Origin: an uncultured delta proteobacterium
GTDB taxonomy: Bacteria; Desulfobacterota; Syntrophia; Syntrophales; UBA8958
Reading direction: 5' to 3'
DNA length: 60,771 bases
NCBI GenBank assembly: GCA_903885795.1
Contig: CAISJV010000023.1
Location: forward strand, 1-60,771
The notes beneath the pieces are model-generated. The model searched no databases and had not been told where the DNA came from. It was given only the letters and a program-made list of their open reading frames with translations. Made by a program: the position numbers and the translations under genes. Positions 1 to 60,771 of the stretch are shown here, one piece after another; the first letter of the stretch is position 1, and every line of letters begins with the position of its first letter.

Positions 1-65
1 CACTCCGAATACACCTCTTCAAATCTCATCTTCCGGATCTCCTGTAGCATCTCTGTCGGTCTCAT
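1..65 (-). CDS. Transposase N-terminus, ISNCY-like (partial, runs off left edge)
   Basis: Read on the minus strand from ATG at 65-63, the first 21 codons give a peptide beginning MRPTEMLQEIRKMRFEEVY. From memory this matches the N-terminus of transposases with a helix-turn-helix and integrase core that are often annotated ISNCY. A GAGGTG ribosome-binding site lies just upstream on that strand (76-71). Only the first residues are inside the window, so catalytic residues cannot be seen. The family call rests on this short N-terminal match; alignment of the full gene would settle it. Confidence 0.6.
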   Translation of the reverse strand, partial: MRPTEMLQEIRKMRFEEVYSE

Positions 66-84
66 CTGTCACCTCTACAGATGA
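62..84 (-). promoter_or_regulatory. Hairpin over the transposase start codon
   Basis: An 8-bp perfect inverted repeat (62-69 with 77-84, core CATCTGT/ACAGATG) encloses a 7-nt loop. On the minus-strand RNA one arm contains the transposase start codon and the loop contains its GAGGTG ribosome-binding site. By analogy with other insertion sequences, such a structure would damp translation of transcripts that enter from outside. That role is inferred. Confidence 0.4.
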
Positions 85-150
85 CTATATGAACCGGACA
101 GATTACGTGCTACAAACCGGACATGTCACGAACTCGCAACAGTTACAAAT
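66..150. mobile_element. Probable insertion-sequence end beside the transposase
   Basis: Between the transposase start and the first chromosomal promoter the sequence has two direct copies of AACCGGACA (92-100 and 115-123), 23 nt apart, plus other non-coding DNA. Repeated motifs of this type often mark transposase-binding ends. The exact element boundary and any target-site duplication cannot be fixed because the other end is outside the window. Confidence 0.4.
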
Positions 151-156
151 TTATCA

Positions 157-186
157 TTGACAAAATCACTGTTCTTACAATAAGAA
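157..186 (+). promoter_or_regulatory. Candidate sigma-70 promoter for the rfaE1 operon
   Basis: A perfect -35 TTGACA (157-162) is followed after 18 nt by TAAGAA (181-186), a weak -10. It lies about 50 nt upstream of rfaE1 and immediately inside the insertion-sequence end. It may be the native promoter or one carried by the element. Confidence 0.4.
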
Positions 187-235
187 ACCCGTTTGCTTCA
201 CGGAAATCTTTCCGATCAGGGAGTGTCGACAGTTT

Positions 236-1225
236 ATGAGCCGTCTGTTTACGCGCAAGCGAATTCTCGAAATCATGGATCAATTTGCCCATGCCAAGGT
301 TATGGTCGTGGGGGATATCATGGTGGACCACTTCATTCGGGGGCGGGTTGCCAGGATTTCCCCGGAGGCCCCCGTCCCCGTTGTGGATGTTCATTCCGAC
401 CATATGCTACTGGGTGGTTCGGCGAATGTCATGAACAACATTCATGCTATGGAGGGCAGGGTCTACGGATTGGGAGTGATCGGAAACGATGAAACGGGGG
501 ACCGTTTATTGACGGAATTGCAGCAGAAGCAAATCGCGACGGCAGGCATTATCCGGGAAGACCATCGTCCGACGACCCTGAAGACGCGCATCGTGGCTCA
601 TGGTCAGCAAGTCGTCCGTTTCGATCGGGAAAGCCGCTTGCCAATAAGTGAAGAAACAATAGGTAAAATGATAAACTACATGGCGACTATCCGTGATGAA
701 CTGGGAGCGGTGGTCATTTCCGATTACAGTAAAGGGGTGGTCATGGAACCCCTGCTACAGGGAATCCGCCGGATTTTTGCCGGAGCGGGGGTCGTGGTTT
801 GCGTCGATCCAAAGAAGACGGACTTTTCCAGCTACAAGGGTTTTGACATTGTTACGCCCAACCACCATGAGGCCGGTAAGGCGGTGGGTTTTGAAATTGT
901 AGACAGGGCCTCCCTTGTCAAAGCGGGCAGGGAGTTGATAAGAAATTATGATTTCAAGGCCCTCCTCATCACACGGGGGGAAGAGGGGATGAGCCTTTTT
1001 GAACGGGATGGGTCGATCCGCCATACGGAATTTTCCTCAGAGGCGCGCGAGGTTTTTGACGTCACCGGCGCCGGCGATACCGCCATCGGTGTTTTTGCTC
1101 TGTCCATGGCCTCGGGAGCCACTTTCCGGGAGGCGGCATTTATTGCCAACCGAGCGGCGGGCATCGCCGTTGGGAAGGAAGGTACGGCCACAGTGACTCG
1201 GAAGGAACTGAAAAGAACCCTATGA
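236..1225 (+). CDS. rfaE1: D-glycero-beta-D-manno-heptose-7-phosphate kinase (RfaE domain I)
   Basis: This PfkB/ribokinase-family sugar kinase of 329 aa would phosphorylate heptose-7-P at C1 for the ADP-heptose of LPS inner core, in the cytoplasm. Visible signatures are the N-terminal VVGDIMVDHF segment, the LGGSANVM substrate-binding region, TPNHHEA in the middle, and the ATP/catalytic motif DVTGAGD with the catalytic base near D281. E. coli HldE (about 475 aa) also carries a C-terminal nucleotidyltransferase; that domain is missing here, so an rfaE2 gene should exist elsewhere. The ATG is preceded by AGGGAGT. The end overlaps the next gene by 4 nt (ATGA), indicating coupled translation. Confidence 0.9.
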   Translation: MSRLFTRKRILEIMDQFAHAKVMVVGDIMVDHFIRGRVARISPEAPVPVVDVHSDHMLLGGSANVMNNIHAMEGRVYGLGVIGNDETGDRLLTELQQKQIATAGIIREDHRPTTLKTRIVAHGQQVVRFDRESRLPISEETIGKMINYMATIRDELGAVVISDYSKGVVMEPLLQGIRRIFAGAGVVVCVDPKKTDFSSYKGFDIVTPNHHEAGKAVGFEIVDRASLVKAGRELIRNYDFKALLITRGEEGMSLFERDGSIRHTEFSSEAREVFDVTGAGDTAIGVFALSMASGATFREAAFIANRAAGIAVGKEGTATVTRKELKRTL

Positions 1226-1764
1226 GCTGTCCCCGCACAGCAACGCCGGTTAATCTGGTCATGAGCCTGATCGCTACCAACCGGGAGAAAATCTGTCATG
1301 TTCTCGCAATCCTGATGGAGCGCTTCGGGGATACAGATTATCTCAGTTCCTATCTGCCTTTCGGCTATACAAGTTATTATGAAAAGGAGATGGGCCCGGC
1401 TCTGGTCCGCAGGTTTGTTTCCTTTGGCCGGCACGTGCCCCCGGAGACGCTGCCTGACATCAAAAACTGGACCAATGACTTGGAGGCGCAGTTTTCCGAG
1501 GGGGAATTGCGGCAAGTAAATATTGATCCGGGCTATATTGCCGCGGCGCATCTGATCCTGGCGACGGGGAAAGGGTATACCCATCGGCCCTACCTTCGGG
1601 ACGGGATTTACGCGGATTTGACGATGATCTTCGGCGACGGCTCTTTTCAATCTCTTCCCTGGTCATATCCCGACTACGCTGCCGCAGGGGCCGTCGATAT
1701 GCTGAACACCATCAGGAAAAAATATCTCTGGCAGTTGAAAGAAGCAAGGAAGGAACAACCATGA
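1222..1764 (+). CDS. DUF4416 family protein
   Basis: This 180-aa cytoplasmic protein has no signal peptide or membrane segment. The pattern of a FGDTDYLSSYLPF-like segment followed by YYEKEMG, then NIDPGYI and a YTHRPYLRDGIYADL stretch, matches DUF4416 proteins, which are common in deltaproteobacteria and sometimes annotated, without good evidence, as GTP-binding proteins. No P-loop is visible. Both junctions are 4-nt ATGA overlaps (with rfaE1 and yicC), so it is translated as part of the same operon. Function is unknown; the family call is from memory of its conserved motifs. Confidence 0.75.
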   Translation: MSCPRTATPVNLVMSLIATNREKICHVLAILMERFGDTDYLSSYLPFGYTSYYEKEMGPALVRRFVSFGRHVPPETLPDIKNWTNDLEAQFSEGELRQVNIDPGYIAAAHLILATGKGYTHRPYLRDGIYADLTMIFGDGSFQSLPWSYPDYAAAGAVDMLNTIRKKYLWQLKEARKEQP

Positions 1765-2645
1765 TTAAAAGTATGACCGGCTTCGGCCGGGTAGAAGCGG
1801 TTTCCTCAGGCAAGAGAATGCAGGTGGAGATGAAATCCCTGAACCATCGTTATCTGGAAATTTCCCTGCGCATGCCGGCGATGCTCTTCCCCATAGAGAC
1901 AGAAATCAAGAAGAAGATTGGAGAGCGCTTCTCCCGGGGAAAAATCGAAGTCTCCATACGTATGGACAATGAAGCCAATCAGGACGGGACGCAAGCGCTG
2001 ATGTTGAATCTTCCCCTGGTCCGTCAGTATTACTCCCTCCTCAGCCAGATTAAGGAGGAGCTTCAGCTTCCCGACGATGTCACTCTGAATATGATGTCCG
2101 GATTTAGAGACCTGTATATGCCGAAGGAAGTGGAGGATGACCTGACCGGTCTCTGGAGGGGGCTGGAGGGGATTCTTGCCGCGGCGATGGATAAATTGAC
2201 CGACATGAGGATAACGGAAGGAGAAGCCCTCGGTCGGGACCTCGCTTGCCGCATGAATAAAATTCAACAGCTTCTTCGGATCATTGCCCTGCGGGCCCCG
2301 GAAATTGTTGTAGAATATCGGCAGCGTCTTAGCGATCGGGTCAGAGATTTGACCCAGGGCATGGTCATTGACGAGTCCCGGATTCATCAGGAGGTGGCAA
2401 TCCTGGCTGAGAAAAGTGATATCACCGAAGAGGTTGTCCGATTGGAAAGCCATATTGATCAGTTCATCGAACTCCTGGCAGGCGAAGAAGCCATTGGTCG
2501 CAAGATAGATTTCCTCATTCAGGAGATGAATCGGGAAATCAACACCATCGGGTCCAAGAGTGGAGACGCGGAAACCGCCCGTCAGGTTATCGAGATCAAG
2601 AGTGAACTGGCAAAGGTGAGGGAGCAGATCCAGAATGTCGAATAA
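1761..2645 (+). CDS. yicC: YicC family endoribonuclease
   Basis: A 294-aa member of the YicC/YloC family. The N-terminus MIKSMTGFGR and the C-terminal block FLIQEMNREINTIGSKS are the two hallmarks of the family. E. coli YicC is reported to be an RNase that affects stability of small RNAs; that activity is transferred by homology. The long central helical region is rich in charged residues. It starts at an ATGA overlap with DUF4416 and overlaps gmk by 11 nt. The yicC-gmk-rpoZ order is common in many bacteria, which supports the assignment. Confidence 0.9.
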   Translation: MIKSMTGFGRVEAVSSGKRMQVEMKSLNHRYLEISLRMPAMLFPIETEIKKKIGERFSRGKIEVSIRMDNEANQDGTQALMLNLPLVRQYYSLLSQIKEELQLPDDVTLNMMSGFRDLYMPKEVEDDLTGLWRGLEGILAAAMDKLTDMRITEGEALGRDLACRMNKIQQLLRIIALRAPEIVVEYRQRLSDRVRDLTQGMVIDESRIHQEVAILAEKSDITEEVVRLESHIDQFIELLAGEEAIGRKIDFLIQEMNREINTIGSKSGDAETARQVIEIKSELAKVREQIQNVE

Positions 2646-3246
2646 TGCCATTGTCATAATAATTTCAGCGCCCTCTGGGACCGGCAAGACGTCCATATGC
2701 AGGTCGATATTTCGGCAGTTCCCGGATATCAGGTTTTCCGTATCCTATACAACCAGACCACCGCGTCCGGGAGAGGTTGATGGCCGAGATTATCATTTTG
2801 TCACGGAAGATGTCTTCAGGGAAAAGGCGCAAAATGGAGAATTTGCAGAATGGACTGAAAATTATGGCCATTTCTATGGGACATCACGGCGGGTGGTTGA
2901 GGAAATTCGGTCCCGAGGGGAGGACCTGATCTTGGATGTCGAACCCCGTGGGGCCAGGGTGCTCAAAGAATTATATCCTGACGGTGTCTTTGTTTTTGTA
3001 CTGCCCCCCGATCTTGAAGAGCTGAAAAAGCGTTTGCAAAAACGAGGGGCTGAAGATGACGAGATCCGAAAAAGACGTTTTCAAAAAGCAAAAGATGAAA
3101 TCATGGAAGTTTTCTGGTATGATTACGTCATTGTCAATGATCGTCTTGAGAACGCGGTTGAGAGACTGCGGGCTATATATCTGGCGGAAAAGTGTAGAAG
3201 AGAGCGGCAACGCCCTGTCATTGATTGTTTTATGAAGGAAGCATAA
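2635..3246 (+). CDS. gmk: Guanylate kinase
   Basis: A 203-aa guanylate kinase, converting GMP to GDP with ATP. The P-loop SAPSGTGKTS lies at residues 11-20, followed by the GMP-binding region SVSYTTRPPRPGE and the DYHFVTE segment. The region that is usually LDIDVQGA in this family reads LDVEPRGA here, a mild deviation in the part contacting GMP. The C-terminus is extended by a few residues. The ATG lies within the 3' end of yicC (11-nt overlap). Confidence 0.93.
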   Translation: MSNNAIVIIISAPSGTGKTSICRSIFRQFPDIRFSVSYTTRPPRPGEVDGRDYHFVTEDVFREKAQNGEFAEWTENYGHFYGTSRRVVEEIRSRGEDLILDVEPRGARVLKELYPDGVFVFVLPPDLEELKKRLQKRGAEDDEIRKRRFQKAKDEIMEVFWYDYVIVNDRLENAVERLRAIYLAEKCRRERQRPVIDCFMKEA

Positions 3247-3285
3247 TCATTATCTGTGGTTTGTAAATGGAGGTTGAATATTTGT

Positions 3286-3564
3286 ATGGCTAGAATTACT
3301 GTTGAAGACTCGCTGCGAGAAGCAAAAAATCGTTTTGCCCTGGTGCAACTGACATCCCAACGGGCTATCCAGCTCATCAAGGGATCGAAGCCTATGCCCT
3401 TGGGTGAAGTCCGGAACAATCGGGAAGTTGTCACGGCGCTCAGGGAGATAGCCGCGGGCAAAGTTTTTTATGCCCATCCGGAGAACCTCATATATACCAA
3501 AGACAATTTCCTCCCGATTCTAGATCACACCGAGTTTATTGATGATGACGAATATACGGAATGA
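3286..3564 (+). CDS. rpoZ: DNA-directed RNA polymerase omega subunit
   Basis: A 92-aa omega subunit, which assists beta' folding and core assembly. The N-terminus MARITVEDSLREAKNRFALV is typical of the family and contains the NRF motif. I chose the ATG at 3286 because GGAGG sits about 12 nt upstream; a GTG at 3256 would add ten residues not seen in the family. It follows gmk, the usual gene neighbour. Its 3' end overlaps the start of pyrF. Confidence 0.9.
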   Translation: MARITVEDSLREAKNRFALVQLTSQRAIQLIKGSKPMPLGEVRNNREVVTALREIAAGKVFYAHPENLIYTKDNFLPILDHTEFIDDDEYTE

Positions 3565-4309
3565 TCGTCCTCAAGACCGTCTGATTTTTGCGCTGGATAT
3601 CGGCAATGGCGGGTTGGAAGAGGTTCTGTCGTGGGTCGATGGTCTGCACGGGCATGTCGGTCTCTTTAAAGTTGGCAAGGAAGCCTTTACAATTTATGGT
3701 CCGGCGCTCATCAGTAAGATACATGAACGAGGGGCTCGTGTCTTTCTCGATTTGAAATATCACGATATACCCAATACCGTAGCAAGGGCGGCGGAAGGGG
3801 CTGTCGGACTGGGGGTGGCCATGTTCAATGTCCACGCCGCCGGGGGACGAAGCATGATGGTTGCGGCGGCAGCCGCCGCAAATCAGGCGGCGGAACGGCT
3901 GCGTTTGCCGGCGCCCATCCTTATTGCCGTGACGGTTCTGACAAGTCTTAACGATGCTGATTTGAGGGAGATAGGATTTCATAAAACGACGATGGAAGCG
4001 GTACAAAATTTTGCCCGCATGGCCCAGGATGCCGGCATGGGGGGGGTTGTGGCTTCTCCACGGGAAATCGAGGTTATCCGAAAGGTCTGTGGAGAGGATT
4101 TTGTGATTGTTACCCCCGGTATCAGGGGTAGCGGCGCCGTTGCCGGGGATGATCAGAAAAGGACATTGTCTCCTGAAGAAGCCATCTTAGCGGGAGCAGA
4201 TTATCTTGTGGTAGGCAGACCCATACGCATGGCGACAAATCCGGCCTCAGAAGCGGACCGGGTCGTTGAAGCCATTGCCAGAGGATTGCAGGCAAGAGGC
4301 GCGCTTTGA
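3542..4309 (+). CDS. pyrF: Orotidine 5'-phosphate decarboxylase
   Basis: Catalyses OMP to UMP, the last step of de novo pyrimidine synthesis. About 255 aa, a TIM barrel of the short bacterial type. Key motifs seen are FALDIG near the N-terminus, the lysine in LFKVGKEAF, the catalytic array DLKYHDIPNT (D-K-D tetrad residues), and IVTPGIR binding the phosphate. The start is uncertain: TTG-ATG-ATG at 3539-3547 all lie inside rpoZ with only a weak ribosome-binding site, suggesting translational coupling. It overlaps rpoZ by about 23 nt. Confidence 0.92.
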   Translation: MMTNIRNDRPQDRLIFALDIGNGGLEEVLSWVDGLHGHVGLFKVGKEAFTIYGPALISKIHERGARVFLDLKYHDIPNTVARAAEGAVGLGVAMFNVHAAGGRSMMVAAAAAANQAAERLRLPAPILIAVTVLTSLNDADLREIGFHKTTMEAVQNFARMAQDAGMGGVVASPREIEVIRKVCGEDFVIVTPGIRGSGAVAGDDQKRTLSPEEAILAGADYLVVGRPIRMATNPASEADRVVEAIARGLQARGAL

Positions 4310-4343
4310 ACAACCTGCCATATTATCCGTGACGGTGACGCCG

Positions 4344-5123
4344 ATGAAGAGCGTCCCGGATATCAAGAAAAAATCATCCCAGGTGATTTACGGCATAAAT
4401 CCCCTTTGGGAAGCCATCAAAAACAACCCCCGGGAAATATTGAGAATTGCTGTAACCACCGGCAGGAAGGGTGAACAGGTTCTCAAAATCTTGCAAGAAG
4501 CCTCCCGTTTTTCTGTTCCCGTTGTGGAGGTCGAGCGGGTGAGTCTAGATAGGTTGACCGGTTCAGGGGTGCATCAGGGGATTGTGGGCACGATCCGGCC
4601 TTATGCCTACGTCGATCTTGAGGAGATGCTACAACATTTTGAAGAAACTCTCAATGGCCAGATAGTCGTTGTACTTGATAGTATTACTGACCCCCATAAC
4701 CTCGGGGCCATTATCCGCACCGCACACTGTTTTGGAGCTGCCGGGGTGATCATCCCCCAGGACCGCTCCGCTTCCGTGACACCGACGGTTGTCAAGGCGT
4801 CGGCCGGTGCGGCGCATCATGTAAAGGTGGTAATGGTTACGAATTTGTCCCGGACCCTTGATATCTTGAAAGAAAAGGGATTCTGGATCTATGGGACGGA
4901 CGCCGGTGCGGGGCTGGATCCACGTTCGGCGCCCTTTGTAGGAAAGATTGCCCTTGTTATGGGCAGTGAGGGCCAGGGGCTCAGAGACCTGATCCGGAAA
5001 AAATGTGATTTCCTTTTATCGATTCCCATGATAGGGGAAATAGGCTCTCTTAATGTCTCGGTGGCGACGGGGATTGTCATGCACGAAATATTTCGTGGGC
5101 TGATGAATCCTTCGGAAAGCTGA
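4344..5123 (+). CDS. rlmB: 23S rRNA 2'-O-methyltransferase, RlmB/TrmH (SpoU) type
   Basis: A SPOUT-class methyltransferase of about 259 aa. An N-terminal substrate-binding domain (YGINPLWEAIK onward) is followed by the knotted SAM-binding domain. The three SpoU motifs are clear: LDSITDPHNLGAIIRTA (motif 1), VMGSEGQGL (motif 2) and IPMIGEIGSLNVSVATG (motif 3). By homology to RlmB it would methylate the ribose of G2251 in 23S rRNA; TrmH-like targets remain possible. The ATG at 4344 was chosen; a longer frame starting at 4266 would overlap pyrF. Confidence 0.88.
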   Translation: MKSVPDIKKKSSQVIYGINPLWEAIKNNPREILRIAVTTGRKGEQVLKILQEASRFSVPVVEVERVSLDRLTGSGVHQGIVGTIRPYAYVDLEEMLQHFEETLNGQIVVVLDSITDPHNLGAIIRTAHCFGAAGVIIPQDRSASVTPTVVKASAGAAHHVKVVMVTNLSRTLDILKEKGFWIYGTDAGAGLDPRSAPFVGKIALVMGSEGQGLRDLIRKKCDFLLSIPMIGEIGSLNVSVATGIVMHEIFRGLMNPSES

Positions 5124-5175
5124 AGAATGATCTGTTGGGAATGGTAAATTCCGTGAATGCCAGATAGGAGATCAT

Positions 5176-6387
5176 ATGCCCGTATTTGTCTGGGAAGCGA
5201 CGACCAGAAGAGGTGAAATAAAAAAAGGCGAATTGGACGCCGCCGATGAGGCAAACGCCCGGGGTATGCTGCGCCGGCAGGGTTTTCGGTCAATAAATAT
5301 CAAGGCCAAGCCGAAGAGCCTCGAAGAGTACCTTCCCTTCCTAAAGCAGAAGATCAGCGAAAAAAATGTCGTGGTCTTTGCCCGTATCTTTGCAACCATG
5401 ATCAATGCCGGTCTCCCGCTAATTCAATGTCTGGAACTTCTATCGCAGCAGGAGCAGAACAAGACTTTTGCCAAGGTCATTACCGCGATCAAGGAGGATA
5501 TCGAAGGAGGCTCTACCCTGTCGGATGCCCTGAAAAAATATCCCGCGGTCTTCGATAACCTGTTTGTAAATTTGGTGGCAGCGGGAGAAAGCGGTGGTAT
5601 TCTCGATGTTATTCTTCAACGCCTTTCAAGCTATATGGAAAAGGCAATGAAACTGAAATCCAAGGTAAAGGGGGCCATGACTTACCCGGCAAGCGTTTTG
5701 GTTATTTCCATTGCGGTTGTCGCCCTTCTGCTTCTCAAGGTCATACCTGTTTTTCAGAAGATGTTTGAAGGCATGGGGGGAGAGCTGCCCGGTCCCACCC
5801 AGTTTCTTGTCGACGCCAGTGCCTTTACCCAGAAGTATTTCCTACTGATGTTTGCCGCTGTCGGATTGGCCTTTTTTGTCTTCAACCGATTCGTGGCCAC
5901 CGAGCGCGGCCGCTATCTGTTCGACAGTGCGGTGCTGAAGTCACCCGTCTTTGGCGACCTCCTGAAAAAGGTTGCTGTAGCCAAATTCACGCGTACCATG
6001 TCCACAATGATGTCCAGCGGGGTTCCTATCCTGGAGGGCTTGGCCATAGTCAGTAAAACGGCGGGAAATGTCATCATTGAAAAAGCCCTCATGGAAACCC
6101 GGAGAAGTATATCCGAAGGAAAGACTATTGCTGAACCCCTGATGGAAACGGATATATTCCCGGCGATGGTGGTGCAGATGATCGCTGTCGGAGAGGCGAC
6201 GGGGGCACTGGATACCATGCTTGCCAAGATTGCCGATTTTTATGATGATGAAGTCGATACAGCCGTAGACGCCATGACAGCGCTTCTGGAACCTTTTATG
6301 ATGGTCTTTCTGGGCGGGGTGGTGGGCGGCATGATCATCGCCATGTACCTGCCCATTTTCAAAATGGCGTCGGTGGTAGGGGGTTGA
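5176..6387 (+). CDS. pilC: Type IV pilus / type II secretion inner-membrane platform protein (PilC/GspF family)
   Basis: A 403-aa polytopic inner-membrane protein with two homologous T2SSF domains (about residues 67-190 and 270-395). Near-identical motifs occur in each copy, such as LVAAGESGGILD and MIAVGEATGALD. Hydrophobic segments lie near residues 170-195, 220-240 and 370-395. The short N-terminal piece FVWEATTRRGEIKKGEL is typical of PilC. The protein would anchor the assembly ATPase of a pilus or pseudopilus. No other pilus gene is present, so pilus versus secretion role is undecided. An AGGAGA ribosome-binding site precedes the ATG. Confidence 0.88.
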   Translation: MPVFVWEATTRRGEIKKGELDAADEANARGMLRRQGFRSINIKAKPKSLEEYLPFLKQKISEKNVVVFARIFATMINAGLPLIQCLELLSQQEQNKTFAKVITAIKEDIEGGSTLSDALKKYPAVFDNLFVNLVAAGESGGILDVILQRLSSYMEKAMKLKSKVKGAMTYPASVLVISIAVVALLLLKVIPVFQKMFEGMGGELPGPTQFLVDASAFTQKYFLLMFAAVGLAFFVFNRFVATERGRYLFDSAVLKSPVFGDLLKKVAVAKFTRTMSTMMSSGVPILEGLAIVSKTAGNVIIEKALMETRRSISEGKTIAEPLMETDIFPAMVVQMIAVGEATGALDTMLAKIADFYDDEVDTAVDAMTALLEPFMMVFLGGVVGGMIIAMYLPIFKMASVVGG

Positions 6388-6394
6388 CAAAAAA

Positions 6395-6471
6395 TGGTCG
6401 GGATGGCGCGATTTGAACGCGCGACTCCTGCGTCCCGAACGCAGTGCCCTACCAAGCTGGGCCACATCCCG
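6395..6471 (-). tRNA. tRNA-Pro (anticodon CGG), CCA encoded
   Basis: A 77-nt cloverleaf on the minus strand. Acceptor CGGGATG pairs perfectly with CATCCCG; the anticodon arm CTGCG-TTCGGGA-CGCAG carries anticodon CGG; the T arm is GCGCG-TTCAAAT-CGCGC; discriminator A is followed by encoded CCA. It is the only gene in minus orientation in the left half and is convergent with pilC. Confidence 0.95.
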
Positions 6472-6568
6472 ACGAGGTGGTCAAATATATAATTACTTGG
6501 GAAAAGTCCAATATTATTTTTAATAGATTTGCAAAAACCAATTTTATTCTTTTTTATGGAGATGATGA

Positions 6569-6985
6569 GTGATTATTTATGATCTGCGCTGTGATCATGG
6601 ACACAAATTTGAGGGCTGGTTTCAGGACCGACAGGCCTTTGAAATGCAGCAGGCCAGTAAATTGATTACCTGTCCCGGGTGCGGAAGCATGGAAACGGAA
6701 ATTGTTCCCGCGTCCGTGGCGCTCTTGGGAAAGGATAAGGGCCCGGCAAAAAAACGTAGCGATGTGGAAATCTCTCCCCTGAAATATCTGGAACAGTTGC
6801 ATCGGCAGATCGACAAATATTTTGACGATGTGGGTGAACAGTTTGCGGAAGTTGCCGTCCGGATCCACCGTGGTGAGGAGGATCGACGCAACATCCGTGG
6901 CGTCACGACGGAAAGGGAGGAAGAGACCCTCCGCGAGGAAGGGGTTCCCTTTGTCAAGATTCCTGTTCCAAAATTCGACAGTTGA
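6569..6985 (+). CDS. DUF1178 family zinc-ribbon protein
   Basis: A 138-aa soluble protein. The N-terminus IIYDLRCDHGHKFEGWFQD followed by CPGCGS matches DUF1178, a family widespread in proteobacteria with unknown function; the Cys pairs suggest a small zinc or metal site. The C-terminal half is charged and helical, with a VPFVKIPVPKF ending. The start is GTG at 6569 with GGAG about 8 nt upstream; the next internal ATG would remove the conserved N-terminus. Confidence 0.8.
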   Translation: MIIYDLRCDHGHKFEGWFQDRQAFEMQQASKLITCPGCGSMETEIVPASVALLGKDKGPAKKRSDVEISPLKYLEQLHRQIDKYFDDVGEQFAEVAVRIHRGEEDRRNIRGVTTEREEETLREEGVPFVKIPVPKFDS

Positions 6986-7040
6986 CAGACTTGAGAAAAG
7001 TCCCCCAAAAGGTAAATGCCAATCAAGGTGAATTCTGTCT

Positions 7041-9350
7041 ATGAAGCCCCCCTGTGCCAGCATTCTTGAAACAATCGGCAATACACCTCTGGTGGAGATC
7101 TGCCGCCTCCACAGCAGTCCGGGGGTCAAGATCTTTGCCAAGATGGAGTGTTTCAATCCCGGGGGTTCCATAAAGGACCGGGCGGCCCTGGCTATGATCA
7201 CCGGCGCCGAAAAGCGGGGAGAGCTAACCAGGGACAAGGTTATCCTGGAAGCGACCAGCGGCAATACCGGCATTGGGCTGGCCCTGGTGGCTGCCGCCCG
7301 GGGATACCGGCTTTGTCTGACCATGTCGGAAGGGGCCAGCGAAGAAAGAAAGAAAATCCTGAAGGCCATGGGCGCCGAATTGTTTTTTACCCCGGCCAAT
7401 CTTGGCACCGACGGGGCCATTGAGACTGCCTATAATATGATGCGGGAGAATCCTGACAAATATTTCGGAACGGATCAGTTCAACAACCCCGACAACGTCC
7501 TAGCCCACTACGAGGGTACAGCGGAAGAAATATGGCAGCAAACCGAAGGGAAAGTGTCCATGGTAGTGTCAGCCCTGGGAACGACGGGCACGGCCATGGG
7601 TATATCCCGGCGACTCAAGGAATACAACCCGGCCGTCAAGATCATCGGCGTCGAGCCCTATCTCCAGCACAAGATCCAGGGCCTCAAGAATATGAAGGAA
7701 TCTTACCGGCCCGGGATCTTTGACAAGAATTGCCTCGATGAAAAGGTCAACATCCTTGACGAGGACGCATTTGAAATGTCCCGACGCCTCGCCCGGGAAG
7801 AGGGCTTGCTCGTGGGAATGAGTTCCGGTGCGGCCATGCATGTCGCGCTCCAGAAGGCCAAAGAACTGGACGAAGGAATCATTGTGGTCATCTTTCCGGA
7901 CAGCGGGGAACGGTATCTCAGCACGGACCTGTTTGCGGACCGGCGGGAGACGACGCTTCGCCTCTACAATACCCTGAGCCGGCAGAAGGACTTCTTCAAA
8001 CCCCTACGACCTGAAGAAGTCCGCGTTTATTCCTGTGGGCCCACCGTCCATGACGTGCCCCATATCGGCAGCTACCGGAGGTTTGTCGTGTCCGACCTCC
8101 TGCGGAGGTACCTCGAATACAGGGGCTACACGGTCAAGCATGTGACCAATATCGTTGATTTGGCCGATCGGTCTATCCGGGGCGCGGAGCGGACCAACAC
8201 GGATCTGGCCACGTACACGAACCGTTGCACGGAGGCATTCCTCAGGGATATCGAAAAGTTGGGTATCAGGCGTGATGAGGTATATCCCAAGGCAAGCGAG
8301 CACGTCGAGGATATGGTTCGGATGGTCGAGAAACTGGTAGACAAGGGATATGCCTATGAAAAGCTACGTTCCGTCTATTTTGACATCTCGAAGTTTGATG
8401 ACTACGGAAAACTGTCCAACGTCGATCTCAGCAAGGTTAAGCATGGCCGGACCATTGATCAGGATGATTATGAAAAGGATAGCCCCGTGGACTTTACCCT
8501 GCTGAAACGCTCTACTCTCAGTGAGTTGAAGAAAGGCGTGTATTTCAAGACCCGCTGGGGGAGCGTCCGGCCAAGCTGGCATCTTGAGTGTGCCGCCATC
8601 TCCTTGAAATACCTGGGAGAGTCCTTTGATATTCATGCCAGCGGCGCCGACATTACCTTTCCCCACTGTGAAAATGTCCTGGCCATCGGCAAGGCGGCGA
8701 CGGGAAAGGGGATGGCCAACTATTGGCTCAGCACTGAATTGCTGATGATCGACGGCAAGAAAATGTCCCGTTCCCTGGGCAACGTCCTGACGATGGAAGA
8801 CCTGGAAAATAAGGACTACCAGGGACGGGAGGTCCGTTTTTTCCTGCTCGGCTCCCACTACCGTAAGCCCCTGAATTTTTCCTGGGGAGCCATGGAAACG
8901 GCAAAAAATACAGTCCGAAAGCTGAATCATTTCATTCAGCGCCTGATCCGTTTTACTTCCGGCGATGGTTTTCCCGACACGGACCAGTTGATATACGATG
9001 TCAAGCAGGGGTTCACAAGCGCCCTGGACGACGACCTCAATATCTCCGGCGCCCTTGCTTCTCTATTCGATTTTATCAATAAGGTGAGCGTTCCTCTGGC
9101 CCGGGGTCAGTTCAATCAAAGGGAAAGGGACAGAGTTTTGGAGGTGATGATGGGGCTGGACAGTGTTCTGGGAATCATGCATTTTGAAGAAGAAACAATT
9201 GGTATAGAGATCTCGAAATTGTTGGATGAGCGAGCCGCCATGCGGAAAGAACAACGCTGGCAGGAGGCTGACGCCATTCGGGGGAAACTCGCTGCCATGG
9301 GCATCGAGGTCTATGACACCCAGCAGGGTAGTTTCTGGAGGCATGGCTGA
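7041..9350 (+). CDS. Fusion: cysteine synthase (CysM-type) plus cysteinyl-tRNA synthetase-like domain
   Basis: A 769-aa two-domain protein in one uninterrupted frame. Residues about 1-300 are a fold-type II PLP enzyme: ETIGNTPLV, Schiff-base lysine K45 in PGGSIKDR, TSGNTG at 72-77, and the phosphate loop LGTTGTAMG of CysM type. It should make cysteine from an activated serine and sulfide. Residues about 310-769 are a CysRS: CGPTVHD (C332), HIGS at 341-344 instead of HIGH, C517, H542, KMSRS at 574-578. Of the four zinc ligands known in E. coli CysRS, the Glu is replaced by Val (V546, in FPHCENV). A second, canonical cysS lies at 45164. The fused synthetase may be divergent, assist cysteine delivery, or make persulfides; this is not decided by sequence. 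Confidence 0.9.
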   Translation: MKPPCASILETIGNTPLVEICRLHSSPGVKIFAKMECFNPGGSIKDRAALAMITGAEKRGELTRDKVILEATSGNTGIGLALVAAARGYRLCLTMSEGASEERKKILKAMGAELFFTPANLGTDGAIETAYNMMRENPDKYFGTDQFNNPDNVLAHYEGTAEEIWQQTEGKVSMVVSALGTTGTAMGISRRLKEYNPAVKIIGVEPYLQHKIQGLKNMKESYRPGIFDKNCLDEKVNILDEDAFEMSRRLAREEGLLVGMSSGAAMHVALQKAKELDEGIIVVIFPDSGERYLSTDLFADRRETTLRLYNTLSRQKDFFKPLRPEEVRVYSCGPTVHDVPHIGSYRRFVVSDLLRRYLEYRGYTVKHVTNIVDLADRSIRGAERTNTDLATYTNRCTEAFLRDIEKLGIRRDEVYPKASEHVEDMVRMVEKLVDKGYAYEKLRSVYFDISKFDDYGKLSNVDLSKVKHGRTIDQDDYEKDSPVDFTLLKRSTLSELKKGVYFKTRWGSVRPSWHLECAAISLKYLGESFDIHASGADITFPHCENVLAIGKAATGKGMANYWLSTELLMIDGKKMSRSLGNVLTMEDLENKDYQGREVRFFLLGSHYRKPLNFSWGAMETAKNTVRKLNHFIQRLIRFTSGDGFPDTDQLIYDVKQGFTSALDDDLNISGALASLFDFINKVSVPLARGQFNQRERDRVLEVMMGLDSVLGIMHFEEETIGIEISKLLDERAAMRKEQRWQEADAIRGKLAAMGIEVYDTQQGSFWRHG

Positions 9351-9446
9351 GGTGAGTGTAGACAAATAAATACGCAAATCAAATATTTATGGCTTTATAT
9401 TTCTGCTTATGACCTGCATGTATGAATAGATGATGCTAAAAAGTGC

Positions 9447-9475
9447 TTGACAAAATAAATCAATAAATCTAAAGT
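9447..9475 (+). promoter_or_regulatory. Sigma-70 promoter for the tRNA-rpmG-secE-nusG-ribosomal operon
   Basis: Perfect -35 TTGACA (9447-9452), 17-nt A/T-rich spacer, -10 TAAAGT (9470-9475). It lies about 80 nt upstream of the first tRNA and is the clearest housekeeping promoter in the window. A small hairpin TTCGGC/GCCGAA follows near 9495-9514 without a T-run. Confidence 0.65.
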
Positions 9476-9557
9476 CCCCAATTCGCATTTTCGGCGTGGT
9501 TTAGCCGAAGGTGCTTTATTTGTGTAAGCTCTTTGAATAATTAGCGAACTGCGTTTT

Positions 9558-9630
9558 GCTGGCGTAGCTCAACAGGTAGAGCAGCTGATTTGTAATCAGC
9601 AGGTTGCGGGTTCGAGTCCCATCGCCAGCT
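9558..9630 (+). tRNA. tRNA-Thr (anticodon TGT), CCA not encoded
   Basis: Acceptor GCTGGCG pairs with CGCCAGC; the anticodon arm GCTGA-TTTGTAA-TCAGC gives TGT. The T arm contains GGTTCGAGTCC. Discriminator T is followed by TCA rather than CCA, so the terminal CCA must be added by nucleotidyltransferase. First of four tRNAs in a tight cluster. Confidence 0.95.
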
Positions 9631-9654
9631 TCATAAATGATAATGAATTTCGAT

Positions 9655-9739
<85 letters not shown>

Positions 9740-9791
9740 TTTTTTTAACGCAGCGAGTGTCGTTGCCGATGGCGGTCCTGAAAAAGTATAT

Positions 9792-9867
9792 GCGGGAGTA
9801 GCTCAGTGGCTAGAGCGTCAGCCTTCCAAGCTGAGGGTCGCGGGTTCGAATCCCGTTTCCCGCTCCA
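9792..9867 (+). tRNA. tRNA-Gly (anticodon TCC), CCA encoded
   Basis: A 76-nt cloverleaf. The acceptor stem GCGGGAG/TTCCCGC includes a final G-U pair; the anticodon arm TCAGC-CTTCCAA-GCTGA gives TCC. Discriminator T then CCA. Confidence 0.95.
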
Positions 9868-9880
9868 TCAGGAAAGATTC

Positions 9881-9956
9881 GCCCACGTAGCTCAGTCGGT
9901 AGAGCACATCCTTGGTAAGGATGAGGTCACCAGTTCAATCCTGGTCGTGGGCTCCA
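9881..9956 (+). tRNA. tRNA-Thr (anticodon GGT), CCA encoded
   Basis: Acceptor GCCCACG pairs with CGTGGGC; the anticodon arm CATCC-TTGGTAA-GGATG gives GGT. Discriminator T, then CCA. It differs in anticodon and body from tRNA-Thr(TGT) at 9558, so it is an isoacceptor and not a duplicate. In many proteobacteria tufB follows this Tyr-Gly-Thr group; here rpmG follows directly. Confidence 0.95.
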
Positions 9957-9981
9957 CTTAAAGATAAAGGTGGTTAAGATT

Positions 9982-10131
9982 ATGAGAAATATTATTACCT
10001 TAGCTTGTACGGAGTGTAAGCAGAAGAATTACACGACTACAAAGAATAAGCGAACCATGCAGAGCCGACTCGAACTGAAAAAGTTCTGTAAGTTCTGCAG
10101 ATCCCATAAGGCCCATAGGGAGACGAAGTAG
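9982..10131 (+). CDS. rpmG: 50S ribosomal protein L33 (zinc type)
   Basis: A 49-aa protein, found by direct reading because of its small size. It starts [19 protein letters not shown] and has the CxxC...CxxC zinc pattern at C9, C12, C36 and C39, so it is the zinc-binding (C+) form of L33. AAGGTGG lies upstream of the ATG. It sits between tRNA-Thr and tRNA-Trp, the usual deltaproteobacterial position before secE. Confidence 0.93.
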
Positions 10132-10168
10132 ATTTTATTTTGCTCCGTTATCATGTTGAGCATAAGAC

Positions 10169-10245
10169 GGGCCAGTAGCTCTAATGGATAGAGCGCCGGA
10201 CTCCAAATCCGGATGCTGGGGGTTCAAGTCCCTCCTGGCCTGCCA
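10169..10245 (+). tRNA. tRNA-Trp (anticodon CCA), CCA encoded
   Basis: A 77-nt cloverleaf. Acceptor GGGCCAG pairs with CTGGCCT (first pair G-U); the anticodon arm CCGGA-CTCCAAA-TCCGG gives CCA. Discriminator G, typical for Trp, is followed by encoded CCA. It lies just before secE, a conserved arrangement. Confidence 0.95.
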
Positions 10246-10259
10246 TTTTTATTGATTGA

Positions 10260-10475
10260 ATGGAAAACTTGATGGATAAAATCAAGATTTGGGTGGATAA
10301 AATCAAAGTGTTTCTTTCCGAGGCAAAGGTCGAGCTGAGAAAGGTGACTTGGCCGACGCCGAAGCAGACTTTCGCTTCGACCTCGATCGTAATTGTTGTA
10401 GTTGCCATCGTTTCAGTATTTCTCGGTATCGTGGATTTTGGTCTAACCAAATTGATCAAATTATTGTTGGGATAA
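10260..10475 (+). CDS. secE: Preprotein translocase subunit SecE
   Basis: A 71-aa protein of the short single-helix bacterial type. The conserved amphipathic segment VELRKVTWPTPKQT precedes one transmembrane helix (about residues 42-62). SecE clamps SecY in the translocon; SecY is encoded at 33078. No strong ribosome-binding site precedes ATG 10260; ATG 10272 is an alternative start. It lies 4 nt upstream of nusG. Confidence 0.93.
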   Translation: MENLMDKIKIWVDKIKVFLSEAKVELRKVTWPTPKQTFASTSIVIVVVAIVSVFLGIVDFGLTKLIKLLLG

Positions 10476-10479
10476 GACC

Positions 10480-11010
10480 ATGGCTCATAAATGGTATGTT
10501 GTGCACACCTATTCTGGTTATGAGAACAAGGTAAAGCTTTCTCTAAAGGAACGCATTGATGCGGCTGGGAAACAGGATTTTTTTACGGATGTCCTGATAC
10601 CGGAGGAGGATATTGTTGAACTTGTTTCCGGGGAAAAGAAGACGTCCAAACGAAAGTTCTTCCCCGGATATATCCTTGTGCGGATGGAATTGAATGACGA
10701 GACGTGGCACATTGTTAAAGACACCCCTAAGGTAACTGGTTTTATTGGCGGGAAAGAAAAGCCTTTTCCCATCCCTGACCGGGATGTTGAAGTTCTTCGT
10801 ACCCGCATCGATGAAGGTACCCTTAAGCCAAAGCCAAAGTTCAAGTTCGAAGTCAGCGACCATGTCCGTATAATTGATGGACCCTTTACCAATTTTGACG
10901 GTGTTATTGATGAAGTCAAACCGGAGAAGGGAAAACTGCGAGTCATCGTAAGTATTTTTGGAAGATCCACACCGGTGGAGCTGGATTTTATCCAGGTTGT
11001 ACAGAATTAA
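10480..11010 (+). CDS. nusG: Transcription termination/antitermination factor NusG
   Basis: A 176-aa NusG. The NGN domain (about 1-105) starts MAHKWYVVHTYSGYENKVK, and a KOW domain (about 120-170) has FEVSDHVRIIDGPFTNFDG. It binds RNA polymerase and links it to Rho or S10. The gene follows secE and precedes rplK, the canonical order. GGGATAAG precedes the ATG. Confidence 0.96.
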   Translation: MAHKWYVVHTYSGYENKVKLSLKERIDAAGKQDFFTDVLIPEEDIVELVSGEKKTSKRKFFPGYILVRMELNDETWHIVKDTPKVTGFIGGKEKPFPIPDRDVEVLRTRIDEGTLKPKPKFKFEVSDHVRIIDGPFTNFDGVIDEVKPEKGKLRVIVSIFGRSTPVELDFIQVVQN

Positions 11011-11036
11011 AATCTTCATAAATAAGGTGAAAAGCT

Positions 11037-11462
11037 ATGGCAAAAAAGGTAATTGCAAACATAAAGCTGCAGATCAAGGCAGGTAAGGCCACTCCTTCAC
11101 CGCCGATCGGACCGGCCCTTGGGCAGCATGGTGTAAACATAATGGAGTTCTGCAAGGCGTATAATGCCATGACCCAGAGCCAGGAGGGTACGGTTATACC
11201 TGTGGTGATTACCGTTTATGCCGATCGATCTTTCACGTTTGTGACGAAGACGCCCCCGGCATCGGTACTTATCAAGCAAGCGGCAAAAATCGCCAAGGGG
11301 TCCGGAAATCCGAATAAGGAAAAGGTGGGGACGGTTACATCCAGGCAGGTCAGGGAGATTGCGGAACAGAAGTTCAATGATCTCAATGCAGTGGATATAG
11401 AAGGCGCCATAAGGGTCATCGAAGGCACGGCGCGCTCCATGGGGATTACAATCGAGGGATAA
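11037..11462 (+). CDS. rplK: 50S ribosomal protein L11
   Basis: A 141-aa protein. The N-terminal motif [19 protein letters not shown] is the proline-rich region where thiopeptides bind with 23S rRNA; the C-terminal rRNA-binding domain carries the TARSMGI ending. L11 is part of the GTPase-associated center. AAGGTGA precedes the ATG. It is 24 nt before rplA. Confidence 0.97.
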
Positions 11463-11486
11463 ACTCACGTTGTTTGAGGTTTGATC

Positions 11487-12185
11487 ATGACAAATAGAGG
11501 CAAAGCATTTATTGAGGCGAGGGAAAAAGTAGAACCCGGGAAACGCTATTTGCTGAGGGAGGCAATCGATCTTTTACTAGGTGCAACGAGGGCCAAGTTC
11601 GATGAGACGGTGGAGATTTCCTTACGGTTGGGCGTCAATCCCCAGCATGCTGACCAGATGGTCCGGGGCAGTGTAGTTCTTCCTAACGGTTTGGGCAAAA
11701 CGGTTCGGGTACTGGCTTTCGCGAAAGGGGACAAAGAGAAAGAAGCCCTTGATGCTGGTGCGGATTTTGCCGGTGCGGACGAACTGATTGAAAAAATCAA
11801 GGGAGGATGGCTGGATTTCGACCGGGTAGTTGCGACCCCTGATATGATGGGGAGTGTTGGGAAACTCGGAAAAATTCTGGGCCCGAGGGGGCTCATGCCC
11901 AACCCGAAAGTGGGAACCGTAACGTTTGAAGTGGCCAAGGCCGTGGCGGAACTGAAGGCAGGTAAAGTCGAGTTTCGCGTCGAGAAAGCCGGCATCGTGC
12001 ATACTCCGGTGGGAAAGGTCTCCTTTGGCGCCGATAAACTTCTGGAGAATATTGCCGCTGTTGTTGAAACTATCATCAAGTTGAAACCGGCCGCAAGTAA
12101 GGGAACTTACCTGAGGAGCATTTCCCTTTCTTCCACAATGGGTCCGGGGGTTAAGGTCGATCCCCTTGATGTGAGAAATATATAA
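11487..12185 (+). CDS. rplA: 50S ribosomal protein L1
   Basis: A 232-aa L1 stalk protein and, in other bacteria, translational repressor of its own operon. The signature [16 protein letters not shown] is intact. I chose the ATG at 11487 because TGAGGT lies 6-7 nt upstream; an in-frame TTG at 11481 adds two residues. It is followed by a 231-nt leader before rplJ. Confidence 0.96.
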
Positions 12186-12212
12186 AGTCCGCAGTAGATA
12201 GATCAATTGTTT

Positions 12213-12335
12213 ACTAACTAAGTCTGAGACAGCAGGTACAGGTGTTTAAACGGTAGTAGTAGGCCTGCCTAGACGAGAGAAAAACCATGATTAGAATTGG
12301 TCATCATCGTCTTTTTTCCTGTTACCTGCAAGTTT
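12213..12335 (+). ncRNA. L10 leader (autoregulatory mRNA structure)
   Basis: The gap between rplA and rplJ holds the L10-leader core: GAGACAGCAGGTA (about 12226-12238) with GCCTGCCTAG (12263-12272), followed by an AGAAAAACC stretch. GCAGG (12232-12236) pairs with CCTGC (12264-12268). The extended GCAGGTA (12232-12238) can instead pair with TACCTGC at 12323-12329, suggesting two alternative folds. In other bacteria L10-(L7/L12)4 binds this RNA and represses rplJL. Boundaries are approximate. Confidence 0.75.
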
Positions 12336-12416
12336 TGGAACTTTCGGTTACATAGGGCCTGTTGGATGATAGGATACCACTCAGGCAACAATAGATATAC
12401 GAAAGGAGGTTGAAGA

Positions 12417-12941
12417 TTGGATCGAAAGGAAAAAGAGCAGGTTATTGCAGAACTTCACGAAAAGTTGAAAGATTTTAAACTTGCAGTTCTTGCCGGTTAC
12501 TCGGGAATGGATGTGGCTCGCATTACATCCTTGCGCGTAGCCCTGCGTAAGTCTGGTTCCGACATTCATGTGGTCAAGAATACCTTGCTGCGAATAGCCT
12601 CGCAGGGAACGAATTTCAGCACCATGAATGAGTACGTCAAAGGGCCCTTGGCTCTGATTATGACAGACAAGGATGTAGTGGAACCGATTAAGGTGCTTGT
12701 GGAGTTCGCAAAGAAGAATGCTGAACTGGAGATCAAAGCGGCCATGCTGGCGGGGAAGGTGTTGAGCAGGGATCAGGTTAATTCCGTCGCCACTCTGCCC
12801 AGCCGAGAGGTACTCCTGTCGAGGTTGCTATCGGTACTCATAGGTGTTCCGACAGGTTTGGTGAGCGTCTTGAGTGCTGTGCCCCGGGGCATGGTACAGG
12901 TTCTCGATGCCTACCGTATGAAAAAAGAGTCAGCACAATAA
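12417..12941 (+). CDS. rplJ: 50S ribosomal protein L10
   Basis: A 174-aa stalk base protein. Its C-terminal helix carries L7/L12 dimers. The N-terminus MDRKEKEQVIAELHEKLKD and the KNTLLRIA motif are typical. It starts with TTG at 12417, supported by an excellent AAAGGAGG at 12402-12409. Rare TTG starts occur repeatedly among the ribosomal genes here. It lies downstream of the L10 leader. Confidence 0.95.
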   Translation: MDRKEKEQVIAELHEKLKDFKLAVLAGYSGMDVARITSLRVALRKSGSDIHVVKNTLLRIASQGTNFSTMNEYVKGPLALIMTDKDVVEPIKVLVEFAKKNAELEIKAAMLAGKVLSRDQVNSVATLPSREVLLSRLLSVLIGVPTGLVSVLSAVPRGMVQVLDAYRMKKESAQ

Positions 12942-12969
12942 ATTATAATATAGGAAGGAAGAAGCGAAG

Positions 12970-13359
12970 ATGGCAAGTCAGATAACCAAAGAAGACGTAG
13001 TAAAATTTATTGAAGAAATGACAGTTCTTGATCTTTCCGAGTTGGTCAAGGAATTGGAGCAGCGGCTCGGTGTTTCTGCTGCAGCCCCTATGATGGTCGC
13101 CGCAGCGGCTCCCGCGGGTGGTGATGCGGCAGCACAGGTGGAAGAAAAAACAGAATTCGATGCCATCCTGACCGGGTTTGGCGACCAGAAAATTCAGGTC
13201 ATCAAGGTTGTCAGGGCCATAACGGGTCTCGGACTGAAAGAAGCTAAAGACCTTGTCGATGGCGCGCCAAAACCTATTAAAGAAGCGGTCTCAAAGGATG
13301 AGGCGGCGGATATAAAGAAGAAGATTGAAGAAGTCGGCGGCACCGTAGAGGTTAAGTAG
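12970..13359 (+). CDS. rplL: 50S ribosomal protein L7/L12
   Basis: A 129-aa stalk protein. The N-terminal dimerization domain is followed by an alanine-rich flexible hinge (about residues 34-58) and the C-terminal factor-binding domain with [30 protein letters not shown] lies upstream. It recruits translational GTPases such as EF-Tu, also encoded in this window. Confidence 0.97.
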
Positions 13360-13405
13360 GAACCTCCGTGACGGCTTACTGAAATCGCGAAACCGAAAGG
13401 ATAAT

Positions 13406-16400
13406 ATGGGCGAGTTTCGAAAAATTTTCGGACGGATAAAGAAGATCGTAGATATTCCCAATTTGATCGACATCCAGGTCAAATCATATGAAAAATTTCT
13501 CCAGATGGATACACTTCCTGAGAAACGGGGGAATTTCGGTCTTCAGGGAGCCTTTAAGAGTGTCTTTCCCATTTCGGACTACAGCAAGAAATGCTCTCTC
13601 GAATTCGTTAGTTACAAGATCGGCGGCGTTCGCTACGACGTCAAGGAGTGCATTCAGAAGGGAATGAGCTATGCGGCCCCATTGAAGATAGTTGTACGGC
13701 TGCTGATCTTTGATGTCGATCCGGGTACGGGTCAGAAGCAGATCAGTAATATCAAGGAGCAGGAAATTTATTTCGGGGAAGTTCCTTTAATGACCGAAAA
13801 CGGTACCTTCATCGTCAATGGGACGGAACGGGTCATCGTCAGCCAGCTCCATCGCTCTCCGGGCATCTTTTTCGATCACGACAAGGGGAAGACCCTGGCC
13901 AGTGGCAAACTGATCTATTCGGCCCGCGTGATCCCCATTCGGGGGTCTTGGCTGGATCTGGAATTCGATTCGAAGGATATTCTTTACGTTCGTATAGACC
14001 GCAGACGCAAGATGCCGGTTACGATCTTGTTGAAGGCCATGGGTAATTCGACAGAATTCATCTTGAATTATTTCTACAGCATTGAAACAATATTTCTGGA
14101 TGAGGACAATTATTTCATGGCTGTTGATGGTTCGCTCGTGGGCGAGAAGGCTCCTGATGACATAAAGGATCTCAAATCAGGAGAGGTTATTGTAAAAAAA
14201 GGCAGAAAAATCAACAAATTATTGTTGAAGAAGATGTCTGACGTGGGGATCAACCGCATTGCCATGGATGAAACCGATGTCATCGGCAAGATCCTGTCTT
14301 CTGATATCCTTGATCCTGAGACAGGGGAGGTGCTGCTTCGCTGTAACGAAGAACTTGATCGGGATGGACTGAAACTTGTGCATGCGAAAAACATTAAAGA
14401 AGTCCGTTTCATCCACCTCGATGAAGAGCGAGCCAATGCCTCGATCCGCGATACCCTCCTTGCTGATCGGATCGAAGCGGTGGAAGATGCGGTCATTGAA
14501 ATCTACCGTCGCCTGCGACCCAGCAATCCGCCTACACCTGAGACGGCCAACGCCTTTTTCCGGAGCCTCTTTTTTGAACCGGAAACCTATGACCTGTCCG
14601 ATGTTGGACGCGCCAAGATGAATTATAAGCTCCGTTTGGACGTTCCCACTGATGTTACGGTTCTGAGAAAAGAAGATATCATGGCGGCAGTGAAATATCT
14701 CATCGAACTTAAGAACGGCGGTGGTGATTACAGTGTTGACGATATAGATCATCTTGGCAACCGGCGGGTGAGATCTGTAGGGGAACTGATTGAAAATCAA
14801 TATCGAATCGGTTTGGTCCGAATGGAAAGGGCCATTAAAGAAAAGATGAGCTTACAAGACATTGAGACCATGATGCCCCATGATCTTGTCAACGCCAAAC
14901 CGGTCTCGGCCGTGGTAAACGAGTTTTTTGGCAGCTCTCAGTTGTCTCAGTTCATGGATCAGACCAATCCTTTATCCGAGATTACCCATAAACGGAGGCT
15001 TTCCGCCCTCGGTCCAGGTGGGCTCACCAGAGAGAGAGCAGGATTTGAAGTCCGGGATGTCCATCCTACCCACTATGGGCGGATTTGTCCTGTAGAGACG
15101 CCGGAAGGACCCAACATCGGGCTTATTGTTTCCTTGAGTACCTATGCTAGGGTTAATGAATTCGGTTTTATTGAAACCCCTTATCGCCTTGTCGATGCCG
15201 GACGTGTTCTGGACGACATTCGCTATATGACAGCCATCGAAGAGGAAAATTTTGTTGTTGCCCAGGCGGATCGTCCTCTTGATAGGGATGGAAGGTTTAT
15301 TGGCGAGATGATCTCTGCCCGTAAGGGCGGCGATTTTATAACCGTCGAACCATCCGATATCAACTATATGGATGTTTCCCCCAATCAACTGGTAAGTGTT
15401 GCGGCGACGCTCATCCCGTTCCTTGAACACGATGACGCCAACCGGGCGCTTATGGGATCAAACATGCAGCGACAGGCTGTGCCGCTTATGCGTCCCGCCG
15501 TTCCGCTGGTAGGTACGGGTATGGAGGCTATTGTAGCCAGAGATTCCGGCGCCGTTGTGGCGGCAAAGAGGGACGGGGTAGTGGAAAATGTCGATGCCTC
15601 GCGAATCGTCGTAAAATGTGACGGGGCTGAGGAAGATGATCTGGATATCGGAGTGGATATCTACAATCTGATCAAATATCAACGGTCCAATCAGGATACC
15701 TGCTTCAACCAGAAGCCGATTGCCGTCAAGGGTGATCGTGTGCGCCGGGGTGATATTATTGCCGACGGTCCCGCCACCGATAATGGCGAACTGGCCTTGG
15801 GACGGAATGTCATGGTGGCCTTCATGTCCTGGGGAGGTTATAACTATGAAGACTCTATATTAGTCAGTGAGCGAGTGGTCAAGGAAGATATCTACACCTC
15901 GATTCATATCGAAGAATTCGAGACTATGGCCCGGGATACGAAACTGGGGAAAGAGGAGATCACCAGGGATATACCCAATGTCGGCGAAGAGGCCCTGAAG
16001 AACCTTGATGAGAGTGGTATCGTGCGGATGGGTGTTTCCGTCAAGCCGGGCGATATCCTGGTGGGAAAGATTACCCCCAAGGGAGAAACACAGTTGTCCT
16101 CGGAAGAGAAGTTGCTTCGGGCGATTTTTGGTGAAAAAGCTAGTGATGTCAGGGACACATCACTCCGGGTGCCTCCCGGGGTTGAGGGGACGGTCATTGA
16201 CGCCAAGATCTTTACCCGCAAGGGAGTTGAAAAAGATCATCGCTCCCAGGAAATCGAAGAAGAGGCTCTGAGGTCCATTGAAAAGGACCGGACTGATGAG
16301 GTACGGATTATTCTCGATTCTGTGCGACTCAGAATCTCGGAGATGCTTACAGGTAAGACAGCAGCTGCCAAGCTTGCCGATGCAAGGAAGAAGGTCTATC

Positions 16401-17491
16401 TCAAAAAGGGAGATGTGATTACAAGTGAATTTTTAGACAAAATACCTTTCGATCTGTGGAAGGATGTCGCCCTTGTTGAGGCTGAAGAGACGGAAGAAAA
16501 GATCCGCATGCTCCATGAGAATCTGGCCCGGAAGACCGAACTCATTGATGCATATTTTAAGGAAAAGGTTGAGAAACTGAAGGCCGGCGACGAGTTGCCT
16601 CCCGGCGTGATTAAAATGGTGAAGGTCTATGTGGCCATCAAGAGAAAGCTCTCCGTAGGGGATAAAATGGCGGGTCGTCACGGGAACAAGGGGGTTCTTT
16701 CCCGCATCCTGCCGGAAGAAGATATGCCCTTCTTTACGGACGGGACCCAGGTGGATATCGTTCTTAACCCCTTAGGCGTTCCTTCCCGCATGAATGTGGG
16801 CCAGATTCTGGAAACCCATCTGGGATGGGCGGCCAAGGGCTTGGGTGATAAAATAAACCAGATGTTAGAAACCCATGAGAACCTGGAACTGATCAAGAAA
16901 GAGATCAAGGCGATCTACGCATCGCCTGAGTGTGAACGTTTTGTAAATGCTGCCACTGACGATGAAATACAACGACTTGTTTGCCGTTTGAAAAGTGGGG
17001 TGGCGTTTTCAACGCCTGTCTTTGACGGCGCCGACGAAAGTGAAATCCGTCATATGCTCAAGACGGCAAATCTTCCTGAGAAGGGACAGACGGTCCTGTT
17101 CGATGGCCGGACAGGGGAACCCTTTGATCAGGAGATTACGGTAGGAATGATCTACATGCTGAAACTCCACCACCTGGTAGACAACAAGATCCATGCCCGT
17201 TCCATCGGGCCTTACTCTCTCGTTACCCAGCAGCCATTAGGGGGCAAGGCGCAGTTCGGTGGACAGCGTCTCGGCGAGATGGAAGTATGGGCCATGGAGG
17301 CTTACGGCGCCGCCTATTCCCTCCAGGAATTTCTGACGGTGAAATCGGACGACGTGGCGGGCAGAACGAGAATGTACGAGGCCATCGTTAAAGGGGAACA
17401 TACCCTGGAACCGGGCCTGCCGGAGTCCTTCAACGTACTCGTCAAGGAACTCCAGAGCCTCTGCCTGGATGTCGAATTAATCGAGGAATAA
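13406..17491 (+). CDS. rpoB: DNA-directed RNA polymerase subunit beta
   Basis: A 1361-aa beta subunit, normal for deltaproteobacteria. Recognisable blocks are the rifampicin region ([20 protein letters not shown], then [11 protein letters not shown]), [16 protein letters not shown], and the active-site segment [13 protein letters not shown]. The Rif-region residues look wild type. The C-terminus [13 protein letters not shown] contacts beta'. It starts 46 nt after rplL and is followed by rpoC after 17 nt. Confidence 0.98.
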
Positions 17492-17508
17492 AGTTAAGGA
17501 GAGCATGC

Positions 17509-20500
17509 GTGGAAGACGTATTCACCTACTTTGAAAAGCCAAAGGATCCGATCCGTTTCAATGCGATCAGGATTTCTATTGCTTCACCGGAAAAGATCCT
17601 CTCTTGGTCTGCTCGGCCCAATACTAACGGCGAGGTCAAGAAACCGGAGACGATCAATTATCGAACATTCAAACCGGAAAGGGATGGATTGTTTTGTGCC
17701 AAGATTTTCGGGCCTGTTAAGGACTATGAATGTCTCTGCGGCCGTTATAAACGGATGAAACACCGGGGTGTTATCTGTGAAAAGTGCGGAGTGGAAGTCA
17801 TTCAGTCCAAGGTGCGCCGGGAAAGATTGGGTCATATCAAGCTTGCAACACCCGTTGCTCATATCTGGTTCCTGAAGAGCCTGCCCAGCAGGATCGGGAA
17901 CGTCCTCGATCTCACCCTTAAAGAACTGGAGAAGATTCTCTACTTTGAAGCGTGGATTGTCATGGATCCCAAAGGCACTTCTCTGAAGAAGAAGGAATTG
18001 CTGTCTGAAGAGGAAGTCCATGAGCTCAAGGAGCAATATGGTGAAGACGCCTTTGAGGTGGGCATCGGTGCCGAAGCGGTCCGAAAACTGCTCGAGGAAT
18101 TGAATCTGGACAATCTGGATGCGGAACTGCGCGAGGAATTAAAGACGGCCGTATCGGACACGAAAAAGAAGAAGCTTGTCAAGAGACTTAAGGTCGTAGA
18201 GGCGTTGAAGAAATCGGGAAACAAACCGGAATGGATGGTTCTCACCGTTCTTCCCGTCATTCCTCCCGATCTGCGCCCCCTCGTTCCCCTCGATGGTGGC
18301 CGCTTTGCAACATCAGATCTCAATGATCTCTACCGGCGGGTGATCAACCGTAATAACAGACTGAAGCGCCTCATGGAACTCAATGCCCCGGAGATTATTA
18401 TCCGTAATGAAAAGCGAATGCTCCAGGAAGCTGTAGACGTCCTGTTCGATAACGGACGCCGGGGGCGGGCGATAACCGGCACCAACAAGCGTCCCCTCCG
18501 CTCTCTGTCCGACATGCTCAAGGGAAAACAGGGACGCTTCCGCCAAAATCTTCTGGGCAAGCGAGTAGACTATTCAGGTCGGTCCGTCATCACCGTAGGG
18601 CCGGATTTACGGCTGCACCAATGTGGCCTTCCCAAGCAGATGGCCCTGGAGCTGTTCAAGCCCTTTGTCTATAACCGTCTTATGGAAAAGGGTTATGTGA
18701 CGACCGTAAAAAGCGCCAAGAAGATGGTGGAACGCGAACCATCAGAAGTATGGGATGCCCTGGACGAGGTCGTCCGGGAATACCCGGTAATGCTGAACCG
18801 TGCTCCCACACTGCACCGCTTGGGAGTGCAGGCCTTTGAACCGATCCTGATTGAGGGCAAGGCCATTCAGCTTCATCCCCTGGTCTGTACGGCATTTAAT
18901 GCGGATTTTGACGGCGATCAAATGGCGGTCCATGTTCCCCTGTCGATTGAAGCACAGACGGAAGCCCGGGTATTGATGATGTCCACGAACAACATCCTGT
19001 CTCCCGCACACGGTAAACCGATCATTATTCCGAGTCAGGATATCGTTCTTGGGATCTATTACCTTACACGGTCAAAAGCAGATGTGCGCGGTACAGGGAT
19101 GGTATTTTCCGGTCCCGAGGAGGTACGGAGAGCCTTGGATGCCGGTAGTGTGGATCTACATGCACAGATTGTGGTCCGCTTAAACGGAGACAGGAAGGAA
19201 ACCACCGTAGGGCGAATGATGCTCTTCGAGGTTATTCCGGAAGGCATTTCTTTTGATCTCGTCAACAAGTTAATGAATAAAAAGGAACTTGCCAACCTCA
19301 TCGACTATAGCTACCGGACATGTGGAGCGAAAACTACGGTCCTTTTGGCAGACCGTCTTAAAGACCTGGGATTTAAATACGCAACAACTTCCGGAGCATC
19401 CATTGCCATTCACGATATGGTTGTTCCCGGCAACAAGAAGGAGATTGTGGGGAGGGCCGACAAGGATGTTTTAAAGATTCAGAAGCAATACATGGATGGT
19501 TTGATTACGGATGGAGAGCGATACAATAAAGTCATCGATATTTGGGCGCAGGCAACTGAGAAGATCGCCGCAGAAATGATGGGGGGGATTGCTACGACCG
19601 AGATTACAACCAGTTCAGGGGAAAAGAAACGGGCCGATAGTTTCAATCCCATTTTCATGATGGCCGATTCCGGGGCGCGAGGATCAGCTGTTCAAATCCG
19701 TCAGTTGGCGGGTATGCGTGGACTTATGGCCAAACCATCGGGGGAAATCATCGAAACGCCGATAACGGCCAATTTCCGTGAGGGACTGACGGTTCTCCAA
19801 TACTTCATTTCCACTCACGGCGCCAGGAAAGGTCTTGCCGATACGGCGCTGAAGACAGCCAATTCAGGCTATTTAACAAGAAGGCTGGTGGATGTTGCCC
19901 AAGACTGTATAATTACCGAAGAGGATTGCGGGACCATCGATGGTATTTACGTCTCTGCCCTTATGGAAGGTGGCGAAATCATTGAGACGGCCGGAGAGCG
20001 TGTTCTGGGAAGGGTTGTCTTGGAAGAGATAGCCGACCCCTTTACCGGAGAAATACTTGTCCAGGCAAACGAAGCAATCGATGAGGCTTTGTCGGAAAGA
20101 ATTGACCGAGCCGGTATCGAGAGGGTCAGCATTCGCTCCGTTCTCACCTGCAAGTCCAAGCATGGCACCTGTGCTATGTGCTATGGTCGAGATCTTGCCC
20201 ACGGTCATATTGTCAACATCGGTGAAGCAGTCGGCATTATTGCAGCCCAATCCATCGGTGAACCGGGCACACAGTTGACCATGAGGACATTCCATATCGG
20301 TGGGACGGCGAAGTTTGATGAGCGTTCCACCCTCCAATCCAGGCATGATGGGACAGTCAAGTTTGTAAACCTCACAACGGTCAAGATCCAGATAGGTGAT
20401 CTTGTCGTTATGAACCGCAATGGCGAAATCCACATCCTTGATGATCAGGGGCGAAACCGCGGGAAATATCCCGTTCCATATGGGGCGCATCTAAAGGTCA

Positions 20501-21696
20501 AGGAAGGAGATACTGTTTACGGTCCCGGGAAAGACTCCAAAACGGGGCAGGAAAGGCAGGCGACGCTGATTGCCGAGTGGGATCCCTTCTCTATACCGAT
20601 CCTTGCTGAGGTCGACGGTATAATCAAGTACGGCGACATCATTGAGGGTAAAACCATGCAGGAACAGGTCGATGAAGTGACGGGTCTTTCCCGTAAGGTG
20701 GTAGTCGAATCCAAGGGAACGGATATGCGACCCCGGGTATCGATCAAAGACAAGAAGGGCAGGACGGCCAAGGTTCCGGGTACGTCTGTGGTTGCCCGTC
20801 ATCTGTTGCCGGTGGGGGCCAATATTGTTGTTTCGGAAGGGTACCAGGCCAGCGCCGGAGATATTATTGCCAAGATTCCTCGGGAGACAACCAAAACCAA
20901 GGATATTACTGGTGGTCTTCCCCGGGTGGCCGAGCTGTTTGAAGCGAGAAAACCAAAAGAATACGCTGTGATAAGTGAGATCAAGGGGATTGTGTCTTAT
21001 GGCAAGGACGCCAAGGGCAAAAGAAAGGTTATTGTCACCCCGGACAGCGGCGAGGATAAGGAATACCTTATTCCCAAGGGTAAGCATGTCAGTGTTCAGG
21101 AAGGCGACCGGGTTCAGGAAGGGGAGCCCCTGATGGATGGTGTTAATAACCCCCATGACCTTTTGGCGATCAAGGGTGAAAAGGAACTTGCCCGTTATCT
21201 TGTCGATGAGGTTCAGGAAGTCTACCGGCTTCAGGGAGTCAAGATTAACGATAAACATATAGAAGTTATCGTCCGCCAGATGCTCAGGCGAATAAAGATC
21301 GTCGATCCAGGGGACACCACTTTTATAGCCGATGAACAAGTAGAACGTCATCGATTTCAGGAAGAGAATGGGCGTGTGGCTGCAGAGGGGGAAAGGCCGG
21401 CAATCGGTAAACCGATTTTACTCGGCATAACCAAGGCCTCCCTATCAACCCAGAGCTTCATTTCCGCCGCATCCTTCCAGGAGACCACGCGGGTGCTGAC
21501 GGAGGCAAGTCTGGCCGGTAAAACTGATTATCTTCGTGGTCTGAAGGAAAACGTTATTATGGGACGTTTGATTCCTGCCGGTACGGGATTGCCAATGTAC
21601 CGGAAACTCGGCATAAAAACACTCGCCGAAGACACGTCGGCCCTTGAAAGCCGAGAGTTAGAAGGAATATTGGATGAGAAAATGCTTGACATCTGA
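17509..21696 (+). CDS. rpoC: DNA-directed RNA polymerase subunit beta'
   Basis: A 1395-aa beta' subunit. The N-terminal zinc site (CLCGRYK...CEKC), the catalytic Mg site [12 protein letters not shown], and the second zinc cluster [16 protein letters not shown] are intact. It starts with GTG at 17509 after TAAGGAGAG. The length is standard for a proteobacterial beta' without large lineage inserts. Confidence 0.98.
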
Positions 21697-21714
21697 TCAT
21701 CTTATTGGTAGTAA
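21686..21714 (+). promoter_or_regulatory. Candidate sigma-70 promoter for rpsL-rpsG-tuf
   Basis: TTGACA (21686-21691) overlaps the last codons of rpoC; after a 17-nt spacer comes TAGTAA (21709-21714), a weak -10. A small hairpin CTGTC/GACAG follows near 21734-21750. This could give the str genes their own transcription beyond rpoBC read-through. Confidence 0.35.
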
Positions 21715-21769
21715 ATCAGACTTTGCCGTTCCTGTCCGCAATGACAGTTGAAGCTTTTTTGGAGGAGCA

Positions 21770-22141
21770 ATGCCAACGATAAACCAATTGGTCCGGAAAG
21801 GAAGGACCAAGATAGAGGGAAAGACCAGAACACCGGCCCTTGCAGGATCCCCGCAACGCCGGGGGGTCTGTGTACGGGTCTACACATCAACGCCTAAAAA
21901 ACCGAACTCGGCGTTAAGGAAAGTGGCCAGAGTTCGCCTGACAAGTGGATACGAGGTAACTTCCTATATCCCGGGTGTGGGGCACAACCTTCAGGAGCAT
22001 TCGGTAGTACTTGTCCGAGGGGGCAGAGTCAAGGATCTCCCCGGGGTGCGCTATCACGTTGTCCGTGGAACCCTTGATGCGGTGGGTGTTCAGGGCAGAA
22101 AACAGGGAAGATCCAAATATGGCGCCAAAAAGCCGAGCTAA
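21770..22141 (+). CDS. rpsL: 30S ribosomal protein S12
   Basis: A 123-aa decoding-center protein. The loop [17 protein letters not shown] and the [12 protein letters not shown] segment are intact; the lysines corresponding to K43 and K88 are present, as in streptomycin-sensitive strains. GGAGGAG lies 4 nt before the ATG. First gene of the str cluster. Confidence 0.97.
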
Positions 22142-22157
22142 ACGGGGTTAGATCATC

Positions 22158-22628
22158 ATGCCGAGAAGACGAGAAGTAACGAAGAGAGAGATTATTCCGG
22201 ATCCCAAGTATCACAACAAGATGGTGGCCCAGTTCGTCAACAATCTTTTGAAGCAAGGAAAGAAAAGTACCGCTGAGTCGATTCTATACGGGGCGCTTGA
22301 TCTTATTGAGAAGAGGATTAAAGAATCCCCCGTGGATGTTTTTGAAAAAGCATTGAATAATGTGAAGCCCGTGATTGAGGTTAAATCGAGAAGAGTCGGC
22401 GGCTCTACGTATCAGGTTCCCACAGAGGTTCAACCATCACGACGGGTTGCCTTGGCTATCCGTTGGTTGATTACCCATGCCAAGGAGCGTACGGATAAGA
22501 CGATGAAGGAAAAGCTGGCGGCGGAACTGATCGATGCGGCCAACAATAGAGGGGCGGCCATTAAGAAGCGGGAAGCCGTTCATAAAATGGCGGAGGCCAA
22601 CAAGGCATTTGCCCACTATCGGTTTTGA
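22158..22628 (+). CDS. rpsG: 30S ribosomal protein S7
   Basis: A 156-aa primary 16S-binding protein of the 30S head. The N-terminus [18 protein letters not shown] and the [20 protein letters not shown] block are typical. fusA normally follows rpsG in the str operon; here tuf follows after 86 nt, so fusA must be elsewhere. Confidence 0.97.
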
Positions 22629-22714
22629 AGCAGGGATTAATATAAGTCAGTCCACGAGCAAAGGGTCATAAACATATAAGAACTTTTTTCAAAAGACGAA
22701 GGAGGTAAGTAGAG

Positions 22715-23908
22715 ATGGGTAAGAAGAAATATGAAAGGACAAAGCCGCATATGAACATCGGTACCATTGGTCATGTGGATCACGGTAAAACGACATTGAC
22801 GGCAGCAATTACCAAGCACTTGTCCAAGAAAGGCTTCGCCGAGTTCAGGCCCTTTGACTCCATCGATAATGCACCGGAGGAGAAGGAAAGAGGAGTTACC
22901 ATCAATATCTGCCATGTGGAGTACGAGACAGACAAAAGGCATTATGCCCACGTTGACTGCCCTGGTCACGCTGATTATATCAAGAATATGATTACCGGCG
23001 CCGCCCACATGGATGGCACCATCCTTGTCGTGGCCGCCTCCGATGGACCCATGCCCCAGACCAGAGAACACATTTTGCTGGCCAGGCAGGTACAGGTCCC
23101 CTATGTGGTGGTCTATATGAATAAAGTTGATCTCGTTGATGATCCGGAGCTTCTCGACCTGGTCGAGCTGGAACTCAGGGACCTTCTGAAGGATTACCAG
23201 TTTCCGGGTGATGAAATTCCTATCATCCGCGGATCGGCACTTAAGGCTCTGGAAACGGATGATTCTGCTTCTGAAGACGCCAAATCCATCTGGGAACTTC
23301 TTGATGCAGTAGATAACTATATTCCGCAGCCCGAGCGTGTTTTGGACAAACCCTTTCTTATGCCCATCGGTGACGTTTTCAGCATCTCCGGTCGTGGGAC
23401 AGTGGTAACGGGCAGAGTAGATAGAGGCATTGTCAGGACGGGAGAGGAAGTAGAAATCGTCGGGATTCGCCCGACATTCAAGACCGTATGCACCGGCGTG
23501 GAAATGTTTCGGAAGACATTGGACGAAGGCCGGGCCGGTGACGATATCGGAGTTCTGCTAAGAGGAACTAAAAGGGACGAGGTTGAAAGGGGTCAGGTTG
23601 TGGCGAAGCCCGGTTCCATTACCCCCCACACAAAATTCAAGGCCCAGGTTTACATTCTGACGAAGGAGGAGGGAGGTCGTCATACGCCTTTCTTTTCGGG
23701 CTACCGACCCCAGTTTTATTTCCGGACGACGGATGTGACTGGTGTGGCCGTACTACCAGAGGGCGTGGAAATGGTTATGCCCGGAGATAACATCGAGATG
23801 GAAATCGATCTGATTACGCCTATCGCCATGGAGGACCAGCTGCGATTTGCAATTCGCGAGGGTGGCCGAACTGTTGGTTCCGGTGTTGTCAGCAAGGTAA
23901 TCGAATAA
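22715..23908 (+). CDS. tuf: Elongation factor Tu
   Basis: A 397-aa three-domain GTPase that delivers aminoacyl-tRNA. GTP motifs [13 protein letters not shown] and NKVD are intact. The switch I/effector segment reads [13 protein letters not shown], with Ile-Cys in a position that is usually Thr-Ala or similar, a mild oddity. It is preceded by GAAGGAGG. This is the only tuf in the window; the common second copy near the tRNA cluster is absent. It is followed by rpsJ after 22 nt. Confidence 0.97.
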
Positions 23909-23930
23909 TGAAGAGGGGTCCAGCGCGACC

Positions 23931-24239
23931 ATGAAAGACCAGAGAATAAGAATTCGTCTTAAGGCATACGACCACAAACTACTGGACAGATCGGTAGAGG
24001 ATATTGTCGAGACAGCTAAGCGTACGGGGGCCCGGGTTGCCGGTCCCATTCCACTGCCTACGGAAATCAATCGTTATTGTGTCAATCGTTCGCCCCATGT
24101 GGACAAAAAGTCCCGGGAGCAATTTGAAATCAGGACACACAAGCGATTGATTGATATCATCGAACCTACGCAGTCGACAGTCGATGCCCTGATGAAGCTC
24201 GATCTATCTGCTGGTGTGGACGTGGAGATCAAACTATAG
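23931..24239 (+). CDS. rpsJ: 30S ribosomal protein S10
   Basis: A 102-aa protein of the 30S head, also NusE of antitermination complexes. The N-terminus [19 protein letters not shown] and the [19 protein letters not shown] region are typical. It is first in the S10 cluster, but separated from rplC by an intrinsic terminator-like hairpin. Confidence 0.97.
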
Positions 24240-24250
24240 GTTACACATGA

Positions 24251-24295
24251 CAGGAGATGGGAGGATGTGACTGTATCCAGCTCCTGAATTTTTTT
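24251..24295 (+). terminator. Intrinsic terminator/attenuator between rpsJ and rplC
   Basis: The outer stem CAGGAG (24251-24256)/CTCCTG (24281-24286) and inner stem GGAT (24263-24266)/ATCC (24275-24278) are followed by seven T (24289-24295). It lies inside the S10 cluster, where no full stop is expected, so it probably acts as an attenuator lowering expression of rplC onward relative to tuf and rpsJ. Confidence 0.6.
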
Positions 24296-24314
24296 AGGCG
24301 ATTAGAGAAGCGAG

Positions 24315-24941
24315 ATGAGAAAGGGACTTATTGGCAGGAAATTAGGCATGACGCAGGTCTTTACTGAAGCTGGCGAGGCCATGCCGGCAACGGTTATCGA
24401 GGTGGAGCCTTCTGTTGTCATTCAGAAAAAGACCGTGCAGCGAGAAGGATATGACGCTGTGCAAATCGGATGCAGTCGTGTCAAGCAAAAACACGTAACG
24501 AAACCCCTCCAAGGTCATTTCCAGAAGGCAGACAAGGGTTTCTTTCGCATCCTCCGTGAGTTGCGAGGGGATGTCAGTGAATTTGAACTTGGGCAGGAAG
24601 TGCGGGTGGACGTCTTCAAGCCGGGGGACTTCGTTGATATAACCGGAACATCAAAGGGAAAAGGGTTTGCCGGCGTTATAAAGAGGCACGGCTTCAGGGG
24701 TGGTAGGGCAACCCATGGATCCATGTTTCACCGGGCTCCCGGTTCGATAGGCGCCAGCGCTGAACCGTCCCGTGTTTTCAAGGGCAGGAAACTACCCGGG
24801 CAGATGGGAAACGAGAGAAATACCGTGCAAAATATGCAAGTCTTGGTCGTAAGACCCGATGACAATGCAATTTTGGTGAAAGGTTCGATTCCTGGAGGGA
24901 AGCAAGGTCTCGTTCTGATCAGGCAGGCGATCAAAAAATAG
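24315..24941 (+). CDS. rplC: 50S ribosomal protein L3
   Basis: A 208-aa protein that binds near the peptidyl transferase center. It starts MRKGLIGRKLGMTQVFTE; the extended loop with GSIGASAEPSRVFKGRKLPG and GQMGNE (the Gln methylated in E. coli) is intact. It lies 20 nt after the T-run of the preceding hairpin. Confidence 0.97.
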   Translation: MRKGLIGRKLGMTQVFTEAGEAMPATVIEVEPSVVIQKKTVQREGYDAVQIGCSRVKQKHVTKPLQGHFQKADKGFFRILRELRGDVSEFELGQEVRVDVFKPGDFVDITGTSKGKGFAGVIKRHGFRGGRATHGSMFHRAPGSIGASAEPSRVFKGRKLPGQMGNERNTVQNMQVLVVRPDDNAILVKGSIPGGKQGLVLIRQAIKK

Positions 24942-24970
24942 TATTTGTATAGAAATCCAGGGTGGTGAAC

Positions 24971-25594
24971 ATGCCAGTAGCGGCAGTGTATGATATAGAA
25001 AACAAAAAGGTATCCGAGATTGACCTCAGTGATCAGATTTTTGGCGCCCCGGTCAACGAAGCGGTGATTTATGAAGTAGTCAGGATGCAACTGATTTCAC
25101 GGCGCAGCGGCACAGCATGTACAAAGACGAGGCGGGACATCAGAGGAGGCGGAAAAAAGCCTTGGCGTCAGAAGGGAACAGGGCGGGCGAGAGCAGGGAC
25201 CAGTCGTTCCCCCATATGGCGCGGGGGTGGCACTGTTTTCGGCCCTTTGCCGAGGGATTACTCGTATAAAGTTACCAAAAAAGTTAGAAAGCTTGCCTTG
25301 ATATCGGCACTGAGCCAGAAATTTAAAGAAGAGCGGATGATCATTCTTAATGATTTTCCAATGGAAGGAATCAAGACAAAGAAATTCAAGGAAGTCGTTG
25401 ATCGTTTCGGGATGAAAAAAGCCCTTGTTGTGATTGACAAATCTTATCCTGTCCTGGAGAAATCTTCAAGGAACCTCAAAAATATCAAAATGATTCGTTC
25501 GGAAGGCATAAATGTCTATGACCTTTTAAATCATGATCATGTAGTTTTGCTGGAACCGTCCGTGAAGAACATTGAGGGGGCGTTACGATCATAA
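24971..25594 (+). CDS. rplD: 50S ribosomal protein L4
   Basis: A 207-aa protein lining the exit tunnel; in E. coli it represses the S10 operon. The loop [18 protein letters not shown] is intact. The ATG at 24971 was chosen because AGGGTGGTG precedes it; upstream GTG codons would add three residues. The stop overlaps the rplW start by one base. Confidence 0.96.
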
Positions 25595-25881
25595 TGGAAT
25601 TATATAAAATCATTAAAAAGGCACTGATTACAGAAAAAAGTACCGTCGCTAAAGACGAAGCGAATAAATACTTCTTCGAGGTGGATCGCCGGGCAAACAA
25701 GATCGAAATTAGTAACGCTGTCGAAAAGCTATTCAAAGTGAAGGTTGTCAATGTGGCGGTCATGAATGTGCCGGGAAAGAAGAAACGGACAGGCAAGATC
25801 CTGGGGGAGAAACCTGCATGGAAGAAGGCAGTGGTTACCTTGGCGCCTGGCAGCCGTATCGAAGTTTTTGAAGGTGTGTAA
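25594..25881 (+). CDS. rplW: 50S ribosomal protein L23
   Basis: A 95-aa protein at the tunnel exit, docking site for trigger factor and [21 protein letters not shown] is typical. The start ATG shares an A with the rplD stop TAA, implying coupled translation. Confidence 0.96.
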
Positions 25882-25902
25882 TAAGTTTTAAGGGAACGGA
25901 TC

Positions 25903-26724
25903 ATGGCAATCAAAACGTACAAACCAACATCACCGGGAAGACGATTTCAGACCTGTTCTGATTTTGAGGAAATTACCGCGTCAAAGCCTGAAAAAAGCCT
26001 TCTCCGTCCTTTGAAGAAAAGCGGAGGGCGTAATGTTAATGGACGGATGACGAGCCGACATATCGGCGGCGGTCATAAACGAAGATACCGTCTTGTTGAT
26101 TTCAGAAGAGATAAAATGGATATCCCGGCGCGAGTGGCGTCAATCGAGTATGATCCCAACCGGTCCGCAAGGATCGCCTTGCTGAACTACGCCGACGGCG
26201 AGAAACGTTATATTCTTGCCCCGGATAAGATAGTTGTGGGCGATGTTGTCATCAGCGGTGAACGGGCCGACATCAAACCGGGGAACGCCATTCCGCTTAA
26301 AAATATCCCCTTGGGTACTCTTATTCATAATGTCGAACTTAAGATCGGTCGGGGTGGACAGATTATACGCAGCGCCGGTTCTTATGGTCAGTTGATGGCC
26401 AAGGAGGGGGGGTATGCACAAGTACGCCTTCCTTCGGGCGAAGTCAGGAAAATCTTCCTTGCCTGCAAGGCTACCATTGGTCAGATTGGCAATATCGAGC
26501 ATGAAAATATCAGTATCGGCAAGGCGGGAAGGAACCGCTGGCTAGGGAAACGTCCCAAGGTCAGAGGGGTGGCCATGAATCCCATCGATCATCCCATGGG
26601 TGGAGGAGAAGGGAAATCATCGGGTGGAAGACATCCATGTACCCCTTGGGGAGTTCCGACAAAAGGGCACAAGACCAGAACAAACAAAAGTACGGATAAA
26701 TACATCGTAAAGAGAAGAGGTTAG
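25903..26724 (+). CDS. rplB: 50S ribosomal protein L2
   Basis: A 273-aa primary 23S-binding protein needed for peptidyl transfer. The RNA-binding domains are standard ([19 protein letters not shown], then [11 protein letters not shown]). The C-terminal loop reads [13 protein letters not shown]; many proteobacteria have a second His where Met is found here, a variant known to occur in other phyla. It ends 3 nt before rpsS. Confidence 0.96.
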
Positions 26725-26727
26725 AAG

Positions 26728-27009
26728 GTGGCAAGGTCGGTAAGAAAGGGTCCATTCATCGAGGCTAAACTGCTTGAAAAAGTCAGGAAAGCAGAAGCGG
26801 CGGGGAGTAAGGCAGTCATAAAAACTTGGTCACGACGGTCGACGATCACCCCTGATCTCATCAGTCATACATTCGCCGTCCATAACGGCAAAAAGTTCAT
26901 TCCTGTTTTTGTAACGGAAAACATGGTTGGACATAAACTGGGTGAGTTTGCTCCGACAAGGACCTTTTTTAGTCATGCCGGAGACAGGAAATCGAAGTTG
27001 AGAAGATAA
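26728..27009 (+). CDS. rpsS: 30S ribosomal protein S19
   Basis: A 93-aa protein of the 30S head. [19 protein letters not shown] and the [13 protein letters not shown] motif are typical. GTG start at 26728, preceded by an AGAGG-containing region inside the 3' end of rplB. Confidence 0.96.
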
Positions 27010-27049
27010 TCCTGTCGTGTTCGACAACGGCAAGGTTTGGAGTAAGGCT

Positions 27050-27382
27050 ATGGAAGCAAAGGCTGTTGCTAAATATATCCGGATATCACCCCAGAAGGCG
27101 AGACTCGTCGTTGATCTTGTCCGGGGCAAGAAGGTCGCGGAGGCCGAAAAAATACTTTCCTTTACAAGAAAGTATGGGGCCATGCTGGTGGGGAAAGTTC
27201 TTAAGTCTGCTTTGGCCAACGCAAAACAAAACCCGAACATTGATGAAAATATTCTCTTTGTGAAGGCAGTTTTTGTTGATCAGGGCCCTTCGCTGAAGCG
27301 CTGGCGAGCAAGGGCTCAGGGCCGGGCGGCAGCGATTAAAAAGAGAATGAGTCATATTACCGTTGTCCTTGACGAGGCATAG
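27050..27382 (+). CDS. rplV: 50S ribosomal protein L22
   Basis: A 110-aa protein with a long beta-hairpin reaching the exit tunnel. [18 protein letters not shown] and the C-terminal [20 protein letters not shown] are typical. The ATG at 27050 fits family length; a GTG at 27017 in the same frame would add 11 residues that do not look like L22. Confidence 0.95.
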
Positions 27383-27405
27383 AGACATCTTTAGGAGGTG
27401 GGAGA

Positions 27406-28053
27406 TTGGGTCAGAAGGTTAATCCGATCGGTTTGAGGTTGGGTGGTGTTAAGACATGGAAATCACTTTGGTTTTCTGAAAAGAACTACAGCGAGCTCCT
27501 TCACGAAGATATCCGCATCCGCCGGTATCTCAAACAAAAACTCTATCACGCTGGTATTTCAAGGATTGAGATTGAGAGAGCTGCGAATAAAGCAAAAGTC
27601 AATATCTATGCTGCCCGTCCCGGAATCATTATTGGCAAAAAGGGATCTGAAATCGAAAAGTTGAAAAAAGATCTCGAACAGGTGAGCAGCAGCGATATTA
27701 TAATTAATATTCTGGAAGTCCGGAAGCCGGAGATAGACGCCCAACTCGTTGCGGAAAACGTCGCCCAGCAACTGGAGAGAAGAATTGCTTTCCGGCGGGC
27801 CATGAGGAAGGGTGTAAACTCATCCATGAAGTTTGGAGCAAAGGGAATACGTGTCAACTGTTCGGGCAGACTTGGAGGTGCGGAAATGGCGAGGGCCGAG
27901 TGGTATCGCGAAGGACGTGTTCCCCTCCATACCCTGCGGGCTGATATTGACTGGGGATTTGCAGAGGCCAGAACAGCATATGGTAAAATTGGCGTGAAAG
28001 TTTTTATATTTCATGGTGAGATACTTAAAACCAAAAGCGAGCGCGAACGATAG
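27406..28053 (+). CDS. rpsC: 30S ribosomal protein S3
   Basis: A 215-aa protein at the mRNA entry. It contains a KH domain with [13 protein letters not shown] and the C-terminal R-rich region ending in KSERER. TTG start at 27406 after AGGAGGTGGG; the N-terminus [13 protein letters not shown] is the family standard, so the TTG start is firm. Confidence 0.96.
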
Positions 28054-28095
28054 ACACAAGATTGAGCAAGGATTTCAGACAGGGGTTTTTGAACC

Positions 28096-28518
28096 ATGTT
28101 AATGCCGAAAAGGGTCAAATATAGAAAGCCGCAGCGGGGTCGCATGACCGGTCAGGCAACGAGAGGCAATAGCGTCGCCTTCGGTGAGTTCGGGTTGCAG
28201 GCAACGGAGTGCGGCTGGGTAACAGCAAGGCAAATTGAATCGGCTCGTGTGGCGATGACGAGGCACGTAAAACGAGGGGGGAAGATCTGGATTCGGGTTT
28301 TTCCTCATAAGGCCGTGACAAAGAAACCTGCGGAAACTCGTATGGGAAAAGGAAAGGGAGCTCCGGAAGAATGGGTGGCTGTTGTTAAACCGGGAATGAT
28401 CCTTTACGAAATGCGCGGGGTTTCCCCGGAAATTGCCAAAGAGGCCTTCCGCCTGGCAGCCCATAAGCTCCCCATCGGAGTCAAGTTTTTAGCAACGGAG
28501 ATGGCTGATGAAAGTTAA
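28096..28518 (+). CDS. rplP: 50S ribosomal protein L16
   Basis: A 140-aa protein at the A-site side of the large subunit. [19 protein letters not shown] at the start matches the family. It overlaps rpmC by 11 nt. The [20 protein letters not shown] block is intact. Confidence 0.97.
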
Positions 28519-28699
28519 TGAGCTGAGGGACCTGAGCATCGATGAGTTACGGCAGAAAAACCAGGAACTTGATGAAGAGCTTTTTCGGTTGAAGCTTCGT
28601 CATACTTCTGGGCAATTGGATTCTCCCTCTACGTTGGGCCAAACAAGGAAAAACATCGCCCGTATCAAGACTGTCTTGAGACAGAAGGAGGGTCAGTAG
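28508..28699 (+). CDS. rpmC: 50S ribosomal protein L29
   Basis: A 63-aa two-helix protein near the exit tunnel. [19 protein letters not shown] and the [11 protein letters not shown] ending are typical. Its start lies inside rplP, so translation is coupled. Confidence 0.95.
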
Positions 28700-28701
28700 T
28701 C

Positions 28702-28959
28702 ATGGAAGGCCGGGGGAACCAAAGAACAATCAAAGGTGTGGTGGTCAGCAGCAAAATGGAGAAAACCATAGTTGTTCGTACGGAGCGCTTGGTGAAACAC
28801 GCTGTTTTCCATAAATATATAAGACAATATGCGAAATACAAGGCTCACGACGAAGGTAATCAGTGTCGTGTCGGAGATAAGGTTCTCATTGTTGAATCTC
28901 GGCCGCTGAGCAGGGACAAGCGGTGGAGGATGCGGACCATTCTGGAGCGAGCCAAGTAG
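28702..28959 (+). CDS. rpsQ: 30S ribosomal protein S17
   Basis: An 85-aa OB-fold primary 16S binder. The core [14 protein letters not shown] and [19 protein letters not shown] are typical. It is 2 nt after rpmC, with a GGAGGG inside the 3' end of rpmC. Confidence 0.96.
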
Positions 28960-28991
28960 CATCGGGACTTTTGTGAAGGCGGAGCAGTATT

Positions 28992-29360
28992 ATGATTCAG
29001 ATGCAGACCATTCTAAATGTGGCAGACAACTCGGGTGCAAAGAAAGTTGCCTGCATCAAAGTTCTGGGGGGGTCGAAGCGGCGCTTTGCCAGTGTTGGCG
29101 ATGTCATTGTGGTATCGGTAAAGGAAGCCATTCCCAATTCTAAGGTTAAGAAAGGGGATGTCATGAAAGCCGTTATCGTCCGCACGGTGAAAGAGGTGCG
29201 AAGGCAGGATGGGTCTTATCTTAAGTTTGATGATAATTCAGCAGTTCTGATTTCTAATCAAATGGAGCCGATCGGAACCAGAATATTTGGCCCTGTGGCT
29301 CGGGAACTAAGAGCCAAGCAGTTCATGAAGATCATCTCTTTGGCTCCTGAGGTACTCTAA
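28992..29360 (+). CDS. rplN: 50S ribosomal protein L14
   Basis: A 122-aa protein that contacts 16S rRNA in the subunit bridge. [19 protein letters not shown] and the C-terminal [10 protein letters not shown] are standard. GGCGGAG precedes the ATG. Confidence 0.97.
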
Positions 29361-29399
29361 GGGGTAGACGGACAGGATATGGAAACAAGGAACGAAAAA

Positions 29400-29720
29400 A
29401 TGCATAGAAAGCAGTTGAAAAAGGGAGATATGGTGAAGGTCGTCGCCGGTAAGGAAAAAGGTAAAACCGGCAAGATCATCAGAATCATGAGGGATAAGGA
29501 TCGAATAATTGTTGAGAAACTCAACTTTGTCAAGCGCCATCAACGGCCGGATGCAAAAGGTAAAGGCGGTATAGTGGAAAAGGAAGGATCCCTCCACATT
29601 ACCAATGTTTCCTATTTATGCAGCAAATGCGACACCGGTGTGCGCCTCGGTCACAAAATCCTGGATGATGGGCAAAAGGTCCGTATCTGTAAGAAATGTC
29701 AAGAGACTTTAGACGTATAG
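29400..29720 (+). CDS. rplX: 50S ribosomal protein L24
   Basis: A KOW-domain protein that starts 50S assembly; 106 aa from the ATG at 29400 (AAGGA 8 nt upstream). An in-frame ATG at 29379 would add seven residues. The KOW core [19 protein letters not shown] is followed by a C-terminal CxxC...CxxC pair (LCSKCD and ICKKCQE), a zinc-ribbon-like tail found in many bacterial L24. Confidence 0.95.
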
Positions 29721-29730
29721 GTCGATCAAT

Positions 29731-30270
29731 ATGGCAAGACTCAAAGAGTATTATCAAAAAGAAGTGGTTTCAGCGTTAATCGGTAAGTTCCATTACAAAA
29801 ATGTCATGGAGGTGCCGAGACTGCAAAAAATAGTTATTAATATGGGCCTTGGTGAAGCCATCCAGAACGCCAAAATTCTTGATAGTGCCACCTTGGAACT
29901 TTCCACTATCACGGGGCAAAGACCTGTCATTACGAAGGCGAGAAAGTCAATAGCTACCTTCAAACTTCGCCAGGGTATGTCCATTGGTTGCCGGGTAACC
30001 CTCAGGCGAGAAATAATGTTTGAATTCTTTGACCGATTGGTCAATATTAATTTACCCCGGGTCAGGGACTTCCGCGGAATTGCTCCAAAATCATTTGACG
30101 GCAGAGGAAATTTTGCACTGGGACTCAAGGAGCAGATCATTTTCCCGGAAATCGAGTATGACAAAATAGATAAAATCCGGGGCATGAATGTGGTGATTGT
30201 GACGACGGCGAAGACAGATGAAGAAGCCCGGGAGCTTTTAAGGCTGATGGGTATGCCCTTCAGAAATTAG
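29731..30270 (+). CDS. rplE: 50S ribosomal protein L5
   Basis: A 179-aa protein of the central protuberance that binds 5S r[22 protein letters not shown] and the ending [20 protein letters not shown] are typical. It lies 10 nt after rplX. Confidence 0.97.
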
Positions 30271-30299
30271 GCCAAAAGAACGGCTGGAGGAATTGGAAC

Positions 30300-30485
30300 G
30301 TGGCGAAAAAATCTCTTATCGCAAAAGCAAAGAGGAAAATGAAATTTTCGGTCCGGCAGTACAACCGCTGTCCTTTGTGCGGAAGGCCACGGGCGTATTA
30401 TCGCAAATTCGATATGTGCAGGATATGTCTTAGAAATCTTGCCACCAAGGGGGAGCTTCCCGGGGTGATCAAAGCGAGCTGGTAG
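30300..30485 (+). CDS. rpsN: 30S ribosomal protein S14, zinc-binding type
   Basis: A 61-aa protein, the short C+ (type Z) S14 with C24-x2-C27 and C40-x2-C43. GTG start at 30300 preceded by GGAGG. The longer zinc-free S14 of enterobacteria is not present in this cluster. Confidence 0.95.
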
Positions 30486-30506
30486 ATCAATAAAGGAGCC
30501 ATACTC

Positions 30507-30908
30507 ATGGGAATGACCGATCCAATTGCAGATATGTTGACCAGGATCCGAAATGCCAATCGGATGCATTTTAAAACCGTGGATGTTCTCTCGTCAAGAA
30601 TGAACGCAAATATTGCCGAAGTTTTGAAAAAGGCAGGGTTTATCACGGGATATGAACTCAAGAAGGATAAGTTTGAGCGGGAAAGCTTGCGAATAGAACT
30701 CGTTTATCCCGATTCGAGAAATTTCGTTCTGACAGACATTCAGAGAGTCAGCAAGCCGGGCAGGAGGGTTTATGTCCACAGCCAGGATATCCCCAAGGTA
30801 TTGAACGGGTATGGCATTGCGATCCTGTCTACATCCCGGGGGATCATGACAGATCAAGAAGCGAGGGATTCGAAGGTTGGTGGAGAAATTCTCTGTAAAG
30901 TATGGTAA
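30507..30908 (+). CDS. rpsH: 30S ribosomal protein S8
   Basis: A 133-aa 16S central-domain binder; in E. coli also the repressor of the spc operon. MGMTDPIADMLTRIRNA and the STSRGIMTDQEAR signature are typical. AAAGGAG lies upstream. Confidence 0.97.
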   Translation: MGMTDPIADMLTRIRNANRMHFKTVDVLSSRMNANIAEVLKKAGFITGYELKKDKFERESLRIELVYPDSRNFVLTDIQRVSKPGRRVYVHSQDIPKVLNGYGIAILSTSRGIMTDQEARDSKVGGEILCKVW

Positions 30909-30948
30909 CCGTATCTGAGGATATTATGAATACGGTCTGGAGATAAAA

Positions 30949-31488
30949 ATGTCGAGAATTGGAAAAAAACCCATAGAATTGCCTGCTGGTGTCCAGATTG
31001 TCCAGGAGGCGGGGGTAGTCAAGGTATCGGGTCCAAATGGACAGTTGTCAGCAGTCTTACCTCCGGGAGTTGAATTTTCCCTTGAAAATAATATTGTTGT
31101 CATCAAACGACTCACCGATAATCGCATGGGAAGGTCAGCTCATGGTCTGGCAAGGACCATGGTGAACAATATGGTCACAGGGGTAAGCAAGGGGTTTCAG
31201 AAGGGCCTGGAGATATCAGGCGTTGGTTATCGCGCCGAATTGAACAACAATGTTTTGAAAATGGTCCTTGGGTATTCCACTCCTCTTGAGTACAAGGTTC
31301 CGGAAGGGATTGCCATAAAGATAGAAAAGCTTGTCAACATTGTCGTCTCCGGTATTGACAAGTATCTTGTCGGCAAGGTGGCTTCAGAAATCCGAGAGAT
31401 GAGAAAGCCGGAACCTTACAAAGGGAAAGGCATTAAATATGTTGGAGAGCAGGTTCGCAGGAAAGTCGGCAAATCTGTAGGTTCTTGA
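30949..31488 (+). CDS. rplF: 50S ribosomal protein L6
   Basis: A 179-aa protein with two related domains near the sarcin-ricin loop. MSRIGKKPIELPAGV and the PEPYKGKGIKYVGE signature are standard. Confidence 0.97.
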   Translation: MSRIGKKPIELPAGVQIVQEAGVVKVSGPNGQLSAVLPPGVEFSLENNIVVIKRLTDNRMGRSAHGLARTMVNNMVTGVSKGFQKGLEISGVGYRAELNNNVLKMVLGYSTPLEYKVPEGIAIKIEKLVNIVVSGIDKYLVGKVASEIREMRKPEPYKGKGIKYVGEQVRRKVGKSVGS

Positions 31489-31531
31489 TAGATAAAGAAT
31501 TGTCATATATCCTTTTGAAGAGGTAGGCGAA

Positions 31532-31894
31532 TTGGCATCGAAGATTAAAAAGGTCAGAGAAAAGAGAAAAGCCCGAGTCCGGGGAAAGGTATCAGGGACT
31601 CAGGAAAGGCCCCGCCTTGCTGTTTTCAGGAGCGCGAGGCATATTTATGTGCAGGCCATTGCGGATGATCTTGGTAAGACATTGGTAGAGGCTTCGACTC
31701 TGAGTCCGGAGTTGCGAGATGGACTTGGAAAAATGAAAAAGTCAGAAGCGGCCAAGGAGGTAGGCAAGTTGGTGGCGGTTCGGCTCAAGGCGATCGGGAT
31801 TGAAGCGGCCGTTTTTGATCGCGGGCGCTTTCTGTATCATGGAAGGGTTAAAGCCCTTGCCGACGCCGCTCGTGAGATAGGCTTGAAATTCTGA
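31532..31894 (+). CDS. rplR: 50S ribosomal protein L18
   Basis: A 120-aa 5S rRNA binder. A basic N-terminal tail is followed by [16 protein letters not shown] and the [17 protein letters not shown] ending. TTG start at 31532 preceded by AGAGGTAGG; no in-frame ATG would keep the basic N-terminus. Confidence 0.95.
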
Positions 31895-31916
31895 GGATCA
31901 ATAACAAGAGGGGCGA

Positions 31917-32414
31917 TTGGATAAGATCATGATGGAAGAAGTCGAACTGATAGACAGGGTTATTACTATCAACAGGACAGCCAAAGTAGTAAAAGGCGGC
32001 AGGAGGTTCCGTTTCAGCGCCATTGTCGTGGTTGGAGATGGACAGGGATCAGTAGGCGCCGGGCTTGGTAAAGCCCATGAAGTGCCTGAGGCGATCCGTA
32101 AAGGAATGGAGCAGGCCAAGAAAAGCATGAAAAAGGTCGCCATTACGAACAGGACGATACCCTACGAAGTCACTGGAATCTATGGGGCTGGCAGGGTTCT
32201 TCTTAAACCCGCATCAGAAGGGACAGGACTTATTGCCGGTGGCGCTGTACGTGCAGTTCTGGAGGTCGCCGGGGTTCATAATATTTTGACTAAGTGTTTA
32301 GGATCACATAATCCCCATAACCTTGTGAAAGCTACTATTGAAGGTCTTACCCGACTTAAGGAACCAGCTCTGATTGCCAAACTTCGTGGGCAGGTCTTCC
32401 TGGAAAGTCGGTAA
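31917..32414 (+). CDS. rpsE: 30S ribosomal protein S5
   Basis: A 165-aa protein at the mRNA entry and accuracy center. [20 protein letters not shown], then [20 protein letters not shown] are typical. TTG start at 31917 with AGAGGGG upstream; an internal ATG at 31929 is an alternative. Confidence 0.95.
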
Positions 32415-32435
32415 TATTTTAAAGAGGTATGTTTC

Positions 32436-32624
32436 GTGGGATCTAAATTGAAAGTAACATTGATTCGGAGCTACATAGGAAGGCCTGAAAAACAGCGAAA
32501 GGTCCTTCGTGGGATGGGGCTCCTGAAAATGAACAGGACGGTCCTGCTTGTTGATACTCCCGAGATTCGAGGTATGGTCAACAAGGTTTGCCACTTGGTT
32601 TCCATGGAAGAGTTGGAGGCATAG
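32436..32624 (+). CDS. rpmD: 50S ribosomal protein L30
   Basis: A 62-aa protein with the core [19 protein letters not shown] and [14 protein letters not shown] start at 32436 after AGAGGTATG. It is followed by rplO after 8 nt. Confidence 0.94.
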
Positions 32625-32632
32625 GTATATAT

Positions 32633-33076
32633 ATGGATTTGCAAACGTTAAAGGCACCGGTCGGATCACGGAAAAGGCGTAAAAGGGTCGGACGAGGTGA
32701 CGGTTCCGGGCATGGTGGGACCGCATGCAAAGGATCCAAGGGGCAAAATGCACGTTCGGGAGGAGGCACACGACCCGGATTCGAAGGGGGCCAGATGCCC
32801 ATGGCGCGGAGGCTTCCAAAACGGGGCTTCCGGAACGCATTTAGAAAAGAAATAATCACCGTGAACCTGATGCAACTTAATGCCTTCCCGGAAAATAGTA
32901 TTATTGATGCCGAGGCGCTGATCAAAAAGGGCCTTATCAAAAAAAGGGGAGACGGCATTAAGCTGCTGGGGAAAGGGGATATTCAACACGCCCTGTCCAT
33001 TAAGCTGGATGCCCTAAGTAAGGGGGCGAAGGTTAAGATTGAAGCTGCCGGTGGATCTGTCGTAGAGGTTTCCTGA
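32633..33076 (+). CDS. rplO: 50S ribosomal protein L15
   Basis: A 147-aa protein with the glycine- and arginine-rich extended N-terminus ([19 protein letters not shown]). The ATG at 32633 fits the family; a longer frame from 32588 would overlap rpmD and adds 15 unrelated residues. It ends 1 nt before secY. Confidence 0.95.
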
Positions 33077-33077
33077 T

Positions 33078-34385
33078 TTGATTGGCGGACTTGGTAATAT
33101 ATCGAAGATTCCGGAGCTTCAGAAGAGGATACTCTACACTTTTCTCCTTTTGATCGTTTATCGTATCGGGGCTCATGTGCCTACGCCCGGAATCGATACT
33201 GCGGCTTTAGCGGCCTACTTCGAACAGGCCAAGGGATCTCTACTCGGGCTCTTTGACATGTTTGCCGGAGGCGCCCTGAGCAATCTTTCCGTGTTTGCTC
33301 TGGGGATCATGCCCTATATCAGCGCCTCTATTATCCTGCAACTTCTGACTATTGCGATTCCCCATCTGGAAAAGCTTTCCAAGGAAGGAGAAGCGGGAAG
33401 AAGAAAAATCACCCAGTATACCCGTTACGGAACGGTTCTCCTAAGCATTATTCAGGGTTTCGGCATCGCTATCGGACTGGAAAATATGGCAGGTCCGACG
33501 GGGGTGTCGATTGTTCTGGAACCAGGTTGGGCTTTTCGACTCATGACCATGATAACCCTGACCGCAGGGACATCTTTTATAATGTGGTTGGGAGAGCAGA
33601 TTACGGAGAAGGGGATCGGTAACGGCATCTCGTTGATAATATTTTCCGGGATCGTTTGTAGAGGCCCGGAGGCGATTATTAATACCTTTCAGCTCCTGTT
33701 AGCAGGGGAGATGGGAATTTTCTCTATTATCATTCTCATCGTCATGATGCTTGGCGTTGTTGGTACGATTGTATTTGTTGAAAGCGCACAGCGAAGGATT
33801 CCCGTACAATACGCCAAGCGGGTAGTGGGAAGAAAAGTATATGGAGGGCAATCTACCCATTTGCCCTTGAAAGTGAATACGGCCGGTGTTATTCCGCCTA
33901 TTTTTGCTTCTTCCATCATCATGTTTCCGGCGACAATAGCGAATTTTATTCCCCATCCGTGGATGAAAGTAGTAGCAGATGCGTTGATTCCCGGCAAAGC
34001 AGTTTACGAACTCATGTATGTTGCATTTATAGTGTTTTTTTGTTATTTTTACACAGCTGTCACATTTAATCCCGTCGATGTGGCGGACAATATGAAGAAA
34101 TACGGAGGATATGTTCCCGGAATCCGACCCGGTAAAAAAACGGCGGACTATATCGATGAAGTTTTGACTCGCTTGACCTTCAGTGGTGCAATTTATGTCT
34201 CCGCCGTCTGCGTTTTGCCGAGCATTTTGATAGGTTATTTCAACGTGCCTTTTTACTTTGGAGGAACCGCTCTTCTCATCGTTGTTGGGGTGGCTCTCGA
34301 CACTGCGGGTCAGATAGAAACCCATTTACTGACCAGACAATATGAAGGTTTCATGAAGAAAGGAAAGATAGCCAGGCGGCGCTGA
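33078..34385 (+). CDS. secY: Preprotein translocase subunit SecY
   Basis: A 435-aa integral membrane channel protein with about ten hydrophobic segments. LGIMPYISASIILQLL and the cytoplasmic loop region RRIPVQYAKRVVGRK are typical. TTG start at 33078, one base after the rplO stop. SecE is encoded at 10260. adk, which often lies between secY and map, is missing here. Confidence 0.96.
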   Translation: MIGGLGNISKIPELQKRILYTFLLLIVYRIGAHVPTPGIDTAALAAYFEQAKGSLLGLFDMFAGGALSNLSVFALGIMPYISASIILQLLTIAIPHLEKLSKEGEAGRRKITQYTRYGTVLLSIIQGFGIAIGLENMAGPTGVSIVLEPGWAFRLMTMITLTAGTSFIMWLGEQITEKGIGNGISLIIFSGIVCRGPEAIINTFQLLLAGEMGIFSIIILIVMMLGVVGTIVFVESAQRRIPVQYAKRVVGRKVYGGQSTHLPLKVNTAGVIPPIFASSIIMFPATIANFIPHPWMKVVADALIPGKAVYELMYVAFIVFFCYFYTAVTFNPVDVADNMKKYGGYVPGIRPGKKTADYIDEVLTRLTFSGAIYVSAVCVLPSILIGYFNVPFYFGGTALLIVVGVALDTAGQIETHLLTRQYEGFMKKGKIARRR

Positions 34386-34419
34386 GGAAGACCATGAAGA
34401 GAATATGAGAGTCGTTTAA

Positions 34420-35169
34420 ATGGTTATTCTGAAGCAACAGAGTGAGATAGAAAAGATCAGGGAAAGTAACGGTATCGTTGCGGAAATATTGGCGGAGTTG
34501 AGAGATAAGGTACAGGAGGGTGTTAGCACTTTAGACCTTGATCGCATTTCCGAGGAACTGGTTTTAAAAAAAGGAGCAAAACCGGCCTTTAAGGGTTATC
34601 GTGGGTACCCCTTTTCCCTGTGTGCTTCGATAAATGAGCAAGTGATTCATGGCCTCCCATCCAAACGGGTGCTCACGGAGGGAGACATCGTCGGCCTTGA
34701 TTTTGGGGTTTATTATCACGGATATTATGGCGACGCCGCCCTGACGCTTCCGGTAGGGAAGATTTCCAAAGAAGCCTCAATGCTCCTGAAAGCGACCGAG
34801 GAATCCCTTGATCGGGCAATTCAGGAGGCAAGGGTCGGGAACCGACTGGGTGATATTTCTGCAGCGGTTCAGAACCATGTTGAGGCGGTCGGTTTTTCGG
34901 TGGTGAGGGATTTTGTAGGCCATGGTATTGGCAGGAATCTCCATGAAGATCCGCAGATTCCCAACTATGGTATCAGGGGTAGAGGGGTGGCGTTGAAAGC
35001 AGGAATGGTCCTTGCGATTGAGCCTATGGTCAATGCCGGAACCTATAAGGTCAAGATGTTGACTGACGGCTGGACGGCCGTGACGGCGGATGGTAGACTT
35101 TCCGCCCATTTTGAGCATACCATTGCTATTACTGATCACGGACCGGAAATATTGAGCCGGATGCAGTGA
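34420..35169 (+). CDS. map: Methionine aminopeptidase, type I
   Basis: A 249-aa enzyme that removes initiator Met from nascent proteins. The five metal ligands are visible: two Asp in [18 protein letters not shown], His in [18 protein letters not shown], Glu in VLAIEPMVN, and Glu in [11 protein letters not shown]. Located directly after secY, 34 nt downstream. Confidence 0.96.
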
Positions 35170-35206
35170 ACTGCGGTGGAGAGAGTCGTCGATCAGGGAT
35201 ATACTT

Positions 35207-35425
35207 ATGGCAAAAGAAGAGGCAATAGAAGTCGAGGGGAAGGTTATTGAGCCATTGCCCAATGCCATGTTCCGGGTAGAATTGGAAAACGGTCATCGGG
35301 TTTTAGCCCATATATCCGGGAAAATGCGGATGCATTTTATCAAGATACTTCCCGGAGACAGGGTGACTGTGGAACTTTCCCCTTATGATCTGACCCGGGG
35401 ACGTATCATTTACCGGACAAAATAG
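35207..35425 (+). CDS. infA: Translation initiation factor IF-1
   Basis: A 72-aa OB-fold protein occupying the 30S A site during initiation. The [21 protein letters not shown] and [20 protein letters not shown] segments are typical. Spc-alpha junction position, as in many bacteria. Confidence 0.96.
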
Positions 35426-35479
35426 AATACTGGACCCACTAAGATCGTGTCCTGATGAAAGACACAAGGAGTGAAGATA

Positions 35480-35593
35480 GTGAAAGTAAGAGCTTCGGTG
35501 AAAAAGATCTGCGATAAGTGTAAGATCGTGAAAAGGAAGGGTATTCTCAGGATAATCTGTGAAAACCCCAAGCACAAGCAGCGACAGGGATAA
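35480..35593 (+). CDS. rpmJ: 50S ribosomal protein L36 (zinc type)
   Basis: A 37-aa protein identified by reading the frame directly. [15 protein letters not shown] begins it; C11, C14, C27 and H32 form the zinc site of the C+ L36 form. GTG start at 35480 with AAGGA 9 nt upstream; an in-frame GTG at 35471 is too close to that site. Confidence 0.95.
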
Positions 35594-35625
35594 AAAGGCC
35601 AGTGGCAAGGTCAGGAGGTTAGACG

Positions 35626-35994
35626 GTGGCAAGAATTGCAGGGGTGGATTTACCAAAGAACAAGAGGATGGAAATAGCCTTGACCTATATTTACGGGATC
35701 GGCAGGACGAAGGCTCAGGAGATCCTCGTGAAGGCAGGTGTTGATGTCAACACTAAGACGGATCACCTTGCCGATGGAGAAATTTCGGCCATAAGAAACA
35801 TTATCGATAAAGAGCATAAGGTAGAAGGAGATCTGCGACGGGAAATTTCCATGGATCTGAAGCGGCTGATGGATCTTGGGACTTATCGTGGGTTGAGGCA
35901 TCGAAAAGGTCTCCCGGTTAGAGGGCAGAGAAGCCACACCAATGCCCGGACGCGAAAAGGACCCAGACGAGCGATTGCAGGAAAGAAGAAGTAA
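35626..35994 (+). CDS. rpsM: 30S ribosomal protein S13
   Basis: A 122-aa protein of the 30S head. [14 protein letters not shown] and the basic C-terminus [18 protein letters not shown] are typical. GTG start at 35626 after AGGAGG. First gene of the alpha cluster core. Confidence 0.97.
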
Positions 35995-36006
35995 CGGGGA
36001 GGAAAC

Positions 36007-36399
36007 ATGGCGAGGCCGGCAAGGAAAACAGGAAAGAAAAAAGAGAAGAAGAATATCCCGGAGGGGGTTGCCCATATCCAGTCAACTTTCAACAATACCA
36101 TTGTGACCATTACTGATCTCAGCGGTAACGTTATTTCATGGTCGTCATCGGGTATTCAGGGGTTCAAGGGCTCCCGAAAGAGCACTCCCTTCGCTGCCCA
36201 GATGGCTGCGGAAGATGCCGTAAAAAAAGCAAAAGAACATGGTTTGAGAAGCGTTCAGGTTTATGTCAAGGGGCCCGGGTCGGGACGTGAATCGGCCCTG
36301 CGTGCTCTTCAGCTCACGGGTCTCAATATAACCTTGATTCGTGATGTTACTCCTATTCCACATAACGGGTGTCGGCCGCCGAAACGTAGAAGGGTTTAG
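36007..36399 (+). CDS. rpsK: 30S ribosomal protein S11
   Basis: A 130-aa platform protein. The core [15 protein letters not shown] and the ending [14 protein letters not shown] are standard. GGGGAGG precedes the ATG. Confidence 0.97.
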
Positions 36400-36440
36400 A
36401 AATCATTTTATTGCAGATATTGGTTTAACAGGGAGGAACT

Positions 36441-37067
36441 TTGGCAAGATATCGAGAATCCGTATGCAGGTTGTGCCGCAGGGAAGGCCTGAAATTGTTT
36501 CTTAAAGGCGACCGGTGTTACAGTGAAAAATGCGCCTTTGAACGTCGGGAATACGCACCGGGAGACCATGGTCAGATGAGAAAAAAACCTTCCGACTATG
36601 GAGTGCAGCTGCGGGCCAAACAGAAACTCAAGAGGATGTATGGCCTCTTGGAAAAACAATTCCACAGTTATTTCGAAAAAGCCGACCGACAAAAGGGAAT
36701 CACCGGAACAAACCTGCTGGTCCTTTTAGAGAGAAGGCTGGACAACATGGTCTTCCGGATGGGATTTGCAAGCTCCCGGACGGAAGCGAGACAGTTGGTC
36801 AGGCATTATCATTTTTCAGTCAACGGCAAAAAGGTCAATATTCCCTCTTATTTGGTAAAAGTGGGTGATGAGATCGAGGTTCGCGAGGGGAGCAGGAAAG
36901 TTTCCACCATCATGGAGTCCTTGGAGTCGGTTGCCCGTCGCGGCATACCTCAGTGGTTGACCCTGGATAAAGGAAACTTCAAGGGCGCCGTCAGGATGTT
37001 CCCCACCCGTGAAGAATTGACCATGCCGGTTCAAGAACAGCTGGTTGTGGAGCTCTACTCAAAATAA
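36441..37067 (+). CDS. rpsD: 30S ribosomal protein S4 (zinc-type N-terminus)
   Basis: A 208-aa primary 16S binder; in E. coli also the alpha-operon repressor. The N-terminus has four Cys (C9, C12, C26, C31), the zinc-binding form lost in enterobacteria. The S4 RNA-binding domain contains [23 protein letters not shown] start at 36441 after GGGAGG. Confidence 0.96.
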
Positions 37068-37114
37068 TGTTAATACTCCGGTAAGGTTTTAATGAAATAT
37101 CCGGAACGGTAAGG

Positions 37115-38116
37115 ATGAAGACAATGCAGCGAAACTGGCGTGGCTTGATACGACCCAAAAGGATAGAGATCGACGAGAGTACCCATACACAGTACTATGG
37201 GGAATTTAGCTGCCAACCCCTGGAAAGGGGGATGGGAATTACTTTGGGGAATGCCCTGCGGAGGACTCTTTTGTCTTCGATTCAAGGAGCATCCATTGTT
37301 TCCGTGCGTATTGATGGAGTTCTTCATGAATTTTCCACTGTCCCCGGGGTCAAGGAAGATGTGACAGACATCATTCTGAATCTTAAGGGTGTGCGCGTGA
37401 TGCTCAATCAGGATGGGCCGCGGGTCATTCGCCTTGACATTTCTAAAGAGGGGATTGTCAAAGCAGGGGACATCGTTCATGACGGTACAGTGGAGATCCT
37501 CAATCCTGACCACTATCTTGCCACCCTTTCCGGAAACAGTTCCTTGAAAGCGGACATGGTCGTCAAAGTGGGACGAGGTTATGTGCAAGCGAAAAAGGAA
37601 AAGGATTTTGACCAGCCCGAGGGGACCATTAACATTGATGCGATTTATTCGCCGATCAAGAAGGTCAATTATACAGTTACCCATGCGCGGGTGGGGCAAA
37701 TTGCCGATTATGACCGGCTTGTGCTCGAAGTATGGACTGATGGTAGTGTACTTCCAGAAGATGCCGTCGCCTATGCCTCGAAGATATTGAAGGAGCAACT
37801 GGATATCTTCATTAACTTCAGTGAAGTAGAAGAGGAATTGGAACAACCCGAGATCGAGGAGAAGGATAATCTCAACGAACAGCTTCTCAGGCATGTCGAC
37901 GACCTGGAATTGTCGGTACGGTCTGCCAATTGTCTCAAGAATGCGGGAATCAATCTGATTGGGGAGCTGGTCCAGAAATCGGAAGCGGAGATGTTGAAGA
38001 CGAAGAACTTCGGAAGAAAATCACTAAATGAAATAAAAGAGATTCTTGCTGAGCAAGGATTGGGTTTCGGTATGAAGCTGGAATTTCCGCCCTGGACCCT
38101 GCGGGAAGACAGCTAG
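37115..38116 (+). CDS. rpoA: DNA-directed RNA polymerase subunit alpha
   Basis: A 333-aa alpha subunit. The N-terminal dimerization domain (about 1-230, with [17 protein letters not shown]) is joined by an acidic linker to the C-terminal domain. That domain keeps the DNA-contacting [12 protein letters not shown] helix and the [12 protein letters not shown] region, so UP-element and activator contacts should be normal. Confidence 0.97.
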
Positions 38117-38178
38117 AAGATAGAGACGATAAGTCCACAAAGGTAAAACTGGACATCAGATAGAGAGGACAAAGAACT

Positions 38179-38577
38179 ATGCGTCACGGTAAGGCGGGTT
38201 GCAAGCTGGGAAGGACAACAAGCCATAGAACGGCTATGTTGAGAAACATGGTCACGTCCTTTATAGAGCATGAGTCGATCAGGACTACGGACAGTAAGGC
38301 AAAAGAACTCAAACGGGTAGCCGAAAAGATGGTCACCTTGGGGAAAAGGGGCGATCTCCACGCCCGCAGGCAGGCACTGGCCTATGTACGCAGCACTTCA
38401 ATGGTTGCGAAGCTGTTTGATGAGCTGTCGGCAAGGTATCGTAGCCGGGCCGGAGGTTATACCAGGATTGTGAAAATCGGGTTTCGTAACGGGGACAATG
38501 CACCTGAGTCCATTGTAGAATTTGTCAAAGACGCCGAAAAGGAAAAAACGAAGAAAAAGGCAGCGGCGGCAAAATAG
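38179..38577 (+). CDS. rplQ: 50S ribosomal protein L17
   Basis: A 132-aa protein near the tunnel exit. [17 protein letters not shown] and the C-terminal [20 protein letters not shown] are typical, followed by a Lys/Ala tail. Last gene of the ribosomal superoperon; a strong terminator follows. Confidence 0.97.
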
Positions 38578-38618
38578 AGTCTGACGGACAAGTTGTCCCC
38601 AGGATGACTTTTATACCA

Positions 38619-38658
38619 TAAGAAAAGGCAAGTCTCTGACTTGCCTTTTCTTATTTGT
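38619..38658 (+). terminator. Strong intrinsic terminator after rplQ
   Basis: A perfect 16-bp stem (38619-38634 with 38638-38653; arms contain AAAAGGCAAGTC and GACTTGCCTTTT) with a TCT loop and a following T-rich tract. The A-rich arm on the left also makes it capable of bidirectional termination. It ends the alpha operon. Confidence 0.93.
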
Positions 38659-38737
38659 TCTTGTCTTTTTTGATGAAAAAGTATAGAAACGCCTCAATAC
38701 TTCATTAGAGAGTCATTTGATGAAAGGAGGTCTGATT

Positions 38738-38998
38738 ATGGCGGAAGAAAAGATCGGCGAGGTTGTAAAATTTTTTGCGAAGCCTTCTGTGGCAGCGGTC
38801 AAGATTGTCAACGGCGAGCTCAAAGTCGGAGATACCATCAAGATTACCGGACATACGACGGATGTTAGCAATCTCATAGATTCCATGGAGGTCAACAACG
38901 AGAAGGTGGCGAAAGCAGTACCGGGGGATTATATCGGTATCAAGGTGCCAGATCGTGTCCGCCCTGGCGACGAGGTTTTCAGAGTTATTCCTGATTGA
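38738..38998 (+). CDS. Translation elongation factor-like protein (stand-alone EF-Tu domain II)
   Basis: An 86-aa soluble protein. Its whole length corresponds to the beta-barrel domain II of translational GTPases: IGEVVKFFAKPSVAAVKI, then LKVGDTIKITGHTTD, and GDYIGIKVPDRVRPGDEVF. No G domain is present. Similar small proteins occur beside ribosomal or other genes in deltaproteobacteria, usually annotated only as elongation factor-like. A strong AAAGGAGG stands 8 nt before ATG 38738. It has its own terminator downstream, so it is a monocistronic gene. Function is unknown. Confidence 0.8.
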   Translation: MAEEKIGEVVKFFAKPSVAAVKIVNGELKVGDTIKITGHTTDVSNLIDSMEVNNEKVAKAVPGDYIGIKVPDRVRPGDEVFRVIPD

Positions 38999-39028
38999 TC
39001 TGAAACACCCGTATTGCTAGTTGATCTA

Positions 39029-39071
39029 AGCCATGGATCTTCACATTTTATTGCGAATCCATGGCTTTTTC
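39029..39071 (+). terminator. Intrinsic terminator after the elongation factor-like gene
   Basis: A 10-bp stem AGCCATGGAT (39029-39038)/ATCCATGGCT (39057-39066) is followed by TTTTTC. The ATG within the right arm (39061) is in frame with folC but is better read as part of this hairpin than as a start. Confidence 0.8.
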
Positions 39072-39081
39072 TATATTCATA

Positions 39082-40368
39082 ATGACAAAATGGGATCCTT
39101 ATACATACCTGAACGGGCTTGACAAAATGGGAATCCGCATGGACCTCGACGCTGTAAGGAAGGCTCTGAAAGCGCTGGGGAATCCGGAAAGAGACTATCC
39201 CTCCATCCTCATTGCCGGCACCAATGGTAAAGGCTCCATTGCGGCGATGACGGCTTCCATCCTCAGCGCGGGCGGATTTTCTGTGGGCCTTTACACCTCT
39301 CCTCATCTTACCGATGTAAGAGAACGAATCCGGATCGGCAACATGATGATTCCAGAACAGGACTTTGGGGAAACCATGCGGGATGTTGATGATCATCTGT
39401 CAGAGGCACTGACATATTTTGAGTTAATGACGGTGCTGGCCTTCCACCATTTTCGGCAAAAAAAAGTAGACGTTGCGGTGGTGGAAGTCGGTATGGGAGG
39501 ACGACTTGATGCGACACGTGTTGTTGACTCTTCCGTCGCGGTTATCTCCAATATCGCTCTCGACCATCAGGAATATTTAGGTAATCGCTTAAAGGATATT
39601 GCCGGAGAAAAGGCGGCAATCATCCCGAGACGAGGCATTTGTATTGCCGGGGTTCGACAGCTGTCTCCCCGGCAGGTAATAGTGGACACTTGTCGGGAAA
39701 GGGAGGCGAGCCTCCTGATGATTGGCGAAGAAATACAGGTATCCCGGCATCGGGACGGCGCCTTTTCTTACCGGAGTCCGGCCCACGCCTATACCCGCCT
39801 CCACTGTAGCCTTGTCGGAGCCCATCAGCAGACCAATGCGGCCTTAGCCCTGGCCTCCGTGGAGGCAATGGCCGTTAAAGGTTTCATTGTAAATGAGGAT
39901 GCTGTCCGGGAGGGATTAGGCACTGTGAGATGGGAGGGACGACTGGAAGCCCTGCAAAAAGCGCCGATACTGCTGGTGGACGGCGCTCACAACCCTGCGG
40001 GGATCGGATCACTGTGCCGTGCCCTCAGAAATAATTTTTCTTTCAATCGTCTTATCGTCTTATTCGGGGTCCTCCGGGATAAACATTATCCCGATATGAT
40101 CAGAAGGCTATCGGTTTTCCAACCCCTGATGATTCTGACGCAGCCCCCCACCGAACGTTCTATGCCCCCAGCGGAGCTTTTACCAATTGCCCGGGCTCTT
40201 CTACCAAGGGTAGAAATGATTCAGTCGCCTATCGACGCCCTCAAACGCGCTCTCACCCTTGCGGATGAGGACGATCTGATTTGTGTCACAGGTTCCCTAT
40301 ATCTGGTCGGCGAAATAAAAAAAACTTTCCCTTCTCTGCGAACCATGATAGCGGCGGAAGGGAAATGA
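39082..40368 (+). CDS. folC: Bifunctional dihydrofolate/folylpolyglutamate synthase
   Basis: A 428-aa Mur-ligase-type ATP-dependent enzyme adding glutamate to dihydropteroate and folates. The P-loop AGTNGKGS lies at 45-52; VEVGMGGRLDATR, the ALDHQEYLG stretch and DGAHNPAG follow in the family order. I chose ATG 39082 because the ATG at 39061 lies in a terminator stem. The stop overlaps the next gene's ATG (ATGA at 40365-40368). Confidence 0.93.
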   Translation: MTKWDPYTYLNGLDKMGIRMDLDAVRKALKALGNPERDYPSILIAGTNGKGSIAAMTASILSAGGFSVGLYTSPHLTDVRERIRIGNMMIPEQDFGETMRDVDDHLSEALTYFELMTVLAFHHFRQKKVDVAVVEVGMGGRLDATRVVDSSVAVISNIALDHQEYLGNRLKDIAGEKAAIIPRRGICIAGVRQLSPRQVIVDTCREREASLLMIGEEIQVSRHRDGAFSYRSPAHAYTRLHCSLVGAHQQTNAALALASVEAMAVKGFIVNEDAVREGLGTVRWEGRLEALQKAPILLVDGAHNPAGIGSLCRALRNNFSFNRLIVLFGVLRDKHYPDMIRRLSVFQPLMILTQPPTERSMPPAELLPIARALLPRVEMIQSPIDALKRALTLADEDDLICVTGSLYLVGEIKKTFPSLRTMIAAEGK

Positions 40369-42926
40369 TCATGCAGGAGAAACAGACAGAGTGCGCCCTC
40401 TTTATGGCAGGGCTTGTCAAGTTTGGGAAAATCATTTCGTGCTTCGTCATGGTGTTGATGTGTTTTTCCCCCGCGGCTGAAGTCTTCGGAGACGAAATCA
40501 CGTCCTGTCATGGGATTGTGCGCGACCAGCAGGGGAATCCTCTTGCCGAGGTTTTCGTTGAGCTAAAGAATGAGCCCTACACGATGATCGTGACCGGTCC
40601 TGATGGATCATTTCTCCTGAAGGATCTCCCCGTTGAGAAGCCACTTTCAATATCTATTCATAAAGAAGGTTACTTTCCGGTCTTTGAGACATTTTCCCCT
40701 CTGGCAGGAGAAAAAAATGTCAAAGAGATGGTACTATCCATCCTGCCCGCAGAGCCGCCTCAGGAAGAGCCAGTTGCCATTGGCGCAGGGCAACCGCAAC
40801 CTGTCCATATCGAGGCGGATTCTCTGAGCTATGAACAGGATACCGACACCTATCATGCCGAAGGAAACGTTATAATCCGCTACTCCGGAAACACCCTTAC
40901 CTCTGATTCCGCTGCTCTCAACAGAAAAACAGATGAGGCCTTCGCCCAGGGGCAGGTAGTCCTGAAAAGCAAGCAGGACGTCATGGAGGGATCACGGCTA
41001 AAGATGCATATGCCCTCGCAAACGGGAGTTCTTGAGGAAGGGCAAGTTTTTATTGCGGAGACGCATTTTTACATTAAGGGTGATAGAATTGAGAAAAGGG
41101 GAGAAGCCACGTATTTTGTGGTAAATGGCCAGGCCACAACCTGCGACGGAGAGGCGCCGGACTGGCGCCTGACGGGCAAGACAATGAACGTTACCGTTGA
41201 TGGGTATGGAACAGTTACGCACGGCAAATTTTACGCAGGGAAGGCGCCTATGATATATACACCCTTTCTCATTTTTCCCGCCAAGACAAGCCGCCAGTCC
41301 GGATTTCTCTTTCCCCACCGCATGAGTTTATCGTCAGATAAGCTCGGATGGGATATGGGGATCCCTTTTTATTGGGCCATTTCCAAGAATACTGATGCTA
41401 CCTTTTACCAGCGTTACATGAGCGAGCGGGGATTTCAGGAAGGGGCGGAGTTTCGCTATGCCAGCGAGTCAACAACCGGCGTCCTCTATGGTGATTTCCT
41501 AAATGACAGCAAGAAGATTACGGAAAGTGTGGGAAATTTAAGCCGGAACTGGCAGTCTGACCAGCAGCGGTGGTCCCTTTACTGGAACCAGGAGACGCGC
41601 TTTGACCCGACCTTCTATTTCCGGTCCGATGTCGCCAAGGTGTCAGATAACTGGTATTTTAAGGATTTTTCCTCCTATAACTACTTCCTCGCTAACTACT
41701 CGCTCGACCAGGTGCAGCCTTTTAAAAGAGTGGCCTTTGTCGGCGACGAAGCACTGCCTTCCCTCGCCTCCACCCTCCGCCTCGTCAAGAGCTGGAAGCT
41801 GTTCAATCTGACTGCCCTGGTGCAAGACACGAAAGATTTTACCGTTGCCTCCAATGACGGAACCCTCCAGAAATATCCGGAGATAACCCTCACCGGGACC
41901 AAGGCGCCCCTTTTCGGTTCCCCGGTCAATTATGAAATTGCCTCGACTTATGATTATTTTTACCGGGCTCAGGGTCAGAAGGGTCAATACCTGGACATCA
42001 ATCCCATCCTTTCTCTGCCTTTTAATGTGGGCGATTATTTTCAGTTGACCCCTTTTGGCGGCGTACAGGGTACTTTCTGGTTGCGGGATGATAACATCGA
42101 AGATGGCCTGGCGAAGAGAGGGGACCGGGAGGTTTACCGGGCTGGCGCCAATCTGACGTCGGAAATTCACCGGATCTTCCAGATCGGCGGCAAGAGACTG
42201 AGCAGGATTCGCCACGGCATCCAGCCCGAGGTTTCATACCTGTACGTTCCTTATGCCATGCAAGACACCCTGCCGAATTATGCCCCCGCGGTTGCTACAC
42301 AAAATACCGTGACCTCTACCCCGAGTTATACAGCCGCGGTTCCTGAACAGAATACCGTGACCTATGCCCTGACTAATACACTTATTGCCAGGCTTCTTGA
42401 TAAGGGCGGCAACGCAACGTATCTCGAGTTTTTGCGGTTCAAGCTGGCCCAGACCTATGACATCAAAGCATCTGCCGCGGGTACGGTTCAGGCGGGAACG
42501 GAACGGAAGTCCTTCAGTGATATTGCCTTGGAGTTAGACTTCAAGCCGGTTACGTATCTTTCCTTTTCCGCACGGAATTACTACAGTGTCTATACCACGA
42601 ACTGGTCCCAGGCCAACTACGATATGGGGTTGAGCGATTGGCGAGGTGATTCCGCAAACGTAATTTATCGGTATACGCAGAATTCTCTCGAAGAGGTCAA
42701 CCTGCTGTTGACGGCTCCGGTAACGAGGGGTTTGAATGCCACCGTTAACTTCAAGCGGGATCTACTGAATGCGAGGAACATTGAACGCGCTTATGGTTTC
42801 AATTACACGCGACAATGCTGGAACATCGTCTTCAACTACCGGGAAACGAACGTCTTGGGTGCGAACGGTGTGGATCGAACCGATGATAAAACCTATGAAT
42901 TTAAATTTGCCATATATGGTCTATGA
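40365..42926 (+). CDS. lptD: LPS-assembly protein LptD with an N-terminal carboxypeptidase-regulatory-like domain
   Basis: An 853-aa outer-membrane protein that inserts LPS into the outer leaflet with LptE. Order: signal peptide (hydrophobic about 20-36), an extra beta-sandwich resembling the carboxypeptidase regulatory domain (about 45-115, CHGIVRDQQGNPLAEVFVEL then GPDGSFLLKDLP), an OstA/LptA-like jellyroll (about 135-235, VHIEADSLSYEQDTDTYHAE), then the LptD barrel to the end. The extra domain is not in E. coli LptD. A 48-nt imperfect tandem repeat (42286 and 42334) duplicates 16 aa with QNTVT in each copy. It is coupled to folC by ATGA. Confidence 0.88.
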   Translation: MIMQEKQTECALFMAGLVKFGKIISCFVMVLMCFSPAAEVFGDEITSCHGIVRDQQGNPLAEVFVELKNEPYTMIVTGPDGSFLLKDLPVEKPLSISIHKEGYFPVFETFSPLAGEKNVKEMVLSILPAEPPQEEPVAIGAGQPQPVHIEADSLSYEQDTDTYHAEGNVIIRYSGNTLTSDSAALNRKTDEAFAQGQVVLKSKQDVMEGSRLKMHMPSQTGVLEEGQVFIAETHFYIKGDRIEKRGEATYFVVNGQATTCDGEAPDWRLTGKTMNVTVDGYGTVTHGKFYAGKAPMIYTPFLIFPAKTSRQSGFLFPHRMSLSSDKLGWDMGIPFYWAISKNTDATFYQRYMSERGFQEGAEFRYASESTTGVLYGDFLNDSKKITESVGNLSRNWQSDQQRWSLYWNQETRFDPTFYFRSDVAKVSDNWYFKDFSSYNYFLANYSLDQVQPFKRVAFVGDEALPSLASTLRLVKSWKLFNLTALVQDTKDFTVASNDGTLQKYPEITLTGTKAPLFGSPVNYEIASTYDYFYRAQGQKGQYLDINPILSLPFNVGDYFQLTPFGGVQGTFWLRDDNIEDGLAKRGDREVYRAGANLTSEIHRIFQIGGKRLSRIRHGIQPEVSYLYVPYAMQDTLPNYAPAVATQNTVTSTPSYTAAVPEQNTVTYALTNTLIARLLDKGGNATYLEFLRFKLAQTYDIKASAAGTVQAGTERKSFSDIALELDFKPVTYLSFSARNYYSVYTTNWSQANYDMGLSDWRGDSANVIYRYTQNSLEEVNLLLTAPVTRGLNATVNFKRDLLNARNIERAYGFNYTRQCWNIVFNYRETNVLGANGVDRTDDKTYEFKFAIYGL

Positions 42927-43039
42927 AAATTTGCCTTGTTAGGATTAACGCCTTCGGAAAAAAATCCGGAAACTCCCTCTTCCTTTCATGGGGAGGGGGG
43001 GAAATGGGTTTTTCAAAGACCGTAAGGATTTTGCGTAGG

Positions 43040-43081
43040 ATTTCCCTTGACAAACGAGGGGAAATTGCGTAGCCTTCCCCT
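43040..43081 (+). promoter_or_regulatory. Promoter/leader with two competing hairpins before rplM
   Basis: TTGACA (43047-43052) with TAGCCT 17 nt later (43070-43075) is a possible promoter. In the same stretch ATTTCCC (43040-43046) can pair with GGGAAAT (43059-43065), and AGGGGAA (43057-43063) can pair with TTCCCCT (43075-43081). The two hairpins share bases and exclude each other. Whether the DNA is promoter, RNA leader or both is open; if transcription starts upstream, this could be an L13-type autoregulatory leader. Confidence 0.4.
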
Positions 43082-43109
43082 CTAATTTTTAGAATCTGGT
43101 GAGTTGGAC

Positions 43110-43538
43110 ATGAAGACCTTCAATGTTAAAAAAGAAGAGATTATCAAAGACTGGTGTGTTGTAGACGCTCAGGGAAAGATTTTGGGAAGACTGGCTAGCG
43201 AGATTGCCAGCCGCCTCCGGGGTAAACACAAGCCGATTTACACTCCCCACCTCGATACGGGTGATTTTGTGATTGTGGTCAATGCTGAAAAGATTCAACT
43301 GACGGGGAAAAAACTCGCAGATAAGATCTATTACCGGCACTCGGGTTACCCAGGTGGACTGACGGAGACTACGGCGGGTAGGCTTCTTCAGGAGAAGCCG
43401 GAAGATGTTTTGAAAATAGCCGTGCGGGGAATGCTTCCGAAAAACACCCTGGGCCGGGCGATGCTCAAAAAACTGAAAATTTACAAGGGGCCGGAACATC
43501 CCCATGATGCTCAGTGTCCGAGAGCGCTTGAATTGTAA
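43110..43538 (+). CDS. rplM: 50S ribosomal protein L13
   Basis: A 142-aa early assembly protein. [20 protein letters not shown] and the [13 protein letters not shown] signature are typical. The ATG at 43110 has GGTGAG 6 nt upstream; a TTG at 43104 would add two residues. Confidence 0.96.
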
Positions 43539-43565
43539 GAAAGAGCTGAAGGAGTAAGAAAAGAA

Positions 43566-43964
43566 ATGGGTGCCACAGAAAAGCGTTTTTATGCAACAGG
43601 AAAAAGGAAAACTGCCGTAGCCAGGGTTTATATGAAGCCAGGCTCAGGCGTACTGGTCATCAACAAAAGAAATTTTGACGATTATTTCACGCGGGATAGT
43701 CTGAAGATGGTAATCCAGCAGCCCTTGGAACTAGTAGGAAGGAAGGATCAGTTCGATTTGTTCATTAACGTTAAGGGTGGCGGCATCTCCGGTCAGGCGG
43801 GCGCCATTAAGCATGGCATTTCGAAAGCATTAGTCGAGTACGACTTGGACCTGCGACCTGCTCTCAAGAGGGCCGGATTTCTAACCAGGGATGCACGGAT
43901 CAAGGAGAGGAAGAAATACGGTCAGCCCGGGGCAAGGAAAAGATTCCAGTTTTCTAAACGATAA
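43566..43964 (+). CDS. rpsI: 30S ribosomal protein S9
   Basis: A 132-aa protein whose C-terminal tail ([17 protein letters not shown]) reaches the P-site t[18 protein letters not shown] and [19 protein letters not shown] are typical. It follows rplM, the universal pair, and is followed by an intrinsic terminator. Confidence 0.97.
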
Positions 43965-43971
43965 TGACCGA

Positions 43972-43997
43972 GGGGGGCTCAGGCCTCCCTTTTTTTT
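43972..43997 (+). terminator. Intrinsic terminator after rpsI, adjoining the argC ribosome-binding site
   Basis: GGGGGGC (43972-43978) pairs with GCCTCCC (43983-43989) with one G-U, loop TCAG, then eight T (43990-43997). The T-run is followed at once by GGAGG of argC, so argC expression depends on read-through or a promoter inside rpsI. Confidence 0.75.
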
Positions 43998-44008
43998 GGA
44001 GGCGCAGG

Positions 44009-45046
44009 ATGGTCAGGGTCGGGGTCTATGGGGCCAGCGGTTATACGGGACAGGAGCTGCTGCGGTTGCTGCTCCGTCACCCGGCCGTGGAGGTGGTCGC
44101 CGTCACTTCGCGTCGCTATGCCGGTAAGTCTGTAACAGAAGTTTATCCGACTTTCACTGGATTGACGGACTTGATTTTCATGGACGCTTCTCCCGAGGAG
44201 GTGGCCGCAAAATGTGAGCATGTCTTTCTGGCACTGCCCCATGCAGTATCCATGAGTGTCGCCCCTCTTTTCCTTCAGGCCGGCAAGAAGGTCGTCGATT
44301 TGAGCGCCGATTTCCGTCTCCGCAGCGTCGATACCTATGCCGCCTGGTATGGCCGCCACACCGCCCCTGATCTCCTCATGGAGGCCGTTTACGGGATCCC
44401 TGAACTATACAGGGATGCGATCAGGACAGCCCGCATCGTGGCCAATCCCGGCTGCTATCCCACCAGCATTATCCTTGGCCTGGCACCGCTGCTCAGAGAA
44501 GGCTGGATCGAACCAAACTCCATCATCGCCGATTCCAAGTCCGGGGTGAGTGGCGCTGGCCGGGAACCCCAGGTCGCCTCCCTCTTCTGTGAAGTTGCTG
44601 AGGCCTTCAAGGCCTATAAAGTGGCTCAGCACCGTCATACCCCCGAGATTGAACAGGAATTGGGCGTCCTTGCCGGCCGGGAACTACGGGTTTCTTTCAC
44701 CCCCCATCTGCTGCCGATCTCCCGGGGTATTCTCAGTACCATTTATGCGACCTTGTCTGAAAAGATCACAGCGACGGATGTCAATGACCTCTATAAGGTT
44801 TTCTACAGAAACGAATCATTCGTCAGGATATATAAAAAAGGCAATTATCCCAATATCTCTTCGGTCCGGGGCTCCAATTACTGTGACATAGGTATCGCCG
44901 TTGATGATCGGACAGGAAGGGTTATTGTGATCTCTGTCATCGATAATCTGGTCAAAGGAGCTGCCGGACAGGCGATCCAGAACATGAATCTACAGTGGGG
45001 TATGAAAGAAAATTTCGGTCTGGAGATGATTTCCCTTTATCCCTGA
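44009..45046 (+). CDS. argC: N-acetyl-gamma-glutamyl-phosphate reductase
   Basis: A 345-aa NADPH-dependent enzyme of arginine synthesis. The Rossmann motif GVYGASGYTGQELLRLL, the catalytic Cys in ANPGCYPTS (C149) and the FTPHLLPISRGI block are present. ATG 44009 has GGAGG in the expected place; a longer frame from 43964 would read through the rpsI terminator. Confidence 0.95.
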   Translation: MVRVGVYGASGYTGQELLRLLLRHPAVEVVAVTSRRYAGKSVTEVYPTFTGLTDLIFMDASPEEVAAKCEHVFLALPHAVSMSVAPLFLQAGKKVVDLSADFRLRSVDTYAAWYGRHTAPDLLMEAVYGIPELYRDAIRTARIVANPGCYPTSIILGLAPLLREGWIEPNSIIADSKSGVSGAGREPQVASLFCEVAEAFKAYKVAQHRHTPEIEQELGVLAGRELRVSFTPHLLPISRGILSTIYATLSEKITATDVNDLYKVFYRNESFVRIYKKGNYPNISSVRGSNYCDIGIAVDDRTGRVIVISVIDNLVKGAAGQAIQNMNLQWGMKENFGLEMISLYP

Positions 45047-45163
45047 AGTTTAAATCTCTCATGATGATATTACCTGAAGCTTCCTTCGTTAAGAGAAATT
45101 GTAATCCAGAGATACCTCACAACTTGCTGTGGGGAAGTTCATTATATTTTCCAGGGGGCATAT

Positions 45164-46645
45164 ATGGCACTGCGGGTCTACAATACTCTCACAAGACATA
45201 AAGAAACATTCCAACCAATCACACCCGGTAAGATCGGCATCTATGCCTGTGGAATCACAGTCTATGATCTCTGCCATATAGGTCACGCCCGTTCGGCGAT
45301 AGTTTTTGATGTCATCAACAAGTATCTGCAATACCTCGGTTTTGACGTTACCTTCATCAAGAATTTTACGGATGTCGACGATAAGATCATCGACCGCGCC
45401 CATGTGGAGGGCTGTGATATCAAAGATATTTCAGAAAAATATATTCAGGCTCACGATCGGGATATGGATGCCCTGAGTGTGGCCAGGCCAACCATTGCGC
45501 CCCGGGCAACGGAGAATATTGAAGGCATGATCCGGCTGATTACCACCCTTCTCGAAAAGGGGCTTGCCTATGATGTTGATGGCGATGTGTATTATGCGGT
45601 CGATAAATTTAAGGGTTACGGTAGATTGTCGGGAAGAAACCTGGAAGACATGCTGGCCGGCGCCCGCGTCGACATTAACGAAAAAAAATGCAATCCCATG
45701 GATTTTGCCCTCTGGAAGGCGAGCAAAGAGGGGGAACCATGGTGGATTAGTCCTTGGGGAAAGGGCCGGCCAGGATGGCATATCGAGTGTTCAGTCATGA
45801 GTCAGCGTTATCTGGGTGAAACGTTTGATATCCATGGCGGGGGAGAAGATCTCATTTTCCCCCATCATGAAAACGAGATCGCCCAGTCTGAGGGAGCTAC
45901 TGGAAAGCCCCTGGCCCGATACTGGCTGCATAACGGTTTTGTCCGGGTGAACAGCGAAAAGATGTCCAAGTCATTGGGTAATTTTTCTACCATCCAAGAC
46001 ATGCTCCTGGATTACCATCCCGAGGTGATGAGGCTTTTTGTACTCCAGAGCCACTACCGCAGTCCCGTGGACTTTTCCGAGGAATCGCTGCGTGATGCCA
46101 GGATGGGGATGGACCGTTTCTATGGTACTCTCAAGTCCTTGAAGGACACTCTTGCCAGATGCGGGGGGACTGTTTATGAATTGAATGGTTCCCTGACGGA
46201 AGAACACCGCCAGGTTTTCGAAAAGATCATGACCCTTCCCGAACGCTTTACCGAGGATATGGACGATGATTTTAACACGGCCAGGGCGATCGGACATCTA
46301 TATGACGCTGTTCGCATTCTCAATAGTTACATGGCGGAAGGGCAAAACGAACCGGCCCCCGAGAAGGTCTATGTCCTTGTCCGATCACATGAAATCCTGC
46401 TTCGCATCGGCGCCGTCCTGGGGTTGTTTCTCGATGATCCCGACCATTATTTCGAAGCGGACAGGAACCGGGAAGTTTGCAAGAGAGGTCTGGATGTCGA
46501 GGAAATCGAAAGCCTCGTAGAGGCGCGCCGTATGGCCAGGGCTCAGAAGGATTGGAAGAAGGCTGATGAGATCCGTCAGGCCCTTGTGGAAAAAAAGGTT
46601 AGCCTCAAAGACACTTCCGACCGGACTGTATGGAAAATCGAGTAG
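45164..46645 (+). CDS. cysS: Cysteinyl-tRNA synthetase (canonical)
   Basis: A 493-aa class Ia synthetase. HIGH is intact (LCHIGHARSA), KMSKS is intact, and all zinc ligands are present: Cys in YACGITVYD, Cys in GWHIECS, His and Glu in FPHHENE. The C-terminal DALR and anticodon-binding region has normal length. This copy should be the housekeeping enzyme, in contrast to the divergent CysRS domain fused to cysteine synthase at 7041. CAGGGGGC precedes the ATG. Confidence 0.96.
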   Translation: MALRVYNTLTRHKETFQPITPGKIGIYACGITVYDLCHIGHARSAIVFDVINKYLQYLGFDVTFIKNFTDVDDKIIDRAHVEGCDIKDISEKYIQAHDRDMDALSVARPTIAPRATENIEGMIRLITTLLEKGLAYDVDGDVYYAVDKFKGYGRLSGRNLEDMLAGARVDINEKKCNPMDFALWKASKEGEPWWISPWGKGRPGWHIECSVMSQRYLGETFDIHGGGEDLIFPHHENEIAQSEGATGKPLARYWLHNGFVRVNSEKMSKSLGNFSTIQDMLLDYHPEVMRLFVLQSHYRSPVDFSEESLRDARMGMDRFYGTLKSLKDTLARCGGTVYELNGSLTEEHRQVFEKIMTLPERFTEDMDDDFNTARAIGHLYDAVRILNSYMAEGQNEPAPEKVYVLVRSHEILLRIGAVLGLFLDDPDHYFEADRNREVCKRGLDVEEIESLVEARRMARAQKDWKKADEIRQALVEKKVSLKDTSDRTVWKIE

Positions 46646-46757
46646 CTGCCCAAGAGTTCCATCACCCCGAGCCCAAATGGCGGCTCCAGGGGGCTTCCCT
46701 TATTCGTCAATCCAAACTCTCTAAGAGTGCTTAATTTTTTGCCCGCGCCCTTCTGAA

Positions 46758-46775
46758 GCCACTGCCGCAAGTGGC
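46758..46775. promoter_or_regulatory. Dyad GCCACT-N6-AGTGGC, possible enhancer site
   Basis: A perfect 6-bp inverted repeat with 6-nt spacer, centred near 46766. The predicted sigma-54 start is near 46951, so the dyad sits at about -185, a normal distance for a bacterial enhancer-binding protein. It could alternatively be part of an RNA hairpin after cysS. Confidence 0.35.
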
Positions 46776-46924
46776 GGGTGGATGCTTTTTACGCAAATGG
46801 ATACCCAATCTGGATACTTATTATCCATTATTCCCTGGTAGATACATGAAAGGGCATATGCGGCAAGGGTCGATATTAATGAATGATAAGTAAAAATAAG
46901 GGCATATAGGTTCTGTTTTCATTA

Positions 46925-46940
46925 TGGCACGACCATTGCT
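46925..46940 (+). promoter_or_regulatory. Sigma-54 (-24/-12) promoter for the efflux operon
   Basis: TGGCACGACCATTGCT matches the sigma-54 consensus TGGCAC-N5-TTGCW exactly, with the invariant GG (46926-46927) and GC (46938-46939) at the required spacing. Predicted start near 46951, giving about 110 nt of leader before the TolC-like gene. Confidence 0.75.
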
Positions 46941-47062
46941 CACCAATAGATCCAAAGCTATCAATGATAATGAAGGGCTGAATGTATTTCGAGCTCGCTT
47001 TGCGCTGTAAAAAATGTACGATCATAAGTTAAAGTATTTTTCTTGCTGGTAGAGGAGACCTG

Positions 47063-48367
47063 ATGAGGAAAGAATTTGTCGTGGTCTTGATCCTCCTTTT
47101 TTCCATTTTTACCACTATGACAGTGTGGGGGCAGGAAGAGGTTATAAAAGAAAGCGAGGTCCTGGATATGCAAAGATGTATCCGAATTGGTCTGGCCAGG
47201 CATCCTGCCGTTCTTTCCGCCGCCGGTACTGTAAGCGTCAATGAAAGTCGTATCGGCCAAGCCCGTTCTGGTTATTTACCCCAAGTGGATATATCATCAA
47301 GCTATATCCGGACGGATCCCTATACGACTCCTGCCGGTACGGTTGCCCAGCTGCCGGGCAATGTTTACGATCAATATGGCACGACCCTTTCTTTGAACCA
47401 GAATATCTACGATTTTGGCAAGACGGCAGCTCAGGTGGAGGTTCAGAAGCTCAATACGGGTTCGGCACGCCTGGATCTGGATGCCGTACAAAAACAGATT
47501 GTTTATAACGTCAAGCAGGCCTATTTAAATCTTCTCAAATCTCAGAAAAATCTGGAGGTAGCACTAGAAAAGGTGCAGCAGTTTAATAAGCATCTTGACC
47601 AAGCAAAGGGTTTTTTTGAGGTCGGAGTGAAACCAAAGTTCGATGTGACCAAGGCGGAGGTGGACCTGAGCAACGCCCGCCTGGACCTCATCAAGACGGA
47701 AAATGCCTTGCGCATAGCCCGCTCGACTTTAAACAATGCCATGGGATACCCCGACGCACCGGAGTACGACACCAGCCGTACGGATTTTGTACCCCAGCCC
47801 TATGGGATTATTTTTGAAGAGGCTCTCCAGAAGGCTTATCAGGATCGACCGGAGCTGAAGTCCCTGGCGACGAAACGACAGGCCCAGGAAAAGACGATTG
47901 AATTGTCAAAAAAAGGGTACTACCCCAATATAACCGGTACGGCCGGTTATGGCTGGGGGGGGCAGGACTTTCCCTGGGATCAGGGGTGGAAAATCGGCGC
48001 GACGCTTAATATTCCCATCTTCAGCGGTCTGTCCACAAAATATCAGGTTGATGAAGCCCGGGCGAGCCTCGATGTCATCAAGGCCAATGAAAAGACCCTT
48101 CGCCAGGACATATATCTCGAACTGCAGCAGGCCTATTCCAATCTCCGGGAGGCCACGGACCGGATAACGACTACCGATCTGGCAGTCAGGCAGGCGGCGG
48201 AAAATATGGAGTTGGCCAATGGTCGTTACGCGGCCGGGGTGGGCAGTCCTATCGAGATTACCGATGCCCTGATGGCATATAGCAATGCTCAGACTGCTCA
48301 GGCGGCGGCCATTTATGATCACAAAATCGCGCAGGCCAGTATTGAAAAGTCAATAGGTCTTCCGTGA
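47063..48367 (+). CDS. TolC family outer-membrane efflux protein
   Basis: A 434-aa protein with a signal peptide (hydrophobic about 5-22, ending VWG) and two repeated OEP domains rich in coiled-coil helices. Signatures include ALEKVQQFNKHLDQAKGFFEVG and a second-half counterpart, AENMELANGRYAAGVGSPIE. It would form the outer-membrane tunnel of the following RND pump. GAGGAG precedes the ATG. A second outer-membrane factor closes the operon at 56097, so this copy may serve another pump or assembly. Confidence 0.9.
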   Translation: MRKEFVVVLILLFSIFTTMTVWGQEEVIKESEVLDMQRCIRIGLARHPAVLSAAGTVSVNESRIGQARSGYLPQVDISSSYIRTDPYTTPAGTVAQLPGNVYDQYGTTLSLNQNIYDFGKTAAQVEVQKLNTGSARLDLDAVQKQIVYNVKQAYLNLLKSQKNLEVALEKVQQFNKHLDQAKGFFEVGVKPKFDVTKAEVDLSNARLDLIKTENALRIARSTLNNAMGYPDAPEYDTSRTDFVPQPYGIIFEEALQKAYQDRPELKSLATKRQAQEKTIELSKKGYYPNITGTAGYGWGGQDFPWDQGWKIGATLNIPIFSGLSTKYQVDEARASLDVIKANEKTLRQDIYLELQQAYSNLREATDRITTTDLAVRQAAENMELANGRYAAGVGSPIEITDALMAYSNAQTAQAAAIYDHKIAQASIEKSIGLP

Positions 48368-48509
48368 AGAAAAAATGGCATTTGCAGTCCTGATTATGGC
48401 AACGGCTCTTACCTCAAAAGCTTTTGCCAGTTACTGAGGATGGGGAAGGTTGTACAACGTATCACCATTTAATATGTGCTTAAAAATTTTTCCGGGGCGG
48501 GGAATTAAA

Positions 48510-49781
48510 ATGGACTCAACTCAAAAGCCTGAAATAAATCAACAAACAAGCGTAAAGCGCGATCGTCTATTTTCCCATATGATCCGCAGCCGGTGGGTCT
48601 GGCTCGTGATCATCGTCTGTTTAGCTGCAGCTGCCTACAAGATCTTCCTTATGCAGACAGCTGCACAGGTTGGGGCGCGAAACAAGGCCCAAAATGAAGC
48701 TCAGCGTCCCCTCCCAGTGACAGCAGTGGCGGCCAAAAAAGTCAGTATCGATGTCTATTTGAATGGGCTTGGTACGGTTATCCCCGTACAAACCGTCACG
48801 GTACGGTCTCAAGTCAGCGGGCAGCTCTTACGGGTGCATTTCAAAGAGGGACAGATCGTGAAGAAAGGGGAGCTTCTGGCAGAAATAGATCCCCGCCCCT
48901 TTCAGGTCCAGCTCATGCAGGCCGAGGGGCAGCTTGCGCGCGATGAAGCTCTATTGAAGAATGCCGAGGGTGATCTGGCACGTTACAAGCAATTGCTTGC
49001 CCAGGACTCTATTGCCGAACAGCAGGTCACAACTCAGGATTCGCTAGTGCAGCAATACCGGGGCGCCGTCAAAACAGATCGCGGGCAGATCGCCAATGCT
49101 AATCTTCAAATCACCTATTCGCAGATCACATCATCATTATCGGGCCGTGTCGGCCTGCGGCAGGTGGACCCGGGCAATATGGTTCAGACGAACGACACAA
49201 ACGGTCTGGCCGTCATCACCCAGCTCCAGCCAATCACAGTCGTGTTTTCGGTCCCCCAGGACAATCTGCCCACTGTGCTGAAGCGTTTGCATACTGGAGA
49301 GCCTTTGCCCGTTCATGCTTACAGTCAGGACGGCAAGGTGCTGCTGGCTAGCGGCAAGCTCCTCGCCGTAGATAATCAGATCGATACAACCACGGGAACC
49401 GTAAAGATAAAGGCCGTACTCGAAAATAAGGACAATGTGCTCTTTGCGAATCAGTTCGTCAATGTGCGAATGAAGGTGGGTACCCTAAACGATGCGACCG
49501 TCATGCCAACCTCGGCGATACAGCGCGGCTCCATCGGCACTTTCGTTTACGTGGTGACGCAGGAAAAGAATATCAACGTGCGTCCGGTGCAGCTCGGCCC
49601 CACAGAAGGCGACAATGTCGCTGTGATCAGCGGCCTGTCGCCGGGAGAGCTTGTCGTCATGGTCGGCGGGGATAAACTACGGGAAGGCTCAAAAGTGGAG
49701 GTGGTCGCTAACGATGCAGCGGGCGCTCCGAGCCAAAAGCGAAAGATTCCCCGCGACGACAGCCGCAAGGGCGGGCGCTAA
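48510..49781 (+). CDS. RND periplasmic adaptor, MdtA-like
   Basis: A 423-aa membrane-fusion protein. An N-terminal membrane anchor (about 29-43) is followed by VNGLG-like start of the barrel-sandwich, the lipoyl half-motifs ([19 protein letters not shown] and [16 protein letters not shown]), a coiled-coil hairpin between them (about 145-215) and beta-barrel domains. The charged C-terminus ends [11 protein letters not shown] 48510 has GGGGCGGGG upstream; a TTG 60 nt earlier is less likely. It links the MdtBC-like pump to the outer-membrane factor. Confidence 0.9.
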
Positions 49782-49849
49782 TAACAGAACCGGGATATGC
49801 CGCATGCAATTACTGCCATCATTGCTTTGATAATGAGACAAACGACGAC

Positions 49850-52800
49850 ATGAATCCATCGCGTCCTTTCATCCTGCGACCTGTAGCAACCTCGTTGCTC
49901 ATGATGGCCATTCTCCTGTCGGGCATCATTGCTTACCGGGTGCTGTCGATCTCGGCTCTCCCACAAGTGGACTACCCGACCATCCAGGTTGTTACTCTTT
50001 ATCCGGGCGCAAGCCCCGATGTGGTCACTTCATCCATCACCGCACCCCTGGAGCGCCAATTCGGCCAGATGCCGGGCCTGAATCAGATGTCCTCCACAAG
50101 CTCGGGCGGGGCATCAGTGATCACCTTGCAATTCAGTCTTAGCCTGGACATTGATGTGGCGGAGCAGGAGGTGCAGGCCGCCATTAACGCCGCTGGTAAT
50201 CTGTTGCCAACAGATCTGCCGATGCCCCCGATCTACAGTAAGGTCAACCCCGCCGACGCACCGATCCTGACTTTAGCCGTCACTTCCAAAACCCTGCCGC
50301 TGCCGAAGGTTCAGGACCTGGTAGACACGCGTCTCGCCCAGAAGATCTCGCAATTGTCGGGTGTTGGTATGGTGAGCATTAGTGGCGGACAGCGACCGGC
50401 TATTCGCATTCAAGCCAACCCTAAAGCGCTTGCCGCTTATAACCTGAGCCTCGAAGACGTGCGCACTGCCATCAACACTGCAAATGTCAACCAGGCTAAG
50501 GGCAGCTTCGATGGCCCCACCCGAGCATCGATGATTGATGCCAATGATCAACTCAAATTTGCGTCCGAATATGAACAGCTCATCATCGCCTACCGCAATG
50601 GCGCCCCGGTGCGCCTTTCCGATGTAGCCACCCTGCGCGATGACGCCGAAAATATTCGCCTAGCCGCCTGGAGTGGCGAGGTTCCTGCGGTCATCGTCAA
50701 CATACAGCGTCAACCCGGCGCAAACGTCATCGAAGTCGTGGACCGTATTAAGAAGATTATACCGCAACTGCGGGCATCTTTACCAAGCTCAGTGGAAGTG
50801 ACGTTACTCTCCGATCGTACCACCACCATCCGGGCTTCCGTAAAAGATGTCCAGTTCGAATTGATCCTGGCGGTGGCGCTCGTAGTCATGGTGATCTTCC
50901 TGTTTTTGCGCAACTTTTCGGCCACCGTGATACCAAGTATCGCCGTGCCACTTTCTCTCATCGGCACTTTCGGTGTGATGTATCTGGCGGGTTTCAGTAT
51001 CAACAACCTGACGCTGATGGCGCTCACCATTTCCACGGGATTTGTCGTGGATGACGCCATCGTCGTCATAGAGAATATCATGAGATACATCGAGCAGGGC
51101 GACTCCCCCCTGGAAGCCGCGATCAAAGGCTCGCAGCAGATCGCTTTCACAATTATCTCCCTGACCATTTCTCTTGTGGCCGTGCTGATCCCCCTCTTGT
51201 TCATGGGAGACGTTGTGGGTCGGCTGTTTCGCGAATTCGCCATCACCCTGGCCGTGTCCATTCTTATTTCGGCGGTTGTTTCCCTGACGCTCACGCCCAT
51301 GATGTGTGCGAAACTGCTGCACCATATCCCTGAAGCCGAACAGGGCCGGTTTTATCGTGCCAGCGGTCTATTCTTCGAGAGAGTGATCTCTCGCTATGGT
51401 AAAATGCTCACCTGGGTGCTCGATCACCAGGGGATAACATTGCTGACGGCCATTGCCACGATTATGTTGACGGTGTTTCTTTATGTCATTATCCCTAAGG
51501 GCTTCTTCCCCGTCCAGGACACGGGCATGATTCAAGGCATATCCGAGGCCCCGCAGTCGATCTCGTTTTCTGCGATGGCGGAACGTCAGCAGTCCCTGGC
51601 CAAGGTAATCTTGCAGGACCCCGCTGTGGAAAGTCTATCGTCCTTCATCGGTGTGGATGGAACCAATGTCACGCTCAACAGTGGCCGCATAATGATCAAT
51701 CTAAAAATGAAGGACAAACGTGACGCCGATGCCATGGGTGTCATCCGCCGCCTGCAACCGAAGCTCGCACAGGTTAAAGGCATATCTCTCTTCATGCAAC
51801 CCGTGCAGGATCTCACGATTGAGGACAGAGTGAGCCGGACACAGTACCAGTTTACGATGGAGACCGCCGATCCGAACGAATTGAGCCTGTGGAATAGCCG
51901 TCTTGTTGACCGGCTCTCCCGCTTGCCCTATCTTGCCGATGTGGCAAGCGATCTTCAGGATCAGGGATTGCAGGCTTACGTCGCCATTGACCGAGATGCT
52001 GCTGGGCGGATGGGCATCACGACTGCCGCCATCGATAATATATTATACGACGCCTTCGGGCAGCGGCTCGTGTCTACAATTTTTACACAATCGAACCAGT
52101 ACCGTGTCGTTCTTGAGGTACAGCCCGAATATAAGCTTGGGCCGACGGCACTTAACGACCTATACATTGCGTCGTCAACAGGAAAGCAGGTCCCCCTGGG
52201 ATCCATCGCCACGATTTTGGAAAAGCCGACTCCCCTTGTGGTCAATCATCTCGAACAGTTTCCTGCGGCAACCATCTCTTTCAATCTGGCAAACAAAGCC
52301 TCCCTCGGGGATGCGGTCAAGGCAATCGAAGCGACCGAGCTGGAGATCGGCCTCCCCATTAGCGTCAAGACAGGCTTTCAGGGCGCTGCTCTCGCTTTTC
52401 GATCCTCCCTTTCGAGCACACTGCTGCTGATCCTCGCTGCCATTGTGGCCGTATACATTGTTTTAGGTGTGCTTTACGAAAGCTATATCCATCCCATAAC
52501 GATTATTTCCACGCTACCATCGGCTGGTGTAGGGGCACTGCTCGCACTCATGATTTCCCGCACGGATCTGGGCATCATCGGCATCATTGGTATTGTCCTC
52601 TTGATCGGCATCGTCAAGAAGAATGCTATCATGATGATCGATTTTGCACTGGAGGCCGAACGCAAGGAGGGCAAGACGCCCCGCGAAGCGATATTTCAGG
52701 CTTCCCTGCTGCGATTCCGGCCTATTTTAATGACCACCCTGTCGGCTTTGCTCGGAGCCTTGCCACTTATGCTGGGTAGCGGTATGGGTTCAGAACTGCG

Positions 52801-52966
52801 CCATCCCTTGGGTATCACAATGGTGGGTGGACTTATCTTTAGCCAGATACTGACACTTTTTACCACCCCGGTGATCTACCTGGCCTTTGATCGTCTCAGC
52901 AGGCGTGTTACGACTCGTTATAACCGTTCGTTAAAGCATGAGGAAAGTGGCGAGCCATATCCATGA
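49850..52966 (+). CDS. RND multidrug efflux permease, MdtB-like
   Basis: A 1038-aa AcrB-type proton antiporter with 12 predicted helices and two large periplasmic loops. The proton-relay residues are present: D401-D402 in FVVDDAIVV and K923 in IGIVKKNAI. It shares the MdtB/MdtC (heteromeric) subgroup appearance ([18 protein letters not shown] at the start). It overlaps the next permease by 4 nt (ATGA). In E. coli MdtB2C forms the trimer and exports bile salts and novobiocin; the substrate here is unknown. Confidence 0.92.
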
Positions 52967-55900
52967 ATCTATCATCATCATTCATCTATAGGCCTGTCGC
53001 CACTACGCTGCTTACGCTCGGGGTGATGCTCACCGGTATTGTCGCCTTTTTCCTCCTGCCTGTGGCATCTCTACCCCAGGTGGATTTTCCTACCATATCC
53101 GTACAGGCCTCCCTCCCCGGGGCGTCTCCAGAAACCATGGCCGCAACCGTGGCGACTCCCCTCGAACGCTCCCTGGGTCGCATTGCCGGTGTCAGCGAGA
53201 TAACATCCATCAGTTCGCTAGGTTCAACCCGCATCACCCTACAATTCGATCTTGACCGTGATATCGACGGCGCTGCGAGAGATGTGCAGGCGGCGATCAA
53301 CGGAGCTCGCAGCCTACTGCCATCAGGATTACCGAGAAACCCGACTTACCGCAAGGTCAATCCGGCGGATGCACCGATCCTGATTCTCGCCCTGACCTCG
53401 GATACCATGACCCGCGGCCAGCTTTACGATGCAGCAGATACCATTCTGGCGCAAAAAATTTCTCAGATGAAAGGTGTGGGCCAGGTAAACGTCGGCGGCA
53501 GTTCGCTGCCTGCGGTCAGAGTAGAACTGAACCCCACCCTTCTCAACAGCTATGGAATCGGCATCGAGTCTGTGCGCCAGTTGATTGCCGCCTCCAATGC
53601 CAACAGACCGAAGGGTGACGTTGAGGAGGGAGACCGTCACTGGCAGATCTATGCCAACGACCAGGCTAAAACGGCCAGGGACTATATTCCGCTTATCGTG
53701 TCCTACCGGAACGGCGCAGCCGTGCGACTCTCTGATCTGGGTGAAGTTGTCGATTCGGTACAGGACTTGCGGAATGCAGGCTTGTACAATGGCAAACCCT
53801 CCGTTTTGCTTATTATCAGCAAGCAGCCAGGCGCCAACGTCATTGAGACGGTTGACCGCGTCAAGGGGCTCATGGCAGAATTGAGGGCCTCGGTGCCGAG
53901 CGCCATCAATATCACTATCGCCTCAGACCAGACCACCACCATTCGCGCTTCGTTGCGTGAAATTGAGCGTACCCTGATCATTTCGGTTGGTTTGGTGATT
54001 CTTGTGGTATTCCTGTTCCTGCGCAACGTTCGCTCCATGCTGATTCCCTGTGTGGCCGTGCCGGTATCCTTGATCGGTACGTTTGGTGTGATGTATCTCG
54101 CCAAATACAGTGTGGACAATCTGTCACTGATGGCGCTTACCGTTGCCACCGGCTTCGTCGTGGACGATGCCATTGTGGTGCTGGAAAACATCTCGCGCCA
54201 CATCGAAAAGGGGATGCAGCCCTTTAAAGCTGCTCTCCTCGGGGCGCGCGAAGTCGGATTCACGGTGCTGTCCATGAGCCTCTCCCTAATTGCGGTTTTT
54301 ATTCCTATCCTGCTTATGGGTGGCGTCATCGGTAGGATATTTCGCGAGTTTGCAGTGACACTCTCAGCGGCAATCCTCATATCACTTGTTGTTTCTCTCA
54401 CAACGACGCCGATGATGTGTGCGCGCCTTCTCAAATCCGGGGATGATCTGAAACGCGGTTGGTTCTACAGAACCGGTGAAAAATTGTTTGCGAGCTTGCT
54501 TTCCCGTTATGAGCGGTCACTCGGCTGGGCGCTCAGGCACGGGCCTTTTATGCTGCTCCTTTTGCTGACGACGGTGTGCTTGAATGTTTATCTGTACGTT
54601 GTTATCCCGAAGGGATTTTTCCCGCAGCAGGATACGGGGCGGTTGATGGGCAGAATCCAGGCCGACCAGAACATTTCTTTCCAGGCCATGCAACAAAAAC
54701 TGATCAATATCATGAACGTGGTCCGACAGGACCCGGCCGTAGAAAGTGTCGTCGGTTTCACGGGAGGTGGTCAAATCAACAGCGGCTCCATGTTCGTGTC
54801 CTTGAAGCCTCTTGCTGAACGTAAAGTATCCGCCGACCAGGTGATGGCCCGCCTGCGCCCCAAAATTGCCAAGGAACCCGGCGCCAGACTTTTTCTGCAA
54901 CCGGTACAGGATATTCGCGTCGGCGGCAGATCCTCTGGCGCCATGTACCAATATACCCTGCAGGCCGAAGATCTCACAGAATTAAGAAAATGGGAGAAGC
55001 AGATTCGGGATGCCCTGGGTCAACTCCCGCAACTGGTGGATATCAACACGGACGAGCAGGACAGGGGGTTGCAAACGGCTGTTGCCATTGACCGCGATGC
55101 TGCTTCTCGCATGGGAGTGACAATAGCGCTCATCGATGCCACCTTGAACGACTCCTTTGGTCAGCGCCAAGTGTCCACAATCTATAATCCCCTTAACCAG
55201 TACCGGGTTGTTATGGAGGTGGCGCCGCAGTACGGGCAGGGTCCCGAGGCGCTCCGTGATTTATATGTTCGTGTGCCTTCCAGTGCACAGTTTCCGGTTG
55301 GAGCCCAAGTGCCGCTTCTGGCCTTTGCATCCTACGGGTTAAACAATACGCCCTTGTCGGTCAATCACCAGGGGCAGTTTGCAGCCTCCACGATCTCCTT
55401 CAATCTGACTCCAGGCATCTCGCTCTCGGAGGCTACGCTGGCCATCAGCGATACTATGAACCGCATCGGTGTGCCGGATTCCATAAGGGGCAGCTTTCAG
55501 GGGACGGCCCGGACATTTCAAGCGTCCCTGCAAAGCCAGCCCTGGCTGATCCTCGCTGCTCTGGTCACTATCTATATTGTGCTCGGCATCCTGTATGAAA
55601 GCTATGTCCATCCGATCACCATTATATCCACATTGCCCTCAGCCGGTGTCGGGGCCATCCTGGCCCTGATTATATCCCGAACGGAATTCAGCATCATGGC
55701 TCTTATCGGAGTAATCTTGCTGATCGGTATCGTGAAGAAGAACGCCATTATGATGATTGACTTCGCCCTTGATGTTGAACGAAAACAAGGTAAAAATTCC
55801 CGGGAGGCCATATACGAGGCATGCCTGATTCGTTTCCGGCCGATCATGATGACGACCATGGCGGCACTGCTTGGTGCGATACCGCTCATGCTCGGCGCCG

Positions 55901-56100
55901 GGGATGGGGCCGAATTGCGTCGACCGCTAGGCATTGCCATCGTCGGTGGACTGATTGTAAGCCAGATGCTTACATTATACACCACGCCGGTCGTCTATTT
56001 ATACCTTGACCGTTTCCGGCTTTGGTGTCTGTCCGTAACAAGTCGCAAAGGCCGGGCTCGTACACTGGTGATGGAGGGGACGGGAGGAATCCAAAGATGA
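52963..56100 (+). CDS. RND multidrug efflux permease, MdtC-like
   Basis: A 1045-aa partner of the preceding permease, with the same architecture. D401-D402 (FVVDDAIVV) and K925 (IGIVKKNAI) are intact, so both subunits appear able to conduct protons. It starts within the previous stop (ATGA) and its own stop TGA overlaps the next start, so three genes are translationally coupled. The two permeases diverge clearly, consistent with an MdtB2C-type heterotrimer and not a recent duplication. Confidence 0.92.
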
Positions 56101-57584
56101 ATAAGCCATCGCATATATGCATTGTTATGGTTGGTTTGGCGATGTTTTTCGGCTGTACCGTTGGGCCGGATTATAAACGACCAACGATAAATGTTCCCGT
56201 GGCATTTAAGGAACTCAAGGGTTGGAAGGAGGCGCAACCCCGCGACCACGAGATAACGACCCAGTGGTGGAAGGTTTTCAACGATCCCCTGCTTAACTCC
56301 CTTGAGGAGCAAGTCAGCATCTCGAACCAGTCACTGGTACAGGCAGAGGCCCAGTATCGCCAGGCGCTGGCATTGGTGCAGGGGGCGCGGGCAAACTATT
56401 TCCCCCAAATTGCCGCTACCGCAGCTTTTACACGTGCCCAGTCATCAGGAAACAATAATAGTAATGGAGGAACATCTACGGCGAACCAACATTTATTCTC
56501 CCTCAGTGCCGGTTGGGAGATTGATATATGGGGACGCGTAAGACGACAGGTAGAATCAAACACAGCGAGTGCCCAGGCGAGTGCCGCGGATTTACAAGCC
56601 TTGCGACTGTCTCTACAGGCGGAACTCGCACAGGATTATTTCCTTTTGTGTACGCTGGATGCACAGAAGAAAACACTCGACGATACGGTTGCCGCATACC
56701 AGAAGGCGCTTGAGCTTACTAAAAACCGCTATGCGGCTGGCGTAGCCTCCAAAGCCGACGTTATTCTGGCCCAGACACAGCTTAAGTCTACCCAGGCACA
56801 GTCCATTGACATCGGGATACTGCGTGCGCAACTTGAACACGCAATTGCCTTGCTGATTGGAAAGGCTCCGGCTGACTTTTCCATTCCCACAACATCAATC
56901 ACCGCAAAGATGCCGCAAATTCCGACTGCTATTCCGTCCGCTCTTCTTGAACGTAGACCTGACATCGCTTCCGCAGAGCGTAGCATTGCCGCGGCAAATG
57001 CACAGATTGGTGTGGCAAAGAGTGCGTACTTTCCATCTTTATCACTTTCTGCCTCAACGGGTTATCAAAGCTCGGGCTTAGTGGATCTGTTTGCCGCACC
57101 GGGATTTTTTTGGGCTTTAGGACCCGTAGCGCTGGCCCAGACGCTATTTGATGGTGGCGCCCGTAAAGCTCAGACGGAACAGGCGATTGCCGCCTACGAG
57201 GGTACCGTTGCTGCCTATCGGCAAACCGTGCTTGCGAGTTTCCAGCAGGCTGAAGATAACCTTTCGACACTGCGTATCCTCGAAGATGAGGCGCGGGTTC
57301 AAGACGAAGCATTGATCTCAGCAAGAGAATCGGTCACTCTGACCACTAATCAGTACAAGGCTGGAACCGTCAGTTACCTCAATGTCATTATAACACAATA
57401 CGTGGCACTCACAAACGAAAGGGCGGTGCTGGGAATCCGGGGGCAGAGGCTCACCGCTGCCATCTTGCTGATCAAAGCCTTGGGTGGCGGATGGAATGCA
57501 TCGGAGTTACCCACCCCGGATCGGCTTGTTGGCAAACCGACTATGCGGGATGGAGATAAACAGATCTCTGCACCATGGTTTTAG
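56097..57584 (+). CDS. NodT/OprM-type outer-membrane lipoprotein of RND system
   Basis: A 495-aa outer-membrane factor. A signal segment ends in a lipobox-like MFFGC at about residue 20, followed by TVGPDYKRP, the standard start of mature NodT/OprM proteins. Two OEP repeats follow, with ALIPS-like [14 protein letters not shown] in the middle. I chose ATG 56097, which overlaps the mdtC-like stop. Together with the TolC-like gene at 47063 the operon encodes two outer-membrane factors. Confidence 0.92.
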
Positions 57585-57755
57585 GTTGAGAAGAACGAAC
57601 GATTGTTACACGGGAAATGACTCGCATCATAAAACATTTGACGTTCACCACTGCCAACCGACCTCAGGCGCTGCTCGGCTGGCCTTGAAGGTATCCAATG
57701 CGGAATGCGGGTACATGATAAGTCCGGGTATGGACATGAGCATGCCCTCCTTGGA

Positions 57756-57917
57756 TTAACTAGCAGCCTTCTTCACTATGAAAAGAGCAATAACAACGGC
57801 AATAACCGCGAACACACCAAAAAGAGTAAAAAATTGTTCCACATATGTCAGGCTCTCATACCAGCTTATCACCTGATAGTAACACGTCAGATACTGGTTC
57901 TTAAAACTGTCGATCAT
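57756..57917 (-). CDS. Small single-helix membrane protein
   Basis: A 53-aa frame on the minus strand, found by reading the gap directly. It begins MIDSFKNQYLTCYYQVISWY and has one hydrophobic helix (about residues 30-48, FTLFGVFAVIAVVIALFIV) followed by KKAAS. A strong GGGAGG sits 6 nt before the ATG, and the composition is protein-like. A longer frame on the opposite strand (57705-58091) is Cys/Ser-rich and less plausible. Function is unknown; I do not recognise a family. Confidence 0.6.
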   Translation of the reverse strand: MIDSFKNQYLTCYYQVISWYESLTYVEQFFTLFGVFAVIAVVIALFIVKKAAS

Positions 57918-58034
57918 GGATACCTCCCGGCAAGCTATCTGTTTAGTATTTTTAAGACCTGTTCTAATTTCATAAGGTTAACTTCGTCGATATGTTTCTG
58001 TTCTGATGGGTATCTTTTATTTATGGCCGCCGTT

Positions 58035-58064
58035 TTATCAGGAATTTGCTTGTATTCCTACAAT
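58035..58064 (+). promoter_or_regulatory. Candidate sigma-70 promoter for the zinc-ribbon gene
   Basis: TTATCA (58035-58040), 18-nt spacer, TACAAT (58059-58064). It lies about 70 nt upstream of the zinc-ribbon ORF. The rest of the region 57918-58132 between the two divergent small genes shows nothing else. Confidence 0.3.
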
Positions 58065-58132
58065 TATTCTTGCTTTGTCCCCGTCTTGTGATAGTAAGCA
58101 CGAATCGATAACCTTTTGTGAGGAATGGAACA

Positions 58133-58372
58133 ATGCCCCGAAACAATGGAAAAACATGTTGCCTCAATCATCCTGATTTGGAAATGGTTGTTTTAAATGA
58201 GAAAAATACTGATACCTTTCATGCTATCCGCCTGGCTACCTGGGAATATGGGAAACGTGTAAAGATGGAGAACAAATCCACTGGTTTTGATGTGTATGCC
58301 TGTCCCGAATGCGGCTACAGTGAGTTTTACCTGACCCCGTCTGAATTGAAAATTATCCATAAAGTCCCCTGA
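58133..58372 (+). CDS. Small zinc-ribbon protein of unknown function
   Basis: A 79-aa soluble protein. It has a Cys-Cys near the N-terminus (TCCLNHPD) and a C-terminal CPECGYSEFYL ribbon knuckle, suggesting one zinc site. GTGAGGAATGGA lies just upstream of ATG 58133; an in-frame GTG at 58118 would overlap that site. I do not recognise a specific family. It is convergent with the isochorismatase-like gene. Confidence 0.65.
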   Translation: MPRNNGKTCCLNHPDLEMVVLNEKNTDTFHAIRLATWEYGKRVKMENKSTGFDVYACPECGYSEFYLTPSELKIIHKVP

Positions 58373-58455
58373 GAGATAATGCAACCGTTCGGAGATAAAA
58401 AAATAATCAGATCCGTAGGTCCGGGCTGAGTGGCCGCGCAAATCCGGATGGCGAG

Positions 58456-59010
58456 TTATTTTATCTTGTCCATAATCGTTGACGAAGAAAGGATTTGGGC
58501 ATAGAGCCCCGACAGGGCAGCCATAAACGCGGCATGAACTTCTGATGCGACGACGGTATGGGAAAGAAATGACAGCTCCCTTGTCGCGCAGGCGTCATGA
58601 GCCACAAGGCAATTAAATCCGTTGTCCGCAGCCGCTCTTACCGTCGCATCGATGCACATGTGACTCATGGCCCCACAAACCACCAGCGTCTTGACATTGG
58701 CCGCACGCAGTTGATCTATCAGTGTGGTTTTGCGAAAGCTGTTGGGGAAATGTTTAATGATAACCGGTTCGCCCGGAGCTGGGGTAACGGAGGCGTGAAT
58801 TTCCACGCCGGCAGTGTCGGCCTGAAAAAATGGTGCATTGGGTTGTGATGAGACGTGCTGGATATGGAAAATCGGCAGGCCGCGCTCGCGAAACAGTCTT
58901 AAGAGAAGGGCGGCGTTTTCCGCTGCAAGGTCCATGTTTTCCAACGCCATTTTCCCGCCGGGGAAGTAATCATTCTGAATGTCAACAAGCATCAGGGCTG
59001 TATAGTCCAT
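58456..59010 (-). CDS. Isochorismatase-family cysteine hydrolase
   Basis: A 184-aa alpha/beta hydrolase-like protein. The catalytic triad of the family is present: D10 in MLVDIQNDYF, K86 in VIIKHFPNSF, and C119 in GAMSHMCIDATVRAA. Related enzymes cleave nicotinamide, carbamoyl groups or isochorismate; nothing here fixes the substrate. AGGAGG precedes the ATG. The gene has no operon partners; a decayed acyl-CoA dehydrogenase lies behind it on the same strand. Confidence 0.87.
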   Translation of the reverse strand: MDYTALMLVDIQNDYFPGGKMALENMDLAAENAALLLRLFRERGLPIFHIQHVSSQPNAPFFQADTAGVEIHASVTPAPGEPVIIKHFPNSFRKTTLIDQLRAANVKTLVVCGAMSHMCIDATVRAAADNGFNCLVAHDACATRELSFLSHTVVASEVHAAFMAALSGLYAQILSSSTIMDKIK

Positions 59011-59160
59011 AAATTCCTCCTGGTTATAGATTGACTCATTCCGGTTAATATGGTTTCCAGCATATGGTCAGAAACAGATCACGTCAAGCTAAAAAGGAAA
59101 GGGAAGGGCCGCCCTCTGGAGAATAGAAGAACTTTTCGGATAAATTATTAATTTTCTATT

Positions 59161-59346
59161 TCATGACGCGAAACTATCCTCCGTGATTTCGATCATGGAC
59201 AGGTCCTCACTTCTTATCGCCTTCACGGCCCCATCGACTTCGGGCAGAACATGCTTGATTAAGAATCGTGCGGCAGATATTTTGCTGATGTAGAAGGCGC
59301 TGTCGGTGCTGTTTGCGCCTGTCATTTCAGAGAGTTCAAACAGTTT
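59161..59346 (-). pseudogene. Remnant of acyl-CoA dehydrogenase, C-terminal end only
   Basis: The minus strand reads, up to a TGA at 59163-59161, a peptide ending with FYISKISAARFLIKHVLPEV, then DGAVKAIRSEDLSM and a DSFAS tail. This matches from memory the extreme C-terminus of the long acyl-CoA dehydrogenases of fatty-acid and aromatic-acid degraders. In-frame TAA stops it upstream, but one base fewer in the A5 run (T5 at 59344-59348) would join it to TLADRVGAIK, so a frameshift is likely. Nothing of the rest of the gene is present. Confidence 0.6.
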
Positions 59347-59503
59347 TTATTGCTCCGACCCGATCAGCCAATGTGCAGAGTGTATTTATCTGATGAGGTC
59401 TATGTAGCATGGATAGAACCAAATTATTGGAATTTCATAGTCTGACATAGCGAGATAAATTAAAGCCGCATTTCCCATAATCTGCATTCTGAAATTGATG
59501 CAT

Positions 59504-59607
59504 GTGCGGATAATGCACGGTCTGTGCGAATAATGCACATCTTGATGAATGCCTGTTCTAAAGGTCTGTCGTGATTTCAGTAACGAATAGTGTTCGATAT
59601 TCGCACA
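59504..59607. promoter_or_regulatory. Three enhancer-like dyads TGTGC-N7-GCACA
   Basis: Site 2 (59524-59540) is a perfect TGTGC-N7-GCACA. Site 1 (59504-59520) differs by one base, and site 3 (59591-59607, TGTTC-N7-GCACA) by one base. Sites 1 and 2 share GATAAT/AATAAT spacers and start exactly 20 nt apart, two helical turns. All lie 140-250 nt upstream of a sigma-54 promoter, fitting a bacterial enhancer-binding protein. A/T-rich DNA at 59640-59720 could be bent between them. Confidence 0.6.
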
Positions 59608-59748
59608 AAAGTCACTGACTGCTATCCTTAGAATCCAAGAACTATGTTACAAATATCGACATTAATATTGAAATATACACAGCATATTAACATATAATAT
59701 ATATCAGTTATGATATTAAGAAACTTCCCGAACCCATAATTCTCACTA

Positions 59749-59764
59749 TGGCACCTAAATTGCG
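59749..59764 (+). promoter_or_regulatory. Sigma-54 (-24/-12) promoter
   Basis: TGGCACCTAAATTGCG: TGGCAC (59749-59754), 5-nt spacer, TTGC (59760-59763), with GG and GC at the required 12-nt spacing. Predicted start near 59775, leaving a leader of about 25 nt before the small ORF at 59800. Confidence 0.72.
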
Positions 59765-59799
59765 TAAAGGAAAGACAGAAGTGAGGAACAGATTTATTG

Positions 59800-60012
59800 A
59801 TGATCAAGGAGGAAAGAAATCAGCCGAAGCAGGACTCAGGCGGGAAAAAAGGTAATAAAGACAAAAAGCTTGACGGACAAATAGAGTATGATTTTTTTCT
59901 TTCTTTAGATAGCGGCAAGGTTGATCAAACGTTAACCATGGATGAAACAGGAGATCGAAAGAACAAAAAAGTGAAAAGAGATAATGGTTTAACCTTTATC
60001 TCGCCTGAGTAA
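59800..60012 (+). CDS. 70-aa charged protein of unknown function, under sigma-54 promoter
   Basis: A short frame from ATG 59800 with GAGGAAC upstream. The protein is strongly charged, with a Lys/Gln/Asp-rich N-terminal half (IKEERNQPKQDSGGKKGNK) and a slightly hydrophobic centre (IEYDFFLSLDSGK), then basic residues and LTFISPE. No domain, signal peptide or membrane helix is seen. Its place between a sigma-54 promoter and two structured RNA elements suggests it is expressed with them. Not recognised; a real but unknown gene is likely. Confidence 0.5.
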   Translation: MIKEERNQPKQDSGGKKGNKDKKLDGQIEYDFFLSLDSGKVDQTLTMDETGDRKNKKVKRDNGLTFISPE

Positions 60013-60037
60013 TCCTGCGGTAAAAGTTATTTTTAAT

Positions 60038-60077
60038 GTCGGTGGGTGGTTTTGGTCCCTCCTTTCCATCCACCGAC
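60038..60077 (+). ncRNA. Stem-loop 1 with anti-Shine-Dalgarno-like loop
   Basis: A 12-bp stem (60038-60049 with 60066-60077; GTCGGTGGGTGG/CCATCCACCGAC, one G-U) has a 16-nt loop containing GTCCCTCCTTT. CCTCCTTT equals the anti-SD end of 16S rRNA. No T-run follows, so it is not a terminator. It is homologous to stem-loop 2 in both loop and inner stem (GGNTGG/CCATCC). Confidence 0.5.
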
Positions 60078-60134
60078 CCCCTTAGTGGGCGATCTGAGAG
60101 GGAACATTTACAAAAATCCTTTCAGTTTATATAC

Positions 60135-60177
60135 AGACGGATGGTTTAAGTCCCTCCTTTTCCATCCGTCTTTTTTT
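60135..60177 (+). terminator. Stem-loop 2 with the same loop, and intrinsic terminator
   Basis: A perfect 10-bp stem AGACGGATGG (60135-60144)/CCATCCGTCT (60162-60171) with a 17-nt loop also containing GTCCCTCCTTT; seven T end it (60171-60177). It terminates the unit that begins at the sigma-54 promoter and is at the same time a second copy of the anti-SD-like stem-loop. Confidence 0.75.
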
Positions 60178-60647
60178 ATCCTAAATCTGAAGAAGCAATA
60201 CCGCCATCAGCTAATCAAGTAACACCATCAGACAATATCAACAGCTACAGTCATTGCATCTTCCCATTGGACTCCTTATATTCTATCCTTGCCATTATCT
60301 ATCTGTCTGCATCCAGATATGCAGTATGCAGGGATGCCAGCGCTACATTGTAAGCGGTAGTTGGGCGGGAAATAGTTTGGATTTTTTGTCAAAGCTTCGA
60401 ATTGAAGCTTATTCAAAAAAAATGGCCGTCTCTCCAGAAGGTGAGACGGCCATTTCATTTAAGGTATTTCCCATATTAACTTGCTGGATAACATTTGATC
60501 GATTTGATTTTATCACTCCACCCTCCTTTAAAAAAGAAAAGCACCGTTTATTGAAAACATCTACAAGTAAGCAAGCATACTAAAGTCTTCGCCTGAAAGC
60601 GAAGGTTTTTCTCCCAATCCCCGAGGGGGATGAGTATTCCGATCCAA
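60178..60647. other. Non-coding stretch between the stem-loop unit and the right-end IS repeats
   Basis: No convincing gene is seen. It contains an AAGCTTC/GAAGCTT inverted repeat (60392-60410), a minus-strand terminator-like hairpin, and a short hairpin with T-run at 60587-60610 (CTTCGC/GCGAAG then GTTTTT). Confidence 0.5.
60415..60455 (-). terminator. Intrinsic terminator for minus-strand transcription
   Basis: A 13-bp stem AAATGGCCGTCTC (60420-60432)/GAGACGGCCATTT (60443-60455) with an A-run on its left (60415-60422), which is a U-run for minus-strand RNA. A transcript coming from the right is expected; no clear gene is visible, but a ribosome-binding-like AAAGGAGG (minus strand, 60529-60522) lies upstream of it. 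Confidence 0.65.
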
Positions 60648-60771
60648 GCCGCCACCCGAATATGTTTGAAAGCGCCACCTGAATATGATTCATTCCGCCA
60701 CCCGATTCCGAAGGAATCCGCCATGGGAATATGATACATTCCGCCACCCCCTGATGAGGGGATAGTAGCCG
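60648..60771. mobile_element. IS21-like end with repeated CCGCCACC motifs
   Basis: Five copies of a (T/G)CCGCCA(CC) motif start near 60648, 60672, 60694, 60717 and 60740; three of them continue as GAATATG. Such multiple terminal repeats near one end are typical of IS21-family elements (istA/istB). No transposase is inside the window, so the family is inferred from repeat style. Confidence 0.45.

Follow-up and report, generated by a model that had tools for sequence, protein, structure and literature searches.

A putative sigma54-dependent RNA with anti-Shine–Dalgarno hairpin loops in the order Syntrophales

The hairpins, their surroundings and their copies

The stretch of DNA analysed here (the window) comprises 60,771 nucleotides of contig C23 from an uncultured member of the order Syntrophales, and three hairpins lie near its end. 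Hairpin A (60038-60077, plus strand) is built from the arm GTCGGTGGGTGG, a 16-nt loop containing the anti-Shine–Dalgarno (aSD) sequence TTTTGGTCCCTCCTTT, and the arm CCATCCACCGAC, with a conserved run of C directly 3′ of it (60078-60081, plus strand). Hairpin B is built from the arm AGACGGATGG, a 17-nt loop containing the aSD sequence TTTAAGTCCCTCCTTTT, and the arm CCATCCGTCT (60135-60171), after which a conserved run of T extends to 60177; hairpin and T run together form an intrinsic terminator (60135-60177, plus strand). The conserved middle hairpin (60094-60125, plus strand; CTGAGAGGG...TCCTTTCAG) is without the aSD motif, which is confined to the outer two of the three.

The initial annotation had recorded two tandem stem-loops with aSD loops, the second ending in a T run, and this description is exact. 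GTCCCTCCTTT is present in both loops and has only two exact sites in the window, at 60055-60065 and 60150-60160; this is far from chance, with 0.06 sites expected and none of 100 shuffles reaching two. One should not rely on CCTCCTTT alone, which is not rare in the window (6 occurrences vs 3.1 expected, with 9 of 100 shuffles reaching 6). The 171-nt region folds at -56 kcal/mol as against -36.4 (sd 3.6) for shuffles, a z of -5.5 that none of 200 shuffles attained. A consensus scan, which permits only loops of 3-8 nt, called no terminator, and its one sigma70-like site (59687-59714) compares with 2.3 expected by chance.

Beyond what had first been annotated, there are the middle hairpin, the C run, two further copies in the genome, a sigma54 promoter, enhancer boxes and a small ORF. 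The promoter, TGGCAC-N5-TTGC, occupies 59749-59763 (plus strand), from which we would expect a transcript to start near 59775. Upstream of it lie GTGCGGATAATGCAC and GTGCGAATAATGCAC, a pair of enhancer boxes spaced 20 bp apart (59504-59538, plus strand), and a third, imperfect box, GTTCGATATTCGCAC, 88 bp after the first (59592-59606, plus strand), which is found in all three copies of this genome. The small ORF (59797-60012, plus strand) runs from TTG at 59797 or ATG at 59800 to a TAA ending at 60012, and its predicted product is a charged protein of 70-71 aa with EYDFFLS and, at the C-terminus, FISPE (relatives have FFLPE).

Searched as DNA, the genome itself gave three copies of the RNA: the one in the window and those on contigs C6 (93% identity) and C17 (88%). 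Judged by its context, the C17 copy looks like the parental one. The order there is a gene for a cNMP-binding regulator, a gene for a 720-aa GAF-GAF-AAA+ sigma54 activator, the RNA and, in the opposite direction, ychF, and many relatives have the same gene order. The C6 and window copies have 0.9 kb in common at 87% identity, and neither had an activator match in the 3 kb upstream that were examined. An integrase gene lies near the C6 copy; neither the C6 nor the C17 copy had a tRNA nearby. Downstream of the RNA on C6, on the minus strand (L015:5734-6462), is a gene for an unusual fusion protein: an EcoRV-type restriction endonuclease (Pfam E 5.1e-47) with a C-terminal match to the bacterial DNA-binding (HU) family (E 2.5e-7).

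Distribution, covariation and loop constancy

A covariance model made from the three copies of this genome (R1) matched 10 of the 11 genomes of the family and 86 of the 155 of the order, and one made from 60 sequences (R2) matched 88 of the 155, in 44 of 53 genera and 20 of 21 families, the last figure being counted from the match list. The homologous elements that a covariance-model check of the initial annotation was to look for in relatives are thus present. No genome had more than seven matches to R2 in the order search, and most had one or two. The main gap is family f12, where G034 and G035 alone match; no other genome of that family has a close activator match, although three have distant ones near E 1e-25. 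The one-contig genome G083 has the RNA, the small ORF and the activator gene.

Outside the order there is little to report. A phylum-wide draw of 395 genomes gave 12 with matches, eight within the order and four outside; the strong matches were confined to the order, and the four outside it (E 0.0046-0.0084) are about the chance yield of the cut-off. It should be kept in mind that this search scored only eight candidates per genome and may have overlooked weak relatives. In named genomes, a pattern scan returned 75 stretches, which belong to Syntrophales, Syntrophaceae, Syntrophus, Syntrophobacterales, metagenome-assembled genomes (MAGs) loosely named as Deltaproteobacteria, Proteobacteria or Pseudomonadota, and one Flavobacteriales MAG (L185); viral contigs had no exact match to the hairpin pattern. 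At the gathering cut-off of Rfam 15 the window yielded tRNAs only and 10 related loci yielded nothing, and the 17 matches obtained at a relaxed threshold were all far below the gathering score.

In a 60-row alignment, 95.3% of cells are paired and 29 of 31 pairs have a double-sided change, values as high as which were not seen in any of 500 shuffles. Every pair of the middle hairpin (9/9, with 94.3% of cells paired) and of hairpin B (10/10, 97.1%) has such a change somewhere. This alignment was fitted to the structure, and the count for hairpin A was therefore repeated on an alignment made from sequence only, which took in 58 of the 65 loci; L056 was left out because its hairpin A has no CTCC, and six others because no hairpin A could be recognised. 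(Alignment A5 has 57 of 64 sources.) On the sequence-only alignment 94.2% of cells were paired and 60 had double changes, against a mean of 87.4% and 19.3 in 500 shuffles, the maxima of which were 89.0% and 32. The number of pairs with a double change (7), however, is equal to the shuffle maximum (7) and does not exceed it.

Every locus (65/65) has at least one aSD hairpin, and the number varies from one to three. From 101 hairpins, 98 were used for a profile, two false ones and one duplicate being left out. In this profile the last nine loop columns are 86-98% constant in the 66 hairpins without a T run and 88-100% constant in the 32 with one, and columns 2-4 after the hairpins without a T run are C in 94-95% of the 66. 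The initial annotation had noted, in two hairpins, covariation-like stem differences around a conserved loop, and the covariation of 29 of 31 pairs (on the alignment fitted to the structure) and the near-constancy (86-100%) of the last nine loop columns bear this out. The arms GGYGGRTGG and CCAYCCRCC are nevertheless mostly kept, variation being mainly by paired transitions, and within the 5′ arm GGTGG[GA]TGG seven of nine columns are 92-100% conserved in the 66 hairpins. The stem sequence is more constrained than pairing alone needs, which hints at a protein or other partner.

In some loci there are additional aSD hairpins, at spacings of about 80-105 nt (L066, L075, L082, L076 and L087) or about 305-425 nt (L071, L074 and L081). 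Judging by these loci, the hairpin unit multiplies.

Promoter, activator and small ORF

The exact promoter TGGCAY-N5-TTGC was observed within 450 nt upstream in 41 of the 65 loci, compared with 0.035 expected in shuffles, none in the 65 downstream controls and two in 61 controls taken further upstream. Extending the limit to 700 nt adds 11 loci with one mismatch and leaves 13 with no recognisable sigma54 promoter, one of these having just 364 nt of sequence upstream; among 117 control stretches there were no exact sites and five with one mismatch. Boxes of the form GTGC-N7-GCAC are enriched as well: the 800 nt upstream of the 65 loci hold 100, compared with 0.67 when mononucleotides are shuffled and with 7 in 196 kb taken from other parts. 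Of the 65 loci, 45 have one or more GTGC-N6-8-GCAC boxes, often two that are 20 bp apart, and in 10 loci there are three perfect boxes, the third 67-70 bp after the second. When up to three mismatches were allowed in the genome of the window, paired boxes with 0-1 mismatch were found at the three RNA copies only, all others having three mismatches, so the activator may have little other business. That these sites are used, that is, that the activator binds them and the RNA is transcribed, is inferred, there being no expression data.

The 720-aa activator encoded beside the C17 copy matches Pfam Sigma54_activat (E 2.1e-67), GAF_2 and HTH_8. Its presence was scored at E <= 1e-50, a cut-off set after seeing a gap between 2.0e-55 and 2.0e-44, and the 155 genomes divide as follows: 76 have both RNA and activator, 66 have neither, 12 have the RNA only and one has the activator only. 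In this last genome (G022) the small ORF lies at the contig edge (22-231, minus strand), so the RNA would fall off the end of the contig. The 12 genomes with RNA and no activator match include six that are more than 90% complete, five under 90%, and G131, where the C-terminal part of an activator adjoins the RNA at a contig edge (L106). The full layout of sigma54 promoter, upstream boxes and adjacent activator gene is met at the C17 copy; the window copy has the promoter and boxes, with no activator match in the 3 kb upstream.

Two groups of genomes depart from this layout. In family f13 the RNA and the activator gene sit on separate contigs in G084-G086 and are widely spaced in G083, at 584 kb and 1970 kb, and regulation in trans, as far as gene positions can tell, seems normal there. 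In G108-G113 the RNA is present and the usual activator was not found, and the loci L081, L074 and L078 (from G108, G110 and G113) have no recognisable sigma54 promoter; another mode of control may have taken over.

The hairpins are preceded in 43 of the 65 loci by an ORF for a charged protein in which FF[LIVSF] occurs one to three times, typically as EYDFFLS in mid-protein and FFLPE at the end. The figure derives from 44 loci with FF ORFs, after the removal of L058, L079 and L111 (spurious by position or sequence) and the addition of two profile matches, L065 and L103. With the starts that were chosen, 40 of 41 measured ORFs encode 58-84 aa and one encodes 42 aa, though one should remember that these start codons are guesses. 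Over 44 ORFs there are 69 FF motifs vs 3.8 in shuffles, an excess that is partly built in, as the ORFs were picked for the motif; the second motif and the alignment are not built in. Within the genus, dN/dS is 0.15-0.43 in 20 of 21 pairs (seven of its nine loci, L023 and L096 being left out), and the one exception, 1.33, involves a single synonymous change. The small ORF is under purifying selection within the genus.

What the small protein does can only be inferred. Its profile matches in 39 of 154 genomes, and 44 of the 45 matches, compared by eye, adjoin the RNA; the remaining one ends 22 nt from a contig end. No match was found in Pfam (2 members scanned) or NCBIfam (21 members scanned), and the one match among solved structures (E 0.99) was taken as chance. 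The paired FF motifs have no ligand motif that we know of.

At 14 loci (L054, L056, L058, L062, L063, L073, L080, L083 with two, L086, L092, L108, L109 and L111) the promoter lies 50-177 nt before the matched element and no FF ORF follows it; the promoters of L092 and L108 have one mismatch each. These loci indicate that the hairpin RNA is kept for its own sake. Eight more (L057, L061, L071, L074, L078, L079, L081 and L088), with neither an FF ORF nor a near promoter, remain undecided. The initial suggestion of a small RNA, or the structured 3′ end of an mRNA, that pairs with ribosome-binding sites is the best supported interpretation, and both halves of it seem true, with an ORF at 43 of 65 loci and none at 14.

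What the RNA may do

The explanation that we favour, and that we think has somewhat better than even prospects, is that the hairpins form the regulatory 3′ end of a Syntrophales RNA that depends on sigma54, and that their loops pair with strong Shine–Dalgarno (SD) sequences without Hfq. Transcription would be started by a dedicated enhancer-binding protein of the GAF-GAF-AAA+ type, bound to the GTGC-N7-GCAC boxes; its gene lies immediately upstream of the copy presumed to be parental and does not adjoin the window copy. The predicted transcript would encode a small protein of about 70 aa in most lineages and continue into structured hairpins, one to three of which would expose UCCCUCCUUU in an open loop. 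These loops would most likely base-pair with strong SDs (AAAGGAGGG) of mRNAs encoded elsewhere and lower their translation, and the co-transcribed small ORF would escape, being mostly without an SD. Both the pairing and the targets are inferred, no target having been identified, and so is the preference for mRNAs over the other possibility raised initially, that the loops sequester a regulator.

What evidence there is for pairing should be interpreted with caution. An SD-like 4-mer precedes the small ORF in 5 of 41 cases vs 26 of 28 for ychF at the same loci, a difference to be expected of an RNA that acts on SDs and has to spare its own message. This contrast rests on one neighbouring gene and is weaker against a wider set: of the window's 34 long ORFs, 17 have the 4-mer if the longest start is taken and 24 if any start in the first quarter is allowed. 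In 460 kb of the genome of the window, perfect complements to the loop of at least 7 nt occur at the ribosome binding sites (RBSs) of 32 of 307 ORFs with the longest start and of 48 with the best start, compared with 1 of 307 inside genes; this excess largely reflects SD usage. The match of the loop to the 16S 3′ end of Syntrophales genomes themselves is our assumption, and a search for the 16S-tail pattern GGCTGGATCACCTCCTTT found it in none of 16 genomes, the one-contig genome G083 included; rRNA may be missing from the sequences searched, or the tail may differ. With the Pfam model, no Hfq was found in 154 genomes of the order, as against 5 of 14 control genomes, and the order seems, on this evidence, to lack it.

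Several observations sit uneasily with the SD-pairing explanation: the stems are conserved in sequence, unlike the highly differing stems of NfeR1-type RNAs; 12 genomes with the RNA, six of them more than 90% complete, have no activator match; at 13 of the 65 loci no sigma54 promoter can be recognised within 700 nt; the small ORF, whose start is a guess, may itself pair with the loop through its first 40 nt; and the sequence-only alignment has no more pairs with double changes than the best shuffle.

RNAs with aSD loops, among them the CcsR RNAs, are known from alphaproteobacteria, and the cuckoo RNA family is defined by its loop motif, CCUCCUCCC. In the part of the source available, CIN1 loci are described as co-transcribing a gene for a 71-aa DUF1127 protein with several CcsR small RNAs and as ending in a Rho-independent terminator (PMC10253847), and an excerpt of another has the CCUCCUCCC motif in print for Sinorhizobium RNAs (PMC3927594). 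The likeness to CcsR proposed in the initial annotation holds for architecture, in that a small ORF of about 70 codons, tandem hairpins downstream of it and a terminator at the end are all met in the window. The Syntrophales loops, however, are UCCCUCCUUU and not CCUCCUCCC, the small protein is no DUF1127 protein (Pfam 0/2, NCBIfam 0/21), the promoter is of the sigma54 type whereas CcsR has RpoHI/RpoHII, the stems are conserved in sequence, and the phylum is another.

As far as the accessible text goes, NfeR1 and SmelA075/SmelA099 of Sinorhizobium have three (or four) hairpins with the aSD motif in their loops (PMC10746234, PMC3927594), a likeness to our RNA, and NfeR1, of the alpha-r14 family, pairs with the translation start of ntrB (PMC10746234). 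RBS pairing by aSD loops therefore has precedents in NfeR1 (PMC10746234) and the cases named in the excerpt of PMC3927594. The alpha-r14 RNAs have CCUCCUCCC in every hairpin, whereas the window RNA has UCCCUCCUUU in the outer two of three; NfeR1 has, in the same partial source, an RpoD-type promoter and an NtrC repressor (PMC10746234); and its stems differ highly, whereas those of Syntrophales covary and mostly keep GGYGGRTGG/CCAYCCRCC. Because loop motif, small protein, stems and promoter differ, the RNA is not a member of the CIN1 or NfeR1 groups, and the best reading by analogy is that it may work like the alphaproteobacterial aSD-loop RNAs (CcsR, NfeR1) without being one of them.

The staphylococcal RNA RsaE pairs with RBSs through a C-rich loop, and the staphylococcal small RNAs with C-rich loops are independent of Hfq. 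RNAIII is named for aSD-type loop pairing with RBSs in the available part of PMC3927594. RNAIII and RsaE resemble the Syntrophales RNA in their C-rich or aSD loops, and differ in host and regulation. Another regulatory RNA located at an mRNA 3′ end is known from Enterobacteriaceae, where a small RNA is released from the 3′ UTR of the nitrogen-regulated glutamine synthetase mRNA (PMC9731577, seen in part); the parent mRNA there encodes glutamine synthetase, and no aSD hairpins are mentioned in the accessible part of that source.

If the SD-pairing explanation is true, these syntrophic anaerobes gain a regulatory RNA of wide occurrence, together with an activator and a small protein, and the layout of a small ORF plus aSD hairpins outside the alphaproteobacteria suggests a recurrent design for Hfq-free translation control. 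Among the literature matches listed, neither this RNA nor any other small RNA in the group is described; most subscription journals were outside the search. A more ambitious version, which we put forward only tentatively, has one dedicated sigma54 activator driving a dual-function RNA in an order seemingly without Hfq: the RNA would encode a charged small protein with paired FF[LIV]S motifs and throttle many mRNAs with strong SDs at once through hairpins that mimic the aSD end of the ribosome, sparing its own SD-less ORF, its stem and loop would be read by an unknown RNA-binding partner (possibly the small protein), and its origin would be independent of the alphaproteobacterial CIN1 loci.

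The conserved stem is also the main reason to consider a sponge, in which the hairpins titrate an RNA-binding protein or a ribosomal component that normally meets the 16S tail. In the CbrB-CrcZ system of Pseudomonas the activator gene likewise adjoins the RNA gene. The available portions of the papers concerned describe crcZ as activated by CbrB with sigma-N through three upstream activator subsites (PMC6296734) and CrcZ as acting on Hfq (PMC4063720). Our locus recalls CrcZ/CrcY-CbrB in its putative sigma54-dependent RNA, three upstream sites and adjacent activator gene, and the presence of one to three hairpins per locus and of extra gene copies would suit titration as well; yet the CbrB subsites are non-palindromic whereas the Syntrophales boxes are palindromic, and Hfq, on which CrcZ acts, had no match in the 154 genomes. 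With no candidate protein found, the SD complement as the most constant part of the loop, and a small ORF mostly without an SD, we regard a sponge as unlikely.

It is less likely still that the hairpins act only in cis, as a 3′ UTR that terminates, stabilises or autoregulates the small-protein mRNA. The first 40 nt of the small ORF pair better with the loop than the rest does (mean -9.9 vs -7.0 kcal/mol), which makes self-pairing possible, and the small-protein profile hardly occurs away from the RNA (44 of 45 matches adjoin it, the other ending 22 nt from a contig end). Against this, promoter and hairpins persist at 14 of 65 loci where the ORF is missing, and termination requires no second hairpin and no constancy of the loop. 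Chance similarity or a DNA repeat of the REP/MITE type deserves almost no credence, for although one genome has three copies, two sharing 0.9 kb at 87% and one lying near an integrase gene, there are at most seven matches per genome (mostly one or two) across 20 of 21 families, with covariation and coupling to a promoter and activator.

Two minor features follow the hairpins in the window. A strong inverted repeat, AAATGGCCGTCTC ... GAGACGGCCATTT, stands after an A run at 60420-60455 and could be a terminator for the minus strand, and the very end of the contig (60649-60771) holds repeated CCGCCACCCGA-like stretches, which may mark the end of an insertion sequence at which the assembly broke off.
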